Positions 1-64,000 of a DNA stretch of 64,000 bases are shown piece by piece. The notes under the pieces are model-generated. The model had not been told where the DNA came from and did no database searches. It worked only from the letters and a program-made list of their open reading frames with translations. The stretch is taken from contig JAFEAT010000010.1 of the NCBI GenBank assembly GCA_018266255.1, positions 248,001 through 312,000 on the forward strand. The letters are read 5' to 3'. Positions within the stretch are counted from its first letter, which is position 1. Each line of letters begins with the position of its first letter. The position numbers were made by a program, and so were the translations under genes. Source of the DNA: Cyanobacteria bacterium SZAS-4 (GTDB lineage: Bacteria > Cyanobacteriota > Vampirovibrionia > Obscuribacterales > Obscuribacteraceae).

Positions 1-14
1 AGGCTCGGACTAAG

Positions 15-3000
15 ATGGCAGGTTTGACCGAACAACAACAACGAGCAGTTAACAGCATCGACCGCAATGTGTTGGTCAGTGCTGGTGCAGGCTCTGGAAA
101 AACTCATGTTTTGGTTGAACGATACATTGAATTGCTGCGATGCAATCCTGAGATGTCGGTCTCAAACATAGTGGCAGTGACCTATACGCGCAAAGCGGCA
201 GCTGAGATGCGCACCAGGTTGAAAGCCAAAATCGCTCAGTTGCAAATTACCACTGACCTTGAAGAGAGAGCTCGCTGGAACCAGTGCTATACAGAGATCG
301 ATGGCGCGAGAATCGTCACGATTCACTCTTTGTGTGAATCGATTCTGAAAGCATTTCCTGTTGACGCTGCCATTGACCCGCAATTTGAAATTGTCGATGA
401 CGTGGGGCAATCGCAGTTGCTGCGTAACGCTATCGACCATGCATTTCGCGAAGTCATTGACGACAATACTGAAGAGATCGAGTTGCTTCTCCAGCAGAAC
501 ATCGAGGACTTGCGGTATTGGATGCAGCAGTGCATGAAGTCGTCTACGCAATTCAAAGAGGCAATTGGCGCTGTCGGTGAGTTGACTGAACAGAAGTTGA
601 TTGCTTATGCACAAACTCGCCTCAAGGAATTTCAGAAACGGTCCATCGATTCAGCTCTTGGTGACAAGGCTTGGAAGCGCGCATTTGCCTATGTCGAGCA
701 GAATCCATGGCGTGATGCAGCCAACGAACTTGAACGATTGCGTGGCGTTATGGTGCAGTTGACGAATGAACTTGCTAGAGGCGAAGGCGAGCACGATGAG
801 CGCTGGTCTAAGTTCTGTCAGATTGCATCGATTAAAGTCGGGCGATACGGTCCAAAAAATGGAGATGCAAACGAAATCAAAGCTGCAATGAAAGAAGTGC
901 AGATCATAGCTAGCGATTGGACGAAAAAGGTTCCTTCAGATTTGAATGATGAGGACTTTAAGGCTTTCCACTTGATTGTTCTGTTCATTCGTTTAGCGCA
1001 GCGAGCTATGCAGCACTATGAATTAGAGAAGCGTTCGTTGCTCAAGCTCGATTACAACGACCTTATTGAATTGGCTGTGACTGCCTTAGAACGCGAGAAA
1101 TCTCCTGCGCAGGAGCATTACCATCAGACTGTTCGAGCGATTCTCGTAGACGAATTTCAAGATACGAACGTTATGCAGTCAAGGATGATCAAGTTGCTCG
1201 CTAGCGATTCCACAAATTTGTTTTTGATTGGTGACGACAAGCAGTCAATTTATAAGTTTCAGGGTGCCGATGTTGCTACATTCAATTCATGGAAACTGGA
1301 ATTCTCCAGCGCTGACCCTGACTCTATCTTGAGCTTGTCTCAGTCATTTCGTAGTCATCCGTCAGTTGTCGGTTTCATCAACGCCATGTTCGAGAATGTC
1401 ATGGATGACTCGAATGAAGTGTATAAGGCAAAGTTTGAAGCATTGTCTGCTGCTCGCGTTGAAGTCGAGGACAGTGAACGAGTAAAAGTCGTCGTTCTAC
1501 CTGAATTCAATAGTGCTGGCGATCAACTGAAAGCAGCAGAGATAAAGCAAGTCGAGGGTGAAGCAGTAGCAAATTGGATCAGCCAAAATGTTCATAATCA
1601 AACCACTATTTCGGTCAAGAGTGGTGGCATACGGCCTATTCAATTTGGCGATTTCGCAGTGCTGGTTCAGCGCAATCAAGATTTTGCCGACATCGAAATT
1701 GCTCTCGCTGCGCAGAAAATTCCATACGTGACGCTTGGTGGGCGCGGCTTTCTGGAGCGCCAGGAAGTTTATGATGTGCAGAACTTGCTTTCATTTTTAT
1801 CCTATCCGCAAGATAGTCATGCTTTGATTGGAGTTCTCCGCTCACCGATGTTTGGTATTACGGACGATATTTTGCACTTAATCGCGTCTGATGGTGGCGT
1901 TGGAAGATCCTTGTGGCAGAGACTAAAAGATATGGCGGAGCTAAAAAAGCCCGGTTATGAGACCATCGCTGGCGCCAAGAATTGCTTGTCGAATTGGATT
2001 AAGGATGCTGCGGTCTTGCCTGTTGCTGACCTTCTGCGAAAGATTGTTATTAGTACAAGTTACGATCTCGTTTTGATGACGATGCCAAACGGTCACCAGC
2101 GTTCACGCAATCTCTGGAAAGTAGTGCACCTTGCCACCGAAAACGAGAGCCTCTCTTGCGCTGAGTTTGCTGATAGCTTGAAGCTGATGCGAGAGTTCAA
2201 GGTAAAACAATCTGATGCGCCCCTCGACACCGGCGACGTTGTTAAACTGATGACTATTCACAGTTCAAAAGGGTTGGAGTTTCCGGCTGTTGCGCTTCCA
2301 GTCCTCGGCACACCGGCGACTAGCAAGGCTACAAAACTAAAGTTTCATCGAGACTTTGGTATTTCAATCAACACTTCACGCGATACTGAGGATGACACCA
2401 AGCCTAGTTGGTATCGTCTCACGCACTTACTCGATGCCGAGTTCGAACTGGCAGAGAAGAAGCGCTTACTCTACGTTGCGATGACACGAGCTCGCGATCA
2501 TCTCGCCCTGTTTGTTCAACCACAGCCCAAAGCGTCACAGTCGTTTTTAAAGTGGATTCATGAATCGCTGCAGTTGGAAGTCATCAATTACGATCAGGCT
2601 TCGATGCACACACTCAACTCGCTGCGACACTCAGCCAAATATACAGTCGACAGTTTGTCACCGAAATCGCCTCCTGGCAAAACCACACAAACAGGCTCCA
2701 ACCCCGTTTCGACCATCGACTACAGTCTGATTGAAGCAATCCCGGCTGAGGAGATCAAAGCACCTTCGTCCTGGGCAGATTGGACCCGAGTCACTCCTGG
2801 TGCGAACTCGGAAACTTTTGGCGCTACCGTATCTGGTACATTCTTCCATGCGCTGATGGAACATGTGACCTCTGCTTCTGCTGGCTTGAGCAAGGAAGTT
2901 GTCGAATCGCTGGCCTTTGCTCAAGGCGATGTCGTCGCACATCCAGAAGCTCTTGCCAGGCTGGTTTCGGAAGGTGAACGACTGCTTGGAATATTCCAGA

Positions 3001-3320
3001 GCAGCAAGCTTTCGTCAATGCTGAGGACTTCGAAACGTCACTTTCACGAGATGCCATATTTGTTGCTTGATGACGATGTTTCATCGACAAAACGTCCGGA
3101 TCTTTTGATCGAGGATGAATTTGGAAATTGGACGATTGTTGACTACAAGACCGACAAGTTCAAACAGGAAAAGTTGGTGCAACAGGCTGCGAAACATCAT
3201 GAGCAGCTGAAAGAGTATGCAGAGGATTTGAATCGACTGACAGGAATTCAAGCTGCAACTTACATCTACTTTGCGGAGTTCGGTGTTCTCTTTGATTCGG
3301 CTAAAAGGACTGTCGTTTAG
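15..3320 (+). CDS. addA: AddA/RecB-type UvrD-family helicase-nuclease
   Basis: Probable helicase-nuclease subunit A of an AddAB-type double-strand-break resection enzyme, acting in RecA-dependent repair in the cytoplasm. The 1101-residue protein starts with a UvrD/Rep Walker A (SAGAGSGKT, residues 22-30). It then shows motif II DEFQDT near residue 380, GDDKQSIYKFQGAD, and the late helicase motif TIHSSKGLEF. The last ~250 residues carry a PD-(D/E)XK nuclease core (RPDLLIE, then VDYKTDK near residue 1041), which separates it from plain UvrD/PcrA. A possible stop TAA lies at 11-13, so an upstream gene, expected from the family to be addB, may end just before this start; it is outside the window. 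The stop overlaps the convergent MATE gene by 4 bases. Confidence 0.92.
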   Translation: MAGLTEQQQRAVNSIDRNVLVSAGAGSGKTHVLVERYIELLRCNPEMSVSNIVAVTYTRKAAAEMRTRLKAKIAQLQITTDLEERARWNQCYTEIDGARIVTIHSLCESILKAFPVDAAIDPQFEIVDDVGQSQLLRNAIDHAFREVIDDNTEEIELLLQQNIEDLRYWMQQCMKSSTQFKEAIGAVGELTEQKLIAYAQTRLKEFQKRSIDSALGDKAWKRAFAYVEQNPWRDAANELERLRGVMVQLTNELARGEGEHDERWSKFCQIASIKVGRYGPKNGDANEIKAAMKEVQIIASDWTKKVPSDLNDEDFKAFHLIVLFIRLAQRAMQHYELEKRSLLKLDYNDLIELAVTALEREKSPAQEHYHQTVRAILVDEFQDTNVMQSRMIKLLASDSTNLFLIGDDKQSIYKFQGADVATFNSWKLEFSSADPDSILSLSQSFRSHPSVVGFINAMFENVMDDSNEVYKAKFEALSAARVEVEDSERVKVVVLPEFNSAGDQLKAAEIKQVEGEAVANWISQNVHNQTTISVKSGGIRPIQFGDFAVLVQRNQDFADIEIALAAQKIPYVTLGGRGFLERQEVYDVQNLLSFLSYPQDSHALIGVLRSPMFGITDDILHLIASDGGVGRSLWQRLKDMAELKKPGYETIAGAKNCLSNWIKDAAVLPVADLLRKIVISTSYDLVLMTMPNGHQRSRNLWKVVHLATENESLSCAEFADSLKLMREFKVKQSDAPLDTGDVVKLMTIHSSKGLEFPAVALPVLGTPATSKATKLKFHRDFGISINTSRDTEDDTKPSWYRLTHLLDAEFELAEKKRLLYVAMTRARDHLALFVQPQPKASQSFLKWIHESLQLEVINYDQASMHTLNSLRHSAKYTVDSLSPKSPPGKTTQTGSNPVSTIDYSLIEAIPAEEIKAPSSWADWTRVTPGANSETFGATVSGTFFHALMEHVTSASAGLSKEVVESLAFAQGDVVAHPEALARLVSEGERLLGIFQSSKLSSMLRTSKRHFHEMPYLLLDDDVSSTKRPDLLIEDEFGNWTIVDYKTDKFKQEKLVQQAAKHHEQLKEYAEDLNRLTGIQAATYIYFAEFGVLFDSAKRTVV

Positions 3321-4723
3321 TCCGCAGTTAACAAGTTCAGCGCGCCCTTCGCTGGAAATCCAGAACGATAGACGAGCAAAGCGAAGATTGCCATGCCTGC
3401 ACGCGAGATGATGATGGCGAGCCAGATACCTGCGTACCCCAGCTGCATCTGAACCGCAAGAAGATAGGCTAAAGGGATGCGACAAACGACGTATCCGGCA
3501 AATTGTGCCGCCAGTGGAAGCGTTGTTTTTCCTGCACCTTCCAAATTAGCAAACAGAATAGAGGCAAAGGCGATTAGCGGCATTGAGATGGTAGCGCTGG
3601 CGGTACCAACCTCGACTGCAGAAATTACTGCTTGTTCTTCTGAAAAGAGTTCTGCCAGCGCGGGTCCCGCTGTGCCCACGAAGATTCCGCAGATGAGCAT
3701 TATGCCAGTACTCGCGAGCGCGAGTTGCCAGCCTAAAGTTCTTGCACGTGCGCACATGTTGGCGCCGACTTGATGCCCGACTAGCGTAGCGCTAACCGTA
3801 GACACTGCAACTAGCGGAAGAATTCCGAAAGTCTCTTCGATTTTCAATGTGACTGTGTATGCAGCTTGAAGATTATCGTTATCCGGTAGTCTTCCAAGAA
3901 TTGCGTACACTGCCGCTAGAGAGGCAATTGAACATGCTTCGGATAAAAGTACCGGTAAGCCAACTTGGCTAAACGCTAACATTCTCTGTCGCCAATTTGC
4001 TGGTTCAGACGGCGCAAACCGCATTGCTCTGGCTCGTCTGAAAAAGGTGCGATGGAGTACGACGCTTGCAAACGCGACTCCGACAATTGCGCCAAGATCC
4101 CACGCAATTGCCAGTGAGCTTATCGAGTGTGACCATGGCAGTCCGTCAATTGCATAAAGTGCGAGTCCACCGGCGATACTGACCACTCCGATGAAACTCC
4201 ACATTCGCAAGCAGTCTGCAGTCTTTCCGATGGCGCGGAGAATTGCCGCTTGAACTATCACAATCATGAAGGGCAAGTTTCCGACTGCGCAAATCTGCAA
4301 ATATGGAAGCGCCACAACTTGGGAAGCTTGTGAACATCCGAAAAATTTGACCAGAAAATCTGCAGCGCCAAAGCACACGATCGATGAAAGAACACCGAAT
4401 AAGGCAGCAAAAGCCAGTCCATCCAAGGCATAACGACAGGCGTGACTGAGACTTCTAGCCCCAATCGCCTGAGATACGAAGCACCCCGTTGCGGCAGCTA
4501 AACCTGTTCCCACGAGCATGGTGGCAAAGATGCACTGGTCTGCGACACCTACTGCTGCCTGAGCTGCTGCGCTCTGCCAACCAGCCAGCGCCATATCGAC
4601 GGCGCCAATGAGGCAGAATACAAATGATGTTGCTACCAGTGGCAGCGCCATTTTGAAGGCCGATGTGACGCTCATGTCTACTGGGTCCAAATACAGCGCC
4701 GTCGAGTCTGATCCTTTATCCAT
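3317..4723 (-). CDS. MATE family multidrug/cation antiporter
   Basis: Predicted inner-membrane MATE exporter (Na+- or H+-coupled efflux of cationic compounds), about 468 residues with some 12 hydrophobic segments in two homologous halves, the normal length for the family. The start chosen is ATG 4723 (MDKGSDSTALYLDP), preceded by GAGGA five bases upstream. A longer reading from 4840 has no such site and would cross the palindrome at 4791-4824. The gene is divergent from the Cys-containing unknown at 4842 and shares the intergenic region holding the palindrome. It converges on addA with overlapping stop codons. The substrate cannot be read from the sequence. Confidence 0.88.
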   Translation of the reverse strand: MDKGSDSTALYLDPVDMSVTSAFKMALPLVATSFVFCLIGAVDMALAGWQSAAAQAAVGVADQCIFATMLVGTGLAAATGCFVSQAIGARSLSHACRYALDGLAFAALFGVLSSIVCFGAADFLVKFFGCSQASQVVALPYLQICAVGNLPFMIVIVQAAILRAIGKTADCLRMWSFIGVVSIAGGLALYAIDGLPWSHSISSLAIAWDLGAIVGVAFASVVLHRTFFRRARAMRFAPSEPANWRQRMLAFSQVGLPVLLSEACSIASLAAVYAILGRLPDNDNLQAAYTVTLKIEETFGILPLVAVSTVSATLVGHQVGANMCARARTLGWQLALASTGIMLICGIFVGTAGPALAELFSEEQAVISAVEVGTASATISMPLIAFASILFANLEGAGKTTLPLAAQFAGYVVCRIPLAYLLAVQMQLGYAGIWLAIIISRAGMAIFALLVYRSGFPAKGALNLLTAD

Positions 4724-4790
4724 AAATTCCTCGCAGGGCACACGGGCGTTGAGGTCCAGAGGTGGGCCCCGACGGCAAAATGTGGTATAA

Positions 4791-4824
4791 CGATTGAACG
4801 TGGTAACGTTACCACGATTAATCG
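4791..4824. promoter_or_regulatory. Large palindrome, LacI/GalR-like operator candidate
   Basis: The core CGTGGTAACGTTACCACG at 4799-4816 is a perfect 18-bp palindrome. It sits in a wider symmetric element, with CGATT at 4791-4795 mirrored by AATCG at 4820-4824 on the same centre, giving 34 bp with two mismatched pairs. TG...CG...CA symmetry is typical of LacI/GalR-family operators. A -10-like TATAAC lies at 4786-4791, directly at its left edge, and no T-run follows, which argues against a terminator. It lies between the divergent MATE gene (start 4723) and the unknown gene at 4842. No regulator gene is visible nearby. Confidence 0.6.
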
Positions 4825-4841
4825 TTGTTGGCAATGACAAA

Positions 4842-5579
4842 ATGTCCGAAGAGCCTAAAAAGCAAGCTGTTACCTGGTTTGAAGCTTTAAATGAGCAGGT
4901 CGAGTGGTCTGACCCCTCGACTATGCTGAAATGGCAAGCCGATGTTTTCGGCTTCCAACTTCAACCGGGTCAGTTGTCGCAAGAAAAATTCGCCTTGTCC
5001 TTGAGGAAGATGCGTATGCATCTTGGCAGTGCTCATTTTAAAAGCCCCGTTGAGCTGTCATGGCTCGATGACGAGTTGAAATCATGCTGTCCTCGATTGA
5101 TTACGAATTCGCCACTGAAATCTCGATTGCCGGCTTTCAGAGCCGATATAGAAGAACACGATGCGAGCAATTCAGAGGCAGCAGCGAACGCGTTGCTAGA
5201 GCAATTACGTCTGACTTTGCTTATGCAATTCGCAGAGTTCATTGGCGGCACTGTAGATAGTGGCGCTGAGATTGCGCGACCGATTGATCGATGCCGAGGA
5301 CTATATCGAGATGAATCAAAGGTTCCGGAAGCCGCAGCCTATCCTGCCGAGATCGAAAAGCGATGGCGAGCCGAAATAGAGCTTTTGCAAGAGTTCGATG
5401 TTGCAGCCGACGATGTTGTTCGTTGTGAATACTTCTTTCCTAAAACGGCCAAAGGTCGTTTCTGTTCTGACAGTTGTCGCTTCAGCACTTTTCAAATAAC
5501 GAAACAGTTGCAGGAGCCGAACTATCTGGCTGCGAAGCAAAAGCGCTACAGATCAAATAAGAAGCACCTGTCAACGTGA
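4842..5579 (+). CDS. Unknown protein with C-terminal Cys cluster (CGNR/treble-clef-like)
   Basis: A 245-residue soluble protein of no recognised family. The C-terminus contains RCEYFF, then GRFCSDSC and RFSTFQ, followed by a basic KQKRYRSNKK tail. This resembles the zinc-finger end of CGNR-type proteins (a CS...C pair followed by basic residues). With the ATG at 4842 the cysteines are C151, C195, C208 and C212, so the usual first CxxC is split by a ~43-residue insertion. A TTG at 4794 would extend it by 16 residues, but that reads through the palindrome. ATG 4842 lacks a good ribosome site. The palindrome 17 bases upstream suggests repressor control. A nucleic-acid-binding role is a guess. 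Confidence 0.7.
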   Translation: MSEEPKKQAVTWFEALNEQVEWSDPSTMLKWQADVFGFQLQPGQLSQEKFALSLRKMRMHLGSAHFKSPVELSWLDDELKSCCPRLITNSPLKSRLPAFRADIEEHDASNSEAAANALLEQLRLTLLMQFAEFIGGTVDSGAEIARPIDRCRGLYRDESKVPEAAAYPAEIEKRWRAEIELLQEFDVAADDVVRCEYFFPKTAKGRFCSDSCRFSTFQITKQLQEPNYLAAKQKRYRSNKKHLST

Positions 5580-5657
5580 CACAAGGGCGACCTGATCTAT
5601 CGAGACCGGTCGACGTACTTTTATCGAGAGCAGATTGATCTATTGAGAGCGATCGAT

Positions 5658-6455
5658 TTATTTTATCGAAATCGATTGAGCCATTTTGTCGATCTGATCT
5701 AGATCTGGCGTGAAACCGCTAGACGGCAGATTGTTCAGGAATTCTTTTGCCTTCTTTGATGGTGAGTCTTTTGGCAAACCTTTGGCCTGTACAGGCACAA
5801 ACAGCGACACGTAGTATTTCAGATCGTCAGTGATTCCCTGATAAGTGTAGAAGAAATCTCCATTGTTGATCGGCGCATCGTCTTGTGCGTAGCATGTGAT
5901 GTATGAGATTCCCTTGCCTTGCTTGAACAGAAGATGTTTCACGTGCGTGTGAAAAACTTCGAATGCCTCAGCGGCAGGCAGTATCGGCAGTGATTTCATG
6001 CCTGCGTCAGATTTTTTTGAAATCACGGTTTGTAGTTTCCACACGATCTTATCGAATTCAGCTTTCTCTTTTCCTTTAAAAAGTTTTCCATACTGGGCTA
6101 GCGGATAAACCAGAAGTTGTCGCTCTAAGAAACTCGTGTCGTTCGAAAGCTTGTCGTTGTCGAACTGCACTCGAAAGTGCTCTGGTTCGCCATTCATGAA
6201 AGGCGGTTCGTCGTGATTGTTGGACACTGCCGGAACAATTTTGATAGTCGTCGACTTCGCCAGTGTTCCGGGCGTGACGCTTACACTGACATCTTTCAGC
6301 ACTGACACAGTGGCGGCAGGCTTAACCGCAGTAGCAGGTTTGGTGGGCGTAGCAGGCTTAGTAGGAGCGGTAGGATTAGCGTGCACTGCAGATGGTGCTG
6401 CCATGGCTAGCGTTGCTCCGGCTATTAGCGTTAAGAAACCTGTTTTATTCAACAT
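5658..6455 (-). CDS. Secreted protein of unknown function
   Basis: 265 residues with a clear Sec signal peptide (MLNKTGFLTLIAGATLAMA...AVHA, cleavage after residue ~26) and a Pro/Thr/Ala-rich linker with repeated PTKPAT units. A ~190-residue folded domain of unrecognised type follows. GGAG lies seven bases before ATG 6455. The protein is probably periplasmic or surface exposed. The 78 bases between its stop and the convergent gene ending at 5579 are crowded with TATCGA/ATTGA-type repeats, and an 8-bp stem (ATCGATTT/AAATCGAT, 5652-5676) overlaps the stop. I cannot assign a function. Confidence 0.8.
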   Translation of the reverse strand: MLNKTGFLTLIAGATLAMAAPSAVHANPTAPTKPATPTKPATAVKPAATVSVLKDVSVSVTPGTLAKSTTIKIVPAVSNNHDEPPFMNGEPEHFRVQFDNDKLSNDTSFLERQLLVYPLAQYGKLFKGKEKAEFDKIVWKLQTVISKKSDAGMKSLPILPAAEAFEVFHTHVKHLLFKQGKGISYITCYAQDDAPINNGDFFYTYQGITDDLKYYVSLFVPVQAKGLPKDSPSKKAKEFLNNLPSSGFTPDLDQIDKMAQSISIK

Positions 6456-6611
6456 CTTTTTGCTCCGCGACTTTTATGTTGTGAGTTCTGAAATTATATT
6501 TCAGCCAGTGGCAAATTGTTCGAGCGGGGTCTATTTTGACTGTAATATTCGACTTCACTTGTGCCGCGCAGGGGTTAAAATGAACGGTTCGGAGTTGTCA
6601 GTGAGGAGCGC

Positions 6612-6968
6612 ATGAGTAACAAAATTACCGTATACGAGAAGCCGACCTGCTCTAAGTGTCGCGAAGTCGACAAAATCTTGCGCGAGAGCGGATCCGAATA
6701 CGAGAAGATCAATTATTATGTGCAGCCGTTAAACGAAAAGAAATTGCGCGAGCTGCTAAAGAAAATGAATATGCCTGCTCGGCAACTTCTGCGGACAACC
6801 GAAAGCATTTATAAGGAACTGCAGCTCGGAAAACGTGAAGCCGACGAAGATGAGCTGATCCAATTGATGGTTAAGCATCCCGATTTGATTCAACGACCGA
6901 TCGTAGAAAAGGGCTCGAAAGCGGTTCTCGGGCGACCGGTTGAAAATATTCGAGAAATTTTGGACTAG
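6612..6968 (+). CDS. ArsC/Spx-family thioredoxin-fold reductase
   Basis: 118 residues, the family's normal size. It has the ArsC/YfgD-type start with KPTCSKCREV (C13, C16) and the later RPIVEKGSKAVLGRP segment, which matches the ArsC RPI(V/L)...LGRP signature. The protein is cytosolic, either a glutathione/thioredoxin-linked arsenate reductase or one of its YfgD-like relatives of unknown substrate. A strong GAGGAG lies just before ATG 6612. No arsenite pump or ArsR regulator is adjacent, so an arsenic role is not supported by context. It converges on the SDR gene with no gap. Confidence 0.85.
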   Translation: MSNKITVYEKPTCSKCREVDKILRESGSEYEKINYYVQPLNEKKLRELLKKMNMPARQLLRTTESIYKELQLGKREADEDELIQLMVKHPDLIQRPIVEKGSKAVLGRPVENIREILD

Positions 6969-7763
6969 CTATCCATTTAACATATCGAGAAAACTATTTC
7001 CTTTGAGCCAGGCACCGCCGTCGGCAGTCATTACATCTCCGGTGATGTAAGCGGCTTTTGGCGAACAGAGGAACAGGGCTAACTCAGCGATTTCATCCAC
7101 TGATGCTAATCTCTTTAGCGGAACGTTCTTGGCGATTACCTTTTGCGCTTGCTCACTGTCGAATTTCAAATTTTTCGACGCACCTTCTGTAACCATTGCG
7201 CCTGGTGCTAACGCGTTCACACGAATTCCGTACTGTCCCCATTCGGCTGCGAGTGTTCGTGTCATAGCAAGCACACCGGCTTTCGCCGAGGCGGAATGCA
7301 CCACCCCTGGTGAACCGGTCCACGCGTAAGTGGCAATGATGTTTAGGATGCAACCTTCGCCCTGCTCGATCATCTGTTTACCGGCTAAGCTGCTGCAAAA
7401 CCATGTGCCATCTAAAACGATTCGCACAACCGCATTCCATCCATTCGGTGTCAATTTTTCCGAGGGAACTAAGAAATTTCCTGCCGCATTGTTGATGAGA
7501 ATATCGATCCGGCCGAATTTGTCGATCGTTGTTTTGACGAGAGCTTCTACTTGTGCATGATCGCGCACGTCCGTCGGCACAGCCAGGACAGTACCGCCTT
7601 CATCTCCAATCAGTTTGGCGGTGCCTTGCAGATTTTCCATGTTTCGACTTGCGATGACTACTATTGCGCCTTCTTTCGCAAGCTTAAGCGACATCTCTCT
7701 ACCGAGACCAGTGCCACCGCCAGTGACGATTGCCACTTTATTTTTAAACGTTTTGCTTTCCAT
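6969..7763 (-). CDS. 2,4-dienoyl-CoA reductase-like SDR oxidoreductase
   Basis: 264-residue classical short-chain dehydrogenase with the NADP-binding TGGGTGLG (14-21) and NNAAGNF (91-97). The usual YxxxK tyrosine is absent (HSASAK). Instead there is ATYAWTG (Y146) 15 residues before K161. This arrangement and the NNAAGNF motif are typical of mitochondrial-type 2,4-dienoyl-CoA reductases, which remove double bonds during beta-oxidation of unsaturated fatty acids. Calling it DECR-like is an inference from these motifs; other SDRs of the same clade are possible. A thiolase in the same window (42094) could act in the same pathway but is not linked. Confidence 0.82.
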   Translation of the reverse strand: MESKTFKNKVAIVTGGGTGLGREMSLKLAKEGAIVVIASRNMENLQGTAKLIGDEGGTVLAVPTDVRDHAQVEALVKTTIDKFGRIDILINNAAGNFLVPSEKLTPNGWNAVVRIVLDGTWFCSSLAGKQMIEQGEGCILNIIATYAWTGSPGVVHSASAKAGVLAMTRTLAAEWGQYGIRVNALAPGAMVTEGASKNLKFDSEQAQKVIAKNVPLKRLASVDEIAELALFLCSPKAAYITGDVMTADGGAWLKGNSFLDMLNG

Positions 7764-7922
7764 GATACGACCCGCCCGAGAAAGACGAATCGTAGTTTGC
7801 CGGCAAGCCCTGCGTCAAGGTCGCTTCACGACTGACAGCATTCTCGTGACTGAATCGCCGTTTCATGGTTTGATAGACAAGTTGAACAGCTGATGTCACG
7901 CGACGCATCTAGTGGGGAAGTC

Positions 7923-8114
7923 ATGGACCGGATGTATTTGAAAAACACATTGGAGCAGTTGCAACGCGAGAAAGACGCGCATGGCACCAAGTTTGGAGAC
8001 AACCCAGTGCACGCAAAGTGCTTGCCGAACTTTGATACGGCAATTGAAAAATTGCAAAAAGAGCTAGACAAGTTTAACGAGGACAATCCGCTTCCAGCGC
8101 AACCAGCTAGTTAA
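7923..8114 (+). CDS. Small unknown protein
   Basis: 63 residues from ATG 7923 (MDRMYLKNTLEQLQ), preceded by GGGGAAG. An in-frame ATG at 7893 lacks a ribosome site. The protein is charged and helical-looking (LEQLQREKDAH, AIEKLQKELDKFNE) with a single Cys and a Pro/Ala end. No family is recognised. Its stop overlaps the convergent small gene ending at 8111 by four bases. It is divergent from the SDR gene. Confidence 0.55.
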   Translation: MDRMYLKNTLEQLQREKDAHGTKFGDNPVHAKCLPNFDTAIEKLQKELDKFNEDNPLPAQPAS

Positions 8115-8317
8115 GGATTCGATTCTCTGTCGCCTTTTGTTTCGCACTCCAAACCGACTGGAGCGCACAAGTTTTCTTTCTTTTTGGCATCGTTGGCATC
8201 AGACTTTGGTTCTTCTACGGCTTTTCTTCCGCCACCAGTTGAGAAAGCCTCATCGCGCTCTTCTCTTGTGGGCTTTGGTTGACATTGTCCGGTTTCAGAT
8301 TTGCTTACTTCGTCCAT
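8111..8317 (-). CDS. Small charged unknown protein
   Basis: 68 residues, hydrophilic and probably disordered (MDEVSKSETGQCQPKPTREE...), with two Cys. AGGAG sits eight bases before ATG 8317, so translation is well supported despite the small size. Hydrophilic composition without a signal peptide suggests a cytosolic protein. No family is recognised. It converges with the other small gene and overlaps its stop codon. Confidence 0.6.
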   Translation of the reverse strand: MDEVSKSETGQCQPKPTREERDEAFSTGGGRKAVEEPKSDANDAKKKENLCAPVGLECETKGDRESNP

Positions 8318-8415
8318 CTTTTTTGCTCCTGAATTTTGATTCGAAAATTTCGACGGATTAAACCTCTGAAGGTTCCGATTTGGAGCTGATTTCCAGTATC
8401 GCGTTGCAAAAGCAT

Positions 8416-8442
8416 AGAGCCCAGCAATAAATGCTGAGCTCT
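8416..8442 (-). terminator. Hairpin after rhodanese gene, probable weak terminator
   Basis: AGAGC-c-CAGCA, a five-base loop ATAAA, then TGCTG-a-GCTCT: ten base pairs around one mismatch. Read on the minus strand it follows the rhodanese stop at 8553 by ~110 bases and is followed by ATGCTTTTGC, a short T-tract. The rest of 8318-8552 shows no gene. Confidence 0.45.
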
Positions 8443-8552
8443 ACACTTGTGCGTTAGCATGGCTATTGGTGGAGTTGAAACACCATTCACCACTTTTTAA
8501 AGGTGTGCGATCGTGCCGAGCAGCTTTGCTACACCGGCTATTTATCCCAGGA

Positions 8553-8975
8553 TTAACCGCAGGAGTTCGCGCCAGATGAGCAGGAGGAAGCTTCTGACTT
8601 ACCTTCAACGGTGTAGCCTTTTTCCGCAAACGAGTTGAATCCGCCGACCAATTCTTGCACTCTGTAGCCCTTTTGAGCGAGCAACAATGCGCCTTTAGCT
8701 GAAAGGTGGCAAGTGATGTCGTAGCAATAGACAATTGTGTTTACGTCTTTGTTGAGCTTAGGCAAATATGCTTCGAGCTCGTCATATTGCACGTTTACAG
8801 CTGTAGGAACGTGACCTTTCTTGTACAACTCAGGTGTACGCAAGTCGATGATTTGTACTTTTTCTTTGTTTTGGATCAATTGGTTTAGACCAACAGGACC
8901 AGCTTCATAAGCCAGTTTCGCTTCAAAAAATTTGACTGCAGCTTCGGTGGTTTCTTTTGTCAATGTGACAGACAT
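8553..8975 (-). CDS. Single-domain rhodanese (sulfurtransferase)
   Basis: 140-residue rhodanese-fold protein. IIDLRTPELYKKGHVPTAVNV matches the conserved rhodanese entry, and the active loop starts at C84 in VYCYDITCH. The GLY-type ending VGGFNSFAEKGY is also present. It carries sulfur as a persulfide and transfers it to thiol acceptors. A second Cys (C89) lies at the end of the loop, and the tail SCSSGANSCG adds two more, an unusual Cys-rich end. ATG 8975 is preceded by AAGGAGG four bases away; a longer reading to 9119 is not supported. A promoter-like pair lies at 9032-9060. Confidence 0.85.
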   Translation of the reverse strand: MSVTLTKETTEAAVKFFEAKLAYEAGPVGLNQLIQNKEKVQIIDLRTPELYKKGHVPTAVNVQYDELEAYLPKLNKDVNTIVYCYDITCHLSAKGALLLAQKGYRVQELVGGFNSFAEKGYTVEGKSEASSCSSGANSCG

Positions 8976-9031
8976 TGTTCCTCCTTCGTGAGCGGCGCTC
9001 ATGATATTGATTTGTCCGAGTAACTGAATTG

Positions 9032-9060
9032 ATCGTATTACTCTTGGTATCCAGATGCAA
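9032..9060 (-). promoter_or_regulatory. Sigma70-like promoter for the rhodanese gene
   Basis: On the minus strand TTGCAT (9060-9055) and TACGAT (9037-9032) are separated by 17 bases, leaving a ~55-base leader before the rhodanese ATG at 8975. The match is partial in both boxes, so this is a prediction by eye. Confidence 0.4.
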
Positions 9061-9187
9061 GCAGGCACCCAATTGTGCTGTAGTATCCGAATCGATACCA
9101 ATGCGAATCTGGGCAGCATACAGCCAACGCTGCGGCGCCATCTCAGTTATTCCGAGGCATCAATATATCATGAAAGGAGGTTCAGAA

Positions 9188-11839
9188 TTAGTAGACTGCC
9201 ACTTTCGCTTTAGCAAAGTCAGGACGTTCACAGGGCGTGACTTTCAACGATAATTTAGTCAGATGAATTGGTGGTTTCGACTGGAATTTAATTTCGAAGA
9301 ATTCGTTCTCTTGATCTAATGACGCTCTGGTGAGGCTTCCAGCGAAGTCGAATTTTTTACGCTGAATCTGTTGGACACTATTTGGCAAAATCAGATCAGC
9401 ACCCATGTGAGTAAAGTTGCGTACGTCTACTCTAGACAAAGCCTGGATGCCGTCTTCAGCAAATTCTCCAGAGACCTCAACATTCACAAACGTGGACTTA
9501 CCGAGCGTTTTCGGCACTGGATATTTTCTAGAGAAAGGTTGCTGTTCTGAAATGGTGATCGGTGTTGATTCTAGAGTTACCTGCTGTTGCGATTCTTGGA
9601 GCGCCATGTCTCTTTTAGCTTGCGGAAAACCGAGACATAAGAAAGCTCGATATTGCCCGGTTTGAACTCCTAAACTGGGAGACAAATCGTCTGTAGAGTT
9701 TCCGTGTTTGTCAGTCAGCCAGCATTTGCCCTTTGTCGCACTTGCTGTTAAAGGCTCATTGTATCTGGCTTCCAGCTTGGGCTGCGTTTCGCTGAGCAAT
9801 TTGCCGGCGCTGAATCCTGACATGGTCGGGGCAATTAGTTTGCCATTCTCGGTTCGAATAAAGGAACCATATACAGTGGCGCCACCATCGGTAGCTGTGA
9901 TCGTGATTTTGTTTTCAGTAGGCTTGAGCAGAGCAAGAGGAACGACTATCGCTCGCCACTGTCGCAGTTGTTCCGCAACCTTACTGGTTACTCCACTGAA
10001 GACCGCGTAATTGATCATCAAGTCTTTATTCGACGTGAACGTGAAGATTGGACCAAGCGGCTCAGCCAACTTTTGTCCGTTTACTTCCACAGTCGCTTTG
10101 GTCAATCCGAAGTCTCCATCGACTGCTACGACAGCCCATTCTGGCTTCAAGTCTGGGTTGAGAGTGACGGTGCGATTAATGCTCGCGTTTGGTCTTAAAT
10201 CGCACTGCCATTCAGGAACAGTTTTCGCAGTGGTTGCCATAGCTGTGCAGATTATTGCGCCTGGTATCAGCTGCAGAAATAAACTGGGCACGAAGGAGTT
10301 TTTGTTACCGTTGATCAACACGACAGCATAGCTGCACAGTGCCGCTGCGATGGCGTAAACAAGCCAGCTGGCAAGATATGCGAAGCTCTCGCCGTGCAGG
10401 GTTTGTAAGATGCTGTGAAAGTCGAAGCTAACAGCAGCTAACCAGAGTAACAGCGAACCAGACGTCGTTGTAAGAACGAGTTTCCAGCGCGGAGATTTGA
10501 CGATACGAAGCAGTGAATAGCTAGCCAGCAAAACTAGAAACGGCATCGATGAGAAAGCCTGGCGTGGACCAGCTATGAACACTATGTAAATGAGGTGACC
10601 GGCTATTAAGGCTGCGCTTAGCGAGAGTATCGCACTGATGTTTCGGTCAGACGATTCTTTCTTTTTGAACGCTATAAGAAGAATTCCGAAGATCGCCGAG
10701 GTCAAGATCAATTGATGCCATAGCCATTGAATCGGTAAGGTCAGACCTATGAATTTGCTCAGGCAGTCATTCCATGGGCTGCTCCACAGTCTGGGGACGC
10801 GGCGGATTGCTAAGTTCGAAAGTTCAGGAAGATTGGCTTGCCAAATACCTAAGAATGTTCCAGCCTTGTCACCATTGACGGTATCAAACAACTTTAGGAA
10901 ATCTGTTTCTGGATTTCCTGACCATCCATCTGTTTCGCTGTTGCCGCCGATAACTATATTGAAAACCGGCTCCCGTTGCGCTGTCAGTGAGTAAGCGCCG
11001 GTCGCCTCCTTCGTGAAGAGAAGCCAGGGCGTAAAAATTAGCATTGCTCCGAAGGCGGTAGCGATTGCGTGCAGCATCAAACCTTTTGCGGTAGCTTTTG
11101 GTGTTTTCGCGTCATTTGTCCAGAGACTAAAACCAACGAGGAGAAAACCAAGAAGCAATCCTGGTAAGAGCGGCGCTTTCAGCAATCCTACCAACGCCGC
11201 AATAACTCCTAACGCAAAGCTCCGCACATACTTGTCGGTCACTCTGGCTGGCACGATGCAAGCCGTGAGCAGAAGAAGTGTTGATGTGATGTTCTCGGTC
11301 ATAAATCGACCGGTGCCTAAAACAGCTGATGGATAGGCTGCCCACAGCAATCCTGTCAGCAAAGACCACTTGTCGTTGCGCAGAATGCGTCGCGCAGTCA
11401 CGTACATCACGCATGCTGAAAGTCCATGCAGAATCGCCTGGAGCGCAAGTGCGGCTCTCATGTCGAACAAATCTGGACTCTTGTGTATGAGGGTAAACCA
11501 GGCTGCGCCCAGTAAGGGAAGAATTGGACCGTCCAGCATAAGCGGCGCTTTCAGCATGCTGCAAATGGTCTTCCATTCTTGCTGTGTGAAGTGGTGTATG
11601 AACGTCGTTGCGTTCATCACTTGTTCGGTGCTGGAGATGTACTTGCCTGAGTCGAACATTGGCGCCACTTCCAGCGCGGCGTGCGAGAAGTTGCTGCGCC
11701 AGCACAAGAGCAGCCCTGTTGCAAAACAGATGACTAGTGCCAATGTTGTGAATTTCCAGTTTTTCTGTTTGCTCGCAACAACTATCTCGTCGTGCTTGGT
11801 GACGCTTTCTGCTGCTGTTTGCACTGCGGAGATCTTCAT
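9188..11839 (-). CDS. GT-C/GT39-like membrane glycosyltransferase with large C-terminal domain
   Basis: 883 residues. The first ~530 hold 12 or so hydrophobic segments, with an early extracytoplasmic loop containing an acidic residue (APMFDSGKYISS), as expected for GT-C enzymes of the PMT/ArnT type that use polyprenyl-phosphate sugars. The last ~350 residues are soluble, beta-rich and rich in polar residues, and should lie outside the inner membrane. The start ATG overlaps the stop of the SGNH gene in an ATGA, so translation is probably coupled. It is the last gene of the MBOAT-SGNH-GT operon. Acceptor and sugar are unknown. Confidence 0.75.
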   Translation of the reverse strand: MKISAVQTAAESVTKHDEIVVASKQKNWKFTTLALVICFATGLLLCWRSNFSHAALEVAPMFDSGKYISSTEQVMNATTFIHHFTQQEWKTICSMLKAPLMLDGPILPLLGAAWFTLIHKSPDLFDMRAALALQAILHGLSACVMYVTARRILRNDKWSLLTGLLWAAYPSAVLGTGRFMTENITSTLLLLTACIVPARVTDKYVRSFALGVIAALVGLLKAPLLPGLLLGFLLVGFSLWTNDAKTPKATAKGLMLHAIATAFGAMLIFTPWLLFTKEATGAYSLTAQREPVFNIVIGGNSETDGWSGNPETDFLKLFDTVNGDKAGTFLGIWQANLPELSNLAIRRVPRLWSSPWNDCLSKFIGLTLPIQWLWHQLILTSAIFGILLIAFKKKESSDRNISAILSLSAALIAGHLIYIVFIAGPRQAFSSMPFLVLLASYSLLRIVKSPRWKLVLTTTSGSLLLWLAAVSFDFHSILQTLHGESFAYLASWLVYAIAAALCSYAVVLINGNKNSFVPSLFLQLIPGAIICTAMATTAKTVPEWQCDLRPNASINRTVTLNPDLKPEWAVVAVDGDFGLTKATVEVNGQKLAEPLGPIFTFTSNKDLMINYAVFSGVTSKVAEQLRQWRAIVVPLALLKPTENKITITATDGGATVYGSFIRTENGKLIAPTMSGFSAGKLLSETQPKLEARYNEPLTASATKGKCWLTDKHGNSTDDLSPSLGVQTGQYRAFLCLGFPQAKRDMALQESQQQVTLESTPITISEQQPFSRKYPVPKTLGKSTFVNVEVSGEFAEDGIQALSRVDVRNFTHMGADLILPNSVQQIQRKKFDFAGSLTRASLDQENEFFEIKFQSKPPIHLTKLSLKVTPCERPDFAKAKVAVY

Positions 11840-13059
11840 TTTGTTCTTCGCAACTCCACATGATTGTCAACAAGAGATTGGCTGAGTAGCTCGAAGAAGC
11901 GCATGCCGCCCAGCCCGTTCAAGTGTGCTGAATCTGCGAAATATCCCCGGTTAAACATTCCAGGTCTGTTCAAGTCAACCAATTTACTTTTGTATTTCCC
12001 TGACATATCTGCAATTTGTGCAAGATAGTTTTCGTAAAAACCTGGCGGCATCGTTGCCACGTTGTCAGTCGTAAGCGGCATGTTGACTAGCACTACGTTG
12101 ATGTTTTGCTCTTTTCCGTATTGCAACAACTGTTCTAGATAGCCGAGCTGACTTTTGAACATTTTCGCGTTCATGTGAGCGTATCGCTGCCTGTACTCAG
12201 CCAAGTTATCCAAATATGGAACGGGTGGATTTCCGTAAGGACACACCATAGTTTCGTTGCTGGCGACGTCTTCAAAAACTTCTTTCAATGCGATTCGACG
12301 TAACTCGAACGGCACATTGTAGGTGTCGAGGTCATGGTGTCCAATCGATGCGAGCAATGCCTTCGCTGCATGTTGTTCTATGCATGCAAGGTCTACTCGG
12401 TGTTTGTAGATGAAGCTGATGTTTTCGAACCAGTGATCGATCACCTCGAAGAACGAAGGCTTCGACGCTGAGATGGTTTTGGAAAGATCACCGACTCTCG
12501 ATAGATATCTGAAAGTCTCGGTTGTTGTAACATTGGTAAGTGTGTTGTCCATGAAGTCGCGGGGAGCGATTCCATAAACGATTGTGGTTGGCTTAGATTG
12601 ACCGTTGAGCAAAGTTGAAGCGATTGCATAAGCATCTGACGCCATCTGCCCGGCAATTGCAAACGAGAATGTGCGAGGCTTATAGCCAAGCTTTGCGCCC
12701 AGGTCATCTTGCAGGCACGTGCTGGTATGGTGCAGTGAGACGTTTTGCGGATGTTTCAAGTAAGTAGCATCGCCAGTGTTGAGTGCTTCAAGCATCAGTG
12801 AAGACCCAAGCAGTACCACATCTGGTGTCTGCTGCTGTTTGTGGAAATCACTGACGGCCCACCAGATCCAACTCTTGTTGGGCGAGTCATAGCGGTCGAT
12901 ATTCCAATGTGGATATGATATTCGAGCACCAACGTCGAGTAGAGCCAGGACTGCCACCGCCACCAAAACATAGCTCAAATAACGGGCAGTGCGGATTCTG
13001 GTCGGTTGAGGCTTCGACCTGACAGGAGTTGGAATTTTTGCTGGAGCCTGAACAACCAT
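11836..13059 (-). CDS. Membrane-anchored SGNH-like hydrolase/O-acyltransferase partner
   Basis: 407 residues with an N-terminal membrane anchor (YLSYVLVAVAVLALLDVGA, ~29-45) and an extracytoplasmic domain. It contains LLGSSLML (block I, S86), FAIAGQMASDAY, and DSAHLNGLGG near the end (D376, H379), the Ser-Asp-His pattern of SGNH/GDSL enzymes. Partners of MBOAT proteins such as DltD, AlgJ/AlgX and PatB have this layout and finish acyl transfer outside the membrane. AGGAAG precedes ATG 13059, nine bases after the MBOAT stop. The SGNH call rests on motif spacing only. Confidence 0.72.
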   Translation of the reverse strand: MVVQAPAKIPTPVRSKPQPTRIRTARYLSYVLVAVAVLALLDVGARISYPHWNIDRYDSPNKSWIWWAVSDFHKQQQTPDVVLLGSSLMLEALNTGDATYLKHPQNVSLHHTSTCLQDDLGAKLGYKPRTFSFAIAGQMASDAYAIASTLLNGQSKPTTIVYGIAPRDFMDNTLTNVTTTETFRYLSRVGDLSKTISASKPSFFEVIDHWFENISFIYKHRVDLACIEQHAAKALLASIGHHDLDTYNVPFELRRIALKEVFEDVASNETMVCPYGNPPVPYLDNLAEYRQRYAHMNAKMFKSQLGYLEQLLQYGKEQNINVVLVNMPLTTDNVATMPPGFYENYLAQIADMSGKYKSKLVDLNRPGMFNRGYFADSAHLNGLGGMRFFELLSQSLVDNHVELRRTK

Positions 13060-13068
13060 GAGTTCTTC

Positions 13069-14520
13069 CTAGAACTGGAAATAGATGAAGCGCGGTGATT
13101 TGTCTGGCGAGAAAACGACGATCAGCAATATCATCGCCACGCACCAGGCGGCTTTGACCAACTTCGGTGAGTTCTCGACGAAGTTGGTCTTGTCCACTTT
13201 TCCCATCACGATGTGAGCGATTGCGAGAATTGGAAGAACAAAGTAGATAGATGGATAAATCAATGGATAGTTGATCGCCGGCAGATTCATCGCCAGAGGA
13301 GAAGCATGCGCTTTCAATGCGTCGATGAAGAAAAGCTTTTCCAGAATTTGTCCGCAGCTTGCGATGTCTTCTGCTCTGAACAATACCCAGCCGATGCAGA
13401 CGGCGTGGAATGTCAGCAGCATGGAGAACCATTTGCCAGCGCTGCTATTGAACGCATTAGAGAGAACGCTGACCGACTTCTTGAAAGTCTGAAATTCTTT
13501 GTGTGCAACCAACAAGCAGCCGTGAAACAAGCCCCACAACAAGTAGTGCATCGCTGCTCCGTGCCACAATCCACCCAGTGTCATTGTGATTACGAGGTTG
13601 CGAGCGTTTACCCATTTTGGACAACGAGAGCCGCCCAGTGGAATGAATAAGTAATCGCGTAGCCACGTGGATAGCGAGATGTGCCAGCGATGCCAGAATT
13701 CGGCGATGCTTGTAGCGAGATAAGGTAGATTGAAGTTGATCGGCACCTTATAGCCGAACAGCATCGCTGAACCGCGCGCGATGTCTGTGTAACCAGAGAA
13801 GTCAAAGTAGATCTGGAACGCGAATGCGTAAGTGAAAATCCAGAGATCCAGTCCGTGAAACAGTTCGGGGTGGGCGAAACCTCCTTGCACGAAGAAGGCG
13901 AGATTGTCTGCAATCAACACTTTTTTGAACAAGCCGAGCAAGATCAGTGCTATGCCATCGTCGAAGTGTTGCCAGCAAAATTTTGCAGGCGACATGAATT
14001 GCGGAATGAAGTCCTGGAATCGCTTGATAGGACCGGCAATCTGGGTAGGAAAGAAACTTGCGAACAAAGCAAAGGCGATGAACGATTTGATCGGCTCGTT
14101 TCCGCGATACACGTCTGTGCAATAGTGAATGAATTCGAAGACGAAAAAGGAAATACCAAGGGGCAAGATGATGTCGAATGGAAGTTTCGCCACTGTAACG
14201 CCGAGCGGTGCCAGGCAGCTTGCAGCAACATCGTCGAAGAAATAAGCGTATTTGAAGAATGCGAGAGTCGAAAGATTGAGAACGATCGAAACGGTGAGCC
14301 AGAATTTCTTTCTGTTCTCGCTTTTCCAGATCGCATTGCCGAGAAGATAGTTAACCACCGTGAGCGCGATGATCAATACGATGAATGCTGGTCGCCAGCT
14401 CATGTAGAAGATGTAGCTTGCCAGAAGCAACAACGGCACGCGCCACTTCTGAGGAATTGCCCAGAAAAGCGCCACGACGATGGGCAAAAATATCGCGTAC
14501 TTCAGTGAGTTAAAAAGCAT
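13069..14520 (-). CDS. MBOAT O-acyltransferase (AlgI/DltB-like)
   Basis: 483-residue polytopic membrane acyltransferase that passes acyl groups across the membrane to a surface polymer or partner. It has the typical AlgI-like start MLFNSLKYAIFLPIVV. The central motif FWHRWHISLSTWLRDYLFIPLGG follows (H277, H280), then GGLWHGAAMHY with the probable catalytic H320. ATG 14520 was chosen because the family begins exactly this way; a GTG at 14601 would add 27 unusual residues. It is the first gene of the operon with the SGNH and GT-C genes. The acyl acceptor is unknown: no alginate or D-alanine (dltA/C) genes are nearby. Confidence 0.9.
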   Translation of the reverse strand: MLFNSLKYAIFLPIVVALFWAIPQKWRVPLLLLASYIFYMSWRPAFIVLIIALTVVNYLLGNAIWKSENRKKFWLTVSIVLNLSTLAFFKYAYFFDDVAASCLAPLGVTVAKLPFDIILPLGISFFVFEFIHYCTDVYRGNEPIKSFIAFALFASFFPTQIAGPIKRFQDFIPQFMSPAKFCWQHFDDGIALILLGLFKKVLIADNLAFFVQGGFAHPELFHGLDLWIFTYAFAFQIYFDFSGYTDIARGSAMLFGYKVPINFNLPYLATSIAEFWHRWHISLSTWLRDYLFIPLGGSRCPKWVNARNLVITMTLGGLWHGAAMHYLLWGLFHGCLLVAHKEFQTFKKSVSVLSNAFNSSAGKWFSMLLTFHAVCIGWVLFRAEDIASCGQILEKLFFIDALKAHASPLAMNLPAINYPLIYPSIYFVLPILAIAHIVMGKVDKTNFVENSPKLVKAAWCVAMILLIVVFSPDKSPRFIYFQF

Positions 14521-14666
14521 GGCACCAGTGGGTTTTAGCGACTTGCGGATAAGCTTGTCAATAATAGCGAGCGCCGCCCCACGCCGCCTTAATCGAGGCA
14601 CATCTATATTGTGCTGGCTGAGATCTAGTTAAGCAAGCGTCGATACTGAATATGGTGCCCACAGGA

Positions 14667-14691
14667 AAACCCGGTCTTTTGGACCGGGTTT
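14667..14691 (-). terminator. Intrinsic terminator after the thioredoxin-like gene
   Basis: A perfect 10-bp stem AAACCCGGTC / GACCGGGTTT with loop TTTTG. On the minus strand it lies 40 bases after the stop at 14732 and ends in TTTTCC, a short T-tract. It separates that gene from the MBOAT operon. Confidence 0.7.
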
Positions 14692-14731
14692 CGAGGGAGG
14701 AGGGAGGTAAAACTGTGTGATGCGATGTGTT

Positions 14732-14986
14732 TTATGGTGTTAATGGTTCGTGATTTATTTCTCTCCAGCGCATGGCTAGGAGATCTCGTAAATGTTCAAA
14801 ATGGTGACGCGGCGAATTGACCTCGTTTCCATCGATGCGGATTGTAGGTGAACCTCCGATTTGTCCTGACTCTTCAACCATCTCGATAGGAATCGGTAGT
14901 CGTTCGTCAGCAATCGCCATTTCCAAGGTCTTCCGGGCTTTCACGAAGCTGGTGCATCCTGGGGCATACAGAAGTTCAACGCGCAT
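14732..14986 (-). CDS. Small thioredoxin/glutaredoxin-like protein
   Basis: 84 residues that begin with a beta strand and a single active-site-like Cys (MRVELLYAPGCTSF) and later contain GGSPTIRIDGNEV. The cis-Pro segment GSPTIRIDG is characteristic of small thioredoxin-fold proteins related to the alkylmercury-lyase neighbour family. A strong AAGGAGG precedes ATG 14986. The lack of a second Cys suggests a monothiol role. A terminator follows directly. The substrate is unknown. Confidence 0.72.
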   Translation of the reverse strand: MRVELLYAPGCTSFVKARKTLEMAIADERLPIPIEMVEESGQIGGSPTIRIDGNEVNSPRHHFEHLRDLLAMRWREINHEPLTP

Positions 14987-15243
14987 AAATTCGAACCCTC
15001 CTTTCTACAGTGGAAAAAGGGATACCTGAGCGGCTCTCGGGATAGAAAGAGCAGCGGCGAGAAATATAAATGAAACCTAAAGGACTCGCTTAACAGAAGT
15101 ATAAGCGAACGATGTCTAAAGACAAAATTAAAGCGTGTTATTTGGCGGTTAACATCTACTCATAGTCTGCTATCGCTTGTATAGCGGAAACTTTGACAGG
15201 GACTAGTCGTCAGTAGATCCTGTAGTTGAGGATAGTCGACAGC

Positions 15244-16197
15244 ATGAAGCGAGTTGATGTTGCAAGGTCTGCGAAAGTTCTGATGCTCGCTCTCGTTTTG
15301 AGCGCACCTGCAGCCGCTGCGAGCGACTCGAAATCCGGCGCTGTTGAAACCTCATCAAGCGGTAAGAGCGAGTTTTCATCCACTTTTAGCGATCTGCTCA
15401 AAGAACCAGAGCCGCTCAACCCGGGCACTACATCAGATGCGATGCCACCCACTGCTGATGCTCCCAAGCCTCAGGTGCTTACTCCTCAGACTCCCGCTTC
15501 AGCTTATGGGAAACCGCTTGCAGACACGATTGAACGTGAATCAGCCGGTCAATTAAAGCCCTCTGATAGTAAAGCCGAGCCCTCAACTTTGGCTCCGTTC
15601 AGACGAGCAAACAATACTTTCGCTCCTCTTCATGGCATACAACTGCCACGCCCGCTCAACATTCCCGCTGCTGCCAGTCCCAGTTTGAAACAGGCTGCCG
15701 CGATGATTCCAAACATGTCGGTTGTGTCGAACAATCTGGTTCGTGGTTCTCAACCATCGGTGCCGGCACTCTCACTGCTTAAGTCTGCCGGTATCAAAAC
15801 CATTGTCAATTTGCGCAACGAAGACATACTCGTGGCGCAAGAAGGAGCAGCGGCAAAGCGGGCTGGCTTGAATTACGTCAACATTCCAATGGCTTTATTC
15901 GAGACGCCAACTAAGCAGCAGTTCCAAAAGTTTCTCAATACAGTAGATAAAGATGGCCCTGTATTCGTTCACTGTCAGAAGGGTGAAGACCGCACTGGCA
16001 CTATGGTTGCGGTCTATCGAATGGCTCGTGAGAATTGGGACCCAAATCGTGCGTATCAAGAGATGACCGCGATGGGTTTTAAGACATTCTTGGGATCTCT
16101 CAGCGGAGCCGTGTTTGATTATTCAGCTAGTCTGGGACGACCTGCTCGGCGCCCAATGCCTGATTTCAGCGGATTTACGTCAATTTTGAGTCACTAA
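15244..16197 (+). CDS. Exported dual-specificity/tyrosine phosphatase
   Basis: About 317 residues. An N-terminal signal peptide (VLMLALVLSAPAAAA) is followed by ~115 residues of Ser/Pro/Ala-rich linker. The phosphatase domain then starts near residue 150 (NMSVVSNNLVRGSQPSVPALSLLKSAGIKTI). The P-loop HCQKGEDRTGT gives the catalytic C244 and R250 of the HCx5R(T/S) family. The fold resembles Siw14/DSP-like phosphatases, here directed outside the cytoplasm. ATG 15244 was preferred to TTG 15226. A TTGACA lies at 15193-15198, but no convincing -10 at ideal spacing is seen. A good terminator follows. The target could be phosphoprotein, inositol phosphate or another phosphoester. Confidence 0.85.
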   Translation: MKRVDVARSAKVLMLALVLSAPAAAASDSKSGAVETSSSGKSEFSSTFSDLLKEPEPLNPGTTSDAMPPTADAPKPQVLTPQTPASAYGKPLADTIERESAGQLKPSDSKAEPSTLAPFRRANNTFAPLHGIQLPRPLNIPAAASPSLKQAAAMIPNMSVVSNNLVRGSQPSVPALSLLKSAGIKTIVNLRNEDILVAQEGAAAKRAGLNYVNIPMALFETPTKQQFQKFLNTVDKDGPVFVHCQKGEDRTGTMVAVYRMARENWDPNRAYQEMTAMGFKTFLGSLSGAVFDYSASLGRPARRPMPDFSGFTSILSH

Positions 16198-16209
16198 TCG
16201 AATTGACGA

Positions 16210-16247
16210 AAGGGCGCCGCCAATACAGCAGCGCCCTTCTCTTTTTA
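16210..16247 (+). terminator. Intrinsic terminator of the exported phosphatase gene
   Basis: Stem AAGGGCGC (16210-16217) / GCGCCCTT (16231-16238) with a 13-base loop, followed by CTCTTTTTAT. It overlaps the aspS stop codon on the other strand, so the two genes end face to face. Confidence 0.75.
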
Positions 16248-17552
16248 TGGCGTCAAGCGATTTCTGTCACGCGGAAACAGTACCGCAAGCTTCACTGTCG
16301 GTAGTCCGAGAAGCTGCTTGGTGAGCCGCTCTAGACCTATCGCCAGCCCACCATGAGGTGGCATTCCGTAACGGAAGCATTGCAGATAATCCGTGAAGCT
16401 TTCGGGATCCAACCCTCGCATCCGCATCGACTCAATTAGCTCTTCGGCTTTGTGCAAGCGCTGTCCGCCAGTTGTTACCTCCAACCCTTTGTAGAGCAAG
16501 TCGAAGCTGTGGCTTAAACCGTCTGCTGTTGGCATGGCGTAAAACGGACGAACGCTGCGGGGATAGTGCGTTAGGTAAAGCAAATCTGTGTTCTCGGCTT
16601 CAGCGAAGTGTTGACACAAGAGCCGCTCTCCTTCTGGGTCGAGGTCAGTCGTGTCTGGTCCTGGTTTCCAGTTCAATTTTGTTCGCAACAGCTCTTGCGC
16701 CTCATGCAATTTCAATTGCGGAATTGTCGAGAACTTCGGCACCTTCACTCCAAACATCTCCAATTCAGCCGGGCATGTTTCTTCGACATGCGCGAAGATG
16801 TGCTTCATCAGCTTGATTTGCATGGCAATCAAATCTTGCTCGCTTTCGATAAATCCCATTTCGAAGTCGAGACTAACGTACTCGTTCAGGTGTCTGGTAG
16901 TATCGTGTTCTTCGGCGCGATAAACTGGACCCACTTCGAACACGCGTTCAAACGCGCCCACCATCATCTGTTTGTAGAACTGTGGACTTTGAGCAAGAAA
17001 TGCTTGTTTGCCAAAGTAGTCTAACTTGAAAAGGTTTGCACCGCCCTCGGTTCCTGTCGAAACGATCTTTGGCGAGTGAATTTCGACAAATTCTTCGCCA
17101 GTAAGAAAGTTGGCAAAGGCGCGCCCAATGGCAGCTTGCACTTTGAAGATGGCGCGTACCTTCGGGCTCCTGAGAGTCAGTGGTCTATAGTCGAGCATCG
17201 CAGTGAGCGAAAGTGTGTCCATTTTCGACTGCTTTGAAATTTCAACCGGTGGCACTTCTGTTTCTCCAGAAAGCACCTCGATTGAGTCTGCGCGCACTTC
17301 GACAGGGGCATTTTTTTGCGGCGACTGAACGACCGAACCTTTGATGAGAACAGCCGTCTCGGGCGAAAGTCCACTTGCCTTAGCGATGATAGCTTTGTCA
17401 TCAACGACAACTTGAACACAGCCCGTGCGGTCGCGCACAGTGATGAACATCAAGTTTCCCAAGTCGCGAACTGCCTGGGCGTGCCCCTTCAGCTCTACTC
17501 GTTCTCCGATGTGTGACTGTATTTGTTGACTTTGAATCGCTACTGATTGCAT
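16245..17552 (-). CDS. aspS: Aspartyl-tRNA synthetase, archaeal-type, probably non-discriminating
   Basis: 435-residue class II synthetase that charges tRNA-Asp and, if non-discriminating, tRNA-Asn. It has an N-terminal OB anticodon domain (ELKGHAQAVRDLGNL) and motif 2 (VYRAEEHDTTRHLNEY). Motif 3 reads YGMPPHGGLAIGLERL. The length (~430) and the absence of the bacterial GAD insertion mark it as the archaeal/eukaryal-like type. The OB loop has His where discriminating archaeal enzymes usually have Trp (GWV.E.RDLG), which suggests Asp-tRNA-Asn formation followed by GatCAB amidation; that is inference. ATG 17552 has GAGGTGATC immediately upstream. A strong hairpin lies 20 bases before the start. 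Confidence 0.9.
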   Translation of the reverse strand: MQSVAIQSQQIQSHIGERVELKGHAQAVRDLGNLMFITVRDRTGCVQVVVDDKAIIAKASGLSPETAVLIKGSVVQSPQKNAPVEVRADSIEVLSGETEVPPVEISKQSKMDTLSLTAMLDYRPLTLRSPKVRAIFKVQAAIGRAFANFLTGEEFVEIHSPKIVSTGTEGGANLFKLDYFGKQAFLAQSPQFYKQMMVGAFERVFEVGPVYRAEEHDTTRHLNEYVSLDFEMGFIESEQDLIAMQIKLMKHIFAHVEETCPAELEMFGVKVPKFSTIPQLKLHEAQELLRTKLNWKPGPDTTDLDPEGERLLCQHFAEAENTDLLYLTHYPRSVRPFYAMPTADGLSHSFDLLYKGLEVTTGGQRLHKAEELIESMRMRGLDPESFTDYLQCFRYGMPPHGGLAIGLERLTKQLLGLPTVKLAVLFPRDRNRLTP

Positions 17553-17571
17553 GATCACCTCATAAGCAAAA

Positions 17572-17597
17572 GACCGCAAGCTCTATGTCTTGCGGTC
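17572..17597 (-). terminator. Hairpin immediately upstream of aspS
   Basis: A perfect 9-bp stem GACCGCAAG / CTTGCGGTC with an 8-base loop. Read on the minus strand it is followed by TTTTGC and then the aspS ribosome site. It may terminate the upstream 18-kb unit or act as a leader attenuator for aspS; the sequence alone cannot decide. Confidence 0.55.
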
Positions 17598-17635
17598 GGA
17601 ATATTGTTTGGTTTTTAACGCCAGCAATCCGACCG

Positions 17636-17791
17636 CTAGAGGCGGTTATCGTCGCTATTGTTATTATTATTGAAGGACGCAGGAACGGCTGGTGCTGTCG
17701 CTTTAGGCAGCTCCTCGAATTTTGCAGTTGTGGTTTGCAATTTCACGTTCGGTCCAACAAAGGTTCGTCCGCCCTTCAGGCGTTCAAGCAT
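17636..17791 (-). CDS. Possible 51-residue unknown protein
   Basis: An open frame from ATG 17791 to TAG 17636 reads MLERLKGGRTFVGPNVKLQ at the start and ends with a run of five Asn, then SDDNRL. The composition looks like a real small protein (basic start, polar end). No strong ribosome site is seen. It sits between the secreted protein at 17848 and aspS, on the same strand, ahead of the hairpin at 17572-17597. An opposite-strand frame over the same bases (17585-17869) looks less protein-like. Confidence 0.4.
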   Translation of the reverse strand: MLERLKGGRTFVGPNVKLQTTTAKFEELPKATAPAVPASFNNNNNSDDNRL

Positions 17792-17847
17792 ACTAACTTA
17801 AGATCCAACCAACCGTCAATGAAATATCTCTTTCATTGTCGCGCTCT

Positions 17848-18531
17848 TTATTTCAGCGCGTTAATCTGACGTTGCATCAGTTTTGCGTCTGCTTGCAGTT
17901 TTGCGTTCTTATGTATGTGCGGTAAAAGTTGATCCAAGTTTTTCTGTGCTTCAGCCTTTTGCTTGGAACGAATTAGATCAAAAATGAACTTGCGGCGACA
18001 CTCGTTGGCTTGGTCCGAGTTTGCTCCCCAGCGAGCTATCTGCAAAGGTAACTCCTTTCTGTGATAGTTCGCGCATTGCGCATCTTTCCTGGCTTGATAG
18101 CAGAGCGCGGCAGCAAAGTTGTAGGCTGTTGCGAGGCGATAATTCTGCTTTCCTAGTGCTTTTTCTGCGCCTGTTACCCAGTGGTCTGCTAAAAACGTTT
18201 GATTGCCTCTTAGCTTGCTTGTCGTGCGATCGTCGAATTCCATTATCGCCAGACCTTGATTCATCAATTCGCCGATGTTTGTTTCGCTACCGGCAATTTC
18301 TAAAACTTCGCCCCAATCTTGGTCAGCCTCATCGTCTTGAGCAGCCAGGTAATGCCGTTTAAATCGATCGAAGCTTTTCGAGTAGAGCGCCTTGCGAATC
18401 TTGGGATTCTCTGCGGCGCGGGCATCTAGCGCGGCACCGACCTCCGAATACAGATCTCCCTGTGCCTTTACTGGACCGGTTAGAAACGCGCCTGCGATCA
18501 GTGTAATGAGGAGACGACTGAACAGATGCAT
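17848..18531 (-). CDS. Secreted protein of unknown function
   Basis: 227 residues with a signal peptide (MHLFSRLLITLIAGAFLTG...KAQ, cleavage ~residue 24) and a helical, TPR-like C-terminal part (YRLATAYNFAAALCYQARK, KAEAQKNLDQLLPHI). Two Cys flank a helix pair (ALCYQARKDAQC). ATG 18531 has TAAGGTGAG just upstream, overlapping the stop region of the lipase-like gene only six bases away. The two are therefore an operon and probably work together outside the cytoplasm. Confidence 0.75.
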   Translation of the reverse strand: MHLFSRLLITLIAGAFLTGPVKAQGDLYSEVGAALDARAAENPKIRKALYSKSFDRFKRHYLAAQDDEADQDWGEVLEIAGSETNIGELMNQGLAIMEFDDRTTSKLRGNQTFLADHWVTGAEKALGKQNYRLATAYNFAAALCYQARKDAQCANYHRKELPLQIARWGANSDQANECRRKFIFDLIRSKQKAEAQKNLDQLLPHIHKNAKLQADAKLMQRQINALK

Positions 18532-18537
18532 CTCACC

Positions 18538-19938
18538 TTACTCGTGGGCGATCTTATTTGTCGATTGATCGAACTGCAAAAGGTCAGAGAGCATCCAGTC
18601 GAAGATATGCTTGGTTCCTGCCTCTGGCTCCATTTCGTCACGAATTTCTGATGACGCATTCAACGGTCTGTAACCATCGATGAATGTCAGATGATCGATG
18701 TTGCGGAAGACTCTGGCCAGGTGCACATCAGTAGCAGACTTCAGTTTCGGCAGTTCTGATTCGTGCACAAGAGCCGCATTAGCACAAGCTTCTTGTGGCA
18801 AAAAGACAGCGCTGGAAACCGGTGTAATGCCGTCATTGAGTTGATAAACGAATGGAGTTCCAGTTTTATTTTGAATATCTTTCGCGGCAATAATCGTGCC
18901 CATATCGCGGTTAAGCCACTTCAGCACTGGATGTTCGCGTCCAAAGTGCGATGGGATTTTGACCGAAAGCAACGTATATGGTGCCATGACAGTGGTATCA
19001 ATCTTTCTCTTAGTGTCAGGCATCATGAATGGATTAAGGAGATACCCACTGTAGGTAATCAGCTTCTTTTTGTCGAACGGCTGGCTGTTCAGTTCAGCAA
19101 GACGCGTGTTCGCTTCACGTTTGACTGTCAGATCGCCTTTAGGACCGAGCGGCAAGCTTGAATGGAAGTAGCCTACATTTGGAATGGAAGCGTCTGCGTT
19201 ATCCCAACCGAAGTCGCTTACTAGTCCAGAGTTTTTGCGGAAATAGTACTTATAGGCCAGAGAGTGATCGATGCGTGTCCAGGGGAACGATAAATTCTTG
19301 TAGACGCTGTATTGGAGCCAATCCATACAGAATATAGGTGAGCCTCTGAAGGGCGTGCCGAGTGTGAAAGCCAGACGGATTGCGTTGTCTGTTGCCTTGT
19401 CGTGCATTCCTTCATAAACCAAATTGCCGCCTATGCTAAGGGCCAAAATGGTGATGGGGCGCTTCTGTGAAGCGTTATAAAGTGATGCAATTGCGCTCTG
19501 GAAATCTGGAATTGTTTTGACTGTCGACAGGGAATCGTGGCGTAACAGGTAGACTTTGTACTTGCTGTCGAAGTCCGCGTTGCTCGTAAATTTCTTGATA
19601 ATTTTTGTCCAGCGGAAGGCTGGGTAATATTCGCCTCTTAATCCGTGCACGAAAAGGAACGGACTGCGGTCTCCTAGGGGTTTATCGTCCCGTTGATACA
19701 CTTGAGCAGAGGTCGGTCTCTTCTTAAGTGCTTTCTTAAGGGGAAGCGTCGGAAACTCGTTTTTAACGAAGCTTACATTGCTCGAAAGCGGCAGCTGGCT
19801 TGCCACAGAGACTGTTTCAGCTGCGCTAGAGACGGCTGCTTGAGTCGAACCGAGCAGGCTGGCGCAAAGAAAAGACAACACGGCGCCGCGCATGGTGAAA
19901 TTTTTTGCAGAATGGTACATTAGGCTAGGATTTTGCAT
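18538..19938 (-). CDS. Exported lipase/esterase-like alpha/beta hydrolase
   Basis: Up to 466 residues with an N-terminal signal region (MRGAVLSFLCASLLGSTQA). The oxyanion-strand motif is FLFVHGLRGEYYP (~94-106), the nucleophile elbow LALSIGGN (S168, with Ala in place of the first Gly as in some lipases), and the acid region NDGITPVSS. The catalytic His is likely H416 (NIDHLTFIDG). It probably hydrolyses an ester in the periplasm or outside. The start is uncertain among ATGs at 19938, 19920 and 19893; none has a clear ribosome site. It is divergent from the GT28 gene and leads an operon with the 17848 secreted protein. Confidence 0.78.
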   Translation of the reverse strand: MQNPSLMYHSAKNFTMRGAVLSFLCASLLGSTQAAVSSAAETVSVASQLPLSSNVSFVKNEFPTLPLKKALKKRPTSAQVYQRDDKPLGDRSPFLFVHGLRGEYYPAFRWTKIIKKFTSNADFDSKYKVYLLRHDSLSTVKTIPDFQSAIASLYNASQKRPITILALSIGGNLVYEGMHDKATDNAIRLAFTLGTPFRGSPIFCMDWLQYSVYKNLSFPWTRIDHSLAYKYYFRKNSGLVSDFGWDNADASIPNVGYFHSSLPLGPKGDLTVKREANTRLAELNSQPFDKKKLITYSGYLLNPFMMPDTKRKIDTTVMAPYTLLSVKIPSHFGREHPVLKWLNRDMGTIIAAKDIQNKTGTPFVYQLNDGITPVSSAVFLPQEACANAALVHESELPKLKSATDVHLARVFRNIDHLTFIDGYRPLNASSEIRDEMEPEAGTKHIFDWMLSDLLQFDQSTNKIAHE

Positions 19939-20022
19939 TTTAGGTTGGGGAATCTCGTGCAGTATCCTACCGTGCCTCGAAAAAAATAGCCAGTTGGCTG
20001 CTCTGGGGAATCTTTAGAAACA

Positions 20023-21231
20023 ATGGCGAAATTCAAAATCGCACTCTTCTTTTCCGATACCGGCGGAGGTCATCGCAGCGCAGCAGAAGCGATTGAGGCT
20101 GGCATCCAGGAGATAGCTGCTAACGATGCACTTGGTCACGAATTCGAAATAGTTACAGAAAACATCGTCGAGCATAGTCATCCGCTCAACCGTAGGTTCG
20201 TCGATCTCTACAACTACTTGCTTCGTCACAATCAACAGGCGATGCACTTTTATTACTGGTTTATCAACGTATTCAAGCCCAACGACTCAGAGCTCGGTTA
20301 CAAGATGTGTGGGTCGTATGTTGAGAAGCTCCTTATCGACACGGAACCGAATGTGGTTGTATCGGTTCATCCGATGACAAATCAATTCATCGCCCGTGGA
20401 CTGGAAGAAACTAAGCTCAATCTCACAACCAAGCTTGTAACAGTAGTGACGGATCCCAACGGCGATTTTTGGAAAGGCTGGGCGTGCTCATCTGCTGACC
20501 TCACGATTGTGCCGAACGAGTTGGGCCGAGACCAGCTCATTGCCTGGGGTGTGCCGTCACAGAAGATTCGTGCGTTGGGCATGCCAGTCCATCCAGATTT
20601 CCTCAAGCCGCCGACTATGGGTAAAGAAGAATTCAGGCACCATCTTGGACTTCATCGCGATCGGCTCACTATCTGCATCAACGCTGGTTGGGCTGGTGGT
20701 GGCAATATGATGGAAATTTATCGCCAGTTGTCCAAAGTGCAGAAACAGATCCAGGTGATTTTCCTCTGCGGACACAATCGATCGCTCTATGAAATGGCTA
20801 AACGACAGGCTCGTAAATCAGATATTCCAACAGCTGTTCTTCCGTTTCACGACAGAATTTCAGATTTGATGAGCGCAGTTGATTTGATGGTCACCAAAGC
20901 TGGTGGCTTAACCACGTTCGAAGCAGTAGCGAAACGATTGCCGATGGCTGTCGACATGATCACTAAACCGATGCCGCAAGAGCTAGGCACTGCAACCATA
21001 TTGATTGAGAATGGCTTGGCTCAAGGTGTTCGTCAGCCCGAAGACATTTGCAAGATCGTCGAAGAGTTTGAGCCAAATCCAGATCGCGCGAACATGAAAC
21101 TTCCGCAGAATCTATGTCTCGATCGTGCCGGCGCTGTTTACGACATCGCCAGAGCGATCATGAGCTATTGCGATCCGCTCTATCAGCCAAATCCCGAACA
21201 TCGACCAACAGTCGAACACATCACTCAGTGA
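20023..21231 (+). CDS. GT28 glycosyltransferase, MGDG synthase/UgtP-like
   Basis: 402 residues, opening with the MGDG-synthase N-domain signature FFSDTGGGHRSAAEAI. The C-terminal nucleotide-sugar region is TKAGGLTTFEAVAKRLPM, typical of GT28 (MurG/MGD/UgtP). It is expected to transfer a hexose from a UDP-sugar to diacylglycerol at the inner membrane, making glycolipid. Plant MGD and Bacillus UgtP share this fold. Product sugar and number of additions cannot be read. An alpha/beta hydrolase starts seven bases after its stop, so the two are probably co-transcribed. It is divergent from the lipase-like gene. Confidence 0.85.
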   Translation: MAKFKIALFFSDTGGGHRSAAEAIEAGIQEIAANDALGHEFEIVTENIVEHSHPLNRRFVDLYNYLLRHNQQAMHFYYWFINVFKPNDSELGYKMCGSYVEKLLIDTEPNVVVSVHPMTNQFIARGLEETKLNLTTKLVTVVTDPNGDFWKGWACSSADLTIVPNELGRDQLIAWGVPSQKIRALGMPVHPDFLKPPTMGKEEFRHHLGLHRDRLTICINAGWAGGGNMMEIYRQLSKVQKQIQVIFLCGHNRSLYEMAKRQARKSDIPTAVLPFHDRISDLMSAVDLMVTKAGGLTTFEAVAKRLPMAVDMITKPMPQELGTATILIENGLAQGVRQPEDICKIVEEFEPNPDRANMKLPQNLCLDRAGAVYDIARAIMSYCDPLYQPNPEHRPTVEHITQ

Positions 21232-21238
21232 TGCGTCC

Positions 21239-21991
21239 GTGAAGTTAAACGTCACGACCGCAGGTCATGTGGATTTCAATAAAGGAAATCACTCCGATGT
21301 GATTCTCATTCACGGCACCGGTTCTGGTGCTGAAATGTGGCAACCTCAAGTCGAGATGCTTGTCTCCAAAGGCTATCGTTGCTTCGTTCCAGATTTGCGC
21401 GGACATGGACTAACGTCAGACCCTGGCGAACACACGGATATCGAAGTTCATATTCAGGATATTTTGGAGACGCTCAAAGACTTAGACATCGAGTATCCCG
21501 CGATTTTCATTGGACATTCTCTCGGTTCAATCATTTCGCTAACGCTGGCAGAGCGGCAACCGGAGCTATTCCAGCAAGTCTTTGCGGTGGGAATGCCGGG
21601 TAAAGTTTTGCCGCCTGTTTCCATAGCGTTTCGACTTTTTCTCAATGCGCCATATGAAAAGCTCCGCGGAACCACCTTCCACGACCGTCTGCCCTGGCGC
21701 CCGCGCACGATGATCAGTACTCATCGTAATGCCCTCACGCAAATAGTCGATAACTTCGAATCTCTAGATTTTGTATCACGGGGGCTGGAAGTCACATGTC
21801 CTGTGCATTTTGCAGTGGGGCGCTGGGATCCAGTGGCACCGCATTATTTTGTAGAGAAGATGCACCGCGCGCTTCCAGGTTCAACGTTGCATGTGTTCGA
21901 GTGGGCCGGACACAATATGATGGACCAGTATCCGCAGCAATTTAACGACTGGCTGTCGCGCTATTTGAAAGACCACAAGCGGGCTAAGTGA
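21239..21991 (+). CDS. Alpha/beta hydrolase
   Basis: 250-residue cytosolic alpha/beta hydrolase with a complete triad: GHSLGS (S94), GRWDPVAP (D197) and EWAGHN (H225), plus the oxyanion strand VILIHGTGSG. It starts with GTG seven bases after the GT28 stop, so it is likely translated from the same message. Pairing with a glycolipid synthase suggests an acyl-ester or lipid substrate, but the family is too broad to say. Confidence 0.83.
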   Translation: MKLNVTTAGHVDFNKGNHSDVILIHGTGSGAEMWQPQVEMLVSKGYRCFVPDLRGHGLTSDPGEHTDIEVHIQDILETLKDLDIEYPAIFIGHSLGSIISLTLAERQPELFQQVFAVGMPGKVLPPVSIAFRLFLNAPYEKLRGTTFHDRLPWRPRTMISTHRNALTQIVDNFESLDFVSRGLEVTCPVHFAVGRWDPVAPHYFVEKMHRALPGSTLHVFEWAGHNMMDQYPQQFNDWLSRYLKDHKRAK

Positions 21992-21997
21992 GGTTTT

Positions 21998-22042
21998 AGC
22001 GCTCTAACAGCTCGGTCTGTTTTTACCGAAGCTTAGTGCGCT
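21998..22042. terminator. Imperfect hairpin between convergent genes
   Basis: The arms AGCGC.CTA..AGC.CGGT and ACCG..GCT.TAG.GCGCT pair over about 15 bp with small bulges, around a T-rich loop. It spans the gap between the hydrolase stop and the stop of the convergent TPR gene. T-tracts are weak on both sides, so it may be a poor bidirectional terminator. Confidence 0.45.
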
Positions 22043-23865
22043 TATTGTAGCTTCAGCGCGCTCTTCATCCAGCCCCAGAAACTTTGCGATTTGCCCATTA
22101 GATCATTCACCGCGAAAGCTGGCTGCGTCGAAGGTTGCTCTGTTTTAACGATGTTGGTTGGCTGCTCCTGCTCATTTGCCTTTGGCATCAATTTTGCCAA
22201 TAACGAGAGATTGTAGAGCAAATCGTCCGGTGTCAAAATGTCTGGGCGGCGCTGTTTAACGACCTCCTGTGCATCCCGAGGCAGGTAGATAGTTCTGCGC
22301 ACAGTTTGTCCATCCGAAAGGAAGAGAGTCGCTTCACCACTCTCTTCCGAGAACATGAACGCTTCCCCATCCTTCAATGTGCCGGTGCCGTGGTCTGCTA
22401 AATAGCGCAGTCTGACTGACCAGGGGTCGTCGCTATTTGGTGCTATTACTGGCTTGTATGGTTTTTGCTCGTCTGCTGTTTGCGGGGCGTGCGCGTCATT
22501 GCCGGTGGTGGCGCTACCGCTGTGGGTATTAAACATCGACGAACCAAGTGTGGGTAAGTTGGGGATTTGAAAAGGAGTTTTCCCCACACCTGATATGGCG
22601 GCATTAGCCAGTGCCGCCACTTTCTCTATGATCTGCTTGGGCTGATCGGGCTTTTCGAAAGTCTCGATTTGCGCAGGCACATCGCTGGCTTGTTCCGATT
22701 TCAACGGAGGAATGCTGCGCACGTCAGCGGCACCAGGTTTATCGTTGTCATCGTCTTCAGTAATCGGAGGAGGCGCTGGAGGCGCTTCGTTAGCGTCATC
22801 CTGCGGCGTCTCAAGTGCCGTCATGAAGCGCGAGAACCAATTTTTCTTCGAACGCCTCGATGCCTTTTCCCCAACCTTTTTGGTCGTTTCGTGTGACTCA
22901 GATTTGCTTTCGTCAGGAGGTAGAGCGGGTAAATTTGCAGCGTCCAGGCTTGCCGTGACGGTCTCGTCTTTGACCGCTGCCGCTGTGGTTCTGGTTTCGG
23001 CTAGTTTGCTCTCAGGAAAGAGCATGTGCAGTGGATTTGGCATGTGCAGTCCTAAGACTGAATTAGCGTCTGCTGTGGCAGTTTTCGGTTCGAGTATTTG
23101 AACTGTGTCTTTGTCAGCTGACTCAATTTTCTGTTGCGCAACTTTTCTGTTCTTGTTGCGCGCGCCAGTTTTTTGTTCAGCTTTGCTGAGGGTTTTAGAA
23201 GCGGCCTTTGTCGCCGCAGTTGTCTGCCCGACCGTCAGCCGAGACACGCCATTGGCAATGTTTTCGGGTAAGAGTGTGTGGAGCGATTGCAATACTGTAG
23301 GTGGTGGAAACTCGTCTTCTTCGATCTTGTCACCACCTTTAGTGGCAACGCTGATTCCCAGGGACTGGCCCAACTGTTGCATGGCTCCGCCGACATTGCC
23401 CTGCTGAATCTGCACCGTCGCCAGCAGCATGCGCCCTTCTGTGAAGTCGGGCTTTAAAGCCAGGGCTTGTTCTAGTGATGACTGAGCTAATTTGAGATAG
23501 CCTCTATCTCTGAAGATCAAAGCCTGTTCGTAGAATGCTTTTGTCAGGCGCGGATTTTCTTGAGTTGCTTTCAAGAATTCGACGAGGGCTCGCGATTTAT
23601 CACCCTTCTGTTTGAAGTACATTGCCTTTTGATAGTGGCTGTTTGGATAGGATGCTCGAGCTTTTTTCTTGAGATTTCGCGTCAGTCTAACTGTAGAAGT
23701 TTTTGGCAGCACCACTTTTGGTGCGAGTGGCAACGTCGTCACTCCTACGGCGAGCGGCCGTTTTGTCGTGGAGGCTGATGGGACGCCATTATCCTGGGCG
23801 ATAGCATTTGTACATGCCAGTGCGCACGATAGTGGTATGAGGATATATCCAGTCGACCTATTCAA
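22042..23865 (-). CDS. Secreted TPR protein
   Basis: 607 residues with a signal peptide (GYILIPLSCALACTNAIAQ) and two to three TPR units (~80-170: YQKAMYFKQKGDKSRALVEF, AFYEQALIFRDRGYLKLAQ). A long Pro/Ala/Glu/Lys-rich disordered stretch (~180-480) follows. A compact C-terminal domain contains WSVRLRYLADHGTG and a DGQTVRRTIYLP strand. The reading starts at TTG 23865 with only a weak ribosome site; no in-frame ATG is near. Probably a periplasmic or surface scaffold; no enzyme motif is seen. Confidence 0.75.
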   Translation of the reverse strand: MNRSTGYILIPLSCALACTNAIAQDNGVPSASTTKRPLAVGVTTLPLAPKVVLPKTSTVRLTRNLKKKARASYPNSHYQKAMYFKQKGDKSRALVEFLKATQENPRLTKAFYEQALIFRDRGYLKLAQSSLEQALALKPDFTEGRMLLATVQIQQGNVGGAMQQLGQSLGISVATKGGDKIEEDEFPPPTVLQSLHTLLPENIANGVSRLTVGQTTAATKAASKTLSKAEQKTGARNKNRKVAQQKIESADKDTVQILEPKTATADANSVLGLHMPNPLHMLFPESKLAETRTTAAAVKDETVTASLDAANLPALPPDESKSESHETTKKVGEKASRRSKKNWFSRFMTALETPQDDANEAPPAPPPITEDDDNDKPGAADVRSIPPLKSEQASDVPAQIETFEKPDQPKQIIEKVAALANAAISGVGKTPFQIPNLPTLGSSMFNTHSGSATTGNDAHAPQTADEQKPYKPVIAPNSDDPWSVRLRYLADHGTGTLKDGEAFMFSEESGEATLFLSDGQTVRRTIYLPRDAQEVVKQRRPDILTPDDLLYNLSLLAKLMPKANEQEQPTNIVKTEQPSTQPAFAVNDLMGKSQSFWGWMKSALKLQ

Positions 23866-23966
23866 CGCAATCCCGCATGGCTAGTGGATTTCAAACATCT
23901 AAATAGACGTTTGCGTAGCTCCAAACTAACGCAATCTGTGACTATTTTCAAGCGGAGAGTTTCAAC

Positions 23967-24452
23967 TCAAGACTTGATGAAGCATCTTTCTAATTTGCGG
24001 AAAAATAGAATCCAAGAAGGTTCGTTCATCGATTTGAGCGGCCAGACGAGAATTGTTTTCATACCGGCTCGTTGTCCGCCCCAGACATCTGTCAGAGGGC
24101 GATCGCCGACAACGACGACTTCGTCTGCTCGCAGTTTGAACATTTCAAGTACTTGTAAGAAGAGCTTGGCGCTTGGTTTTGCAGCGCGGCCAAGCACAAT
24201 CATGTTGAGGTGTTCTTGTACCTGTTTTATATATGGATCGTTTTTGTTATTGCTCACTACGGCGAGCTGAAAGCGTGCCCGCGCAAGCTCGAGCCACGTT
24301 GCTGTTTCGGCAGTGATTTTGCCCGAACGCGGCGCCATGATTGTGCTATCGAGGTCGAAAATTATGCCCTTGATACCGTCTCTGACAAGCATGTCGAGGT
24401 CGATATCGGTCACATCACCGTCGAGTGGATAGGTCGGTCTGAGGAATACCAT
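23967..24452 (-). CDS. YqeG-family HAD phosphatase
   Basis: 161-residue HAD type IIIA phosphatase. Motif I is IIFDLDSTI, motif II VVSNN, the Lys is in AKPSAKLF, and motif IV is VVGDRPLTDVWGG. The start LRPTYPLDGDVTDIDLDML is typical of YqeG. The physiological substrate in this family is uncertain; plant and cyanobacterial relatives include phosphatidylglycerophosphate phosphatases, so a lipid role is possible. ATG 24452 was chosen; a TTG two codons upstream (24458) has GGTGA at better distance. It is divergent from uppS. Confidence 0.85.
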   Translation of the reverse strand: MVFLRPTYPLDGDVTDIDLDMLVRDGIKGIIFDLDSTIMAPRSGKITAETATWLELARARFQLAVVSNNKNDPYIKQVQEHLNMIVLGRAAKPSAKLFLQVLEMFKLRADEVVVVGDRPLTDVWGGQRAGMKTILVWPLKSMNEPSWILFFRKLERCFIKS

Positions 24453-24585
24453 GTTCAAAGAATATTCACCGGCGCCGGTTCTGTCCAGAGCCAGTCACAC
24501 GAAACCCGTATTTTTTGAAACAGTCTGTTCACTGACAAAGCTTCGGCTCACTGTGCCGGTTACAATGAAGTTGATACTAATCGAG

Positions 24586-25362
24586 ATGAACACGGGCTTG
24601 GCTAAAGCGCCATCTAAGCAGAAAGTCGACAACAAACTATCCGCCGAGCGTGAAAAAGCAGGCGGTGCTTTGCCTCTCGACCACGTTGCCATTATCATGG
24701 ACGGCAATCGTCGCTGGGCTGCAGACCGTAGTCAGCCCCGGATGATGGGTCACAAAGCCGGCGTAAAGACTCTGAAGCATCTGGTGCGCCACGTCGGCAA
24801 CTTGCAGTTGAAGTTTTTGACAGTTTACGCATTTTCAAGTGAAAACTGGCAACGAAGTAAAGAAGAAGTCGGCTTTTTGCTAGATCTCTTTCAGAATGTT
24901 CTCGTTACCGAGTTGGAAGAGTTGGCTGAAAACAACGTAAGGCTGACGTTCCTGGGCGATCTACTGCAGCTACCGGAAAGTTTGCAGGCCTCGATGCGGC
25001 GCGCTATGGAGAAGACCAGCGCCAACACTGGACTGGCGTTGCAAGTAGCAATCAACTACGGCTCGCGCTTGGAAATTACTGAAGCTGTGAAAAAAATCGG
25101 TCAAGAGATAGTTGCTGGAAGGCTGCAGGTCGACGAAATAACCGATGAATTGATTAGCTCGCATCTTTATACGAATGGAATGCCTGATCCCGCTCTGCTC
25201 ATTCGCACAGGCGGCGAAATGCGACTATCGAACTATCTGCTCTGGCAAGCCGCATACACCGAACTCTACGTGACACCAATACTCTGGCCAGATTTCACAC
25301 CAGAAGAGTTCGATAAGGCGATCGTAGAATTCTGCTCACGCCAGCGTCGCTGGGGCACCTAA
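24586..25362 (+). CDS. uppS: Undecaprenyl diphosphate synthase (isoprenyl transferase)
   Basis: About 258 residues of a cis-prenyltransferase that builds the C55 lipid carrier for peptidoglycan and surface polysaccharide from farnesyl diphosphate and IPP. It shows HVAIIMDGNRRWA, the YAFSSENW motif and the C-terminal RTGGEMRLSNYLLWQAAYTEL region, all family signatures. Starts are possible at ATG 24586 or ATG 24565; neither has a strong ribosome site, and longer readings run into the divergent YqeG gene. It converges on the SLH gene with five bases between. Confidence 0.93.
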   Translation: MNTGLAKAPSKQKVDNKLSAEREKAGGALPLDHVAIIMDGNRRWAADRSQPRMMGHKAGVKTLKHLVRHVGNLQLKFLTVYAFSSENWQRSKEEVGFLLDLFQNVLVTELEELAENNVRLTFLGDLLQLPESLQASMRRAMEKTSANTGLALQVAINYGSRLEITEAVKKIGQEIVAGRLQVDEITDELISSHLYTNGMPDPALLIRTGGEMRLSNYLLWQAAYTELYVTPILWPDFTPEEFDKAIVEFCSRQRRWGT

Positions 25363-25367
25363 AAACT

Positions 25368-27110
25368 TTATTGCTGCGGTGGGTAATACCCAGGCGGCGG
25401 CTGCTGTGCTGGGTACTGCGGCGGCGGGTAACCCTGCGGAGGCGCCGCATATCCTTGTGGATAGCCACCATACTGTTGCGGATAAGGCGGTGGATAAGAT
25501 GGTGCTGCGGCTGCCACTTGCATGTTGTCGGTCAACTGCACAGGCAACGAAGAGCCTGCCTTGATTTTAATCTCCGAGCCTTTGCGCACACCCGCGCCAA
25601 CTAGTCCAACACCGCCACCAAGTGCGGTGCCGAAGGCCGCTCCCATTCCTGTCGAACGTCCCACTTGCCCGCGACCTGTCGCGCCGACGATAGCACCAAG
25701 TGCGGTGCCAAGTGCCGCGCCCCCGCCAGCTCCAACACCTGTTGTAAGCAAGCTCTTGCCGACGCGACCGCCAGTTGTGCCACCGGATAGATTCAAGTTA
25801 TTCTCATCGATGGAAGCGCTGAGAGGAATTTTGCGTCCATCAGGTGTTTCGACAGAAGTAAACTTGATGTCGATCTTTCCATTCGCTCCAAATTTGAAAC
25901 GTTTGGCGGAGACGACATTTGTCACACTTCCCAGCACTCTGCTTCCCGCCGGAACGACCTCTACGCCGCCCGACAGAATGGGAGAAGCGAGGGTGGCCTC
26001 CACTGGTTCACCAACGACTGTAGTTTCGGAATCAAGACCGTTCTTGAGAGATGCTTGAAATTTCGTGCCTGTTGCGACTGTGGCGACACGTCCTTGTAGC
26101 GGTGCACTTGGTGGCGGATATGGTGCTTGCTGGGCATACCCGCCTTGTAGCGGCGGATAGCCCTGGTTTGGCTGTACGTAAGCGCCTGTTTGATATGGAG
26201 GTGGAGGCGGATATTGAGGTTGATATTGCGGCGGCGCCGCTTGATACTGAGGTGGCGGTGGAGTGTAGACTGGTGGCGGACTGGCCGCAGTCTGTTGAGT
26301 TACTCTTCCTTGAAATTGTTGCGGCGGATATCCGTAGCCAGGCGCACCGTACGCCGGTGGTGCTCCGCCATATCCAGGTTGACTGTAGCCTGCTGCGGGG
26401 CTTCCCGTAGCGGCCGCAGGCGCTTGTGAAGCGGGTGCGTCAGCGGCTGCCAGTGCCTGATCGGTCGTATCCTGAATCGTCTGATGTGTCACATATTGAT
26501 TCAATCGGTAAAGAAGAGCCGCAGCATCACCGCGTGAACATATCTTTGTCGCCTCAATCAACTTCGGATTTGGACCGATGACAATCTTGGCGATAGTCGC
26601 TTGTGCGATACCAGTTTTCGCCCACTCTGGAATTTTATTCTTATCGGTATACACGGACAGAGCCTTATCGATAGCAGCTTTATCCGGCGTCGGTGCATTC
26701 AAGGTGCGGGCGATAATCGAAATCAAATCCGCTCTTTGTATTAGTTGATTTGGTCTGAAACCATCGGCGTAGCCAGAGATGTAGTTGTTCTGCCGAATGA
26801 TCTCGACGGGTTTGTAGCACCAGTCAGTCGTCTTCACATCGGCAAAGCTAGGTTTGGACGAAACGGGCTGCGAATCCAAGCCGAGCACCTTGACCAACCA
26901 GTAGGCGAAAACGGCTCGCGTCACCGGCTGACCGGGTAAAAATTTGCCATCAGGCTCGGCTCCGATCACACCTTGATCCGACAACATATTGATGTACTTT
27001 TCCGACCAGACGCCAGGCACGTCGATAAAGCGCGCAGCAAGAGCTGACTGAGCAATAAGAGAGCAACAGATGGTTGCGGTTATAGACTTAAGTACAACAG
27101 ATGAACGCAT
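25368..27110 (-). CDS. SLH-domain surface protein with Pro/Gln/Tyr-rich linker and glycine-zipper domain
   Basis: 580 residues: signal peptide (MRSSVVLKSITATICCSLIAQ...ALA), three SLH repeats (~26-205; FIDVPGVWSEKYI, FADVKTTDWCYKPVE, YTDKNKIPEWAK), then ~160 residues rich in Pro, Gln, Tyr and Gly. A beta domain follows (ATLASPILSGGVEVVPAGSRV), then a glycine-zipper-like stretch (LLTTGVGAGGGAALGTALG) and a second Pro/Gln/Tyr tail. SLH repeats bind secondary cell-wall polymer or peptidoglycan, so this is an envelope-anchored protein. SLH domains are common in cyanobacterial outer-membrane proteins, but no porin barrel is seen here. ATG 27110 was chosen for the signal peptide. Confidence 0.85.
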   Translation of the reverse strand: MRSSVVLKSITATICCSLIAQSALAARFIDVPGVWSEKYINMLSDQGVIGAEPDGKFLPGQPVTRAVFAYWLVKVLGLDSQPVSSKPSFADVKTTDWCYKPVEIIRQNNYISGYADGFRPNQLIQRADLISIIARTLNAPTPDKAAIDKALSVYTDKNKIPEWAKTGIAQATIAKIVIGPNPKLIEATKICSRGDAAALLYRLNQYVTHQTIQDTTDQALAAADAPASQAPAAATGSPAAGYSQPGYGGAPPAYGAPGYGYPPQQFQGRVTQQTAASPPPVYTPPPPQYQAAPPQYQPQYPPPPPYQTGAYVQPNQGYPPLQGGYAQQAPYPPPSAPLQGRVATVATGTKFQASLKNGLDSETTVVGEPVEATLASPILSGGVEVVPAGSRVLGSVTNVVSAKRFKFGANGKIDIKFTSVETPDGRKIPLSASIDENNLNLSGGTTGGRVGKSLLTTGVGAGGGAALGTALGAIVGATGRGQVGRSTGMGAAFGTALGGGVGLVGAGVRKGSEIKIKAGSSLPVQLTDNMQVAAAAPSYPPPYPQQYGGYPQGYAAPPQGYPPPQYPAQQPPPGYYPPQQ

Positions 27111-27220
27111 TTGCAATCTCGCGGTGTGGCATGCTTCCTGGAGTCGTTGCGTAACTACAATATACCCACAGTTGCCTACTTTCCGCCCAAGCAAAAGGGC
27201 AACAAGGCGCGAGCAATCGC

Positions 27221-28231
27221 CTAGCAGAGCCCGATTTCCTTGAGCACCGTGCGCGCTGCTTTCAGCTTCAACTCTACCTCTTCGCCCCGGGTCATCTGTG
27301 TGACCTCGTCAAACTCTGCCACGCCAAGTTTCTTCAACGCATCCTGCAATTGTTCGAGTGAGTAAAAGGCGATCGGCTTGGCGTTCGGTCTGTCGCATCG
27401 AGCTACTAGCCACATCTCCGCACCCTCGAGAGGCTCGCGCCAGATTCGCAACGAGAGCGGAATTTCCGACCTGAGATGTTCAGGTGGCACGGAGTGTTCC
27501 AGTCTGGTTCGCCAGAATGAATCGTTGAAATCGACACAGGCTTTCTTTGTCAGAGCCTTCAAGTAGTCGATTTTTTTTCGCAAAATCGGATCGTTTTCGG
27601 ACATGTCTTTCACTGTCTGATGGTGAACGATCATGTAGGCGAACAATTCTGCCTTGTCTTCATGCACTGCTGTCATCGCATAGTTTGTTATAAAACCCAG
27701 TTGGGGCACTGATTGCAGCTGCTTATTCTTGTTCTGGTCAGAATATTTGAAGTTGGATTCGTTCAACGCCGCCCATGTCGGATCGAAATATTTCCAGGCA
27801 TCGTCATGATAGTCGAGGCAGTGGAAAAGCTCATGGTGGAAGGTTCTACGGCTGCCGTTCCAATTTTTCAACTTGTCTGCAGCGAAGTATAAGACGCCTT
27901 CGTGTGCAACGCAAAGACCGCCAACCGGTGTATCGTTGTGTCGAACATTGGATCCTAGTACGACCTCCTTGAGAAATGTCGACTTAACAGTTCGCTTCGT
28001 GTAAATCTCTAGCTCGGCGCGAATCAGTCTGCAAGCTGGTTCGACCGCCGCCTGATCGACTCGGCTGTGTTTGATAACGCCATCGACGCGCTCGCCTTCG
28101 TCGATGATGGTGATGCCATATTTGGTGGCAAACTCTTGTGCGTCGCCCGTCCTCGCCTTCTGGAAAGGATTGTAGACAGGAGTTAATAGAAGTCGGTTGA
28201 GCCAGTTTTGAGCGCGTTCGAAATAATTCAA
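27221..28231 (-). CDS. Putative zinc metallopeptidase (HELFH)
   Basis: 336 residues with no signal peptide. A zinc-site helix reads FHHELFHCLDY (H133, E134, H137), and ~55 residues later HEDKAELFAY supplies a third ligand (E191 or E195). This is the gluzincin-like layout seen in lethal-factor-type and related peptidases. The rest of the protein is not recognised. It starts at TTG 28231, 19 bases after the roadblock gene, without a clear ribosome site; the two form a pair. A cytosolic protease tied to a roadblock protein is unusual. Activity is inferred from the motif only. Confidence 0.65.
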   Translation of the reverse strand: MNYFERAQNWLNRLLLTPVYNPFQKARTGDAQEFATKYGITIIDEGERVDGVIKHSRVDQAAVEPACRLIRAELEIYTKRTVKSTFLKEVVLGSNVRHNDTPVGGLCVAHEGVLYFAADKLKNWNGSRRTFHHELFHCLDYHDDAWKYFDPTWAALNESNFKYSDQNKNKQLQSVPQLGFITNYAMTAVHEDKAELFAYMIVHHQTVKDMSENDPILRKKIDYLKALTKKACVDFNDSFWRTRLEHSVPPEHLRSEIPLSLRIWREPLEGAEMWLVARCDRPNAKPIAFYSLEQLQDALKKLGVAEFDEVTQMTRGEEVELKLKAARTVLKEIGLC

Positions 28232-28250
28232 GAGAGATCTGCGGTTCTTC

Positions 28251-28616
28251 TTAAACCATGCGTGAAAGTGACTTTCCTTGTTCTTCGACTGAGCGGATCA
28301 AACCTTCCAGATTGATGCGTTGACCCTTGGCCGTGAGCACTACGAGGAAGTGTCCATTCGCTTCGTAGAAGTGCAAGATTCCCTGATCTGTAAGCAAGGT
28401 CATTTGCACGAGATTGCCGCGATTCATGCGTTGGATCGAGACATCGTTGTTTGAAAACAGTGTCGCGCTCAAAGCACCAATCATGTGCACATCCACTTCT
28501 GCAGGAAGGGAAGACGAAACAACGGTGCCGTCTTTCGCCACCAGCAGACAACCTAGAATTCCGTGTTTGCCGTTCAGCGAAGCTAGAAGAGCTTGGATTT
28601 GTTGGCTGTCTGACAT
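28251..28616 (-). CDS. Roadblock/LC7-domain protein (MglB-like)
   Basis: 121 residues forming a single roadblock/LC7 domain: GILGCLLVAKDGTVVSSSLP, then GALSATLFSNNDVS and GHFLVVLTAKG. These small proteins dimerise and control Ras-like GTPases (MglB with MglA in polarity and motility) or act as scaffolds. No MglA-like GTPase is in the window. AGGAGA sits eight bases before ATG 28616. It lies directly upstream of the metallopeptidase gene, a pairing that suggests joint function. Confidence 0.83.
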   Translation of the reverse strand: MSDSQQIQALLASLNGKHGILGCLLVAKDGTVVSSSLPAEVDVHMIGALSATLFSNNDVSIQRMNRGNLVQMTLLTDQGILHFYEANGHFLVVLTAKGQRINLEGLIRSVEEQGKSLSRMV

Positions 28617-28662
28617 TTAAGTTCTCCTGAAACACTTGGAACGTTGCGTACCTGGTCTTATT

Positions 28663-29316
28663 CTAAGGCTTTACGTCTTTGCCTTTCACTTCGACTTCAG
28701 TATCGCCTGCCTTTTTCTCTTTGTCCTTCTCTTTTTCTTTTTCTTCAGCGATTTTCTTTTCGTCCGGAGCCGCTTTGAGCAGCTTGAGACGCAGCACGTC
28801 TACCCATGGCTCATCGAGCGCGGTGTTGAAGACCTTGCCGGTGATCTCAAGTTGATCGCCGTCTTTCAGCTTCGCCAGAAGCGTGTTCTCGGCGTCTTTC
28901 TCTTTTGGAATCGCCATAGCCAGCTTCAATTCTGAAAGTGGAATGTGGCTGTTGTCTTTCAAAATCAGGAATGACAAGTGCGTCTTTGCCGGTCTCAGAG
29001 CCGGTTTGTAATCAAGGGCCAAACTGCTGAAAGCAAAAAAGTTGGCGGTGAACTTGACGTTCTTATTTAGGTATTCGTGTGGCTTGTCAACGAGCTGTTC
29101 TGCGTTGACGTTTTGCACGTTCTCGATAACTGGCTCGGGAGTTGGCTTGGTGGCTTTCTCTGGCGCCTTTTCCGGAGTCTTCTCTGCCGGTTTTGTCGTT
29201 GCTGGTTTCGCAGCTGGCGCTGCTGTCGGGGCTGCATGCAGTGGGCGGACGCCGCCGATTGCCACTGCCATCATGGCCACGCTCAAAGTGGCTGCTTGCA
29301 AAATTTGTTTGTTCAT
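28663..29316 (-). CDS. Secreted protein with probable OB-like domain
   Basis: 217 residues: signal peptide (LSVAMMAVAIGGVRPLHA), a Lys/Pro/Ala-rich linker with EKAPEKATKP repeats, a ~105-residue beta domain and a highly charged Glu/Lys tail. In the beta domain, YLNKNVKFTANFFAF opens and GDQLEITGKVFNTALDEPW closes a pattern that looks like an OB fold of the tRNA_anti-like type. ATG 29316 was chosen for the signal peptide; upstream readings are not supported. Its function is unknown. It is divergent from mutS. Confidence 0.7.
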   Translation of the reverse strand: MNKQILQAATLSVAMMAVAIGGVRPLHAAPTAAPAAKPATTKPAEKTPEKAPEKATKPTPEPVIENVQNVNAEQLVDKPHEYLNKNVKFTANFFAFSSLALDYKPALRPAKTHLSFLILKDNSHIPLSELKLAMAIPKEKDAENTLLAKLKDGDQLEITGKVFNTALDEPWVDVLRLKLLKAAPDEKKIAEEKEKEKDKEKKAGDTEVEVKGKDVKP

Positions 29317-29517
29317 TTTTGGTTGCCGTAAATAAATGCCTGAGCCATCTTTAATCATCAAAGTTTTTGATATGCCTCATCGCTATGCCTGAACCATTCA
29401 TATTACCAGAAGCTTATTATCGAAGCCGCGTTTCAGACTGTAATATTGAGCCTTGTGTCCGAGTCTGTCTTGCCTGAAGCAGCGGGGCGCTAGCAGTTCC
29501 AAGTAGAGGATCGCAAC

Positions 29518-32130
29518 GTGCCAGACGAGTCTGCAGCCAGCGCGCAGCTTTCGCCCTTAATGCGCCAGTATTGGGATATAAAATCGCAAAATACTGACGC
29601 GCTTTTGTTTTTCAGAGTGGGCGATTTCTATGAAATGTTTGATTCTGACGCGCATGTCGCCTCTCGCGAACTGGACATTACGCTGACCAGCCGTCCTGAG
29701 CCCAGCTATCCGAACGGACGAATGCCGATGGCCGGTGTGCCAGCAAGAGCTGCAGATCTGTACTTGGGCCGCCTGGTTGCAAAGGGATATTCGGTAGCCA
29801 TTTGCGAGCAAGTGGGAATTGTCGGCGCGGAAAAAGGTCCTGTCGAAAGACAAGTGACGCGTATTTTGACACCGGGAACGGTGCTTGAATCACATCTTTT
29901 GCCACAGCGTGAGAACAACTATTTGCTCTCGCTCGTCAAAGGTGGAGATCTGTGGGGATTGGCTTGTGTAGACGCTTCATGCGGCGAGTTTTTTGTTACC
30001 CAATTGACTGAAGAGCAGTTGGTTCTGGAAGTGGGCCGGCTCGAACCAAAAGAGATTTTGGTGGCGAAGAAGATGGTCAAACCTGGTCCGAACGAAGTCG
30101 TGCCGCGCGAAGTGCTAGAAGCACCTGAGGCGCTCCTGGGCTCCTCGTATCGCTTCACTGGTCGTCCAAATATGTTCTTCCAGTTCGAACCGGCGCAAAG
30201 ACGAATTTTGCAAACGTTCGGTGTTTCAACGTTGGAAGGTTTCGGCTGTCAATCGTTGCCGCTGGCCGTCAGTGCTGCCGGTGCAGCGCTCGAGTATCTG
30301 GAGAAGACTCAAGCGGCTGAGATGCCCAAGTTCGCTGGGATTTCGGCGTATACGATGGATGGACATTTGACTCTGGATACTAACACCAGACGCAATTTGG
30401 AATTGACTGAGACTTCGCGCGATCGTGGATTCGATGGCAGTCTCTTGTGGACTCTCGACCAGACTCGGTCAGGAATGGGCAGCCGTATGTTGCGTAAGTG
30501 GCTACTCAAGCCACTTTACTCAGTGCCTGCAATTTGGGAGCGACAAGATGCGGTGGCCGAACTTTTAAAAAATGCACCTCAGCGCGAAGTTATCGGTAAT
30601 GCGTTGGCCAAGTTGTCTGACGTAGAACGCCTCTCCGTGAAACTCACTTCAGCCACTGTCTGCCCTCGAGATCTAATGGCTATCCAGTGCTCAATTGAAG
30701 CGTTGGAGCCGATCAGCAAGGCTGTGCAGGAATCGACCAATCCTTATTTGAGTTCACTACGGGCGGTGCCTGCTAAATTGACCGAATTGGCTCAGCTGAT
30801 CTCTACGGCAATCTGTGCTGAACCTCCACGCGAATTGACCGAAGGCGCAATTTTTGCCGATGGATACAGCCCCGAAGTAGATGAGATCCGCTCTCTGCTT
30901 GGCGGCGGTAAGCAGTGGATTGAAGATTTCCAAAAGCAAGAACAGGAACGAACCGGCATCAAAAATCTCAAAGTCAATTTCAATCGAAACTTTGGCTACT
31001 TTATCGAAATCACCAACTCAAATAAACAAAATGCGCCTGCTGACTACATCCGCAAGCAGACGTTGACTAATGCGGAGCGTTTCATAACGCCCGAACTGAA
31101 AGAATACGAAGTGAAGATTCTCAATGCAGAGAAGAATCAAAACGATGTCGAATACAAATTGTTCCTGGAGTTCAGGCAGAAACTCGTGCAATATGGACCG
31201 GACTTGTTGCACTACGCAACTCGTCTAGCCAGTCTGGATGCGCTTCTCTCCCTGGCCCAGGTAGCTGTCGAACGTCACTATGTTCGTCCGACTGTTGATG
31301 ATTCAATCACTTTGGATATCAAACAAGGTCGACATCCAGTTCTGGAAAAGATTTTGCCGATGGGTCGCTACGTAGCCAATGACACGCGACTGGAAGGCGA
31401 CAGCGAAGACCATCAATTGATCATTCTCACTGGTCCCAACATGTCTGGTAAATCTAGCTTGTTGCGGCAGGTTGCGCACATCGTCATTCTCTCTCAGATG
31501 GGTTCGTTTGTGCCGGCGGAGTCCGCGCATGTTGGAGTGGTCGATCGCATCTTTACCCGAATTGGTGCGGTCGATGATCTGACTCAAGGGCAATCGACTT
31601 TCCTTGTTGAAATGGCTGAGACAACCCAGTGCTGCCTGTCTGCGACGCCTCGCTCGTTGATTCTTTTGGATGAAGTCGGCCGCGGCACGAGCACCTATGA
31701 TGGTGTGGCAATTGCCTGGTCAGTCGCCGAATATCTGGCTCGCGATGTTCGAGCCCGCACAATATTCGCCACTCACTACCATGAGCTGAACGGCTTGGCT
31801 AGCTTCTTTCCACAGATTGAAAACTATCAGGTTCTGGTGCGCGAGTTGGACGGACATGTCGAATTTATTCGGTCAGTTGTGCCTGGAGGTGCCAGTCGCA
31901 GCTATGGAGTGCAGGTTGCCCGCATGGCTGGTCTGCCTATCAGTGTGATCAATCGTGCCGAATATTTGATGGGGCAGATGGAAAAGAAGGGTGCTGCCGG
32001 CAAAATTCTCGATGGACCGAAATTCCGTAACATCCCGATGGACGAGGTCATGCAGCTGTCGCTTTTCGAGCCAAAAACAAGCGATAGGATGGATAATGTG
32101 GCATTAATGAGTGGTGTGGAAGAAAAGTAG
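29518..32130 (+). CDS. mutS: DNA mismatch repair protein MutS
   Basis: 870 residues, normal for MutS. The mismatch-reading FFRVGDFYEMF (Phe-X-Glu) lies near the N-terminus. The ATPase contains Walker A GPNMSGKSS, then DDLTQGQSTFLVEM and Walker B LLDEVGRGTSTYDG, and the end carries ATHYHEL. It recognises mismatched DNA and recruits MutL. GTG 29518 has AGAGGATC upstream. The TPR gene starts 13 bases after its stop. No mutL is seen in the window. Confidence 0.96.
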   Translation: MPDESAASAQLSPLMRQYWDIKSQNTDALLFFRVGDFYEMFDSDAHVASRELDITLTSRPEPSYPNGRMPMAGVPARAADLYLGRLVAKGYSVAICEQVGIVGAEKGPVERQVTRILTPGTVLESHLLPQRENNYLLSLVKGGDLWGLACVDASCGEFFVTQLTEEQLVLEVGRLEPKEILVAKKMVKPGPNEVVPREVLEAPEALLGSSYRFTGRPNMFFQFEPAQRRILQTFGVSTLEGFGCQSLPLAVSAAGAALEYLEKTQAAEMPKFAGISAYTMDGHLTLDTNTRRNLELTETSRDRGFDGSLLWTLDQTRSGMGSRMLRKWLLKPLYSVPAIWERQDAVAELLKNAPQREVIGNALAKLSDVERLSVKLTSATVCPRDLMAIQCSIEALEPISKAVQESTNPYLSSLRAVPAKLTELAQLISTAICAEPPRELTEGAIFADGYSPEVDEIRSLLGGGKQWIEDFQKQEQERTGIKNLKVNFNRNFGYFIEITNSNKQNAPADYIRKQTLTNAERFITPELKEYEVKILNAEKNQNDVEYKLFLEFRQKLVQYGPDLLHYATRLASLDALLSLAQVAVERHYVRPTVDDSITLDIKQGRHPVLEKILPMGRYVANDTRLEGDSEDHQLIILTGPNMSGKSSLLRQVAHIVILSQMGSFVPAESAHVGVVDRIFTRIGAVDDLTQGQSTFLVEMAETTQCCLSATPRSLILLDEVGRGTSTYDGVAIAWSVAEYLARDVRARTIFATHYHELNGLASFFPQIENYQVLVRELDGHVEFIRSVVPGGASRSYGVQVARMAGLPISVINRAEYLMGQMEKKGAAGKILDGPKFRNIPMDEVMQLSLFEPKTSDRMDNVALMSGVEEK

Positions 32131-32143
32131 TGCCGAGGGTTAG

Positions 32144-34546
32144 ATGACTTCAAAGGAACTAAGCAGCAGACGCCTGATCGCGAAAGCCCTAACTTACGTC
32201 TTAGCGGTTGGATCGATCAGCAGTTATTTGCAACCAACTCTTGGTGTTCTGGCAAAGGACAAATCGACAAAGAAGCAGTCATCGAAGAAATCTTCGAAGC
32301 ACTCTTCCAAGCACTCCAAATCTGGTCCATCAGCAACTGGGCTCGACCGCTCCACATTGAGTTTGATCAACAGCGGTGAGTGGAAAGCTGCGGCAGAGCG
32401 TTTAGAAACCCTCACAGCAAATCGCACTGAGATCGGCAAACAAGAATCCTGGTTGGCATTCGCTTACATGTTCCTGGGCAAATGCGATCCGTTAAAAGCT
32501 CTGGCGGCCAAAGCCGGCGTATCTGATAAGGCCGATGCTCCGCGCCCGGACAACATCTACGTTGCTGAAATCAAAGCCTACAATGAAATCTGTCAGCAGA
32601 AAGTTGATCTCGCTGAGAAGACTCTCCAGAATCTTCCTGAGACTTATGCAAACGATCCAACCGTTATCTTTGCCCTTGCAGTTATCGCTGGCAAGCAGGG
32701 CAAGCCATCGGTAGCCATTGAGTACGCCAAGCGCTGTGTGGAACTTGCTCCTGATTTTGGCTGGGGTTATCGCACAATCGGTTTTCTCGAACAGCGTTTT
32801 TTGAAGGATAACAGAAGCGCCGATGAAGCTTTCGCACAAGCTTTCGCGATTGAGCCTAAGTTGAAGGAGGCTGCGGATACGCTGATCGACATGCGCCTCT
32901 CAGCCAACAACTTCGATGGCGCCCTCGATATCGCCCAACAAGCTCTGGCTGAAAATCCTAAAGATGCTGCCAACTATTACCGCATCGCTCAGATTCACAT
33001 TCAACAATGGCGTTTGCGAGAAGCTCTTGATGAGCTGCAGAGCGCAATTTCGATGGATGCAAAAGACCCTCGTTTCTATCGCAGCCGCGCCTCAATAAAA
33101 CGCTATCAAGGTGACATGACCGGCGCCATCGCTGACCAGGCCAAAGCGGTGGAGTTCAGCAATGATAAGGCGTTCGAGCTTGGCGAACTGGCGAATATGA
33201 ATCTGCTTGCAGGCAATAGAAATCGCGCTATCGACAATCTGCAAGAAGCATTGAAAATCAATGCAAAAAATCAAGGCATGCGAGACAAGCTGGCCACCTT
33301 GCTTATGGAAGAAAAGCGCTATGAAGATCTGGCAACGTTGTACAAAAACGAACTGCTCGCCAATCCCAAAGATGCGAAATTGCACATGGGTTATGCCAAC
33401 GCGCTCGTGATGATGGATAAATATGATCTTGCGGTGCAAGAGTTTGTAGCCGCTTCGAACCTTGATCCGCTCGACCCTGAGCCGCATCGTTCTGTTGGTT
33501 CCCTGCGCATCAAGCAGAAGGATTATTCGGCAGCGGCAGAAGAATTTAAAAAGGCGCTGAGCATCAATCCGTCTGTAGCAGACCTTGTCGCTCTCGGTTA
33601 CTGCTACGCTCTCAATCACGATTATGTTGAGGCTGAAACCGCTCTGGTTACAGCCCTTGCGCTTCAACAACTGACTCAGTTGAACACACCAAATGCGGTG
33701 CCGACTCGCACCCAAATCAATCGCTCTCTAGCGGACCTCTGGTTGACAGAAGGACGATACAGCGATGCCGTGGCGAGCTTTGAAGCGATCTACGCTACGA
33801 GCAAAAACACTCCTGACGGACCTGTGGATAACTTCGCTCTGGCAGAGGCAAAGGCGTTGCGAGACCGCACTGCCAGCTCAGCTGACGCACTAGTTGCTGC
33901 TTACGGCGCACTTTCGGACAAACAGAAGGCGGACAACAAACATGCAGTGGTTGCCAGTTTGCTCAAGCTGGAGCAGATAAAAAAGGCGCTGGATATTACT
34001 GGTAATGCTGAAACAGACGACCTCAATTTGAATTTGAGCATGGCTAAGGCGGCCCGACTGGCTAAGGATTACAACTTGGCTGATGGCATAGCATCGCGAG
34101 TGGTGGCGTCAAGCAAAGTAACGTCCGAGCAAAAGTCAGCCGCACAAGAGGAGCTGGCGCAAATTGCCCTGGCACAGGGAAACATTGATAAAGCTGATGA
34201 AATGGCACGGAAAGCAGTGGAGAGTTTCTCAAAAAACTACGAAGCTTATGAAACAATCGGAAGAGTCTTTCTAAAGAAGAACGATGCAAAAGGTGCGATC
34301 GATTCTGCTATGACCGCTTCTAAACGCAATCCATACTATGCCAACGCGCTCATTCTGCTGGGTGATGCGCAGCTTGCTTCGGGCGACACAAAGACAGCTT
34401 CTGCCACTTATCGTAAGGCTTCTGAGCTATATCCGGGACTGTTGGAAGCTCATAAATCGCTTTTACAAACGCTGGTGAAGCTTTCTATGAAAGAAGAAGC
34501 GAAAAAGGAAGAAGAGCAAATTGCTCAGATGGAAAAGCAGCACTAA
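32144..34546 (+). CDS. Large exported TPR protein
   Basis: 800 residues. A probable signal/anchor (ALTYVLAVGSISSYLQPTLGVLA) is followed by a basic Ser/Lys/His stretch (KKSSKHSSKHSKSG). A long array of TPR units then fills most of the protein, for example AIEYAKRCVELAPDFGWGY, ALDIAQQALAENPKDAANYY and AAEEFKKALSINPSV. It should be a periplasmic or membrane-bound scaffold. GAGGG sits before ATG 32144. It follows mutS by 13 bases and may be co-transcribed, but a shared function is not evident. No catalytic motif is seen. Confidence 0.82.
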   Translation: MTSKELSSRRLIAKALTYVLAVGSISSYLQPTLGVLAKDKSTKKQSSKKSSKHSSKHSKSGPSATGLDRSTLSLINSGEWKAAAERLETLTANRTEIGKQESWLAFAYMFLGKCDPLKALAAKAGVSDKADAPRPDNIYVAEIKAYNEICQQKVDLAEKTLQNLPETYANDPTVIFALAVIAGKQGKPSVAIEYAKRCVELAPDFGWGYRTIGFLEQRFLKDNRSADEAFAQAFAIEPKLKEAADTLIDMRLSANNFDGALDIAQQALAENPKDAANYYRIAQIHIQQWRLREALDELQSAISMDAKDPRFYRSRASIKRYQGDMTGAIADQAKAVEFSNDKAFELGELANMNLLAGNRNRAIDNLQEALKINAKNQGMRDKLATLLMEEKRYEDLATLYKNELLANPKDAKLHMGYANALVMMDKYDLAVQEFVAASNLDPLDPEPHRSVGSLRIKQKDYSAAAEEFKKALSINPSVADLVALGYCYALNHDYVEAETALVTALALQQLTQLNTPNAVPTRTQINRSLADLWLTEGRYSDAVASFEAIYATSKNTPDGPVDNFALAEAKALRDRTASSADALVAAYGALSDKQKADNKHAVVASLLKLEQIKKALDITGNAETDDLNLNLSMAKAARLAKDYNLADGIASRVVASSKVTSEQKSAAQEELAQIALAQGNIDKADEMARKAVESFSKNYEAYETIGRVFLKKNDAKGAIDSAMTASKRNPYYANALILLGDAQLASGDTKTASATYRKASELYPGLLEAHKSLLQTLVKLSMKEEAKKEEEQIAQMEKQH

Positions 34547-34565
34547 AGCCAACTTTAGACGGTGC

Positions 34566-34591
34566 GCATCAATTTAAGCACACGCTTGTAA
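34566..34591. repeat. Intergenic motif GCATCAATTTAAGCAC with downstream GTAA
   Basis: The 16-base string GCATCAATTTAAGCAC at 34566-34581, followed six bases later by GTAA, recurs at 55932-55957 with the same spacing. A shortened copy (TTAAGCAC-N6-GTAA) lies at 56006-56023. All copies are outside genes, here between convergent TPR genes. Confidence 0.5.
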
Positions 34592-34619
34592 TAGCGCCAG
34601 ACAACTAAGTTCGGTGGCA

Positions 34620-36122
34620 CTAAGCGCGGCTTACTTTCTCTTTGATCCAGCGCGCACTAGACTTCATGTGTTCGGCTTCTGCTTCGCGATAAGTTAGCGA
34701 AAGAAGCATTGCGTAACCTTCTAACGACGTCGCGACATCGGGATGATTTGGTCCGAGCACTTTCTGCCTGATTGCTAACGCGCGTTGGTAGAGCGGTTCA
34801 GCTTGATCGTAGCGAGCGTCGAATCTAAGTGTCTCAGCAATGTAGTGCAGGCAAGATGCCACTTCGGGGTGGTCTGGTCCAAAAGTTTCTTCGCGCACGT
34901 CGAGAAGAGTGCGCCACATCGCTTCCGATTCTTTGTATTTCCCTTGCTGAAAAGTCGCTACTGCCAAATTGGCCAAGCACTCGAAAATTTCTTCTTGATT
35001 GGCTAGTGTCTTCTCTTTCAAGGTCTTCAATCGGCGCCAGTATGGCTCTGCTTTGGCGTATCTTCCGCTGCGTTGATAGAGGGTCGCGAGGTTCAAGACG
35101 CTCGTTTGCACATCAAGGTGCTCAGGTGACAATGTCTTTTCGCAGATTGTCAGCGCTTCTTTGTACAGAGCCTCAGCCTGAGCGAACTTCTGCTGTGCCT
35201 GGTATACCATGGCAAGATTGGCTATATTGCCTGCAATCTGGGCGCTCTGTCTGCCGACGGCGCGCTCTTTCATCGTTAAAACGCGTTTGTAGAGGCGTTC
35301 CGACTCATCTAGTCGACCTTGATGGAAGTGGAAAATTGCTAGTTGGTCCAGCGAGTTGACTACATCTGGATGGGTTGGACCAAGATTGATTTCTTTGATG
35401 GCAACGAGCTGCTGATAATATGGCGCAGCCTGGGCTTCTTTACCCTGAGCCTTAAGCACGGCAACAAGATTGTTCAGCGTTTCAGATAAGTCTGAACTCT
35501 CTGCTCCCAAAGCCGCCTCTAAAGTCGTCAAAGCGCGCTCGTAAAGCAGTTCTGCCTCACTGAACTTGTTCTGCTCGTGATAGAGCCCAGCCAGATGGTT
35601 CAAGCTCACTCCCACGTCCTGATGGTCGGAACCGAGCGCCTTTTCCATGATCAACAGGGCTCGTTTGAAGACCTGTTCTGATTCCTGATATTTGTGCTGG
35701 GCTTTCAACAAAAGCGCCAGATTATTAAGGCTGGTAGCCACTTCTGGGTGGTCTTCGCCCAAAACATTTTCGTAAATGGCGGTCAGCTGACGGCACAACG
35801 GTTCGGCCTCTGCGTGCTTTTCCTGGAAGAAGTAAAGAGCCGAGAGATTGTTCAGGCTCGCTACGATTTCTTCGTGTTCAGGCTCCAGTGTGCGTTCACG
35901 GATAGTGAGAGAACGCTGGTAGAGCGGCTCTGCCTTGTCATATTTGCCCTGTTCAAAGAAGACTTCGGCGAGATTGTCTAAGCTGAGCGCCACCTTCATG
36001 TCATCGCCCAGAGTCTCGGCCTCCATGCAGGCTGCGTGCATGAAGTTTTCAGCGTCGCTGAACCTACCCTCCTGAAAAGCGGTGGCGCCGAGTTCGACGT
36101 ACTCTTCCCAATTTTTGCTCAT
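34620..36122 (-). CDS. Kinesin-light-chain-type TPR repeat protein
   Basis: 500 residues built almost wholly from about eleven ~42-residue TPR units of the kinesin light chain type, with the repeated pattern A.PLY.RAL.I.E..LG.dHPdVA.SLNNLA. It has no signal peptide or membrane segment, so it is a cytosolic protein-binding scaffold. ATG 36122 (MSKNWEEYVELG) has GGTGACT just before it. The upstream extension to 36269 is not protein-like. It faces the exported TPR gene and is divergent from the SRPBCC-SDR fusion. The binding partner is unknown. Confidence 0.85.
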   Translation of the reverse strand: MSKNWEEYVELGATAFQEGRFSDAENFMHAACMEAETLGDDMKVALSLDNLAEVFFEQGKYDKAEPLYQRSLTIRERTLEPEHEEIVASLNNLSALYFFQEKHAEAEPLCRQLTAIYENVLGEDHPEVATSLNNLALLLKAQHKYQESEQVFKRALLIMEKALGSDHQDVGVSLNHLAGLYHEQNKFSEAELLYERALTTLEAALGAESSDLSETLNNLVAVLKAQGKEAQAAPYYQQLVAIKEINLGPTHPDVVNSLDQLAIFHFHQGRLDESERLYKRVLTMKERAVGRQSAQIAGNIANLAMVYQAQQKFAQAEALYKEALTICEKTLSPEHLDVQTSVLNLATLYQRSGRYAKAEPYWRRLKTLKEKTLANQEEIFECLANLAVATFQQGKYKESEAMWRTLLDVREETFGPDHPEVASCLHYIAETLRFDARYDQAEPLYQRALAIRQKVLGPNHPDVATSLEGYAMLLSLTYREAEAEHMKSSARWIKEKVSRA

Positions 36123-36295
36123 AGTCACCGTGAAAAGACAAAGACCCTTGTAAACAAGATGCCCGGTAGATGGCGAAATTATTCCACAGCATATGATTCT
36201 GGCATATTTTATATCTCTTGCCATCTGTTTGCGCCGAACTGATTCTCGGTTCGGCGAAAAGGGCACCATTCTAAGTTGTTGCTACACTTGCAAAT

Positions 36296-37690
36296 GTGAG
36301 CCGAGAAACATTTGTCTTCAAATCGTTGATACCCGCCTCTGCCAAAGAGGTCTTCCGCTGGCACAAGCGCCCTGGCGCGTTTGAGCGACTTTCGCCACCT
36401 TGGGTTGACTGTAAAATAATCAGCCGGCACGGTGGAATCGAGAATGGTGCTCAAGTCACGCTGGCTATTTCCAACGGTCCCATCACTGTCAAGTGGACGC
36501 TGGAGCATAAGAATTACGTTGAAGGAAGGCAGTTTTGCGACTTCCAAGTAGAGGGTCCGTTCGCGTTTTGGGAGCAAACGCACCGAGTCGTACCAGAAAC
36601 CGACAATTCCTGTTACCTGGAAGACACCGTTGAATACGAGCTTCCCGCAGGTGGGTTAGGTGATCTCGCCGGTGGAAGAATCATCCACAACGAACTGGAA
36701 AATCTCTTCAAATACCGACATCGCACCCTTATTCAAGATCTCGTTTACGCAACGGAAGCCAACATTCGACCAATTCGAGTTCTGGTGTCTGGCTCGACGG
36801 GACTGATTGGCTCGGCGCTGGTGCCCTATTTGACGGCACAGGGGCACGAAGTGGCGCGTTTGCTGCGACCCGGTTCGGAAGTACCAGATACGGATCACAA
36901 CGAACGAATTCGCTGGGATCCATACGAGCCGAAATTAGACACGAAATTGTTGGAAGGATTCGACGCTGTCGTGCATCTCGCCGGAGACAATATCGGCTCT
37001 GAGCGCTGGACTGACGCGAAGAAAAAGAAGATGATCTACAGTCGTCTCAAACCGACTCAATTTCTTTGTCAGGCATTGAACTCCTTGAACAAACCACCGA
37101 CGGTGCTCGTGGCAGCATCTGCTATTGGCATATATGGCGACAGAGGGCTGGAAGATTTATTCGAGGACAGTCCGCATGGTGAGGGCTTTCTCGCTGACAC
37201 CTGCGTTCAATGGGAAGCCGCTGCGCGTGCTGTGGACACTGATGTTAGACTCGTAAACCTGCGCCTGGGAGTTGTGATGACTCCTAAAGGTGGAGCACTG
37301 CAAAAGATGTTGTTGCCGTTTCAGATGGGTGGTGGCGGTCCAATTGGAAACGGTCAGCAGTTCTTCAGCTGGATCGATATCGATGATGTTTTAGGAACTA
37401 TTTTCCACTCGATCATCAACGGAAAAGTTTCAGGTCCAGTCAATGCCGTGTCACCATATCCGGTGCAAAATGCCGACTATGCGCGAGTGCTCGGAAAAAT
37501 TGTGGGACGCCCAGCGCTCGTCCCTATGCCCGCTTTCGCTGCCCGGGCAATGTTCGGTCAGATGGCCGACGAATGCTTGCTTGCCAGTCAAAAGGTTTTA
37601 CCAGGAAAATTGAGCGAGACTGGATACGAATTTCGCTATCCCTATTTAGAAAAATCATTGCGACACGTGCTCGGAAAGTTCTCCGACTAG
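36296..37690 (+). CDS. SRPBCC domain fused to NAD(P)-dependent epimerase-like protein (TIGR01777/YfcH type)
   Basis: 464 residues. Residues ~1-150 form an SRPBCC/cyclase-like ligand-binding domain (FKSLIPASAKEVFRWHKRPGAFERL). Residues ~157-460 are an atypical SDR (RVLVSGSTGLIGSALVPYL) with the TIGR01777 features VVHLAGDNI, AASAIGIYGDRG, FFSWIDIDDV and a RYPYLEKSLRHVL end. This fusion is known in several bacteria. The reaction of the family is not established. GTG 36296 is the start; no strong ribosome site is visible. Confidence 0.85.
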   Translation: MSRETFVFKSLIPASAKEVFRWHKRPGAFERLSPPWVDCKIISRHGGIENGAQVTLAISNGPITVKWTLEHKNYVEGRQFCDFQVEGPFAFWEQTHRVVPETDNSCYLEDTVEYELPAGGLGDLAGGRIIHNELENLFKYRHRTLIQDLVYATEANIRPIRVLVSGSTGLIGSALVPYLTAQGHEVARLLRPGSEVPDTDHNERIRWDPYEPKLDTKLLEGFDAVVHLAGDNIGSERWTDAKKKKMIYSRLKPTQFLCQALNSLNKPPTVLVAASAIGIYGDRGLEDLFEDSPHGEGFLADTCVQWEAAARAVDTDVRLVNLRLGVVMTPKGGALQKMLLPFQMGGGGPIGNGQQFFSWIDIDDVLGTIFHSIINGKVSGPVNAVSPYPVQNADYARVLGKIVGRPALVPMPAFAARAMFGQMADECLLASQKVLPGKLSETGYEFRYPYLEKSLRHVLGKFSD

Positions 37691-37727
37691 AATCAAAATT
37701 CGCCAACGATCTTTACTCGGTTAAATG

Positions 37728-37757
37728 CGAAAGAGCCGCACTGGTGCAGCCCTTTCG
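37728..37757. terminator. Hairpin between convergent genes
   Basis: CGAAAGAGCCGCAC / GTGCAGCCCTTTCG pairs over 14 positions with two mismatches and a 2-base loop. T-tracts are weak on both sides. It lies between the epimerase-like gene and the second CpaB-like gene and probably ends transcription from one or both. Confidence 0.45.
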
Positions 37758-37780
37758 GTGAGTTGAGAAGTTCGATTGAA

Positions 37781-38725
37781 CTACTTATTTGGAACTGAAA
37801 TCACATCCTTCTTAGAACCTGACCATGCCTCAATTTCGTAAGGCACTGGTAGTGGTGCCGCGGCGGACTGATTTGGATTTGGTGTTGGATACGAGATATC
37901 CGAACCGGCGATCGTCGGGTGCGGCATCGGAGGCAACGATGTCATCGCCACGTCTGAGCTGCTCACTGGTGGTTTTGCAAACAGAGAGCTGACATCGACA
38001 GTAGCCACAGGTGCGTGATCCGAGTTGTTCCGCAAAGAAAGATAGATCTTGCTTGCAAGAACAGCCTTAATCAACTTTTGCGCGTCGTCTGGAGCGATGG
38101 CAACTGTGACAGAGCTTGCCGGTGTTGCTTGCGCTGTGCCGGGGTTCTTCTGATACGTTTGCCCAACTGCGATCACTTCAACATCAGACAAAACAGGTTT
38201 TGCTTTGGTATCAGCACCAGAGCCAACCATGCTGATGATGTCGACGTGACTTTCGGGAGCGACAAATCCAGCTACACCGCTGTTGTTGTCCACTGCGAAA
38301 GTAACAGCGCGCATGCCTGGTTGCAAGCGTGCTTCGAATCCCAGTGAGATTCCGAGTGGAAGCAAATCATGCTGTGACACGATCTGCCCCGTTGCGATGC
38401 CGTATTTCGCTATTCGTCCAGATGCCATTGCCGAAGAAATAACTGCGTCTTGCGGCTGCTTAGCCTGGTCGATTTGGCGCTCCTCAAGCGCTTCTGACGG
38501 AATTGTTTGACCTTCTGGAATATCTTTGACGGCGTAGACAACAGTGGACTTGGCTGACATTTGAGCTGTCAATGCATCCGTTTTTGTTCGATAGTTGTCT
38601 TCTTGTTTTTTCAGTGCGTCAGTAACTAAAAATGTGACACCAACTGCAAGACCGATGATAGTCATCAGCATAACTGCCGGTGGCATACGAGAGATGCCTA
38701 TGAACAGTGCGCGTAATGGATTCAT
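37781..38725 (-). CDS. CpaB/RcpC-like SAF-domain protein, copy 2
   Basis: 314 residues: one N-terminal membrane segment (AVMLMTIIGLAVGVTFLV), a SAF domain (~58-125; VVYAVKDIPEGQTIPSEALEE), the RcpC/CpaB domain (MRAVTFAVDNNSGVAGFVAPESHVDI, ~135-230), a Pro-rich linker, and the tail EIEAWSGSKKDVISVP. CpaB/RcpC stabilises the secretin of Flp/Tad pili in the periplasm. GGGGGAAC precedes ATG 38725. It is a clear paralogue of the gene at 38997, separated by that gene's terminator, so it has its own promoter. No other Tad genes are in the window. Confidence 0.85.
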   Translation of the reverse strand: MNPLRALFIGISRMPPAVMLMTIIGLAVGVTFLVTDALKKQEDNYRTKTDALTAQMSAKSTVVYAVKDIPEGQTIPSEALEERQIDQAKQPQDAVISSAMASGRIAKYGIATGQIVSQHDLLPLGISLGFEARLQPGMRAVTFAVDNNSGVAGFVAPESHVDIISMVGSGADTKAKPVLSDVEVIAVGQTYQKNPGTAQATPASSVTVAIAPDDAQKLIKAVLASKIYLSLRNNSDHAPVATVDVSSLFAKPPVSSSDVAMTSLPPMPHPTIAGSDISYPTPNPNQSAAAPLPVPYEIEAWSGSKKDVISVPNK

Positions 38726-38941
38726 TACGTTCCCCCTTGGTTAGGAGAAAGACTAACCATTTCCATTTTTCTTCGCCGGTTCTCAAGCGATAACCGGGAA
38801 AACCCTAGTTACTGTCGCTCCTTTGATAAATCAAAATTCATACTGTTCTGTGAAAGAGATTGGCTTTGTCATTTGAATCAATGCGCTTGTGGCAGGCCGA
38901 ATGGCTCCCTGTGCCATCTAAACAAACGCTGCAGATTGGTC

Positions 38942-38971
38942 AAAAAAAAGCACGCCCGTTAAGCGTGCTTT
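38942..38971 (-). terminator. Intrinsic terminator between the two CpaB-like genes
   Basis: A perfect 9-bp stem AAAGCACGC / GCGTGCTTT with a 7-base loop. On the minus strand the stem runs straight into eight T (+ strand A 38942-38949), a textbook terminator 26 bases after the stop at 38997. The remaining ~215 bases to 38725 hold the promoter region of copy 2 and no gene. Confidence 0.85.
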
Positions 38972-38996
38972 CAAATTTATTTTGAACGGTATCGTT

Positions 38997-39953
38997 CTAT
39001 CGTTCTGGAACACTGATCAGATCTTTCTTGCCGCCAGACCAAAATTCAATTTGATGATTCTGTCTTTCTGGTGCAGGAGCTGAAGCCAGTTGTGGTCCTG
39101 GTGCTTCTTCAGGGTCTCCGTTACCGGCGATGGTAGGAAGGCTAGGAGGAGGCACAGGAACACCGCCGAAGTTCATGTTAGACACTGCCGCGGAGTGCTT
39201 GTTGTTGTACAGAGCGGTCACGTCGACTGTGGCTACAGGCTCGTGATCGTTGCTGTTTCTCAGCGACAGGTAGAGTTTGCTTGCCAACACGGCCTTGATC
39301 AACTTAGTTGTATCTTCAGGTGTGACAGCAACGGTGACTGAACTGGCTGGAGATGGTGCGGTGTTGCCGGTAGTGCGCTGATATGTCTGACCAACTGCGA
39401 TTACTTCAACGTCAGAGAGAATTGGTTTTGCTTTGGTGTCAGCACCAGAGCCAACCATTCCGATGATGTCGATGTGGCTCTCAGGGCTGATGAAACCAGC
39501 CACACCGCTGTTGTTGTCTACAGCGAAGGTGACGGCGCGGAAGCCTGTTTTCAAACGAGCATCGAATGAAAGATTTTGACCTTGTGGTTGCAGGTCATGT
39601 TGCGAAACAATCTGTCCGCTTGCGACACCATATTTGGTGACACGTCCAGATGCTAGCGAAGCTGTTGTGAGGGCATCCGCAGGCACCTTCGATTGCTCGA
39701 TCTGGCGCTCTTCGAGAGCTTCTGAAGGAATTGTTTGACCTTCTGGAATGTCTTTTATTGCGTAAACAACGGTTGCTTTGGCTGAATACTTGGCATCCAG
39801 TTCTTTCTGCTTTTCAGCATAAATTTGTTCGCCAGAACTGATTTTGCTCGTCACCATCCATGCCACCACAAAGGCGAGCGTGACGATTGCCGCGATTAAG
39901 ACCGCGGGCGGGATACGAGTAATGCTCATGAACACTGAGCGTAGAGGTTTCAT
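38997..39953 (-). CDS. CpaB/RcpC-like SAF-domain protein, copy 1
   Basis: 318 residues with the same architecture as copy 2: PPAVLIAAIVTLAFVVAWMV membrane segment, SAF domain starting VVYAIKDIPEGQTIPSEALEE, RcpC domain (FRAVTFAVDNNSGVAGFISPESHIDI), Pro-rich linker and tail IEFWSGGKKDLISVP. The two copies are near-identical over the SAF and RcpC cores but differ in the linker, which points to a tandem duplication with drift. AAGG precedes ATG 39953. It is expected to be periplasmic and inner-membrane anchored, acting with a secretin if the family role holds. Confidence 0.85.
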   Translation of the reverse strand: MKPLRSVFMSITRIPPAVLIAAIVTLAFVVAWMVTSKISSGEQIYAEKQKELDAKYSAKATVVYAIKDIPEGQTIPSEALEERQIEQSKVPADALTTASLASGRVTKYGVASGQIVSQHDLQPQGQNLSFDARLKTGFRAVTFAVDNNSGVAGFISPESHIDIIGMVGSGADTKAKPILSDVEVIAVGQTYQRTTGNTAPSPASSVTVAVTPEDTTKLIKAVLASKLYLSLRNSNDHEPVATVDVTALYNNKHSAAVSNMNFGGVPVPPPSLPTIAGNGDPEEAPGPQLASAPAPERQNHQIEFWSGGKKDLISVPER

Positions 39954-40072
39954 CGGCGTTTACCTTCTAGAAACTGGAGGACAAAGAATACCTACACATT
40001 GTATATCGGTAGGGTGCCTGCAGAGGTAGGAAAAACCTCTGGGATGACAATGGTAAATAAATTAGTTATCAG

Positions 40073-40639
40073 TCAGCGTGGCTGAAAATAGTAGAGCAAC
40101 CCGGCGATACCTGAAATGACAACGAACAGCCCCCAGAAGGCCGCGGCGCGCAATCTCATTGTGCGATTTTCCCAACTTTGCAGTTGCGCAAAAGTTTCTT
40201 TGTCGATCAGCGCTTCTTCGCTTGGTGCCTGACCTGCTTCGAAACTGCGCATGCGATTGAGTGTGTTCGCTCCCATCAGTTCGTCTAAGGTTTGAGGCAA
40301 AGTAGGCAGTTTGTTGATCAACTGAGTTAAACGAATTTTCAGACCCTGATTAAATTCCGGCACATCGACATCGCTGTAATCGAGATATTCGAATTTACCT
40401 TCTTTGAGATTGAGCAGCGATCTTATGGCGTCGTATCCATCTCTTCCCTTAGAAAGTTTGCCACCAACAACAAAAATTCCGTTGTGAATGCAGATGTCGC
40501 CTTCAATCGTTTCGTTTGGTCCGCTGATGTGGAGAACGCCCACGGCGACCTTCTTATACTTCATCACACTCCACAGAATTTCTCTGGTGGTGCGATTAGC
40601 CCAAATTTTTCCCTGAGTAAGCAATTTAACTTTAGGCAT
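40073..40639 (-). CDS. PATAN/DUF4388-like protein with C-terminal membrane anchor
   Basis: 188 residues. The middle (VGVLHISGPNETIEGDICIHNG, then YDAIRSLLNLKEGKFEYLDY) matches the PATAN/DUF4388 pattern, in which a small-residue strand region is followed by a helix and the phrase G.F.Y. The C-terminus has one hydrophobic helix (AAAFWGLFVVISGIAGLLYYF) and almost nothing after it, a tail-anchored layout with the PATAN part in the cytoplasm. PATAN domains occur in cyanobacterial and delta-proteobacterial signalling proteins. ATG 40639 has CAGGTAA at some distance. The partner is unknown. Confidence 0.68.
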   Translation of the reverse strand: MPKVKLLTQGKIWANRTTREILWSVMKYKKVAVGVLHISGPNETIEGDICIHNGIFVVGGKLSKGRDGYDAIRSLLNLKEGKFEYLDYSDVDVPEFNQGLKIRLTQLINKLPTLPQTLDELMGANTLNRMRSFEAGQAPSEEALIDKETFAQLQSWENRTMRLRAAAFWGLFVVISGIAGLLYYFQPR

Positions 40640-40798
40640 TGTATTGAGTTACCTGTTGCGTACGGAATATATGCCCATAACTTTCGATGCAGTTATCTAT
40701 CCGCATAACAAAGAAGGGCGCTGGCGAAGTCTAGTTATTTAACCCGATCGGCTGGTCAACTCCTAGTAGGCCACCTTTAAATCTTGACCCTCGAAGCG

Positions 40799-40828
40799 AA
40801 AAGAGCGACGAGTACTGTCTCGCCGCTC
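40799..40828 (-). terminator. Intrinsic terminator of alanine dehydrogenase
   Basis: On the minus strand GAGCGGCGAG / CTCGTCGCTC forms a 10-bp stem (one G-T pair) with a 6-base loop, followed by TTTTCG. It begins ~28 bases after the ald stop at 40856. The region 40640-40798 shows no gene. Confidence 0.75.
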
Positions 40829-40855
40829 CTTTGCGTTGTTGCGTTTCTTATTGCT

Positions 40856-41956
40856 TTAGGCTGTTACAGGCACTTTGCCGCAAGCTTCAGCTACACCAGC
40901 GTGAACGATTTCTCCCTGATGAATGTTGACGCCACGGTGCAATGAAGGATCATCCAAAACAGCTTGGTAGCCGAATTTAGCGAGCTTCTGAGCATAAGGC
41001 ATTGTGGCGTTGGTCAAAGCGCGAGTCGAAGTCCATGGCACTGCGCCAGGGATGTTTGCGACTGCGTAGTGAAGAACGCCTTCTTCAACATAAGTTGGAG
41101 CTGAGTGAGTTGTGGAATGAATTGTCTCGATACAACCGCCCTGGTCGACGCTGACGTCAACGATGACGGAGCCTGGCTTCATCTTCTTCACCATGTTTCT
41201 GGTGATGATTCTTGGTGCTGTCTTTCCAGGAATCAAAACTGCGCCGATGACCAGATCTGCATTTGGCAGAACTTGTTCGAGGTAGTGCCCAACTGAGAAC
41301 ACTGTGCGCAATTGTCCGTTGAAGATGTCGTCTAAGTAGCGCAATCTTTCCAGCGAACGATCGAAGATGGTGACGCGTGCGCCGAGTCCCAATGCGATTT
41401 TCGCTGCGTTGGTTCCGACGATTCCGCCGCCGATGATGACGACTTCGCCTGGCTCGACACCAGGTACGCCACCAAGCAACACGCCGCGTCCGCCCATTGG
41501 GCGCTCGAGGTAGTTAGCACCGATTTGAGTTGCTAGACGTCCTGCAATTTCGCTCATCGGTGTCAACAAAGGCAGGTAGCCGTTGTCGTTCTGCACTGTT
41601 TCGTAGGCGATACAAGTTGCACCAGTCTTTGCCAAATCATTGGCCAGCTTCGGATGAGCTGCAAGGTGCAGATATGTGAACAACAATTGTCCTTTGCGGA
41701 GAAGTGAAACTTCAGAAGCTTGTGGCTCTTTCACTTTCAGGATGAGGTCTGCTTCAGCGAATACTGCTGCAGCGTCTGGCAAAATCTTTGCGCCGGCTGC
41801 TACGTACTCTTCATCGGTGATACCACTACCAACACCAGCATTTTTCTCAATGTAGACGGTGCTGCCGTCTGCAACGAGAGCGCTTGTCCCAGCCAGTGTC
41901 AATGCGACCCGGTACTCGTTATCCAAAATTTCTTTTGGCACTCCAACCTTAGCCAA
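40856..41956 (-). CDS. ald: Alanine dehydrogenase
   Basis: 366 residues of the Ald/PntA family. It catalyses NAD+-dependent oxidative deamination of alanine to pyruvate and ammonia. It shows [17 protein letters not shown] at the start, the substrate-site KVKEPQ and YLHLAAHP, the nucleotide motif [14 protein letters not shown], and the end-signature [11 protein letters not shown]. The length matches the family. The start is TTG 41956 with GGAGGG eight bases upstream; no ATG fits. It is a single-gene unit ending in its own terminator and divergent from the thiolase gene. Confidence 0.95.
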
Positions 41957-42093
41957 GGTTCAGCCCTCCATTTATCAAAGCTTGTAAAGAAAGTTAATTC
42001 TATCGCCATAGTATGACGTTTTAATATGCTCTTGATACTTGTTTTAGCTTTCAGTTCTGGCTGTTGGCAACCCTTAGTAAAAAGAGAGGCATT

Positions 42094-43269
42094 ATGAGCG
42101 GCGATCTGGTTATCGTAAATGGCGCCCGCACGGCGTTCGGCGCATTTGGCGGGGGTCTGGCCAGCCAGACTGCCACTGACCTGGCGGTGGCCGCCTCGAC
42201 GGAAGCGATTAAGAGATCGGGGGTGGAGCCTGAGCGGGTCAACCACGTGGTCATGGGTAATGTACTTCAGACGAGCAAAGATGCCATCTACTTAGCGAGA
42301 CATGTGGCGCTTCGGTCTGGGCTGAAAGTCGAGACACCCGGAATCATCATCAATTTGCTGTGTGGTTCTGGTGTGCAGGCAGTTGCCAATGCAGAAATGT
42401 TGATTGATGCCGGTCACGCAGACATCGTTCTGGCTGGTGGCACCGACGCACTCTCCCAGACTCCATATATTTCATGGGGAATGCGTTGGGGCGGTCGCAT
42501 GGGCAAAATGGAAATGTGGGACGGGTTGGATATTCGCGACACTTATGCCGGTTGCTCGATGGGCGAAACTGCCGAAAATCTGCGCGAGAAATACAACATC
42601 ACCCGGGAAGAGCAAGATCAATTCGCCTTAGAAAGCCAGCAGAAAGCTAAGATCGCGCAAGACAACGGACACCTGTCCGATGAGATCGTGGCGATTGATA
42701 TAAAGGAAAAGAAAGGCGTTAAGACTATTGCCCGTGATGAACACCCCCGCGGCGATACAACGCTAGAAGGTCTGGCCAAGCTTAAACCAGCGTTTCGCAA
42801 AGATGGTTCGGTGACAGCCGGCAATGCCTGCGGTATCGTCGACGGTGCTGCTGCATTAATCGTGACGAAAGAAAAAACGGCAGAAAAATTAAATCTGAGA
42901 CCTTTAACTCGAGTGGTATCTTGGGCGGTGACAGGAGTGCCACCCGAAATCATGGGAATCGGTCCGGTACCAGCCATTCCGCTCGCTCTTGAGCGCGCTA
43001 AACTGTCGCTCGATCAGATTGATTTGATTGAGATAAATGAAGCATTCGCTGCTCAATATTTAGCTTGCGAAAAAGAGTTGAAGTTGGATCGATCGAAGGT
43101 TAATGTTAACGGTGGCGCAATCGCGATCGGTCATCCATTTGGCGCTACTGGAGCGAGATTGCTGCTTAGTACTTCGCTTGAGTTACATCGTCGTAAGGCG
43201 CGCTATAGCATCGTCAGTGCCTGCATCGGCGGTGGCATGGGTATCGCTATGATTCTTGAAAGGATCTAG
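42094..43269 (+). CDS. Acetyl-CoA acetyltransferase (thiolase)
   Basis: 391 residues of a type II thiolase that condenses or cleaves acyl-CoA and acetyl-CoA. Catalytic residues are present: nucleophile C90 in INLLCGSGVQA, H347 in AIAIGHPFGATGAR, and C377 in SACIGGGMGIAM, followed by the normal end. ATG 42094 (MSGDLVIVNGARTAFGAFGG) has GAGAGG upstream; a TTG at 42064 would add ten residues. It could serve beta-oxidation, ketone or hydroxybutyrate metabolism; no partner gene is adjacent. Confidence 0.93.
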   Translation: MSGDLVIVNGARTAFGAFGGGLASQTATDLAVAASTEAIKRSGVEPERVNHVVMGNVLQTSKDAIYLARHVALRSGLKVETPGIIINLLCGSGVQAVANAEMLIDAGHADIVLAGGTDALSQTPYISWGMRWGGRMGKMEMWDGLDIRDTYAGCSMGETAENLREKYNITREEQDQFALESQQKAKIAQDNGHLSDEIVAIDIKEKKGVKTIARDEHPRGDTTLEGLAKLKPAFRKDGSVTAGNACGIVDGAAALIVTKEKTAEKLNLRPLTRVVSWAVTGVPPEIMGIGPVPAIPLALERAKLSLDQIDLIEINEAFAAQYLACEKELKLDRSKVNVNGGAIAIGHPFGATGARLLLSTSLELHRRKARYSIVSACIGGGMGIAMILERI

Positions 43270-43352
43270 AAAGCTAACAAAAAGGTGAACTACATATGTG
43301 TCGCCGCTCAGTAGTCCGGCGGCCCTTGCCAGCTGAAGTCGGCGCTCCAACA

Positions 43353-43376
43353 AAAAAGCCGCTTGCGCGGCTTTTT
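43353..43376. terminator. Bidirectional intrinsic terminator
   Basis: AAAAAGCCGC / GCGGCTTTTT, a perfect 10-bp stem with a 4-base loop TTGC, giving a U-tract on both strands. It lies between the thiolase gene and the convergent secreted-protein gene. Confidence 0.88.
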
Positions 43377-43398
43377 CAAACTTATTTGCTGCTCAGAG

Positions 43399-43758
43399 TT
43401 ATGTCTTGTTGTGCACGTTGTAGGTGATAACGTTGCGGTTCTGAGTCTTTCCAAACTTCACGACACGTGGCATATCGCTTGCATCGCGAGTGAAAATGTA
43501 CTTCCTGTACGGATTCTCTGGTGGCTTTTCTGCCACTTCAGGAATTGTGTCTGCGTCATTGATGACTCGTGAATGAGCCATGTTTTCAGGCAGAATTGAT
43601 GGCGCATATGGTGGCGGTGGTGGCACAAAGTATGCACCCCGTCCAGTTGCTGCTTGTCGTTTTGTCTTTGCTAATGCCGGTTGATTAATTCCGACCGACA
43701 CCAGCGCCGAAGCGACAAGAGTTGCGGACAGAAGCATGTTGAAAGCTTGTCGTGCCAT
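43399..43758 (-). CDS. Small secreted protein of unknown function
   Basis: 119 residues from ATG 43758 with a signal peptide (MARQAFNMLLSATLVASALV...PALA, cleavage ~residue 30) and a mature part of ~90 residues. The mature part contains a Pro run (YFVPPPPPYAPS) and a basic C-terminus. An ATG at 43788 would add ten residues before the signal. No family is recognised. It ends at the shared terminator. Confidence 0.65.
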   Translation of the reverse strand: MARQAFNMLLSATLVASALVSVGINQPALAKTKRQAATGRGAYFVPPPPPYAPSILPENMAHSRVINDADTIPEVAEKPPENPYRKYIFTRDASDMPRVVKFGKTQNRNVITYNVHNKT

Positions 43759-43829
43759 TAAGAGACCCCACTTTTGGATTCGAGGCAAAAACGGTCGTGA
43801 TCAGACCTAGGAGATCTTACCACCGACGA

Positions 43830-44252
43830 TCATTTATCAAACCCGGGACTCTTATCAAACCACTTTACTTGTCTGCTCTTGTTACGTTGGTCATTTTGGA
43901 CATTTTTGCCGTCGATATTCGGATCCCAAGTGGCCAGCGAATCTCCCCACCATGATTTCAAATCGTGAACAGTGCCGTCACCAGCTCTTCGTGGCTTTGG
44001 CTCTTGTGGTTGTAAGGCGGTTTCGTCCTTTTTTACTGCTTTAGCAAGGTCATTAACTAACTGAGTGATTTCATCATGTTCTTTAGGTGTGGTCACGGAC
44101 AGTACTTCGTTCTTTCGTTCGTTGGCAAGCCGCGCCAAATCGGCTTCCCAGGGGTTTACAGCAGGAACATGCTCCTGCTTTGGTTTAGCCGTAAACGCGC
44201 CTTTGATAACAGCAACGGAACGGATTAATTTCACGCGAACAAATCTAATCAT
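43830..44252 (-). CDS. Unknown basic protein
   Basis: 140 residues from ATG 44252 (MIRFVRVKLIRSVAVIKGAF), which has TGGAGA eight bases upstream; longer readings to 44315 are not needed. The N-terminus is short, basic and partly hydrophobic. The rest is hydrophilic and Lys/Asp rich, with a motif-like SWWGDSLATWDP near the end. It lies on the same strand as the thymidine kinase gene, which ends upstream at 44342. No family is recognised. Confidence 0.6.
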   Translation of the reverse strand: MIRFVRVKLIRSVAVIKGAFTAKPKQEHVPAVNPWEADLARLANERKNEVLSVTTPKEHDEITQLVNDLAKAVKKDETALQPQEPKPRRAGDGTVHDLKSWWGDSLATWDPNIDGKNVQNDQRNKSRQVKWFDKSPGFDK

Positions 44253-44341
44253 GGGATGTTTCTCCAGAAACATGAGCCTTCCACGACCCATCAAACTGAG
44301 ATATGCCCATGACATCTAGGCGGTAACGGCAGCTCGCTAGA

Positions 44342-45046
44342 TTAGCGCTGATTTATGTTTGCCAGTGGCAAAATCTCGGAACGAACCTCGTCGTCTGGTC
44401 CGAAATCTTCCACCAGTGAGAGTTGTGGCGAAGCTACCCGCTCTTGAGCTTGGGTTGGTTCGGGCTTCAAGGCTTCTGGCAAGCTCAGCTTTAGCTGGAA
44501 CTCGTATGGAGCTTCGAAACAGTGCAGGCAGCGTGCTTCATACTGCGCATCGCCGACTAGAATCTGCTCGCTAGAGTGAACCAGGCGCTGAGTTCGGCAA
44601 GCGAAATCAGAACCGCATTTGCGGCAGACGGCCAGAAGTTTGTCGACTCGATCTGCAAGGGCGAGCAAATGTGGAACTGGACCGAACGGCTTACCTTTGT
44701 AATCTAAATCCAATCCTGACGCGATCAATTTTTTCTTCTGACTGAGAAGCACTTGCACGACGTCAACGATATCGTCTGAGAAGAACTGACATTCGTCGAT
44801 TCCAATTACGACTGCTTGCGAGGAGTACTTCAATATGTCGCGTGGCGTGTCGACTACGATTGCTTGCGAAGCCAGACCATTTCGAGATTCAACTAGATTC
44901 GGTTTCGATCTCGTGTCTGTGGTCGGGCGAACGATGATTGTCGGTAGATAAGCGAGACGGGCGCGTTCTATACGACGAATCAATTCACTGGATTTGCCAG
45001 ACCTCATGCAGCCGACAATCATTTCGAATCGATATCCAGTTAGCAT
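44342..45046 (-). CDS. tdk: Thymidine kinase (type II)
   Basis: 234 residues. It phosphorylates thymidine for salvage in the cytoplasm. It shows the P-loop GCMRSGKSSELIRR, IGIDECQFF, and the lasso/substrate region ASGLDLDYKGKPFGPVPHLLALAD. Four Cys (CRKCGSDFAC.., CLHC) can form the structural zinc site. A ~45-residue Glu/Pro-rich tail extends beyond the usual ~190-residue core. ATG 45046 has GGGGAAACG upstream; a TTG at 45064 would add six residues. Confidence 0.92.
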   Translation of the reverse strand: MLTGYRFEMIVGCMRSGKSSELIRRIERARLAYLPTIIVRPTTDTRSKPNLVESRNGLASQAIVVDTPRDILKYSSQAVVIGIDECQFFSDDIVDVVQVLLSQKKKLIASGLDLDYKGKPFGPVPHLLALADRVDKLLAVCRKCGSDFACRTQRLVHSSEQILVGDAQYEARCLHCFEAPYEFQLKLSLPEALKPEPTQAQERVASPQLSLVEDFGPDDEVRSEILPLANINQR

Positions 45047-45208
45047 AAAAACGTTTCCCCGCAACCGACAAATGGTGATTTTTGCGTTCGCTATATCCGC
45101 TCTTGATCCTGCAAATATAGTCTAAATATCCTCATCTCGAAGAGATTTAGCGATGACCGCGCCTCATATCGTAACCAAAAAGGATGGCGATCAATCGGCG
45201 TTCGAGTT

Positions 45209-46471
45209 TCACATTTCTTTATGTCTGATTCCGCTCTTATCTAGCAGTTCGTTGCATCTAATAGTATTGGCCGTCACACCGGCTAAGCACTTTTGATTGA
45301 ATGGATGAATTGCATTGCGCAAAAGATCGAGCGACTGCAGCAAGTTGTGAATGATCAATGGTGTCATCGAATTTGATTCTAATTGACCAGACTGTGCTGC
45401 TAATGTGATTGTGTAGTCGTTGCCGAGAACCTGATAGCAAGCCATCAACAGGCACTCAGGCAAATGCGGTGGTGCTTTGTCTGGCCAGTGACCTGGATGA
45501 AGTGCCGTTTGCTGCACCTGAACGACCGGCAATGATATTTCACCAAATCCGCCACCAGGTCCAGACGCCAACAACTTCAAATCATTGCAGATTTTGATCA
45601 GGTCAACAGCCAGTCCACGCAGTGCTGATGAGAAGTCCAGAAAGTCAGACATACTTTGACTGACACGGAATAAATCTTCAGCTTGCCTGAAGCGCAGATT
45701 TGTCATTTGCGAAAGCCGCTCGATCATCTTCTTGCTGAGATTGGGATCTGCACCATATCCGGTGCCAGTTTCGGCGCTGCCCAAATTCAACTCAAGCAGA
45801 TTTTGACTGGATTCTTTGATGCGTCGCACAGACCGTTCAACTGACGAACCGTAGGCGTTGAATTCTTGCCCCAATGTCACAGGCGAGCAATCTTGCAAAT
45901 GTGTTCTTCCAACTTTGACGACGCGATCGAACTCTAATGACTTTCTTCTGAGCAAACGTTCCAGGTCTACAAGCGTTGGTTCGAGCAGTTTGAGGCTCTG
46001 CAGCAGAGCGATTCTCATTGCTGTTGGATAGACGTCGTTGTTACAGTGTCCAAAATTTACGTGTGTATTTGGATTCAAGAATTCGTAAGTGCCAATGCTT
46101 CCACCGACAATTTCAGCTCCGCGATTGGCCAGCACTTCATTGACGTTTGCATTGAGACCCTCGCCGGCGCCCCAGTGAAACGCGTCTGCGACGAACTGTT
46201 CTTTCCACTGCCCGCTGGCGATTTCGTCGCATGATTGCACGATGGCTCTGCTTGCAGCCGTCTCCAAACTTTGCAGTTCACCATTGGTGATGGCAGCCGC
46301 TTTCTTGACGAGAACCAGCGCTTCAATCAGTTTCTTATGCGTACTCAAACCGCTGACGGCAAAGTGTTCTCGGGTGCGCGCAGTCTGAGCGCCCCAATAT
46401 GCTCCCACTGGAACCTGAATGTCTCCTAAGCTGTCACGTTCAATTCTCAGATCCAGCTTTTTGTTGACCAT
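45209..46471 (-). CDS. Aspartase/fumarase-superfamily protein with altered active site
   Basis: 420 residues with the full superfamily fold: GDIQVPVGAYWGAQTARTRE at the start, GAGEGLNANVNEVLANRGAE, VGRTHLQDCSPVTLGQEF, and an aspartase-like end (SGQLESNSMTPLI, KCLAGVTANTIRCNELL). Catalytic parts differ. The mobile SS loop GSSxMPxKxN is missing: after GFGEISLPVVQ comes VQQTALHPGHWPDKAPPHLPE, about five residues longer. GAGT is GAGE (E104), and the SQSxND segment reads GHCNND (141-146). The frame is open throughout, so it is not a simple pseudogene. It may be an enzyme with a new substrate or a non-catalytic relative. Confidence 0.8.
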   Translation of the reverse strand: MVNKKLDLRIERDSLGDIQVPVGAYWGAQTARTREHFAVSGLSTHKKLIEALVLVKKAAAITNGELQSLETAASRAIVQSCDEIASGQWKEQFVADAFHWGAGEGLNANVNEVLANRGAEIVGGSIGTYEFLNPNTHVNFGHCNNDVYPTAMRIALLQSLKLLEPTLVDLERLLRRKSLEFDRVVKVGRTHLQDCSPVTLGQEFNAYGSSVERSVRRIKESSQNLLELNLGSAETGTGYGADPNLSKKMIERLSQMTNLRFRQAEDLFRVSQSMSDFLDFSSALRGLAVDLIKICNDLKLLASGPGGGFGEISLPVVQVQQTALHPGHWPDKAPPHLPECLLMACYQVLGNDYTITLAAQSGQLESNSMTPLIIHNLLQSLDLLRNAIHPFNQKCLAGVTANTIRCNELLDKSGIRHKEM

Positions 46472-46632
46472 TGTGCTCTCTATTAGTGGAAGCGTCGCGA
46501 ATGATTAGCATACATATTGAATGTCTGCCGCGTGGTTAAAAGCTCTCAAGGTAGCCAACGTACTGGTTCAAGATGGCTGATGTTACTGGCTAAAGATTGC
46601 TCAATTTACGGGCTCACTGGTGCTCAACGTCA

Positions 46633-47334
46633 CTATCGTTTCAGCTCTGTCTGGAGCGCGAGGGCTTTCTGCATGAGCATGGAAGTTTGTAATGTTCGTT
46701 GATTAGAGCTGATGAAAGTTTCTATCTGTTTAAGCGCTTCGCTTCTCGCTCCCTGCGCGTAAAGTGTGAGAGCGCGCAAATATGTAAGCTCAGGAACAGA
46801 AATCGAGTGAGCGGCGCAGAAGTCGAGCTCTTGTGTCGCTGACTGCCAATCGCTCGTCTCAACGTAAGCGCGGGCTAAGCAAACATGAGCTACGGTCAGG
46901 CTTGGGTCAATGACCAACGCGCGCTTGTAGTCGAAGATTGCCTCTTTGAAATAGTTCAATTTGCATAATGTATTGCCTAAGTCGATGCGCAACTCGGCAG
47001 AATCCATGCTGTGCATTTTTGCCGAATCCAGACAATCGGAGTAGGCTTTGACGGCTCCGTTTAAATCTCCGGTGCGTTCTAAGCAGTAGCCAATCCAAAA
47101 GTATGGGCGCGAATCGACTGGCGACATTCGCTGTGCCGCGCGAAAAGTGACAAGTGCATTGGCAAGATCGTTGTTGGCTACCATTTGCCTGCCACGCACG
47201 ACGGCGTTGTAGCAATCTTCATCAGCGGTTGCATTGGCGCTTTGATAAGTGCTTTGCCCGACTAATAGATTGAATACAACGACAAGGATAATCTGGAATG
47301 AATTACCGATTTTCCGAGTTGTCTGTTGTTGCAT
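46633..47334 (-). CDS. Exported TPR protein
   Basis: 233 residues with an N-terminal signal/anchor (SFQIILVVVFNLLVG) and four or five TPR units (ALVTFRAAQRMSPVDSRPY, AIFDYKRALVIDPSLTVAH). ATG 47334 lies inside the end of the nucleotidase gene, so the two genes overlap by 32 bases and are probably co-transcribed with translational coupling. A TTG at 47361 is less likely. It is a periplasmic or membrane-attached scaffold; a link to the nucleotidase is suggested only by the overlap. Confidence 0.7.
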   Translation of the reverse strand: MQQQTTRKIGNSFQIILVVVFNLLVGQSTYQSANATADEDCYNAVVRGRQMVANNDLANALVTFRAAQRMSPVDSRPYFWIGYCLERTGDLNGAVKAYSDCLDSAKMHSMDSAELRIDLGNTLCKLNYFKEAIFDYKRALVIDPSLTVAHVCLARAYVETSDWQSATQELDFCAAHSISVPELTYLRALTLYAQGARSEALKQIETFISSNQRTLQTSMLMQKALALQTELKR

Positions 47335-49813
47335 TTTGCGCAGCCAGAGTTGAGAAACCAACTATAGATGGTTGGGGACGAAGCGTAACATCCTTATAAA
47401 CAGGTGTGACGTTGTTAACGCGACCTTCAACTTTTGAGTCAACCAGAGGGTTGAGCGTGCGTCCCTGAATGTGCTCACCGAGCAGGTCAACCTGTGACAC
47501 TGGAATCGGCTTAGCATTCAACTTAGCATAAATCTGATCTTCGGAAATGCCTTCGCCGAACAAGCCTGCTTTATTCCATTTGTCGACTGGGTGGAAGCGC
47601 GTTACCACTGTATATTGACCGGCATCGGTCATCGGTTGGAAGCTACCGTCTGGCATTCTCACGCTCACATCTGTAACGCGATTCCACGGTTTCTTAGTCA
47701 AATCGAATGAATATTTCATGCCACTTACCTGGACAAAATTTCCCGGTTCGTCGAAACGTGAACTTGATTGCTTGCCGAACATTTGAGTCATGCGTTGTGC
47801 GACGGATGGATTTTCTGCCATCGGATATTCTCTAATTCCATATTCGAGCGAATCTTTGATGTTCTTGCCGCTCATGGTGACCATCACAAGCTCTTTCTGC
47901 TCGCCTTCAACGTGTCCAGCATTCATGAATACGTTCGCAATCTCTTGTCGAGTGAGCGGCTGCCCGCCAGGGATCGATGAACGAATGCCACCTGAGTGAA
48001 CCATGGCAATTTGTGGTGCTTCTGCGCCCATGCGTTTTTGCAGACCAGAAAGTGTAGCGTCTGCGATTAAATTGCCGATCGCTGTTTCGCGATTTCTAGA
48101 ATTGGCTAGAGAATATGGCTGCGATGCGCTTGCATCATATGCGGTGGCTTTGAGCGCACCGATTTCAGCGGTCTGTGAATCGATGAACTGCTTGAGATTA
48201 GGATCTGGTGCAACATCGCGAACGCCGTGCAACTTTCCAGTCGTCAGCCAGCGGTTGGCTGAACCGTCAGGATTGAAGACGATGTGATTTTCCGAAAGAT
48301 AATTTCCGCTCGATCCAGCTTGCGTGATCGGAATTTCTCTTGGTGCTTTCCAGAATTGCAGTTTATCGGTTAGCGATTGTTTTTCACTGACCCAGATTGG
48401 GCTGGCAACCACGTCGTGTGTATGACCGCCAGAAATCTTGGCCACAACTAAACCGTTGTCGAGCAATTCTTGCGCCAATCGCTTATCTTCATCGAGCCCA
48501 AGGTGCGTGAGCAGTTTGATGTTCTTGATTCCTTGCGCGTTCAATTCTCGCACCGTTTTAATGGCGGTCTGGGCAGCATCTTCGTAGCGAATCTTGCCGA
48601 CTGCGCCTTCCTCTGTGATCAATCCTACTGTTGCAACTTTCTCTAATCCGTTTGGCCCCGGGATTTCGTGCACCACATATGGTTTCGTTAGTTTGGCGTA
48701 TTGTGGATATGCGGAAAGATCTAAATTTGCATTGAGCAGTGAAATCTGTGGGTTGTCGCGCAAGATTGGCTCCATCACAGCTGGATAACGCTCTGGTATG
48801 AAGCGTCCACCTGGAGCATCATATTCGTGATTGCCTGGAATGATGTTTTTCAATCCCATTCTTGCGAGCGCTTGATTCTCGACTTCGCCGCCATTCGTAT
48901 ATGCGAAGTTGACGTGTCCAGAAAGCGCATCGCCAGCTACGTTGAATTCAGACGGAACACCTTTGGCTGCTGAAATAGCAGTGCGTTCATCAAGCTTTGT
49001 TTTTAATTGCGGTAGTCGATCTAAGTTGCTGTGGAAATCATTGATGACAAATTCGTTCATCTTCAACGACCCAGCGTCACCTTTGATGCTTGCGACAGTT
49101 CTGCCCACGATTTCTGGTGAGCGACGAATAGCTGTAAAGCCTCCACCGAGAACGCCTCCCGCTAGTGTTCCAAATGCTGTGTCGATAGCAACGCCCTTCA
49201 AGGCGGTTTCGATTCCACTGACTGGATTGGTTGTTATTTGATTCCAGTTGTCGTGAGTTTGGTGAAAGGCGCTCCAGGTGGCACTACCGGCGGCACCACC
49301 TGCTAATCCGCGAAATACGTTATGTTGAATTCCTTTCCATGCCGAACCCTCCACCAACTGCTTTCCTGCTAGTTCAGCGGTTTCAAGCGTCGTTCTGGCG
49401 CCTAGCTCGTTTTTGCCTGCGTTTCGCAAAAATGCAGTGGATGCTCGTTGGTCAGCAAGACTGGCCGCGATTCCAGACAATCCATCAACAGCTCCCCAGG
49501 CGAAGTCTGCGTTCGAAAGTGTATGGTCTTTACCGTCCAGTAACGCTTCTTGTATTCCGCCTTTGACACCATATTTGGTGATACCGCCAGCTAGCATGGC
49601 GACCGGAATGCTCAGGGCTTTTCCGTATGGTCCTGATGCTGAAAGGAGTCCGAAAGCTATGGCGCCGCTGGTTCCTGCTGCGATGCTGCTTACGACTTCT
49701 GAAGCCCCTTGCCTGAAATGAACGCTGCCGAGTTCGTCTCTCCACTTATCGCTCGAGTCGTTACCCTTGAGCAGTGGTGATTGTATTTCTTGAACGGCGA
49801 GTTGATCGACCAA
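47303..49813 (-). CDS. 5'-nucleotidase/metallophosphoesterase (UshA-like) with novel N-terminal domain
   Basis: 836 residues. From residue ~252 it is a UshA-type enzyme: NDFHSNLDR (258-266, usually NDxHG), GDALSG (294-299), GNHEYD (327-332), THLGLDEDKR and GGHTHD supply the di-metal site. The C-terminal 5'-nucleotidase domain has SRNRETAIGNLIADA and HSGGIRSSIPGG. Residues 1-250 are glycine/alanine rich with amphipathic stretches (SGAIAFGLLSASGPYGKAL) and belong to no family I recognise. There is no signal peptide, although UshA relatives are usually exported. The start is TTG 49813 with GGAG seven bases before it. Confidence 0.82.
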   Translation of the reverse strand: MVDQLAVQEIQSPLLKGNDSSDKWRDELGSVHFRQGASEVVSSIAAGTSGAIAFGLLSASGPYGKALSIPVAMLAGGITKYGVKGGIQEALLDGKDHTLSNADFAWGAVDGLSGIAASLADQRASTAFLRNAGKNELGARTTLETAELAGKQLVEGSAWKGIQHNVFRGLAGGAAGSATWSAFHQTHDNWNQITTNPVSGIETALKGVAIDTAFGTLAGGVLGGGFTAIRRSPEIVGRTVASIKGDAGSLKMNEFVINDFHSNLDRLPQLKTKLDERTAISAAKGVPSEFNVAGDALSGHVNFAYTNGGEVENQALARMGLKNIIPGNHEYDAPGGRFIPERYPAVMEPILRDNPQISLLNANLDLSAYPQYAKLTKPYVVHEIPGPNGLEKVATVGLITEEGAVGKIRYEDAAQTAIKTVRELNAQGIKNIKLLTHLGLDEDKRLAQELLDNGLVVAKISGGHTHDVVASPIWVSEKQSLTDKLQFWKAPREIPITQAGSSGNYLSENHIVFNPDGSANRWLTTGKLHGVRDVAPDPNLKQFIDSQTAEIGALKATAYDASASQPYSLANSRNRETAIGNLIADATLSGLQKRMGAEAPQIAMVHSGGIRSSIPGGQPLTRQEIANVFMNAGHVEGEQKELVMVTMSGKNIKDSLEYGIREYPMAENPSVAQRMTQMFGKQSSSRFDEPGNFVQVSGMKYSFDLTKKPWNRVTDVSVRMPDGSFQPMTDAGQYTVVTRFHPVDKWNKAGLFGEGISEDQIYAKLNAKPIPVSQVDLLGEHIQGRTLNPLVDSKVEGRVNNVTPVYKDVTLRPQPSIVGFSTLAAQNATTDNSENR

Positions 49814-49970
49814 TTCTGAACTCCAGAGGCTGAATTTAGATTATGTGAATAACGAGTAACCGTATGTCGGGAAACTACGAACGATAGAGCGTAAAATGCC
49901 CATATGCGCACAGGGCTGGACCGAGTTGGACCAACGGGGCTTGACCGACGGGGCGCGTGTGGGTGATGAC

Positions 49971-50264
49971 ATGGATGGACAGGTAGAAGGGGCTCCCACT
50001 CACTGCAGTCGGTGCGGCGCAGCTCTCTGCATTCGCAAACAGGTGATTAATCTTGCTCTGGGCAATGTTGAAGAGCATTTTTGCCTGATCTGTTTGGCTA
50101 AAGATGAACAAGAAACTCCCGAAACCCTGGTTTCTGGGATGGTCGGCTATATTATGGGCCGGGACTGTTTTCGCAAAGAGTGGGTACGCTACAAAGGCAT
50201 AGAGGACTGTCCCGAGCCGACGACATGTATCCCCCAAACCTGTTTCAATAAGAGTGATGAATAA
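49971..50264 (+). CDS. Small Cys-rich protein, probable zinc binder
   Basis: 97 residues with nine Cys. THCSRCGA (C12, C15) and HFCLICLA (C38, C41) form a two-pair zinc-ribbon-like layout. Later Cys are in GRDCFRK and CPEPTTCIPQTC. ATG 49971 has GGGTGA upstream; the longer reading from 49896 is unlikely. Its end overlaps the tusA start by eight bases, so the two are translated together. A role in sulfur handling is suggested by this pairing only. Confidence 0.68.
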   Translation: MDGQVEGAPTHCSRCGAALCIRKQVINLALGNVEEHFCLICLAKDEQETPETLVSGMVGYIMGRDCFRKEWVRYKGIEDCPEPTTCIPQTCFNKSDE

Positions 50265-50484
50265 GCACGACCTTGATTTGCGCGGCGTCGCCTGCCCGAT
50301 GAACTTTGTAAAGACCCGCCTTTTCCTCGATAAGGTGCCCGCCGGCGACGTCTTGAACGTTTTGCTGGACGCCGGAGAGCCCATCGAGAGTGTTACATCC
50401 AGCGTGGGCGCGGAAGGACACGCGATCGAGAGTCAGATAAAGTGCCCAGAAGGGCACTATCTCTTGAGTATTCGCAAAGTATGA
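50257..50484 (+). CDS. tusA: TusA-family sulfurtransferase
   Basis: 75 residues with the TusA signature LDLRGVACPMNFVKTRLFLDKV (catalytic C13 in ACP) and the later DAGEPIESVTSSVGAEGH. TusA proteins carry a persulfide for tRNA thiolation, molybdenum cofactor or sulfur oxidation. The start is ATG 50257 or GTG 50254, inside the end of the Cys-rich gene. No DsrE/TusBCD partner is seen nearby; a rhodanese is present at 8.6 kb. Confidence 0.88.
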   Translation: MNKHDLDLRGVACPMNFVKTRLFLDKVPAGDVLNVLLDAGEPIESVTSSVGAEGHAIESQIKCPEGHYLLSIRKV

Positions 50485-50571
50485 GTCGGTTCCTGTTGAC
50501 AAAAGACCAAAAAGCTAAGAGTATAAGCCGCGTTCTTGAATACATTTGAGACGTTTAGGAGTCCGCAAGCC

Positions 50572-51312
50572 TTGCCATATTCCCGGAAGGCCAACAATAA
50601 TCCAAGCAATTTCTGGGGGTCCGTTCTGCGGAACTCCACTTTGTCATTTGCCGCCGGTCTGTTGGTTTTGGGCGCCTCGCAGGCAGCCGGAGCTCAGCAA
50701 ACTAGAACTACAGCATCTCAGCAGGCGGCGGATCCAGAAGCTGCCATCGAGGCGGCACGACAGATCGTGCAGCAGTCGCCTGAAAGTGCGAAAGCTCGCT
50801 ACGACCTCGGTCGCGCTCTGAGAATTGCCGGAAAGAATCAAGAAGCCGCTTCTGAATTGCTTGAAGCAACGTCGATGGACCCATCGCTTTACGTTGCCTA
50901 TCACGAGTTGTCGCTCACAAAAGCTCGTCCCCAGCAGATCGATGAAGCAATCGACCGTCTGACTATCTTGAAAGACCAAAAACCAAGAGATTTGATGTTG
51001 CGCGTCGCGCTCTCTGAATTGCTCGAGCAAAGCGGCAAAGTCTACCAGGCATCACGGATTCTCGTGGATCTTGTCTACCAGAATGGAGTGCCTGAAAAAT
51101 ACGTCGCGCGCGTCAACGCCCGTATCCACTACCTTCTCTCCAAAGCTAAAGATGTGCACGCCACTGAAAAGGTAGCGAGCGAAGAAGCAACCGAAGAAGA
51201 CTCTTTGCCGCCGCCATTGCCGGAAGCGAGCTTGCGTCGCAACTTGTCTGCATCAAAAATCAAAGATTCGAAATCTGTGCAAGGATTCGGTCACGCGCCG
51301 CTTTTGCCGTAA
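50572..51312 (+). CDS. Exported TPR protein
   Basis: About 246 residues: hydrophobic segment (LSFAAGLLVLGASQAAGAQ) acting as signal peptide, three or so TPR-like units (ARYDLGRALRIAGKNQEAASELLEA) and a Glu/Pro-rich C-terminus. The start is unclear: TTG 50572 has AGGAG ten bases upstream, TTG 50536 would add 12 residues and has no ribosome site, and no suitable ATG exists. It is on the same strand as the lipoprotein gene downstream. Its function is unknown. Confidence 0.68.
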   Translation: MPYSRKANNNPSNFWGSVLRNSTLSFAAGLLVLGASQAAGAQQTRTTASQQAADPEAAIEAARQIVQQSPESAKARYDLGRALRIAGKNQEAASELLEATSMDPSLYVAYHELSLTKARPQQIDEAIDRLTILKDQKPRDLMLRVALSELLEQSGKVYQASRILVDLVYQNGVPEKYVARVNARIHYLLSKAKDVHATEKVASEEATEEDSLPPPLPEASLRRNLSASKIKDSKSVQGFGHAPLLP

Positions 51313-51411
51313 AACTAGTTAGCGTTAATGTGTAACATCAAGCTCAGAGTGCCGCTTCACGGTATGCTTTAACTCGTGGGCAATGCGTTTTGCCCGATAT
51401 TGGACGGTCAA

Positions 51412-52086
51412 ATGAAACGAACAAGCCTCTGGTGCTTTTCGCTTGCAACTCTGCTTCTCAGCAGTGGTTGCGCTAAAACCATCACTACATCTGAAACAAC
51501 GAAGAAGCAGGAGAGTGGTGAAAATCTTTACTACGGAAAAGATGGCGTACAACATCCGCCCACTTCGCGAGAGGCGTCAGCACTAGCGAATGCTCAAAAC
51601 CAACAGCTGGTCGGCTTTAACGCTGAGGTAGAAACGGCGGTTGCAGATCAAAGTTTAGTCGCCTGGAGAAAAGCTATCGCCGGTGACGAGAAGGGTTCGC
51701 TCGCGCTGATGGACAAACTGGACGAGAAATATCCAAATATTTTGACTCTGAAATTCATGCGCGGACAGATTCTAGAGCACTTCGGCAAGAAGAAGGAGGC
51801 GCTCAAGTACTACCAGATGGCAGTTACCGGCAATGAATTCAGCTCACTCAAATTGTACAAGTTGGCTGAAATCAAGCGCACCACCGGCGATGCCAAAGGC
51901 TCTATCGAAGACTATCAGCTTCTGATTAAGCGAGCACCAGATTTCGTTCCAGCTAAGTTGGGATTGGCTCAAGCTTTGCTTGCAGTAGACAAAAACTCAG
52001 CGGAAGGTAAAAAACTTATCGAAGACGTTCTCGTAATGGAACCGTCAAACAAAGAGGCGAAAGCCTTACAGTCCACGTTCAAGTGA
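51412..52086 (+). CDS. TPR lipoprotein
   Basis: 224 residues. The signal peptide ends in the lipobox LLSSGC (C20), so the mature protein is a lipid-anchored envelope protein. TPR-like repeats fill the C-terminal two thirds (ALKYYQMAVTGNEFSSLKLY, SIEDYQLLIKRAPDFVPAKL). ATG 51412 was chosen because it opens the signal peptide; GTG 51376 is possible. Its last 13 codons are repeated imperfectly just after the stop (see 52048-52138). It precedes HPPD by 60 bases. Confidence 0.78.
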   Translation: MKRTSLWCFSLATLLLSSGCAKTITTSETTKKQESGENLYYGKDGVQHPPTSREASALANAQNQQLVGFNAEVETAVADQSLVAWRKAIAGDEKGSLALMDKLDEKYPNILTLKFMRGQILEHFGKKKEALKYYQMAVTGNEFSSLKLYKLAEIKRTTGDAKGSIEDYQLLIKRAPDFVPAKLGLAQALLAVDKNSAEGKKLIEDVLVMEPSNKEAKALQSTFK

Positions 52087-52138
52087 GAGGCTAACAAAGA
52101 GCGAAAGCCTTACAGGCTACGGTAAAACAAGTGAGAGG
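52048..52138 (+). repeat. Imperfect ~45-bp tandem duplication spanning lipoprotein stop
   Basis: The copy at 52048-52090 (AACAAAGAGGCGAAAGCC...AAGTGAGAGG) contains the lipoprotein C-terminus and stop. The copy at 52093-52138 repeats it with a one-base deletion and a few changes after the stop. The second copy ends with GAGAGGA, the ribosome site of the HPPD gene seven bases from its ATG. Confidence 0.75.
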
Positions 52139-52146
52139 ATCGGTCA

Positions 52147-53271
52147 ATGTCCAAAAATGCGGCAGAACTTGATAGAGCACAATCAGTGAACGAAATCGCT
52201 GTTGATGGTTTCGATCACATCGAGTTTTATGTAGGCAACGCCTTGCAGGCTTGTTACTACTACCATCATGGATTCGGTTTCGACCTGATCGGTTACCGTG
52301 GTTTGGAAACCGGAGATAGGACGAAAGTTTCTTACGTGCTCAAGCAAGATCACGTTTACTTGATTTTGACCGGCTCGCTCAACGCAACCAGTGACATCGC
52401 CGAGCACGTACACCAGCACGGTGACGGCGTCAAGTCTGTTGGATTCAGAACTCGCGACGCAAAAGCTGCTTACGAGACCGCCATCGCTCGTGGTGCCAAA
52501 TGTGCAGGCGCACCAGTCGAGCACGAAGATGAGTTTGGCAAATTTATTTCAGCCTCAGTGCAAACCTACGGCGAAACAATTCATACCTTTGTTCAACGCG
52601 GTGATTACAAAGGTGCCTTTATGCCGGGTTTCACTGCAGTCAAGAACAAACAAGGCAAGCCAGTCGGACTCGCTGCCATCGATCACGTTGTAGGAAACGT
52701 TGAAATAGACAAGATGGAAACTTGGGTCAAATATTATCAGGATGTATTTGGCTTCTACGTCTATCAATATTTTGACGCCAGCGACATCAGTACACAGTAT
52801 TCAGCGCTGGTATCGAAAGTGATGGCGAACAAGAGTGGTTCGGTGAAGATGCCTCTGAACGAACCAGCCGAAGGAAAGCGTAAATCACAGATTCAAGAGT
52901 ACTTGGATTATTACACTGCCCCTGGTGTGCAGCACATCGCTATCGCCACGCGCGACATCATCGCTACGGTCACTGAGCTGCGCAACCGAGGCATTGAATT
53001 TTTGACAGTTCCGCAATCATATTACGATGCGCTTCCAGCTCGGGTCGGCGAAATCGACGAGGATATCGCGCAGTTGGCTCCGTTAGGCATTCTGGTCGAT
53101 CGCGAATCTGAAGGTTACTTGCTGCAGATCTTCACTAAACCTGTGCAAGATCGTCCAACTTTGTTCTTCGAAGTAATTCAGCGCAAGGGTGCTAAAGGCT
53201 TCGGCAAGGGCAACTTCCAGGCGTTGTTTGAATCAATCGAGCAAGAGCAAGCGAAACGAGGAAACCTTTAG
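52147..53271 (+). CDS. hpd: 4-hydroxyphenylpyruvate dioxygenase
   Basis: 374 residues of an Fe(II) dioxygenase that converts 4-hydroxyphenylpyruvate to homogentisate in tyrosine catabolism. Iron ligands are H180 (AAIDHVVGNVE), H263 (GVQHIAIAT) and E342 (LFFEVIQR). The C-terminal KGFGKGNFQALFESIEQEQ helix is diagnostic. Two vicinal-oxygen-chelate domains are present. The ribosome site AGAGGA before ATG 52147 lies in a duplicated segment. No homogentisate dioxygenase or tyrosine aminotransferase is adjacent; HisC at 56 kb might supply transamination. Confidence 0.95.
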   Translation: MSKNAAELDRAQSVNEIAVDGFDHIEFYVGNALQACYYYHHGFGFDLIGYRGLETGDRTKVSYVLKQDHVYLILTGSLNATSDIAEHVHQHGDGVKSVGFRTRDAKAAYETAIARGAKCAGAPVEHEDEFGKFISASVQTYGETIHTFVQRGDYKGAFMPGFTAVKNKQGKPVGLAAIDHVVGNVEIDKMETWVKYYQDVFGFYVYQYFDASDISTQYSALVSKVMANKSGSVKMPLNEPAEGKRKSQIQEYLDYYTAPGVQHIAIATRDIIATVTELRNRGIEFLTVPQSYYDALPARVGEIDEDIAQLAPLGILVDRESEGYLLQIFTKPVQDRPTLFFEVIQRKGAKGFGKGNFQALFESIEQEQAKRGNL

Positions 53272-53329
53272 GCGATTGGTCAGTTGCATGGATAGCAGTC
53301 ATGCAGAGTTTGTTTTGAGAGGAATTGGG

Positions 53330-54874
53330 ATGTTTGGTATTAAGCGCCAAATCTTTTTGCTGTTGCTAGTTTTATTGAGCATCTCGGGAGTATCTTCTCC
53401 TGCGTTTGCGAACGTAAGAGTGCCGCCGATTTTTTCAGATGGCATGGTTTTGCAACGCGATAAACCGATTCGTGTTTGGGGAGTTGCTGACCCAGGTGAG
53501 TTGGTTGGTGTCAAAATTGGCGGACAAGCTGCCGTGTGTCCTGCTGACAAGAGAGGCAGATGGGGTGTCACTCTCAAGCCGCTGCCTTACACTGGCAAAC
53601 CGCTAGAGATGGTAATTCACGGTAAGAGCGAAATTGTCATTCACGATGTTTTGATGGGTGAAGTTTGGCTGTGCGCAGGACAGTCGAACATGGGTTTGCC
53701 ATACCGCAAAACTGACTACAGTGAAAGCGATACTACTGCTGCAAATCATGCGACATTGCGCCTTTTCAAACTCAATAGCGATGAAAGCGCCTTTGTACCG
53801 CAGACTGATCCCAACGTTCACTGGACAGCGTCGACAAAAGAGGATGTTGAAAAATTCTCCGGTGTAGCGATGTTCTTCGGTTTGGATTTGTACAAAGCAT
53901 TGAACATGCCGATTGGATTGATTCAATCAGCTCACGGTGGAGCTTCCTTAGAAACCTTCGTTAGCCGCAACGCTATCGACAATTCAAACGAATTCAGATC
54001 TGTCGGAGTAAACTCAGACAAAGGTTTTGCTCTCTACCACGATCAGTTGGAGCAATATAAAAAAGACATCCAAATGTGGTTTGCCAACGGCAAGAAGGGC
54101 GACAAACCAGAAGAACCGGTGCCACCGAGAATGAAGAAAGCATCGGTTGCTTTTGACATGCTATTGGCTCCAGTAGCACCGATCGCGATGCGAGGCGTAA
54201 TCTTCTATCAAGGAGAAGCTGACGTGTATTTGTCAGCGTTGCGGTATAGAAGATTGTTCGCACTGATGGTTCAAGATTGGAGAAATCAATTCAAAGATCC
54301 GACGCTGCCGATCATCTACGTACAGTTGCCGAATTTCGGCATCAAACAGAAAGCGCCTGAAGACAGCGATTGGGCGATCATGCGAGAAACGCAGGCAATT
54401 TGCAGGCGCATTCCCTACACCTACATGGTAGTAACTCTTGACACTATCCCCGGTGCGGATGCAGGAATGCACGCCACCCAAAAGAAGGAGATAGCCCATC
54501 GACTCGCCGCATGTGCGTTAGCTACGCAATACCACATCTCGAAGCCCTATGCGAGCCCTATCTATGACTCGATGGAAATTCAAGGCAAGAAAATCCGCAT
54601 CAAATTCCGCTATGCCGACAAAGGTCTGATCTCCAATTCACTTCCAGTTCAAGGTTTTGAAATTGCCGGTGAAAACAAAAGATGGACAGCGGCAGATGCG
54701 CAAGTGGATGGTGACTCCGTCAACGTATCGAGCCCAAGAGTGCCGAGTCCAGCCGCAGTGCGTTATGGCTGGGCCGACAACCCAACGGTCAATCTGTACA
54801 GCGCAGACAAACTTCCGGTCACACCTTTTAGAACGGATGACTGGCCGCGTCTAGTTCAGAAGAAGAGCTACTAG
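53330..54874 (+). CDS. Exported sialate O-acetylesterase-like SGNH hydrolase
   Basis: 514 residues with a signal peptide (IFLLLLVLLSISGVSSPAFA) and the SASA architecture: IFSDGMVLQRDKPIRVWG, catalytic Ser in VWLCAGQSNMGLP, AHGGASLETF, YQGEADVY, and the DAGMHATQKKEI segment with the Asp-His pair. It removes acetyl esters from sugars outside the cytoplasm. ATG 53330 has AGAGGA upstream, 58 bases after HPPD, so it may be in the same transcript. Its acetyl-ester target could be the envelope glycan modified by the MBOAT operon, but that is speculative. Confidence 0.87.
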   Translation: MFGIKRQIFLLLLVLLSISGVSSPAFANVRVPPIFSDGMVLQRDKPIRVWGVADPGELVGVKIGGQAAVCPADKRGRWGVTLKPLPYTGKPLEMVIHGKSEIVIHDVLMGEVWLCAGQSNMGLPYRKTDYSESDTTAANHATLRLFKLNSDESAFVPQTDPNVHWTASTKEDVEKFSGVAMFFGLDLYKALNMPIGLIQSAHGGASLETFVSRNAIDNSNEFRSVGVNSDKGFALYHDQLEQYKKDIQMWFANGKKGDKPEEPVPPRMKKASVAFDMLLAPVAPIAMRGVIFYQGEADVYLSALRYRRLFALMVQDWRNQFKDPTLPIIYVQLPNFGIKQKAPEDSDWAIMRETQAICRRIPYTYMVVTLDTIPGADAGMHATQKKEIAHRLAACALATQYHISKPYASPIYDSMEIQGKKIRIKFRYADKGLISNSLPVQGFEIAGENKRWTAADAQVDGDSVNVSSPRVPSPAAVRYGWADNPTVNLYSADKLPVTPFRTDDWPRLVQKKSY

Positions 54875-55096
54875 TCAGAGCGAAAGCGAAATAGGTTGTA
54901 TTTGCGCGGCTTCATTAGTGCTTTGGCATCGGAGCTTTGCGTCTCGTTATCCGACTTTTGGATACCGACTCTGAAACTTCGGGCTGCTTAGGTCTTATTT
55001 CGTCGACCAGCTCGGGATGATTATTCAAAATTTTGAGGATAGTCAGCCAGAGGTGCACTAAATGTAGTGGCTGACTCCTGGTGTATGGCAAAATAA

Positions 55097-55126
55097 AAAG
55101 GCAGCCCGAAGGCTGCCTTTCAAATT
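55097..55126. terminator. Bidirectional intrinsic terminator
   Basis: AAAGGCAGCC / GGCTGCCTTT, a perfect 10-bp stem with loop CGAA, followed by CAAATTTTTT on the plus strand and TTTTTATTTT on the minus strand. It ends the HPPD/esterase unit and the convergent ATC-hydrolase-like gene. The stretch 54875-55096 holds no gene. Confidence 0.85.
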
Positions 55127-55142
55127 TTTTCGGTTGCCGAAA

Positions 55143-55628
55143 TTACTTTGTGAAAGTAATTGTGCAAGCCTTTTCGCCCATTTTGACATCGCCCTTGAGG
55201 TCGAATGCTTTGGCGGTTTCCATTACGCAGTTCTGGAATGAAGCACCAGCTTTTTCTTGCTGTTCTGGTGTCATTTTGCCCATCATTTTTTCCATCTGAT
55301 TCCACATCGCGCAAGAGAGGTAGTTCAGTGTGGCTGATTTGTCATCGCCCATGATTTCGATTTCGCTGCCGAATACGTTAGTTTCGGTTTCAGCCATTGC
55401 TTTGACCAATTCGATTGGGGTCTTAACACCGAGAGCTTTGTAGTGGTCGATTTTGCCCTTGCGTACTGCGTTTTCATACTTGGTCAAGAGAGCCATGTCG
55501 CCGTGCTCCATGAGTACGCTCTTGGCTGAAAAACACATATTTGCTGCCATGGCAGAAGCTGCTTCTTGGATCTGTTTTACTGTCCAAGTTTGTTCTACAA
55601 CTTTCTTTGTTGGTGTTGTTGTTGTCAT
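55143..55628 (-). CDS. Possible L-2-amino-thiazoline-4-carboxylate hydrolase-like protein
   Basis: 161 residues, helical first half, then a pattern resembling the ATC-hydrolase family: FGSEIEIMGDDKSATLNYLSCAMWNQ, QNCVMETAKAFDLKGDVKMGEKACTITF (strand, Cys, helix, Cys, final GD..C...F strand). The family includes ATC hydrolases of cysteine-related metabolism and many proteins of unknown role. It has no signal peptide. ATG 55628 is used; a distant GGAG lies 12 bases upstream. Assignment is tentative. Confidence 0.5.
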   Translation of the reverse strand: MTTTTPTKKVVEQTWTVKQIQEAASAMAANMCFSAKSVLMEHGDMALLTKYENAVRKGKIDHYKALGVKTPIELVKAMAETETNVFGSEIEIMGDDKSATLNYLSCAMWNQMEKMMGKMTPEQQEKAGASFQNCVMETAKAFDLKGDVKMGEKACTITFTK

Positions 55629-56056
55629 TTCTTTGTACGCTCCGATCTGGGGTATGTGCAAGATTGTATGCCGCTTCCAGAGTTAATGAGCCCGCTTTAA
55701 GAGATCATTCCGTATTCTGCTTGGCAAGTTCTGACACTTATTTACGACAATGCTGATTTCGCTGAACATTAGATCAGAACTGGGTTTGATCTCCGCTCAG
55801 CAATTGGAGCAATGTCGTTTATACACAACAGCTTTTGTTGCACTTGAGTCTAGAGCAATGTGCCCTTTCTTCTGAAACGCAGTGTCCATCAATGCCGTAT
55901 ATCCGTTGTATCTACAACACGAAAATGAAATGCATCAATTTAAGCACCGGCTCGTAAGGCCGCAAGAACATGCAAAATCATGCTAATCCAGTCAAAAGCA
56001 ACAAATTAAGCACAAAAATGTAAGGCCGCGATCTAGGCCGCGATCTAGGCCGCGAT
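55629..56056. other. 428-base intergenic region with repeats, no gene
   Basis: Between the ATC-hydrolase-like start and the hisC stop. It contains no convincing gene. It holds two copies of TTAAGCAC-N6-GTAAGGCCGC (55940-55963 and 56006-56029); the first is part of the longer 16-base motif also found at 34566. The second runs into the 12-bp tandem repeat next to hisC. The rest is AT-rich and includes the upstream region of the 55628 gene. Confidence 0.6.
55940..56029. repeat. Two direct copies of TTAAGCAC-N6-GTAAGGCCGC
   Basis: Each copy is 24 bases with identical outer parts and different six-base centres (cggctc and aaaaat), 66 bases apart start to start. A third partial copy lies at 34574. 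The constant spacing is more like a bipartite site or a folded RNA/DNA element than a random match. Confidence 0.6.
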
Positions 56057-56059
56057 CTA
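56024..56059. repeat. Three tandem 12-bp repeats overlapping hisC stop
   Basis: GGCCGCGATCTA occurs three times without error at 56024-56035, 56036-56047 and 56048-56059. The last copy supplies the hisC stop TAG on the minus strand. Twelve-base units keep frame, so copy-number change would not shift any upstream reading. Confidence 0.85.
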
Positions 56060-57235
56060 AGCCATTGTCGCGACGACTGCGCGCAATCCCTTGATGAGCT
56101 GTTCGTTCTCTTCAGGTTTTCCAATTGTGATACGGATGCAGGTAGGCAATCCAAAGGCAGTCAGTGGGCGAATTGCAACGCCGTGACGCAACAGTCCTTC
56201 GTGCAGTTGAGCAACGCGCTCTGCAGTATCCATTTCTACAAGAATAAAATTGCCATGCGATGGAACGCGCATCAATCCAAGACGATCTAGCTCTTGTGTA
56301 ATCAATTGCATGCCGACTTTGTTATTGACCAACGTTCTGCTCAAGAAATCATCATCAGCCAGTGCAGCCAATCCTGCTGCCTGGGCTAAACAATTTGGTT
56401 CGAATGGCAATTTGATGCGGTTTACGAAATCGATCAAATATTCGTGACCGAGTCCATAACCCAAACGAATTCCTGCCATTGCATAAGCTTTAGAGAAAGT
56501 TCTCAACGTCAGTACGTTGTCGAGTCTGTAGCTCATCGAGTCAGGGAAAGCTGGATTGTCTCCGCTGAATTCGTAGTAAGCCTCATCCAGTATAACTAGA
56601 ACGTGCTCAGGCACTTTTTTGATGAAATCATCAAACTGATTGCGCGTGATAATCGTTCCAGTCGGATTATTTGGATTGCACAGATAAATGATTTTGGTTC
56701 GTTCGTTGATCGCAGCTGCAATCGCATCTAAGTCGAACGCATAATTTTTCAGTGGCACCATATTCAGTTTTACGCCCTGGGCGCGAACCAATACGTAAAG
56801 ACCAATAAAAGTTCCTTGCGATGTCAGCACTTCGTCATCGCCGTGCAAGAAGGCACGCACGATGTTTGCCATAGTCGATTCGGATCCACTGCCGAGCGCA
56901 ACGTTTTCAACTTTGACGTTGTAACGTTCTGCCAGCGCTGTTCGCAACTTCATGCCACCCATCTCTGGATAGCGGTTCATGTCGAGCAGCGTTTCGTGAA
57001 TAGCTTTCAGCGCGCTTTCAGGCGGACCAAGTGGGTTCTCGTTAGAGGCTAAATTGATGAATTTATCAATGCCCAGCTCTTTCTTCAGCTGCTCAGGCGG
57101 ACGGCCGGGCTGATAAGGCTTGAGGGCTTCAATATGTGGTGGAACGAGCCGTTTTGGAATTGGCTGCCCTGCGCTCGAAGCTGACATCTGGCTTGGATCT
57201 GACATTGCCGCGAGGCGTTGAATTAGAGTGACCAT
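56057..57235 (-). CDS. hisC: Histidinol-phosphate aminotransferase
   Basis: 392 residues of a fold-type I PLP aminotransferase. It shows LASNENPLGPP, CNPNNPTGT, DEAYYEF and the PLP-Lys motif TFSKAYAMAGIRLGYG, with FVNRIKLPFEPN as in HisC. It makes histidinol phosphate in His biosynthesis, and some relatives also act on aromatic amino acids. ATG 57235 has AAGG six bases upstream; a TTG at 57271 would add 12 residues. About 37 extra residues precede the normal HisC start. No other his genes are nearby. The stop lies in the 12-bp tandem repeat. Confidence 0.9.
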   Translation of the reverse strand: MVTLIQRLAAMSDPSQMSASSAGQPIPKRLVPPHIEALKPYQPGRPPEQLKKELGIDKFINLASNENPLGPPESALKAIHETLLDMNRYPEMGGMKLRTALAERYNVKVENVALGSGSESTMANIVRAFLHGDDEVLTSQGTFIGLYVLVRAQGVKLNMVPLKNYAFDLDAIAAAINERTKIIYLCNPNNPTGTIITRNQFDDFIKKVPEHVLVILDEAYYEFSGDNPAFPDSMSYRLDNVLTLRTFSKAYAMAGIRLGYGLGHEYLIDFVNRIKLPFEPNCLAQAAGLAALADDDFLSRTLVNNKVGMQLITQELDRLGLMRVPSHGNFILVEMDTAERVAQLHEGLLRHGVAIRPLTAFGLPTCIRITIGKPEENEQLIKGLRAVVATMA

Positions 57236-57511
57236 GGATACCTTAGCAAGTTGAAGGTTGTGAGACAACAAAAAACCAGCCGCCTGGAAGACTGTGTTCC
57301 CGAGCGACGTTCATTCAATTTATATACGATAAGCTATCACCTGAGAGTGCTGCAGACAAATTAATAACCTGCGTTTTCGGGCTTTCTCATAAATTCTTAA
57401 ACTTGTTTGTAACGGCCGAGATTCTCTCGACAAGCGCCAATTGAAGCCTTGATGTCAAGCTTTTTTGTGTAAAGTAAAAACCTGTGCCAGTTTTGCAACT
57501 TCTTCAGTGGC

Positions 57512-57541
57512 TTTACAACCCATATTCGATATCTATATGAT
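57512..57541 (+). promoter_or_regulatory. Sigma70-like promoter for tRNA-Gly
   Basis: TTTACA (57512-57517) and TATGAT (57536-57541) are 18 bases apart, and the tRNA begins 15 bases after the -10 box. The region 57236-57511 contains no gene; it includes a weak 4-bp hairpin with an adjoining A/T run near 57270-57287 in the hisC leader. Confidence 0.65.
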
Positions 57542-57556
57542 AGGATTGGCACCTAC

Positions 57557-57630
57557 GCGGGTGTAGTTCAATGGTAGAACGGCAGCCTTCCAAGCTGCAC
57601 ACGCGGGTTCGATTCCCGCTACCCGCTCCA
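57557..57630 (+). tRNA. tRNA-Gly (anticodon UCC)
   Basis: 74 bases folding as a complete cloverleaf: acceptor GCGGGTG / TACCCGC, D arm GTTC...GAAC, anticodon stem GCAGC / GCTGC with loop CTTCCAA (anticodon TCC, reads GGA and GGG), and T arm GCGGG-TTCGATT-CCCGC. The CCA end is encoded at 57628-57630 with discriminator T, normal for glycine. A promoter lies just upstream. Confidence 0.97.
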
Positions 57631-57703
57631 ATTAGTATTATTGTTGACGTGTTACTCGAAGAGTTGGTGTTCCACCTCCTCTATATTTCAGTGAGCCACA
57701 AAA

Positions 57704-58696
57704 ATGCTTGAAGAGAAAATTTGCCTGAGTGATGTGCTGGTTGCGAAGAAGCGAATCGAGAAGTACATCGCCAATACACCGTTTGTTAAGAGCAGCTGGT
57801 TAAGCGGTCTTACAGGCGCCAACATCTATATGAAGTTGGAGAACGTCCAGGTAACCGGTTCATTCAAGTACAGAGGCGCTCTGAACACGCTCACCTGGGC
57901 TAAAGAGAATCAAATCAACAAGGTGTTCACTGCCTCTGCCGGAAATCACGGTTTGGGAGTCGCCGAAGCGGCCATCCACACTGAAATCGAAGCCACAGTT
58001 TGCGTGCCGCAGACCGCCTCACCGTTGAAAAAGCAGAAATTGCAGGGTTACAGCATCTCTCTCATTCAGCATGGCGATGAGTGCGATGTGACTGAAGCCT
58101 ATGCCCGTCGGCTGGCGAATGAAAAGAAAGGATTCTATGTTTCGCCGTACAACAATAAAGAAGTAATTGCCGGCGCTGGCACAATCGCGCTCGAGATGTT
58201 GGAAGTTATTCCAACGTTGACAACGATCGTTGTTTCAGTGGGCGGTGGCGGATTGGCGAGCGGCATCGCAATTGCTGCCAAGGCTATCAATCCTGACATC
58301 AAGGTGATCGGCGTTGTTGCAGCAAATTCGCCCGTGATGAGCACCTCAGTCATCGCCGGACGAGTCGTGCGCGCCTTCCAAGACAAAACGATTGCAGATG
58401 GAATTGCTGGAAACATCGAACCAGAATCCATTACATTCGATTTAGTCAAAGAAATGATCGACGACTGGGTGACGGTTGATGAGCAAGATATCGTCTCTAC
58501 AGTTTTTGAATTCCTCGACAACGAAGGAATGTTGATTGAAGGCGCTGCCTCAGCAACAGTCGCCGCTATAAGCAAAAAACTTTTGACATTCAGTCCAAAA
58601 GAAAAAGTGGGCATCGTTGTGTGCGGCGGAAATATCGCGCGCAACGACTGGCGAGAAATTCTTGTCAATCATTTGGTTGGCGCTAAGAAAGCTTAG
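57704..58696 (+). CDS. Threonine/serine dehydratase-like PLP enzyme
   Basis: 330 residues of the fold-type II PLP family. The PLP Lys is in TGSFKYRGALNTL, followed by ASAGNHGLGVA, the phosphate loop SVGGGGLASG, and VVCGGN near the end. No C-terminal ACT-like regulatory domain is present, so it is of the short catabolic threonine dehydratase or serine racemase type rather than the feedback-regulated biosynthetic IlvA. It makes 2-oxobutyrate or pyruvate plus ammonia. It follows the tRNA by 73 bases. The next gene starts 33 bases downstream. Confidence 0.87.
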   Translation: MLEEKICLSDVLVAKKRIEKYIANTPFVKSSWLSGLTGANIYMKLENVQVTGSFKYRGALNTLTWAKENQINKVFTASAGNHGLGVAEAAIHTEIEATVCVPQTASPLKKQKLQGYSISLIQHGDECDVTEAYARRLANEKKGFYVSPYNNKEVIAGAGTIALEMLEVIPTLTTIVVSVGGGGLASGIAIAAKAINPDIKVIGVVAANSPVMSTSVIAGRVVRAFQDKTIADGIAGNIEPESITFDLVKEMIDDWVTVDEQDIVSTVFEFLDNEGMLIEGAASATVAAISKKLLTFSPKEKVGIVVCGGNIARNDWREILVNHLVGAKKA

Positions 58697-58729
58697 CGAA
58701 AGTGTTCTTCCCTTTCGGAGCAATTGATC

Positions 58730-59350
58730 ATGTCGATTCGACTAGAATTCAGCGCGTTCGTTCTGAGTGATTTGAAGCAGCAGCTTGAAAGCAAAGACGC
58801 TCAGCTCGCAGACGAAACCATTCAAGCTTTCGAGGAAGGTGCCGGTGAAATTGATCTCGATGCTAAAGCTGTAGACGAGGGTCGCGTGCGCATCAAGAAT
58901 TTAATTGCTAATGGCAAGAAAGATTCGGTCGAAACGATTGCAGAAGTGTCAGCGGTGAATTTTTTGGCAGCAAATTCTTCCCAGGCAATCGAAGATGATT
59001 GCGAAGCGGAATGGCCATGGTCGGATTTGAATAACATGAATGTGCAATTCCAAAACCGATTCGATGCTCGCACCAAGGAGCTTTTCAATTACTGTGTCGA
59101 AGGACGAACGCTCATTGGCGATAAGTTTGACAGTGATGCTGGATTTTATTTGTATTTGACGAATGCTGAGGTCGCAACCTTGCGCGCAGGTTTAGACAAA
59201 GTGCATGTTGTGATCAGCGAGATTGTTGACAGTGGTGCGATGAATGAACAAGATTTTGATGGCGGACTCGTCGACACACTGGAAGCATTTATGGAGACAT
59301 TGGACGCCGTCTCTGCTGAGAAGTTAGATCTATTCGCAATCGCTTGCTAA
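58730..59350 (+). CDS. Unknown acidic protein
   Basis: 206 residues, acidic, no signal peptide or membrane segment. ATG 58730 (MSIRLEFSAF) has GGAG ten bases upstream, and a TTG at 58724 is the alternative. It lies 33 bases after the dehydratase and probably shares its transcript. Features include a helical N-terminus (SDLKQQLESKDAQLADETIQ), WPWSDLNN and repeated acidic clusters. It resembles small cytosolic DUF proteins, but I do not recognise the family. Confidence 0.68.
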   Translation: MSIRLEFSAFVLSDLKQQLESKDAQLADETIQAFEEGAGEIDLDAKAVDEGRVRIKNLIANGKKDSVETIAEVSAVNFLAANSSQAIEDDCEAEWPWSDLNNMNVQFQNRFDARTKELFNYCVEGRTLIGDKFDSDAGFYLYLTNAEVATLRAGLDKVHVVISEIVDSGAMNEQDFDGGLVDTLEAFMETLDAVSAEKLDLFAIAC

Positions 59351-59569
59351 GTAGTGTGAGTCAAAGTATTCGTCTCTGTTGGAGAATGGACGACCTTCAA
59401 TCGGCCTTACATTTTTGTGCTTAATTTGATGCCAAACCGCAGCTGCGCTAAGAGTCAGTCCGGATAAGACTGTGAAGTCGATTTTTGTTACCGGGGGGAT
59501 TTCTTCCACGGAACCTCTTAATCCGAAGCCGCCCGCTTCCACAGGAGCTCCGACCAATCCCTGAGCCAA
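59330..59569 (-). CDS. Possible 79-residue unknown protein
   Basis: An open frame from TTG 59569 reads MAQGLVGAPVEAGGFGLRGS, contains a hydrophobic stretch (FTVLSGLTLSAAAVW) and ends SNRDEYFDSHYLASDCE. The composition is protein-like, but there is no ATG or ribosome site, and it overlaps the end of the 58730 gene by 21 bases. The 5' part may be missing. Otherwise the 298 bases at 59351-59648 hold nothing else I can see. Confidence 0.33.
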   Translation of the reverse strand: MAQGLVGAPVEAGGFGLRGSVEEIPPVTKIDFTVLSGLTLSAAAVWHQIKHKNVRPIEGRPFSNRDEYFDSHYLASDCE

Positions 59570-59648
59570 AACTAGTTCAAATCGGATGTAACCCAGCCGT
59601 CACTTTGCGCCGGTAAGATTTCTATATCGCCAATAATAGGAGTGTTTT

Positions 59649-60266
59649 ATGGGTGTCGAACACGCCGAAGCCACTAGTTTTGACAGCGGGTCTAGCAGAA
59701 TTTCCGACGGTGGAGATGGCGCACGCTGGAATGAAATCAGTGTGCAAAATACTCCTGGCGGAGTAACTTCTTCGCGTGAATCCAGCGCATTTGCAGCGGG
59801 TGTAGGCGGCACTCCAGATGCCACCATTGGAAAAGACTTTATCTCGTTCTCTGGCACCAAAGATGGAGCGGTCTTCGCACAAGCGAGCGTTCCTGGCGAA
59901 ACGGTGTACAGCGGTGACGATGGACAGAAGTTTAGCGTGCAGCGCTCAGATGGTCCTGATGGCAGCGGAAAAGTATCGATTTCAGATTTTACTCACATTA
60001 CGGACATTGATATCGGACCTAATGGACGGCTCCGAGGTATTGAGACGTTGAGGAGCGACGGGAGACCGTCGACCCTGGAGTCTGGAGACGAACTCAGGGA
60101 TAAGTTCGTACCGAACATGGGACCAGACGGAAAGCCTGATGGCACTAGTTCTTACACGACACCTGAAGGCGTCAGAATCGACATGGATAACTGTGGCGCG
60201 GTGACCAATGTTTCTAGAAAAGGCACCACCGTATACAGTCGCGACAAATCTCAATGTACTTCCTAA
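59649..60266 (+). CDS. Unknown Ser/Gly/Asp-rich protein
   Basis: 205 residues, acidic and rich in Gly, Ser, Asp and Thr, with no signal peptide or membrane segment. Repeating beta-like phrases (DGAVFAQASVPGETVYSGDD, DGQKFSVQRSDGPDG, DIDIGPNGRLRGIETL) suggest a beta-rich fold. AGGAG sits six bases before ATG 59649. Two Cys occur near the C-terminus. It converges on the giant TPR gene; a weak 6-bp hairpin (GGTGAC/GTCACC, 60291-60313) lies between. No family is recognised. Confidence 0.7.
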   Translation: MGVEHAEATSFDSGSSRISDGGDGARWNEISVQNTPGGVTSSRESSAFAAGVGGTPDATIGKDFISFSGTKDGAVFAQASVPGETVYSGDDGQKFSVQRSDGPDGSGKVSISDFTHITDIDIGPNGRLRGIETLRSDGRPSTLESGDELRDKFVPNMGPDGKPDGTSSYTTPEGVRIDMDNCGAVTNVSRKGTTVYSRDKSQCTS

Positions 60267-60308
60267 TTTACTCTCGAGAACAGACAGTCAGGTGACAGAG
60301 CGAATGCG

Positions 60309-63300
60309 TCACCGCCCGCGCGATGCTAATGCTTGCTGCAGGGCAACGATCCTGGCTGTGGCATAGTCGTGCAGCAATTTGTCCGCTTGTTCTACCTGCT
60401 GTTTGTGCGCTTCAGCCTCATCGCTTTTGACGATTGCAGCTTGCGCGCGACGTTCTTCACCCTCTGCGTAACGTCGCGCTACGTCTGCAGGGAGTCGTTC
60501 CTTCAGGCGTTCCATGCTGGCTTTCTGAGACTTGATTTGTCCTTCACTCGGATGGGCCCTGTACGAGGCCATTTGTGCTTCCTGCTGCGCAACCGCGATA
60601 GCTCTCGTTTTGCGCACCCAAACCCCATCAACCAACTCGTAGCGTGGATCGATGTTATTTCGATTCCAACCGTACCCTAAACCGTGTCTATAGGCTTTCA
60701 TCGGTGCCACCGCTTTTTCATACTGTGCGGTGAATTTCTCGACTTCAGCCTTTTGGTCGACGCAAGCCAGCAAATAAATGCACCGAGTAAACGATTCATT
60801 CCAAACAGGGCTCTCATTCGTCTCTTCAAATTTTTTAGCTGCCGATAAAAGCAGGCGAGTAGCGACTGCTCTGTTTCCCATTTCCAAATACAGAGCAGCG
60901 ATAGGAACTGTATTGCTAGTTCTGTTGAAAACATTAGCGTCCTGGGCCATTTTCAACAGCTCCTCCGCGCCCTTTTTATTCTTTTCGAGGAAGCAAATGA
61001 CAGCCAACTCTTGCATGCAGTGCGACTGCATATCGGAACTCGCACCTTCGATGCTTTCCCAAGCTTCTAGCTTCTTTTTTACCAATTTCGACGCGGCGCC
61101 ATATTGCTCGCGCGCATAGTAATAGTCGAGCAGGTTTGAAACGACATCCATTGTTTGCTGGGAACATTCGCCTGTTGTAGCTCGTGTTTGGTCGAGCCAG
61201 TCAAGTAGTGCCGGTTCGGCTGAATCTGCGTATCTTTCTGGCGGCGGCGAATGCGAACTAAATCCATAGTCGTTTCCATACAATAGTTTTCCGTCGGGCT
61301 GCCGCACATACTTTGCATCGACCCTCTGCATTTGATCTGCTTCCGTTGCTCGACCGCCTTCACGTAAGAGCGACGCCAGTTTCGTTCGTAGATCTGCTTG
61401 CCGAGAACTATTTGCTCCCCAATTCCAGTCGGATAGTTTTAGTGCCTCGCGCAATTTTTGCTCTTGCATTTTCTTGTTGCCCTTTGCACCAAATATAGTG
61501 GCGAAGTTTTCTGCCACCTTGATGAAAGCCTCATTCTTTGGTCCAACGTGCTTGTGGAAGAAGTCGGAGAGTCGGTTGTTCAAACGCTCCGCAGCATCAT
61601 AATCCTTGGCCTTTTCAAGCGACTCGATAGCCATCATCAAAACTGAAATAGAGCTACTGCATTCGCGGGATTGATTGACAATAATCTGATCTGGATACTT
61701 TTCGAACTGACCCAAAACCAACTCAGCGGATGCCAACGACTCAGTTGATTTGTGGTCCTTTGCGTAAATATCGGCAAGTAAGGCACTGTTCAAAGCGCCG
61801 CCTGCGTAGGGCGTTCTTGACGGCTCAATTTCGACCGCCTTTTTCAACACTTTCTCTGCTAGATCGAGGCGGTTTGCGTCCTCGAAAGCCTTTAAGCACA
61901 AGTCAGCGATTCTATTGCCTGGATGATTCATCAACTGAGATTGCTTGTTTTTCGCATCGTCTTGAAGCATTGCCACTACGTAATCCGCTGCCTTTTCATA
62001 GTTTTTATTCTGTAGTTCTGCAGCGATTAGATCTCGATCCTTTTGCACATCAACAACGTTTGACTGAGCACTAGTTGCGCTCTCTTCCGCTGTTGTTTTT
62101 GTTGTTGAATCGCCTTTGGAAGATTGTTTAGACGAGATGTCCGCACCTGTTTTTTGAGGCGAAATTTTAAGTGAGGCGACCATATCTAATTGTTTCTCGT
62201 GCTCAAGGATGGCTCTTACTGCTTGCAGACCTACGAGATTGGATAGATTTGTCGATTGATTCTTTGCGACTTGAATCAATTGATTAGATACTAAGCTGCT
62301 TTCCTCAGCTGGCGCTGACCGCGCTACTGCCTGGTTTAAAAGCAACATCGTTTCGGAATCGATATTTGGTTTTTGAATGAGGATTTTAAGTGCCTTCGAG
62401 AGCGCGATATTTAAGGGGCCAGTGTCGGAGAAATGATTATTGGCTTCCGCATTTGCGGCATTCAAGTATTCTGTAGTCGCTTCATCCACCTTGCCCTCGT
62501 GTTCCAGGACTGCTCCAAAGTCAACTGATGCAGTTGCCGACTGTCTCGTCCGCTCCGCCTCAGTGCCCTCAGTCGCTTTGCGAAAATATTTGTCAGCCTG
62601 TGCATAATTGCCCAAACGATATTCGAGGCTGCCGACTATGGTAAATAATCTCGGTCGCTCGTAAATTGTTTTTTGATTTTGCAACGCAAGGACAATCGTA
62701 TTTACGACCGACTCTGCACTACTCTTTTGATTTTGGCTGATATAAGCGTCTGCGACTTGAATGGTCTTGTCATTCCAATTCGTGTCAGCAGATGAATCGA
62801 TTGAGTCTGCGAAGGTTTTCGATGCCGCTTGATAATCTTTCAGCTCAATTTGGCAGAGCGCAAGTTCTGCGCACGCTTGTTTCCAAATTGGCGATTTCGA
62901 TTTTAGTTTCTGCTGCGCCGTTTCCAACATAACAATCGCATCTTTCGGTCTACCTGAAAATCTAAATCCAACAGCGAATTTCACTAATCGGTCGGCGCTA
63001 TTTTGCTGCGAATTGTAGCTGGCATCGCGGTCTGAGTCTCGATTCCTTCCTGCCATTCGCGGGAACGCCGTGTTCTGCAAGTCATACAGACATTTGTCCA
63101 ATTCTCTCCAGTCGGAGTCAGAATTAGTTCGAATAGCAATTTCTGCCAAAACTTGTGAACGTATCGCGAGACATTTTTGACCTTCGTCTGACAGTGAGTC
63201 GTCAGGTTCAGTTAAAGGAACCAGTTGCCTAAGTATTGCCACTGCACCGTTGTTATCAACGTTTGTTCCGTACGCGTTTGCTAGAGCTATTAATCTAGAG

Positions 63301-64000
63301 ATCGAGTATGGATCGAATGTGGTTTGCTTCTTGGTTGCGTCGATCAGTTTGCGAATTTCTGCATCCGCAAGTTTGAAAGACTTCGATTTGATCGCATTGA
63401 AAGCACTTCGCGACTGAAGAAAATCGAGGTCCGTCTGATCGCCGGGACTGTCTTTTCTCAGCGGTTCAAGATTTTCAGATCTGCTTTGTAGCTTTCTGGC
63501 TTCGTCTGCATTTTGCTCAATGGAGGCTAGCGCTGCCAATGGTGCTTTTAGCTGAGGCGCATTGGTGCCCAAGCTGCCTTCGATCCTAGCGACCGCTGAC
63601 TGTAGAAATTTTCTCGCTTGTTCAGGCTTTCCATCCTTGATTTCCAACTCACCTATACGAGTTTCAAGTTGGCTATAGCATGGATTTGTTGCTCGTTCGA
63701 GGCGCACTATTTCTTCAGCGCTGTAACTGTCATCGTAAGCGCTCAAGCACAACTGCAGGCTTGCCACAGCTTCGGCATAGTGGCCTGACGCTGCAAGCGC
63801 ATCAGCTAGCTTCGAAATGGCTTGCACGAATTTTTGGTTCTGATAGAGCTTGTCGAAGGTTTTATCAGCTAGACTTTTCTGCATGTCAGCCAAACTTCGC
63901 GATGTCTTTTCTGCTAATTCATAGTTCTTTCTGCTCAAGTAGAAATCTGCAGCGTCTGAAAGTGAGGCGGAGGCGACTGTGCTTGGATTGTTCTTGCTGA
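60309..64000 (-). CDS. Giant TPR/helical-repeat protein, 5' end beyond the window
   Basis: At least 1,230 residues. The frame stays open to the right edge on the minus strand: residues SKNNPSTVASASLSDAADFY can be read upstream of the first internal TTG at 63938, so the gene is truncated here. It is built of TPR-like helical hairpins throughout (LADALAASGHYAEAVASLQL, ADKYFRKATEGTEAERTRQ), with a Ser/Thr/Lys-rich break near the middle. The C-terminal ~200 residues are different, with an Arg/Ala/Glu-rich coiled-coil end (RRAQAAIVKSDEAEAHKQQ). Its export cannot be judged because the start is missing. It is a scaffold or regulator with no visible catalytic motif. Confidence 0.8.
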   Translation of the reverse strand, partial: SKNNPSTVASASLSDAADFYLSRKNYELAEKTSRSLADMQKSLADKTFDKLYQNQKFVQAISKLADALAASGHYAEAVASLQLCLSAYDDSYSAEEIVRLERATNPCYSQLETRIGELEIKDGKPEQARKFLQSAVARIEGSLGTNAPQLKAPLAALASIEQNADEARKLQSRSENLEPLRKDSPGDQTDLDFLQSRSAFNAIKSKSFKLADAEIRKLIDATKKQTTFDPYSISRLIALANAYGTNVDNNGAVAILRQLVPLTEPDDSLSDEGQKCLAIRSQVLAEIAIRTNSDSDWRELDKCLYDLQNTAFPRMAGRNRDSDRDASYNSQQNSADRLVKFAVGFRFSGRPKDAIVMLETAQQKLKSKSPIWKQACAELALCQIELKDYQAASKTFADSIDSSADTNWNDKTIQVADAYISQNQKSSAESVVNTIVLALQNQKTIYERPRLFTIVGSLEYRLGNYAQADKYFRKATEGTEAERTRQSATASVDFGAVLEHEGKVDEATTEYLNAANAEANNHFSDTGPLNIALSKALKILIQKPNIDSETMLLLNQAVARSAPAEESSLVSNQLIQVAKNQSTNLSNLVGLQAVRAILEHEKQLDMVASLKISPQKTGADISSKQSSKGDSTTKTTAEESATSAQSNVVDVQKDRDLIAAELQNKNYEKAADYVVAMLQDDAKNKQSQLMNHPGNRIADLCLKAFEDANRLDLAEKVLKKAVEIEPSRTPYAGGALNSALLADIYAKDHKSTESLASAELVLGQFEKYPDQIIVNQSRECSSSISVLMMAIESLEKAKDYDAAERLNNRLSDFFHKHVGPKNEAFIKVAENFATIFGAKGNKKMQEQKLREALKLSDWNWGANSSRQADLRTKLASLLREGGRATEADQMQRVDAKYVRQPDGKLLYGNDYGFSSHSPPPERYADSAEPALLDWLDQTRATTGECSQQTMDVVSNLLDYYYAREQYGAASKLVKKKLEAWESIEGASSDMQSHCMQELAVICFLEKNKKGAEELLKMAQDANVFNRTSNTVPIAALYLEMGNRAVATRLLLSAAKKFEETNESPVWNESFTRCIYLLACVDQKAEVEKFTAQYEKAVAPMKAYRHGLGYGWNRNNIDPRYELVDGVWVRKTRAIAVAQQEAQMASYRAHPSEGQIKSQKASMERLKERLPADVARRYAEGEERRAQAAIVKSDEAEAHKQQVEQADKLLHDYATARIVALQQALASRGR

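Follow-up and report, generated by a model that had tools for sequence, protein, structure and literature searches.

What has become of an aspartase-like gene whose product lacks the loop that characterises its superfamily? The gene lies in a window of 64,000 nucleotides, which is the whole stretch of DNA analysed, and an earlier note on it proposed an altered active site rather than decay, serving either a new lyase substrate or a non-catalytic role. Our analysis favours, with a probability of roughly 0.6, a lineage-specific pseudoenzyme of the Obscuribacterales/Melainabacteria that probably acts as a binding scaffold or regulatory subunit. Non-catalysis is well supported by the sequence comparisons described below, and a partner-binding role is what we infer from the pattern of conservation.

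Gene product and predicted fold

45209–46471, minus strand: pseudo-aspartase gene, an open reading frame translated as protein P0001 (420 aa)

Stops occur throughout the plus strand of this interval, and the coding strand is the minus strand (46471 to 45209). P0001 matches Pfam Lyase_1 (PF00206) at 2.6e-67 over the entire profile. An AlphaFold monomer model (pLDDT 85.9, pTM 0.86) resembles aspartase/fumarase structures in Foldseek with TM of about 0.90 and E of about 1e-31, aspartases being the nearest solved relatives. By descent and by this predicted fold, P0001 is a member of the aspartase/fumarase superfamily. Its scores nevertheless fall below the curated NCBIfam cut-offs for PRK12273, aspartate ammonia-lyase (458 against 510), aspA (401.6 against 681.2) and fumC_II, class II fumarase (382.7 against 664.75). 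The C-terminal domain of most closer orthologues, which are 450–488 aa long, is largely absent from the genus of P0001, and no remnant of it was seen 3' of the P0001 stop in three frames of 45065–45208.

AspB of Bacillus sp. YM55-1 (PDB 1j3u/3r6v; PRK12273, TIGR00839) is homologous over its full length (phmmer 7e-100; TM about 0.89–0.90 with the predicted model), and P0001 shares its helix order and keeps its GRTHLQD and ND. Unlike AspB, however, P0001 has no equivalents of S318/S319, N326 and T101, carries an inserted loop and is missing most of the C-terminal domain. Class II fumarase FumC has the fold in common and is represented in the same genome by L002 (43–44% identity with P0001), but L002 has GSSIMPGKVNP and all active-site residues, which P0001 does not.

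Loss of active-site residues

The SS loop GSSxxPxKxN is a hallmark of the superfamily and catalytically essential (PMC13411527); in AspB the catalytic residue is Ser318, and T187, K324 and N326 form the carboxylate pocket (PMC11744663). Active-site residues are numbered here after AspB (PMC11744663), by alignment with P0001, in which four segments are of particular relevance.

45458–45526, minus strand: replaced SS loop VVQVQQTALHPGHWPDKAPPHLP, residues 316–338, about five residues longer than the canonical loop, lacking Ser in the column of AspB S318 and Asn in that of N326
46160–46162, minus strand: E104 in place of the GAGT Thr (AspB T101), which is Thr in 17/17 canonical homologues and in 3/17 core pseudo-aspartases
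46034–46051, minus strand: GHCNND in place of SQSxND, residues 141–146, confined to the genus
45890–45910, minus strand: GRTHLQD, residues 188–194, kept in P0001 and lost in many orthologues

The protein is therefore as the earlier note had described it, with the SS loop lost, E104 and GHCNND at the two other sites, and the flanks GEISLP (310–315) and LPE (337–339) preserved around a new loop that contains QQTALHPGHWPDK at 320–332. In the alignment T101 becomes E104, S140 becomes C143, T141 becomes N144, S318 becomes Q321, S319 becomes T322 and N326 becomes P334. N142, T187 and H188 are kept as N145, T190 and H191, and R189 and K186 of P0001 are also kept; K332 can be aligned to K324, although neither the K324 nor the T187 match holds family-wide. 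P0001 lacks the combination of catalytic Ser318 with a full T187/K324/N326 pocket.

All 17 canonical homologues, drawn from the same 60 relatives as the pseudo-aspartases, have the GSS-loop residues and the Thr and His, with only the usual S/T exchange at T141. The GSSxxPxKxN loop is missing from 28/28 members of the pseudo-aspartase family. Among 17 core members, Ser is found at the S318 column in 2, Asn at N326 in at most 1, Lys at K324 in 3 and His at H188 in 9. GAGT, SQSxND and GRTHLQD are all relaxed across the lineage, and the GRTHLQD segment is deleted in most of the divergent orthologues. Some chemistry of P0001 itself is still conceivable, since T190, H191 and N145 are retained.

Variability of the replaced loop

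The altered loop and GHCNND might together constitute a new catalytic site that accepts a different substrate, making P0001 a new lyase. Such a proposal agrees with the intact (predicted) fold, with the retention of H191, T190, N145, R189 and K186, and with the loop of the core group, which keeps a loose pattern S-x-L-x-P...P...P-x-L-x-E (P326, P330 and P335 in 13/17). A new active site should, however, be conserved, and this loop is not, being the most variable part of P0001 among the congeners, with differences at 10/23 positions compared with 47/397 in the rest of the protein (p=0.0003). Elsewhere it reads otherwise, for example IVERSLIRPNTLPNR or LLSPSPLLPDGLPEE in other genera, and orthologues at 44–59% identity to P0001 have a different or a shortened loop each time; it is absent, shortened or deleted in L045, L046, L049, L057 and L059–L066. 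There is no polar residue set common to these loops, and the His of GRTHLQD is absent from about half of the core orthologues. HPGHWPDK and GHCNND, whose conservation the earlier note had proposed to check, turned out to be confined to the genus, with HPGH reading RPGH in both congeners. The loop is thus unlikely to be a new active site, and a new lyase substrate appears a doubtful explanation.

Independent assemblies and purifying selection

The loop is also lacking in two congeners, whose proteins are 92% and 90% identical to P0001. As these come from independent assemblies, an assembly error can be set aside, and their agreement likewise rules out a sequencing error; the earlier note had allowed for close homologues carrying the normal SS loop, and neither congener does so. 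A compensating frameshift within the loop was considered and rejected, as the other two frames are without GSSxMPxKxN and the congeners agree. Within the genus, dN/dS of the gene is 0.031 and 0.023, compared with 0.029 for the neighbouring thymidine kinase (one computable comparison), although these values are rough because synonymous changes are near saturation. These ratios indicate strong purifying selection on the gene.

A decaying pseudogene or a sequencing or assembly error could account for the lost catalytic residues, for the missing C-terminal domain of the 450–488 aa orthologues and for the loss of the gene from four genomes. However, the frame is intact in the orthologues, dN/dS of 0.02–0.03 rules out decay, the congener assemblies agree and a long invariant motif is present (described below), and we regard this explanation as scarcely credible. 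The distinction from decay drawn in the earlier note is thereby upheld by the intact frame, the dN/dS and the family-wide retention of the gene; the altered active site that it envisaged is not, the loop lacking the conservation of a new site. P0001 combines a kept fold (as predicted), lost catalytic residues and purifying selection, as is characteristic of a pseudoenzyme.

Shift of conservation to a helix

45929–45973, minus strand: new invariant helix stripe LVDLERLLRRKSLEF, residues 167–181, with E171, R172, R175, R176 and L179 in 28/28 members; the most conserved 15-residue window of the pseudo-aspartase family

Conservation of this helix (LLDLERLLRRKSLEF; stripe ERLLRRKSL) is 0.87 in the pseudo-aspartase family against 0.55 in canonical enzymes. 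In the 17 canonical enzymes these 15 residues come 380th among 406 such windows, close to the least conserved, and the columns of E171, R172, R175, R176 and L179 vary and are mostly polar. GRTHLQD moves in the opposite direction, from 0.99 in canonical enzymes to 0.48 in the pseudo-aspartase family, and of 87 positions conserved at ≥95% in the canonical set only 11 are still conserved at ≥90%. Since the positions of the stripe are variable and polar in true enzymes, it is probably solvent-exposed on the helix bundle. The non-catalytic role suggested in the earlier note gains support from this new conservation and from the relaxed active-site motifs. The catalytic loop has disappeared from the lineage, all three active-site regions have loosened, and the gene has stayed at one Obscuribacterales locus. 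Selection would have moved from the active site to the stripe at 167–181, through which a scaffold, possibly oligomeric, or a regulatory subunit may contact a partner.

One might look for that partner in the cell's own canonical fumarase, which P0001 would tune as a regulatory or hetero-oligomeric subunit, given that the fumarase-like paralogue L002 is encoded in the same genome and that active sites of this fold are composed from three subunits (PMC11744663, PMC13411527). The most degenerate orthologues are, however, only about 20% identical to true enzymes, and the stripe falls where fumarases vary and is for this reason no obvious mixed-tetramer contact. Such a subunit is unlikely, if slightly less so than a new lyase.

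Delta-1 crystallin is an inactive argininosuccinate lyase of bird lenses. Its link to the ASL/fumarase superfamily (PMC2779060) offers a precedent for a structural or storage/moonlighting use of a stable fold, without a specific partner, and it resembles the pseudo-aspartase as a catalytically inactive protein retained in the same superfamily. Delta-1 crystallin is, however, close to its active paralogue, whereas the pseudo-aspartases have lost the loop throughout their lineage and acquired an invariant motif. A purely structural use would leave the invariant charged ER..RR stripe unexplained amid extreme divergence, and we consider it improbable.

Locus and phylogenetic distribution

44342–45064, minus strand: thymidine kinase, next downstream after a 144 bp gap (Pfam TK 4.1e-42), a neighbour in most genomes
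46633–47361, minus strand: TPR-repeat protein, next upstream (Pfam TPR_2 3e-15), syntenic
47303–49813, minus strand: 5'-nucleotidase/metallophosphatase-like protein of the conserved neighbourhood (Pfam 5_nucleotid_C 4.7e-24, Metallophos 9.5e-07), syntenic

Positional orthologues of P0001, full-length or divergent, were identified in 28 genomes from its family, in most cases next to thymidine kinase. In the tree a single branch, supported at 99/99 and recovered in 100% of bootstraps, separates all 28 from the other sequences, which points to a single origin. A scan of 84,980 species (one genome each) yielded 31 loci, most of them in genomes labelled Melainabacteria, Obscuribacterales or Cyanobacteria, with a few named just 'bacterium' and one labelled Proteobacteria that is probably a mislabelled bin. 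The recurrent gene order, with local losses, is 5'-nucleotidase-like, TPR protein, pseudo-aspartase, thymidine kinase, WWG/TWDP protein, a second small protein, acetyl-CoA acetyltransferase and alanine dehydrogenase. The same locus is occupied by less eroded and by highly degenerate pseudo-aspartases; an aspartase fold is predicted for a highly degenerate member as well, although this is not fully independent evidence because closer family members are in its alignment.

A second family of the order includes two genomes in which the position flanked by TPR protein and thymidine kinase is occupied by proteins without a Pfam match (L116:1476–2531 and L117:8695–9813). They score 36–40 bits against the pseudo-aspartase profile in a search of these two sequences, and they retain LLGLERLIRRK and LLSLERLIRKK, that is LERLIR(R/K)K. 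Their descent is visible by synteny and missed by sequence profiles.

Four genomes (L112, L113, L114, L115) have the thymidine kinase locus without the pseudo-aspartase, a repeated loss, with TPR protein and thymidine kinase adjacent in L112, L113 and L115; lost in at least four genomes, the gene is dispensable. The gap to thymidine kinase is usually 80–280 bp and reaches 1.4 kb. A function deduced from a shared operon was rejected. Thymidine kinase is present in G008, G016, G020 and G028, which have no pseudo-aspartase, and in G004 and G026 the pseudo-aspartase has no kinase next to it. The synteny was accordingly taken to reflect vertical descent and not a functional link.

Elsewhere in the window, two adjacent and similar reading frames (37781–38725 and 38997–39953, minus strand) resemble, by eye, CpaB/RcpC-type pilus assembly proteins and represent a tandem duplication.

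A candidate partner

43830–44315, minus strand: small protein with the motif WWGxSxATWDP, two genes downstream, candidate partner

No Pfam match was found for the product of 43830–44315. Its C-terminal motif is WWG(Q/D/E)SxATWDP, and it is present in 25/39 genomes of the order searched. It occurs in 23/28 genomes with the pseudo-aspartase against 0/4 shown to be without it (Fisher p=0.0035), a comparison that ignores shared ancestry and depends on four genomes without the gene, of which two belong to a single genus. Five genomes carry the pseudo-aspartase without the small protein, and in a few of the 23 (G010, G018, G023) the small protein is on another contig or far off, with a weak match. 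As a lead only, the WWG/TWDP protein may be a partner of the pseudo-aspartase.

The pseudo-aspartases without the WWG protein are L057, L066, L054, L044 and L039, and several of these sit on long branches (1.55 for the L057/L066 stem, 1.33 for L054), which might reflect relaxed constraint after loss of the partner. The branch of L064 is also long, yet there the WWG protein is present.

A second aspartase-like class

The same genome family contains a second aspartase-like class (L051–L053, L055, L056, L058), in which the SS loop is also altered, to GSSFFxxKxNP, and GRTH is replaced by ARTC. Unlike the pseudo-aspartases, this class keeps the GSS, K and N, and it forms a separate clade (100/100). 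An example is L055:4986–6179, with the motifs GSSFFxxKxNP, ARTCLQDA and LHGGGxIAFN. Genes of this class are flanked by an aldehyde dehydrogenase on one side and on the other by a HalD-like 2OG-Fe(II) oxygenase/halogenase, whose Pfam HalD match in L055 is 9e-14; the cluster is possibly an unstudied amino-acid modification pathway.

Implications

To our knowledge, pseudoenzymes are usually viewed as one dead copy alongside a live one. The literature searched yielded no bacterial, order-wide pseudoenzyme in which constraint had been exchanged in this way, which does not prove that none has been described. We would give even odds to a broader reading, in which non-photosynthetic Cyanobacteriota possess an order-wide family of dead aspartases whose ER..RR face is the binding site of a partner specific to the lineage, possibly the WWG/TWDP protein, and whose fold has turned into a regulator or adaptor through graded intermediates that extend from near-aspartase to unrecognisable.

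For annotation, the automatic label 'aspartate ammonia-lyase' would be wrong for the lineage of P0001. A single locus offers a graded series of orthologues about 45–59% identical to P0001, loop-deleted orthologues and proteins unrecognised by Pfam, with the same new helix motif throughout, which provides a short motif for testing. At the pseudo-aspartase locus one may thus follow, step by step, how an enzyme fold turns into something different.
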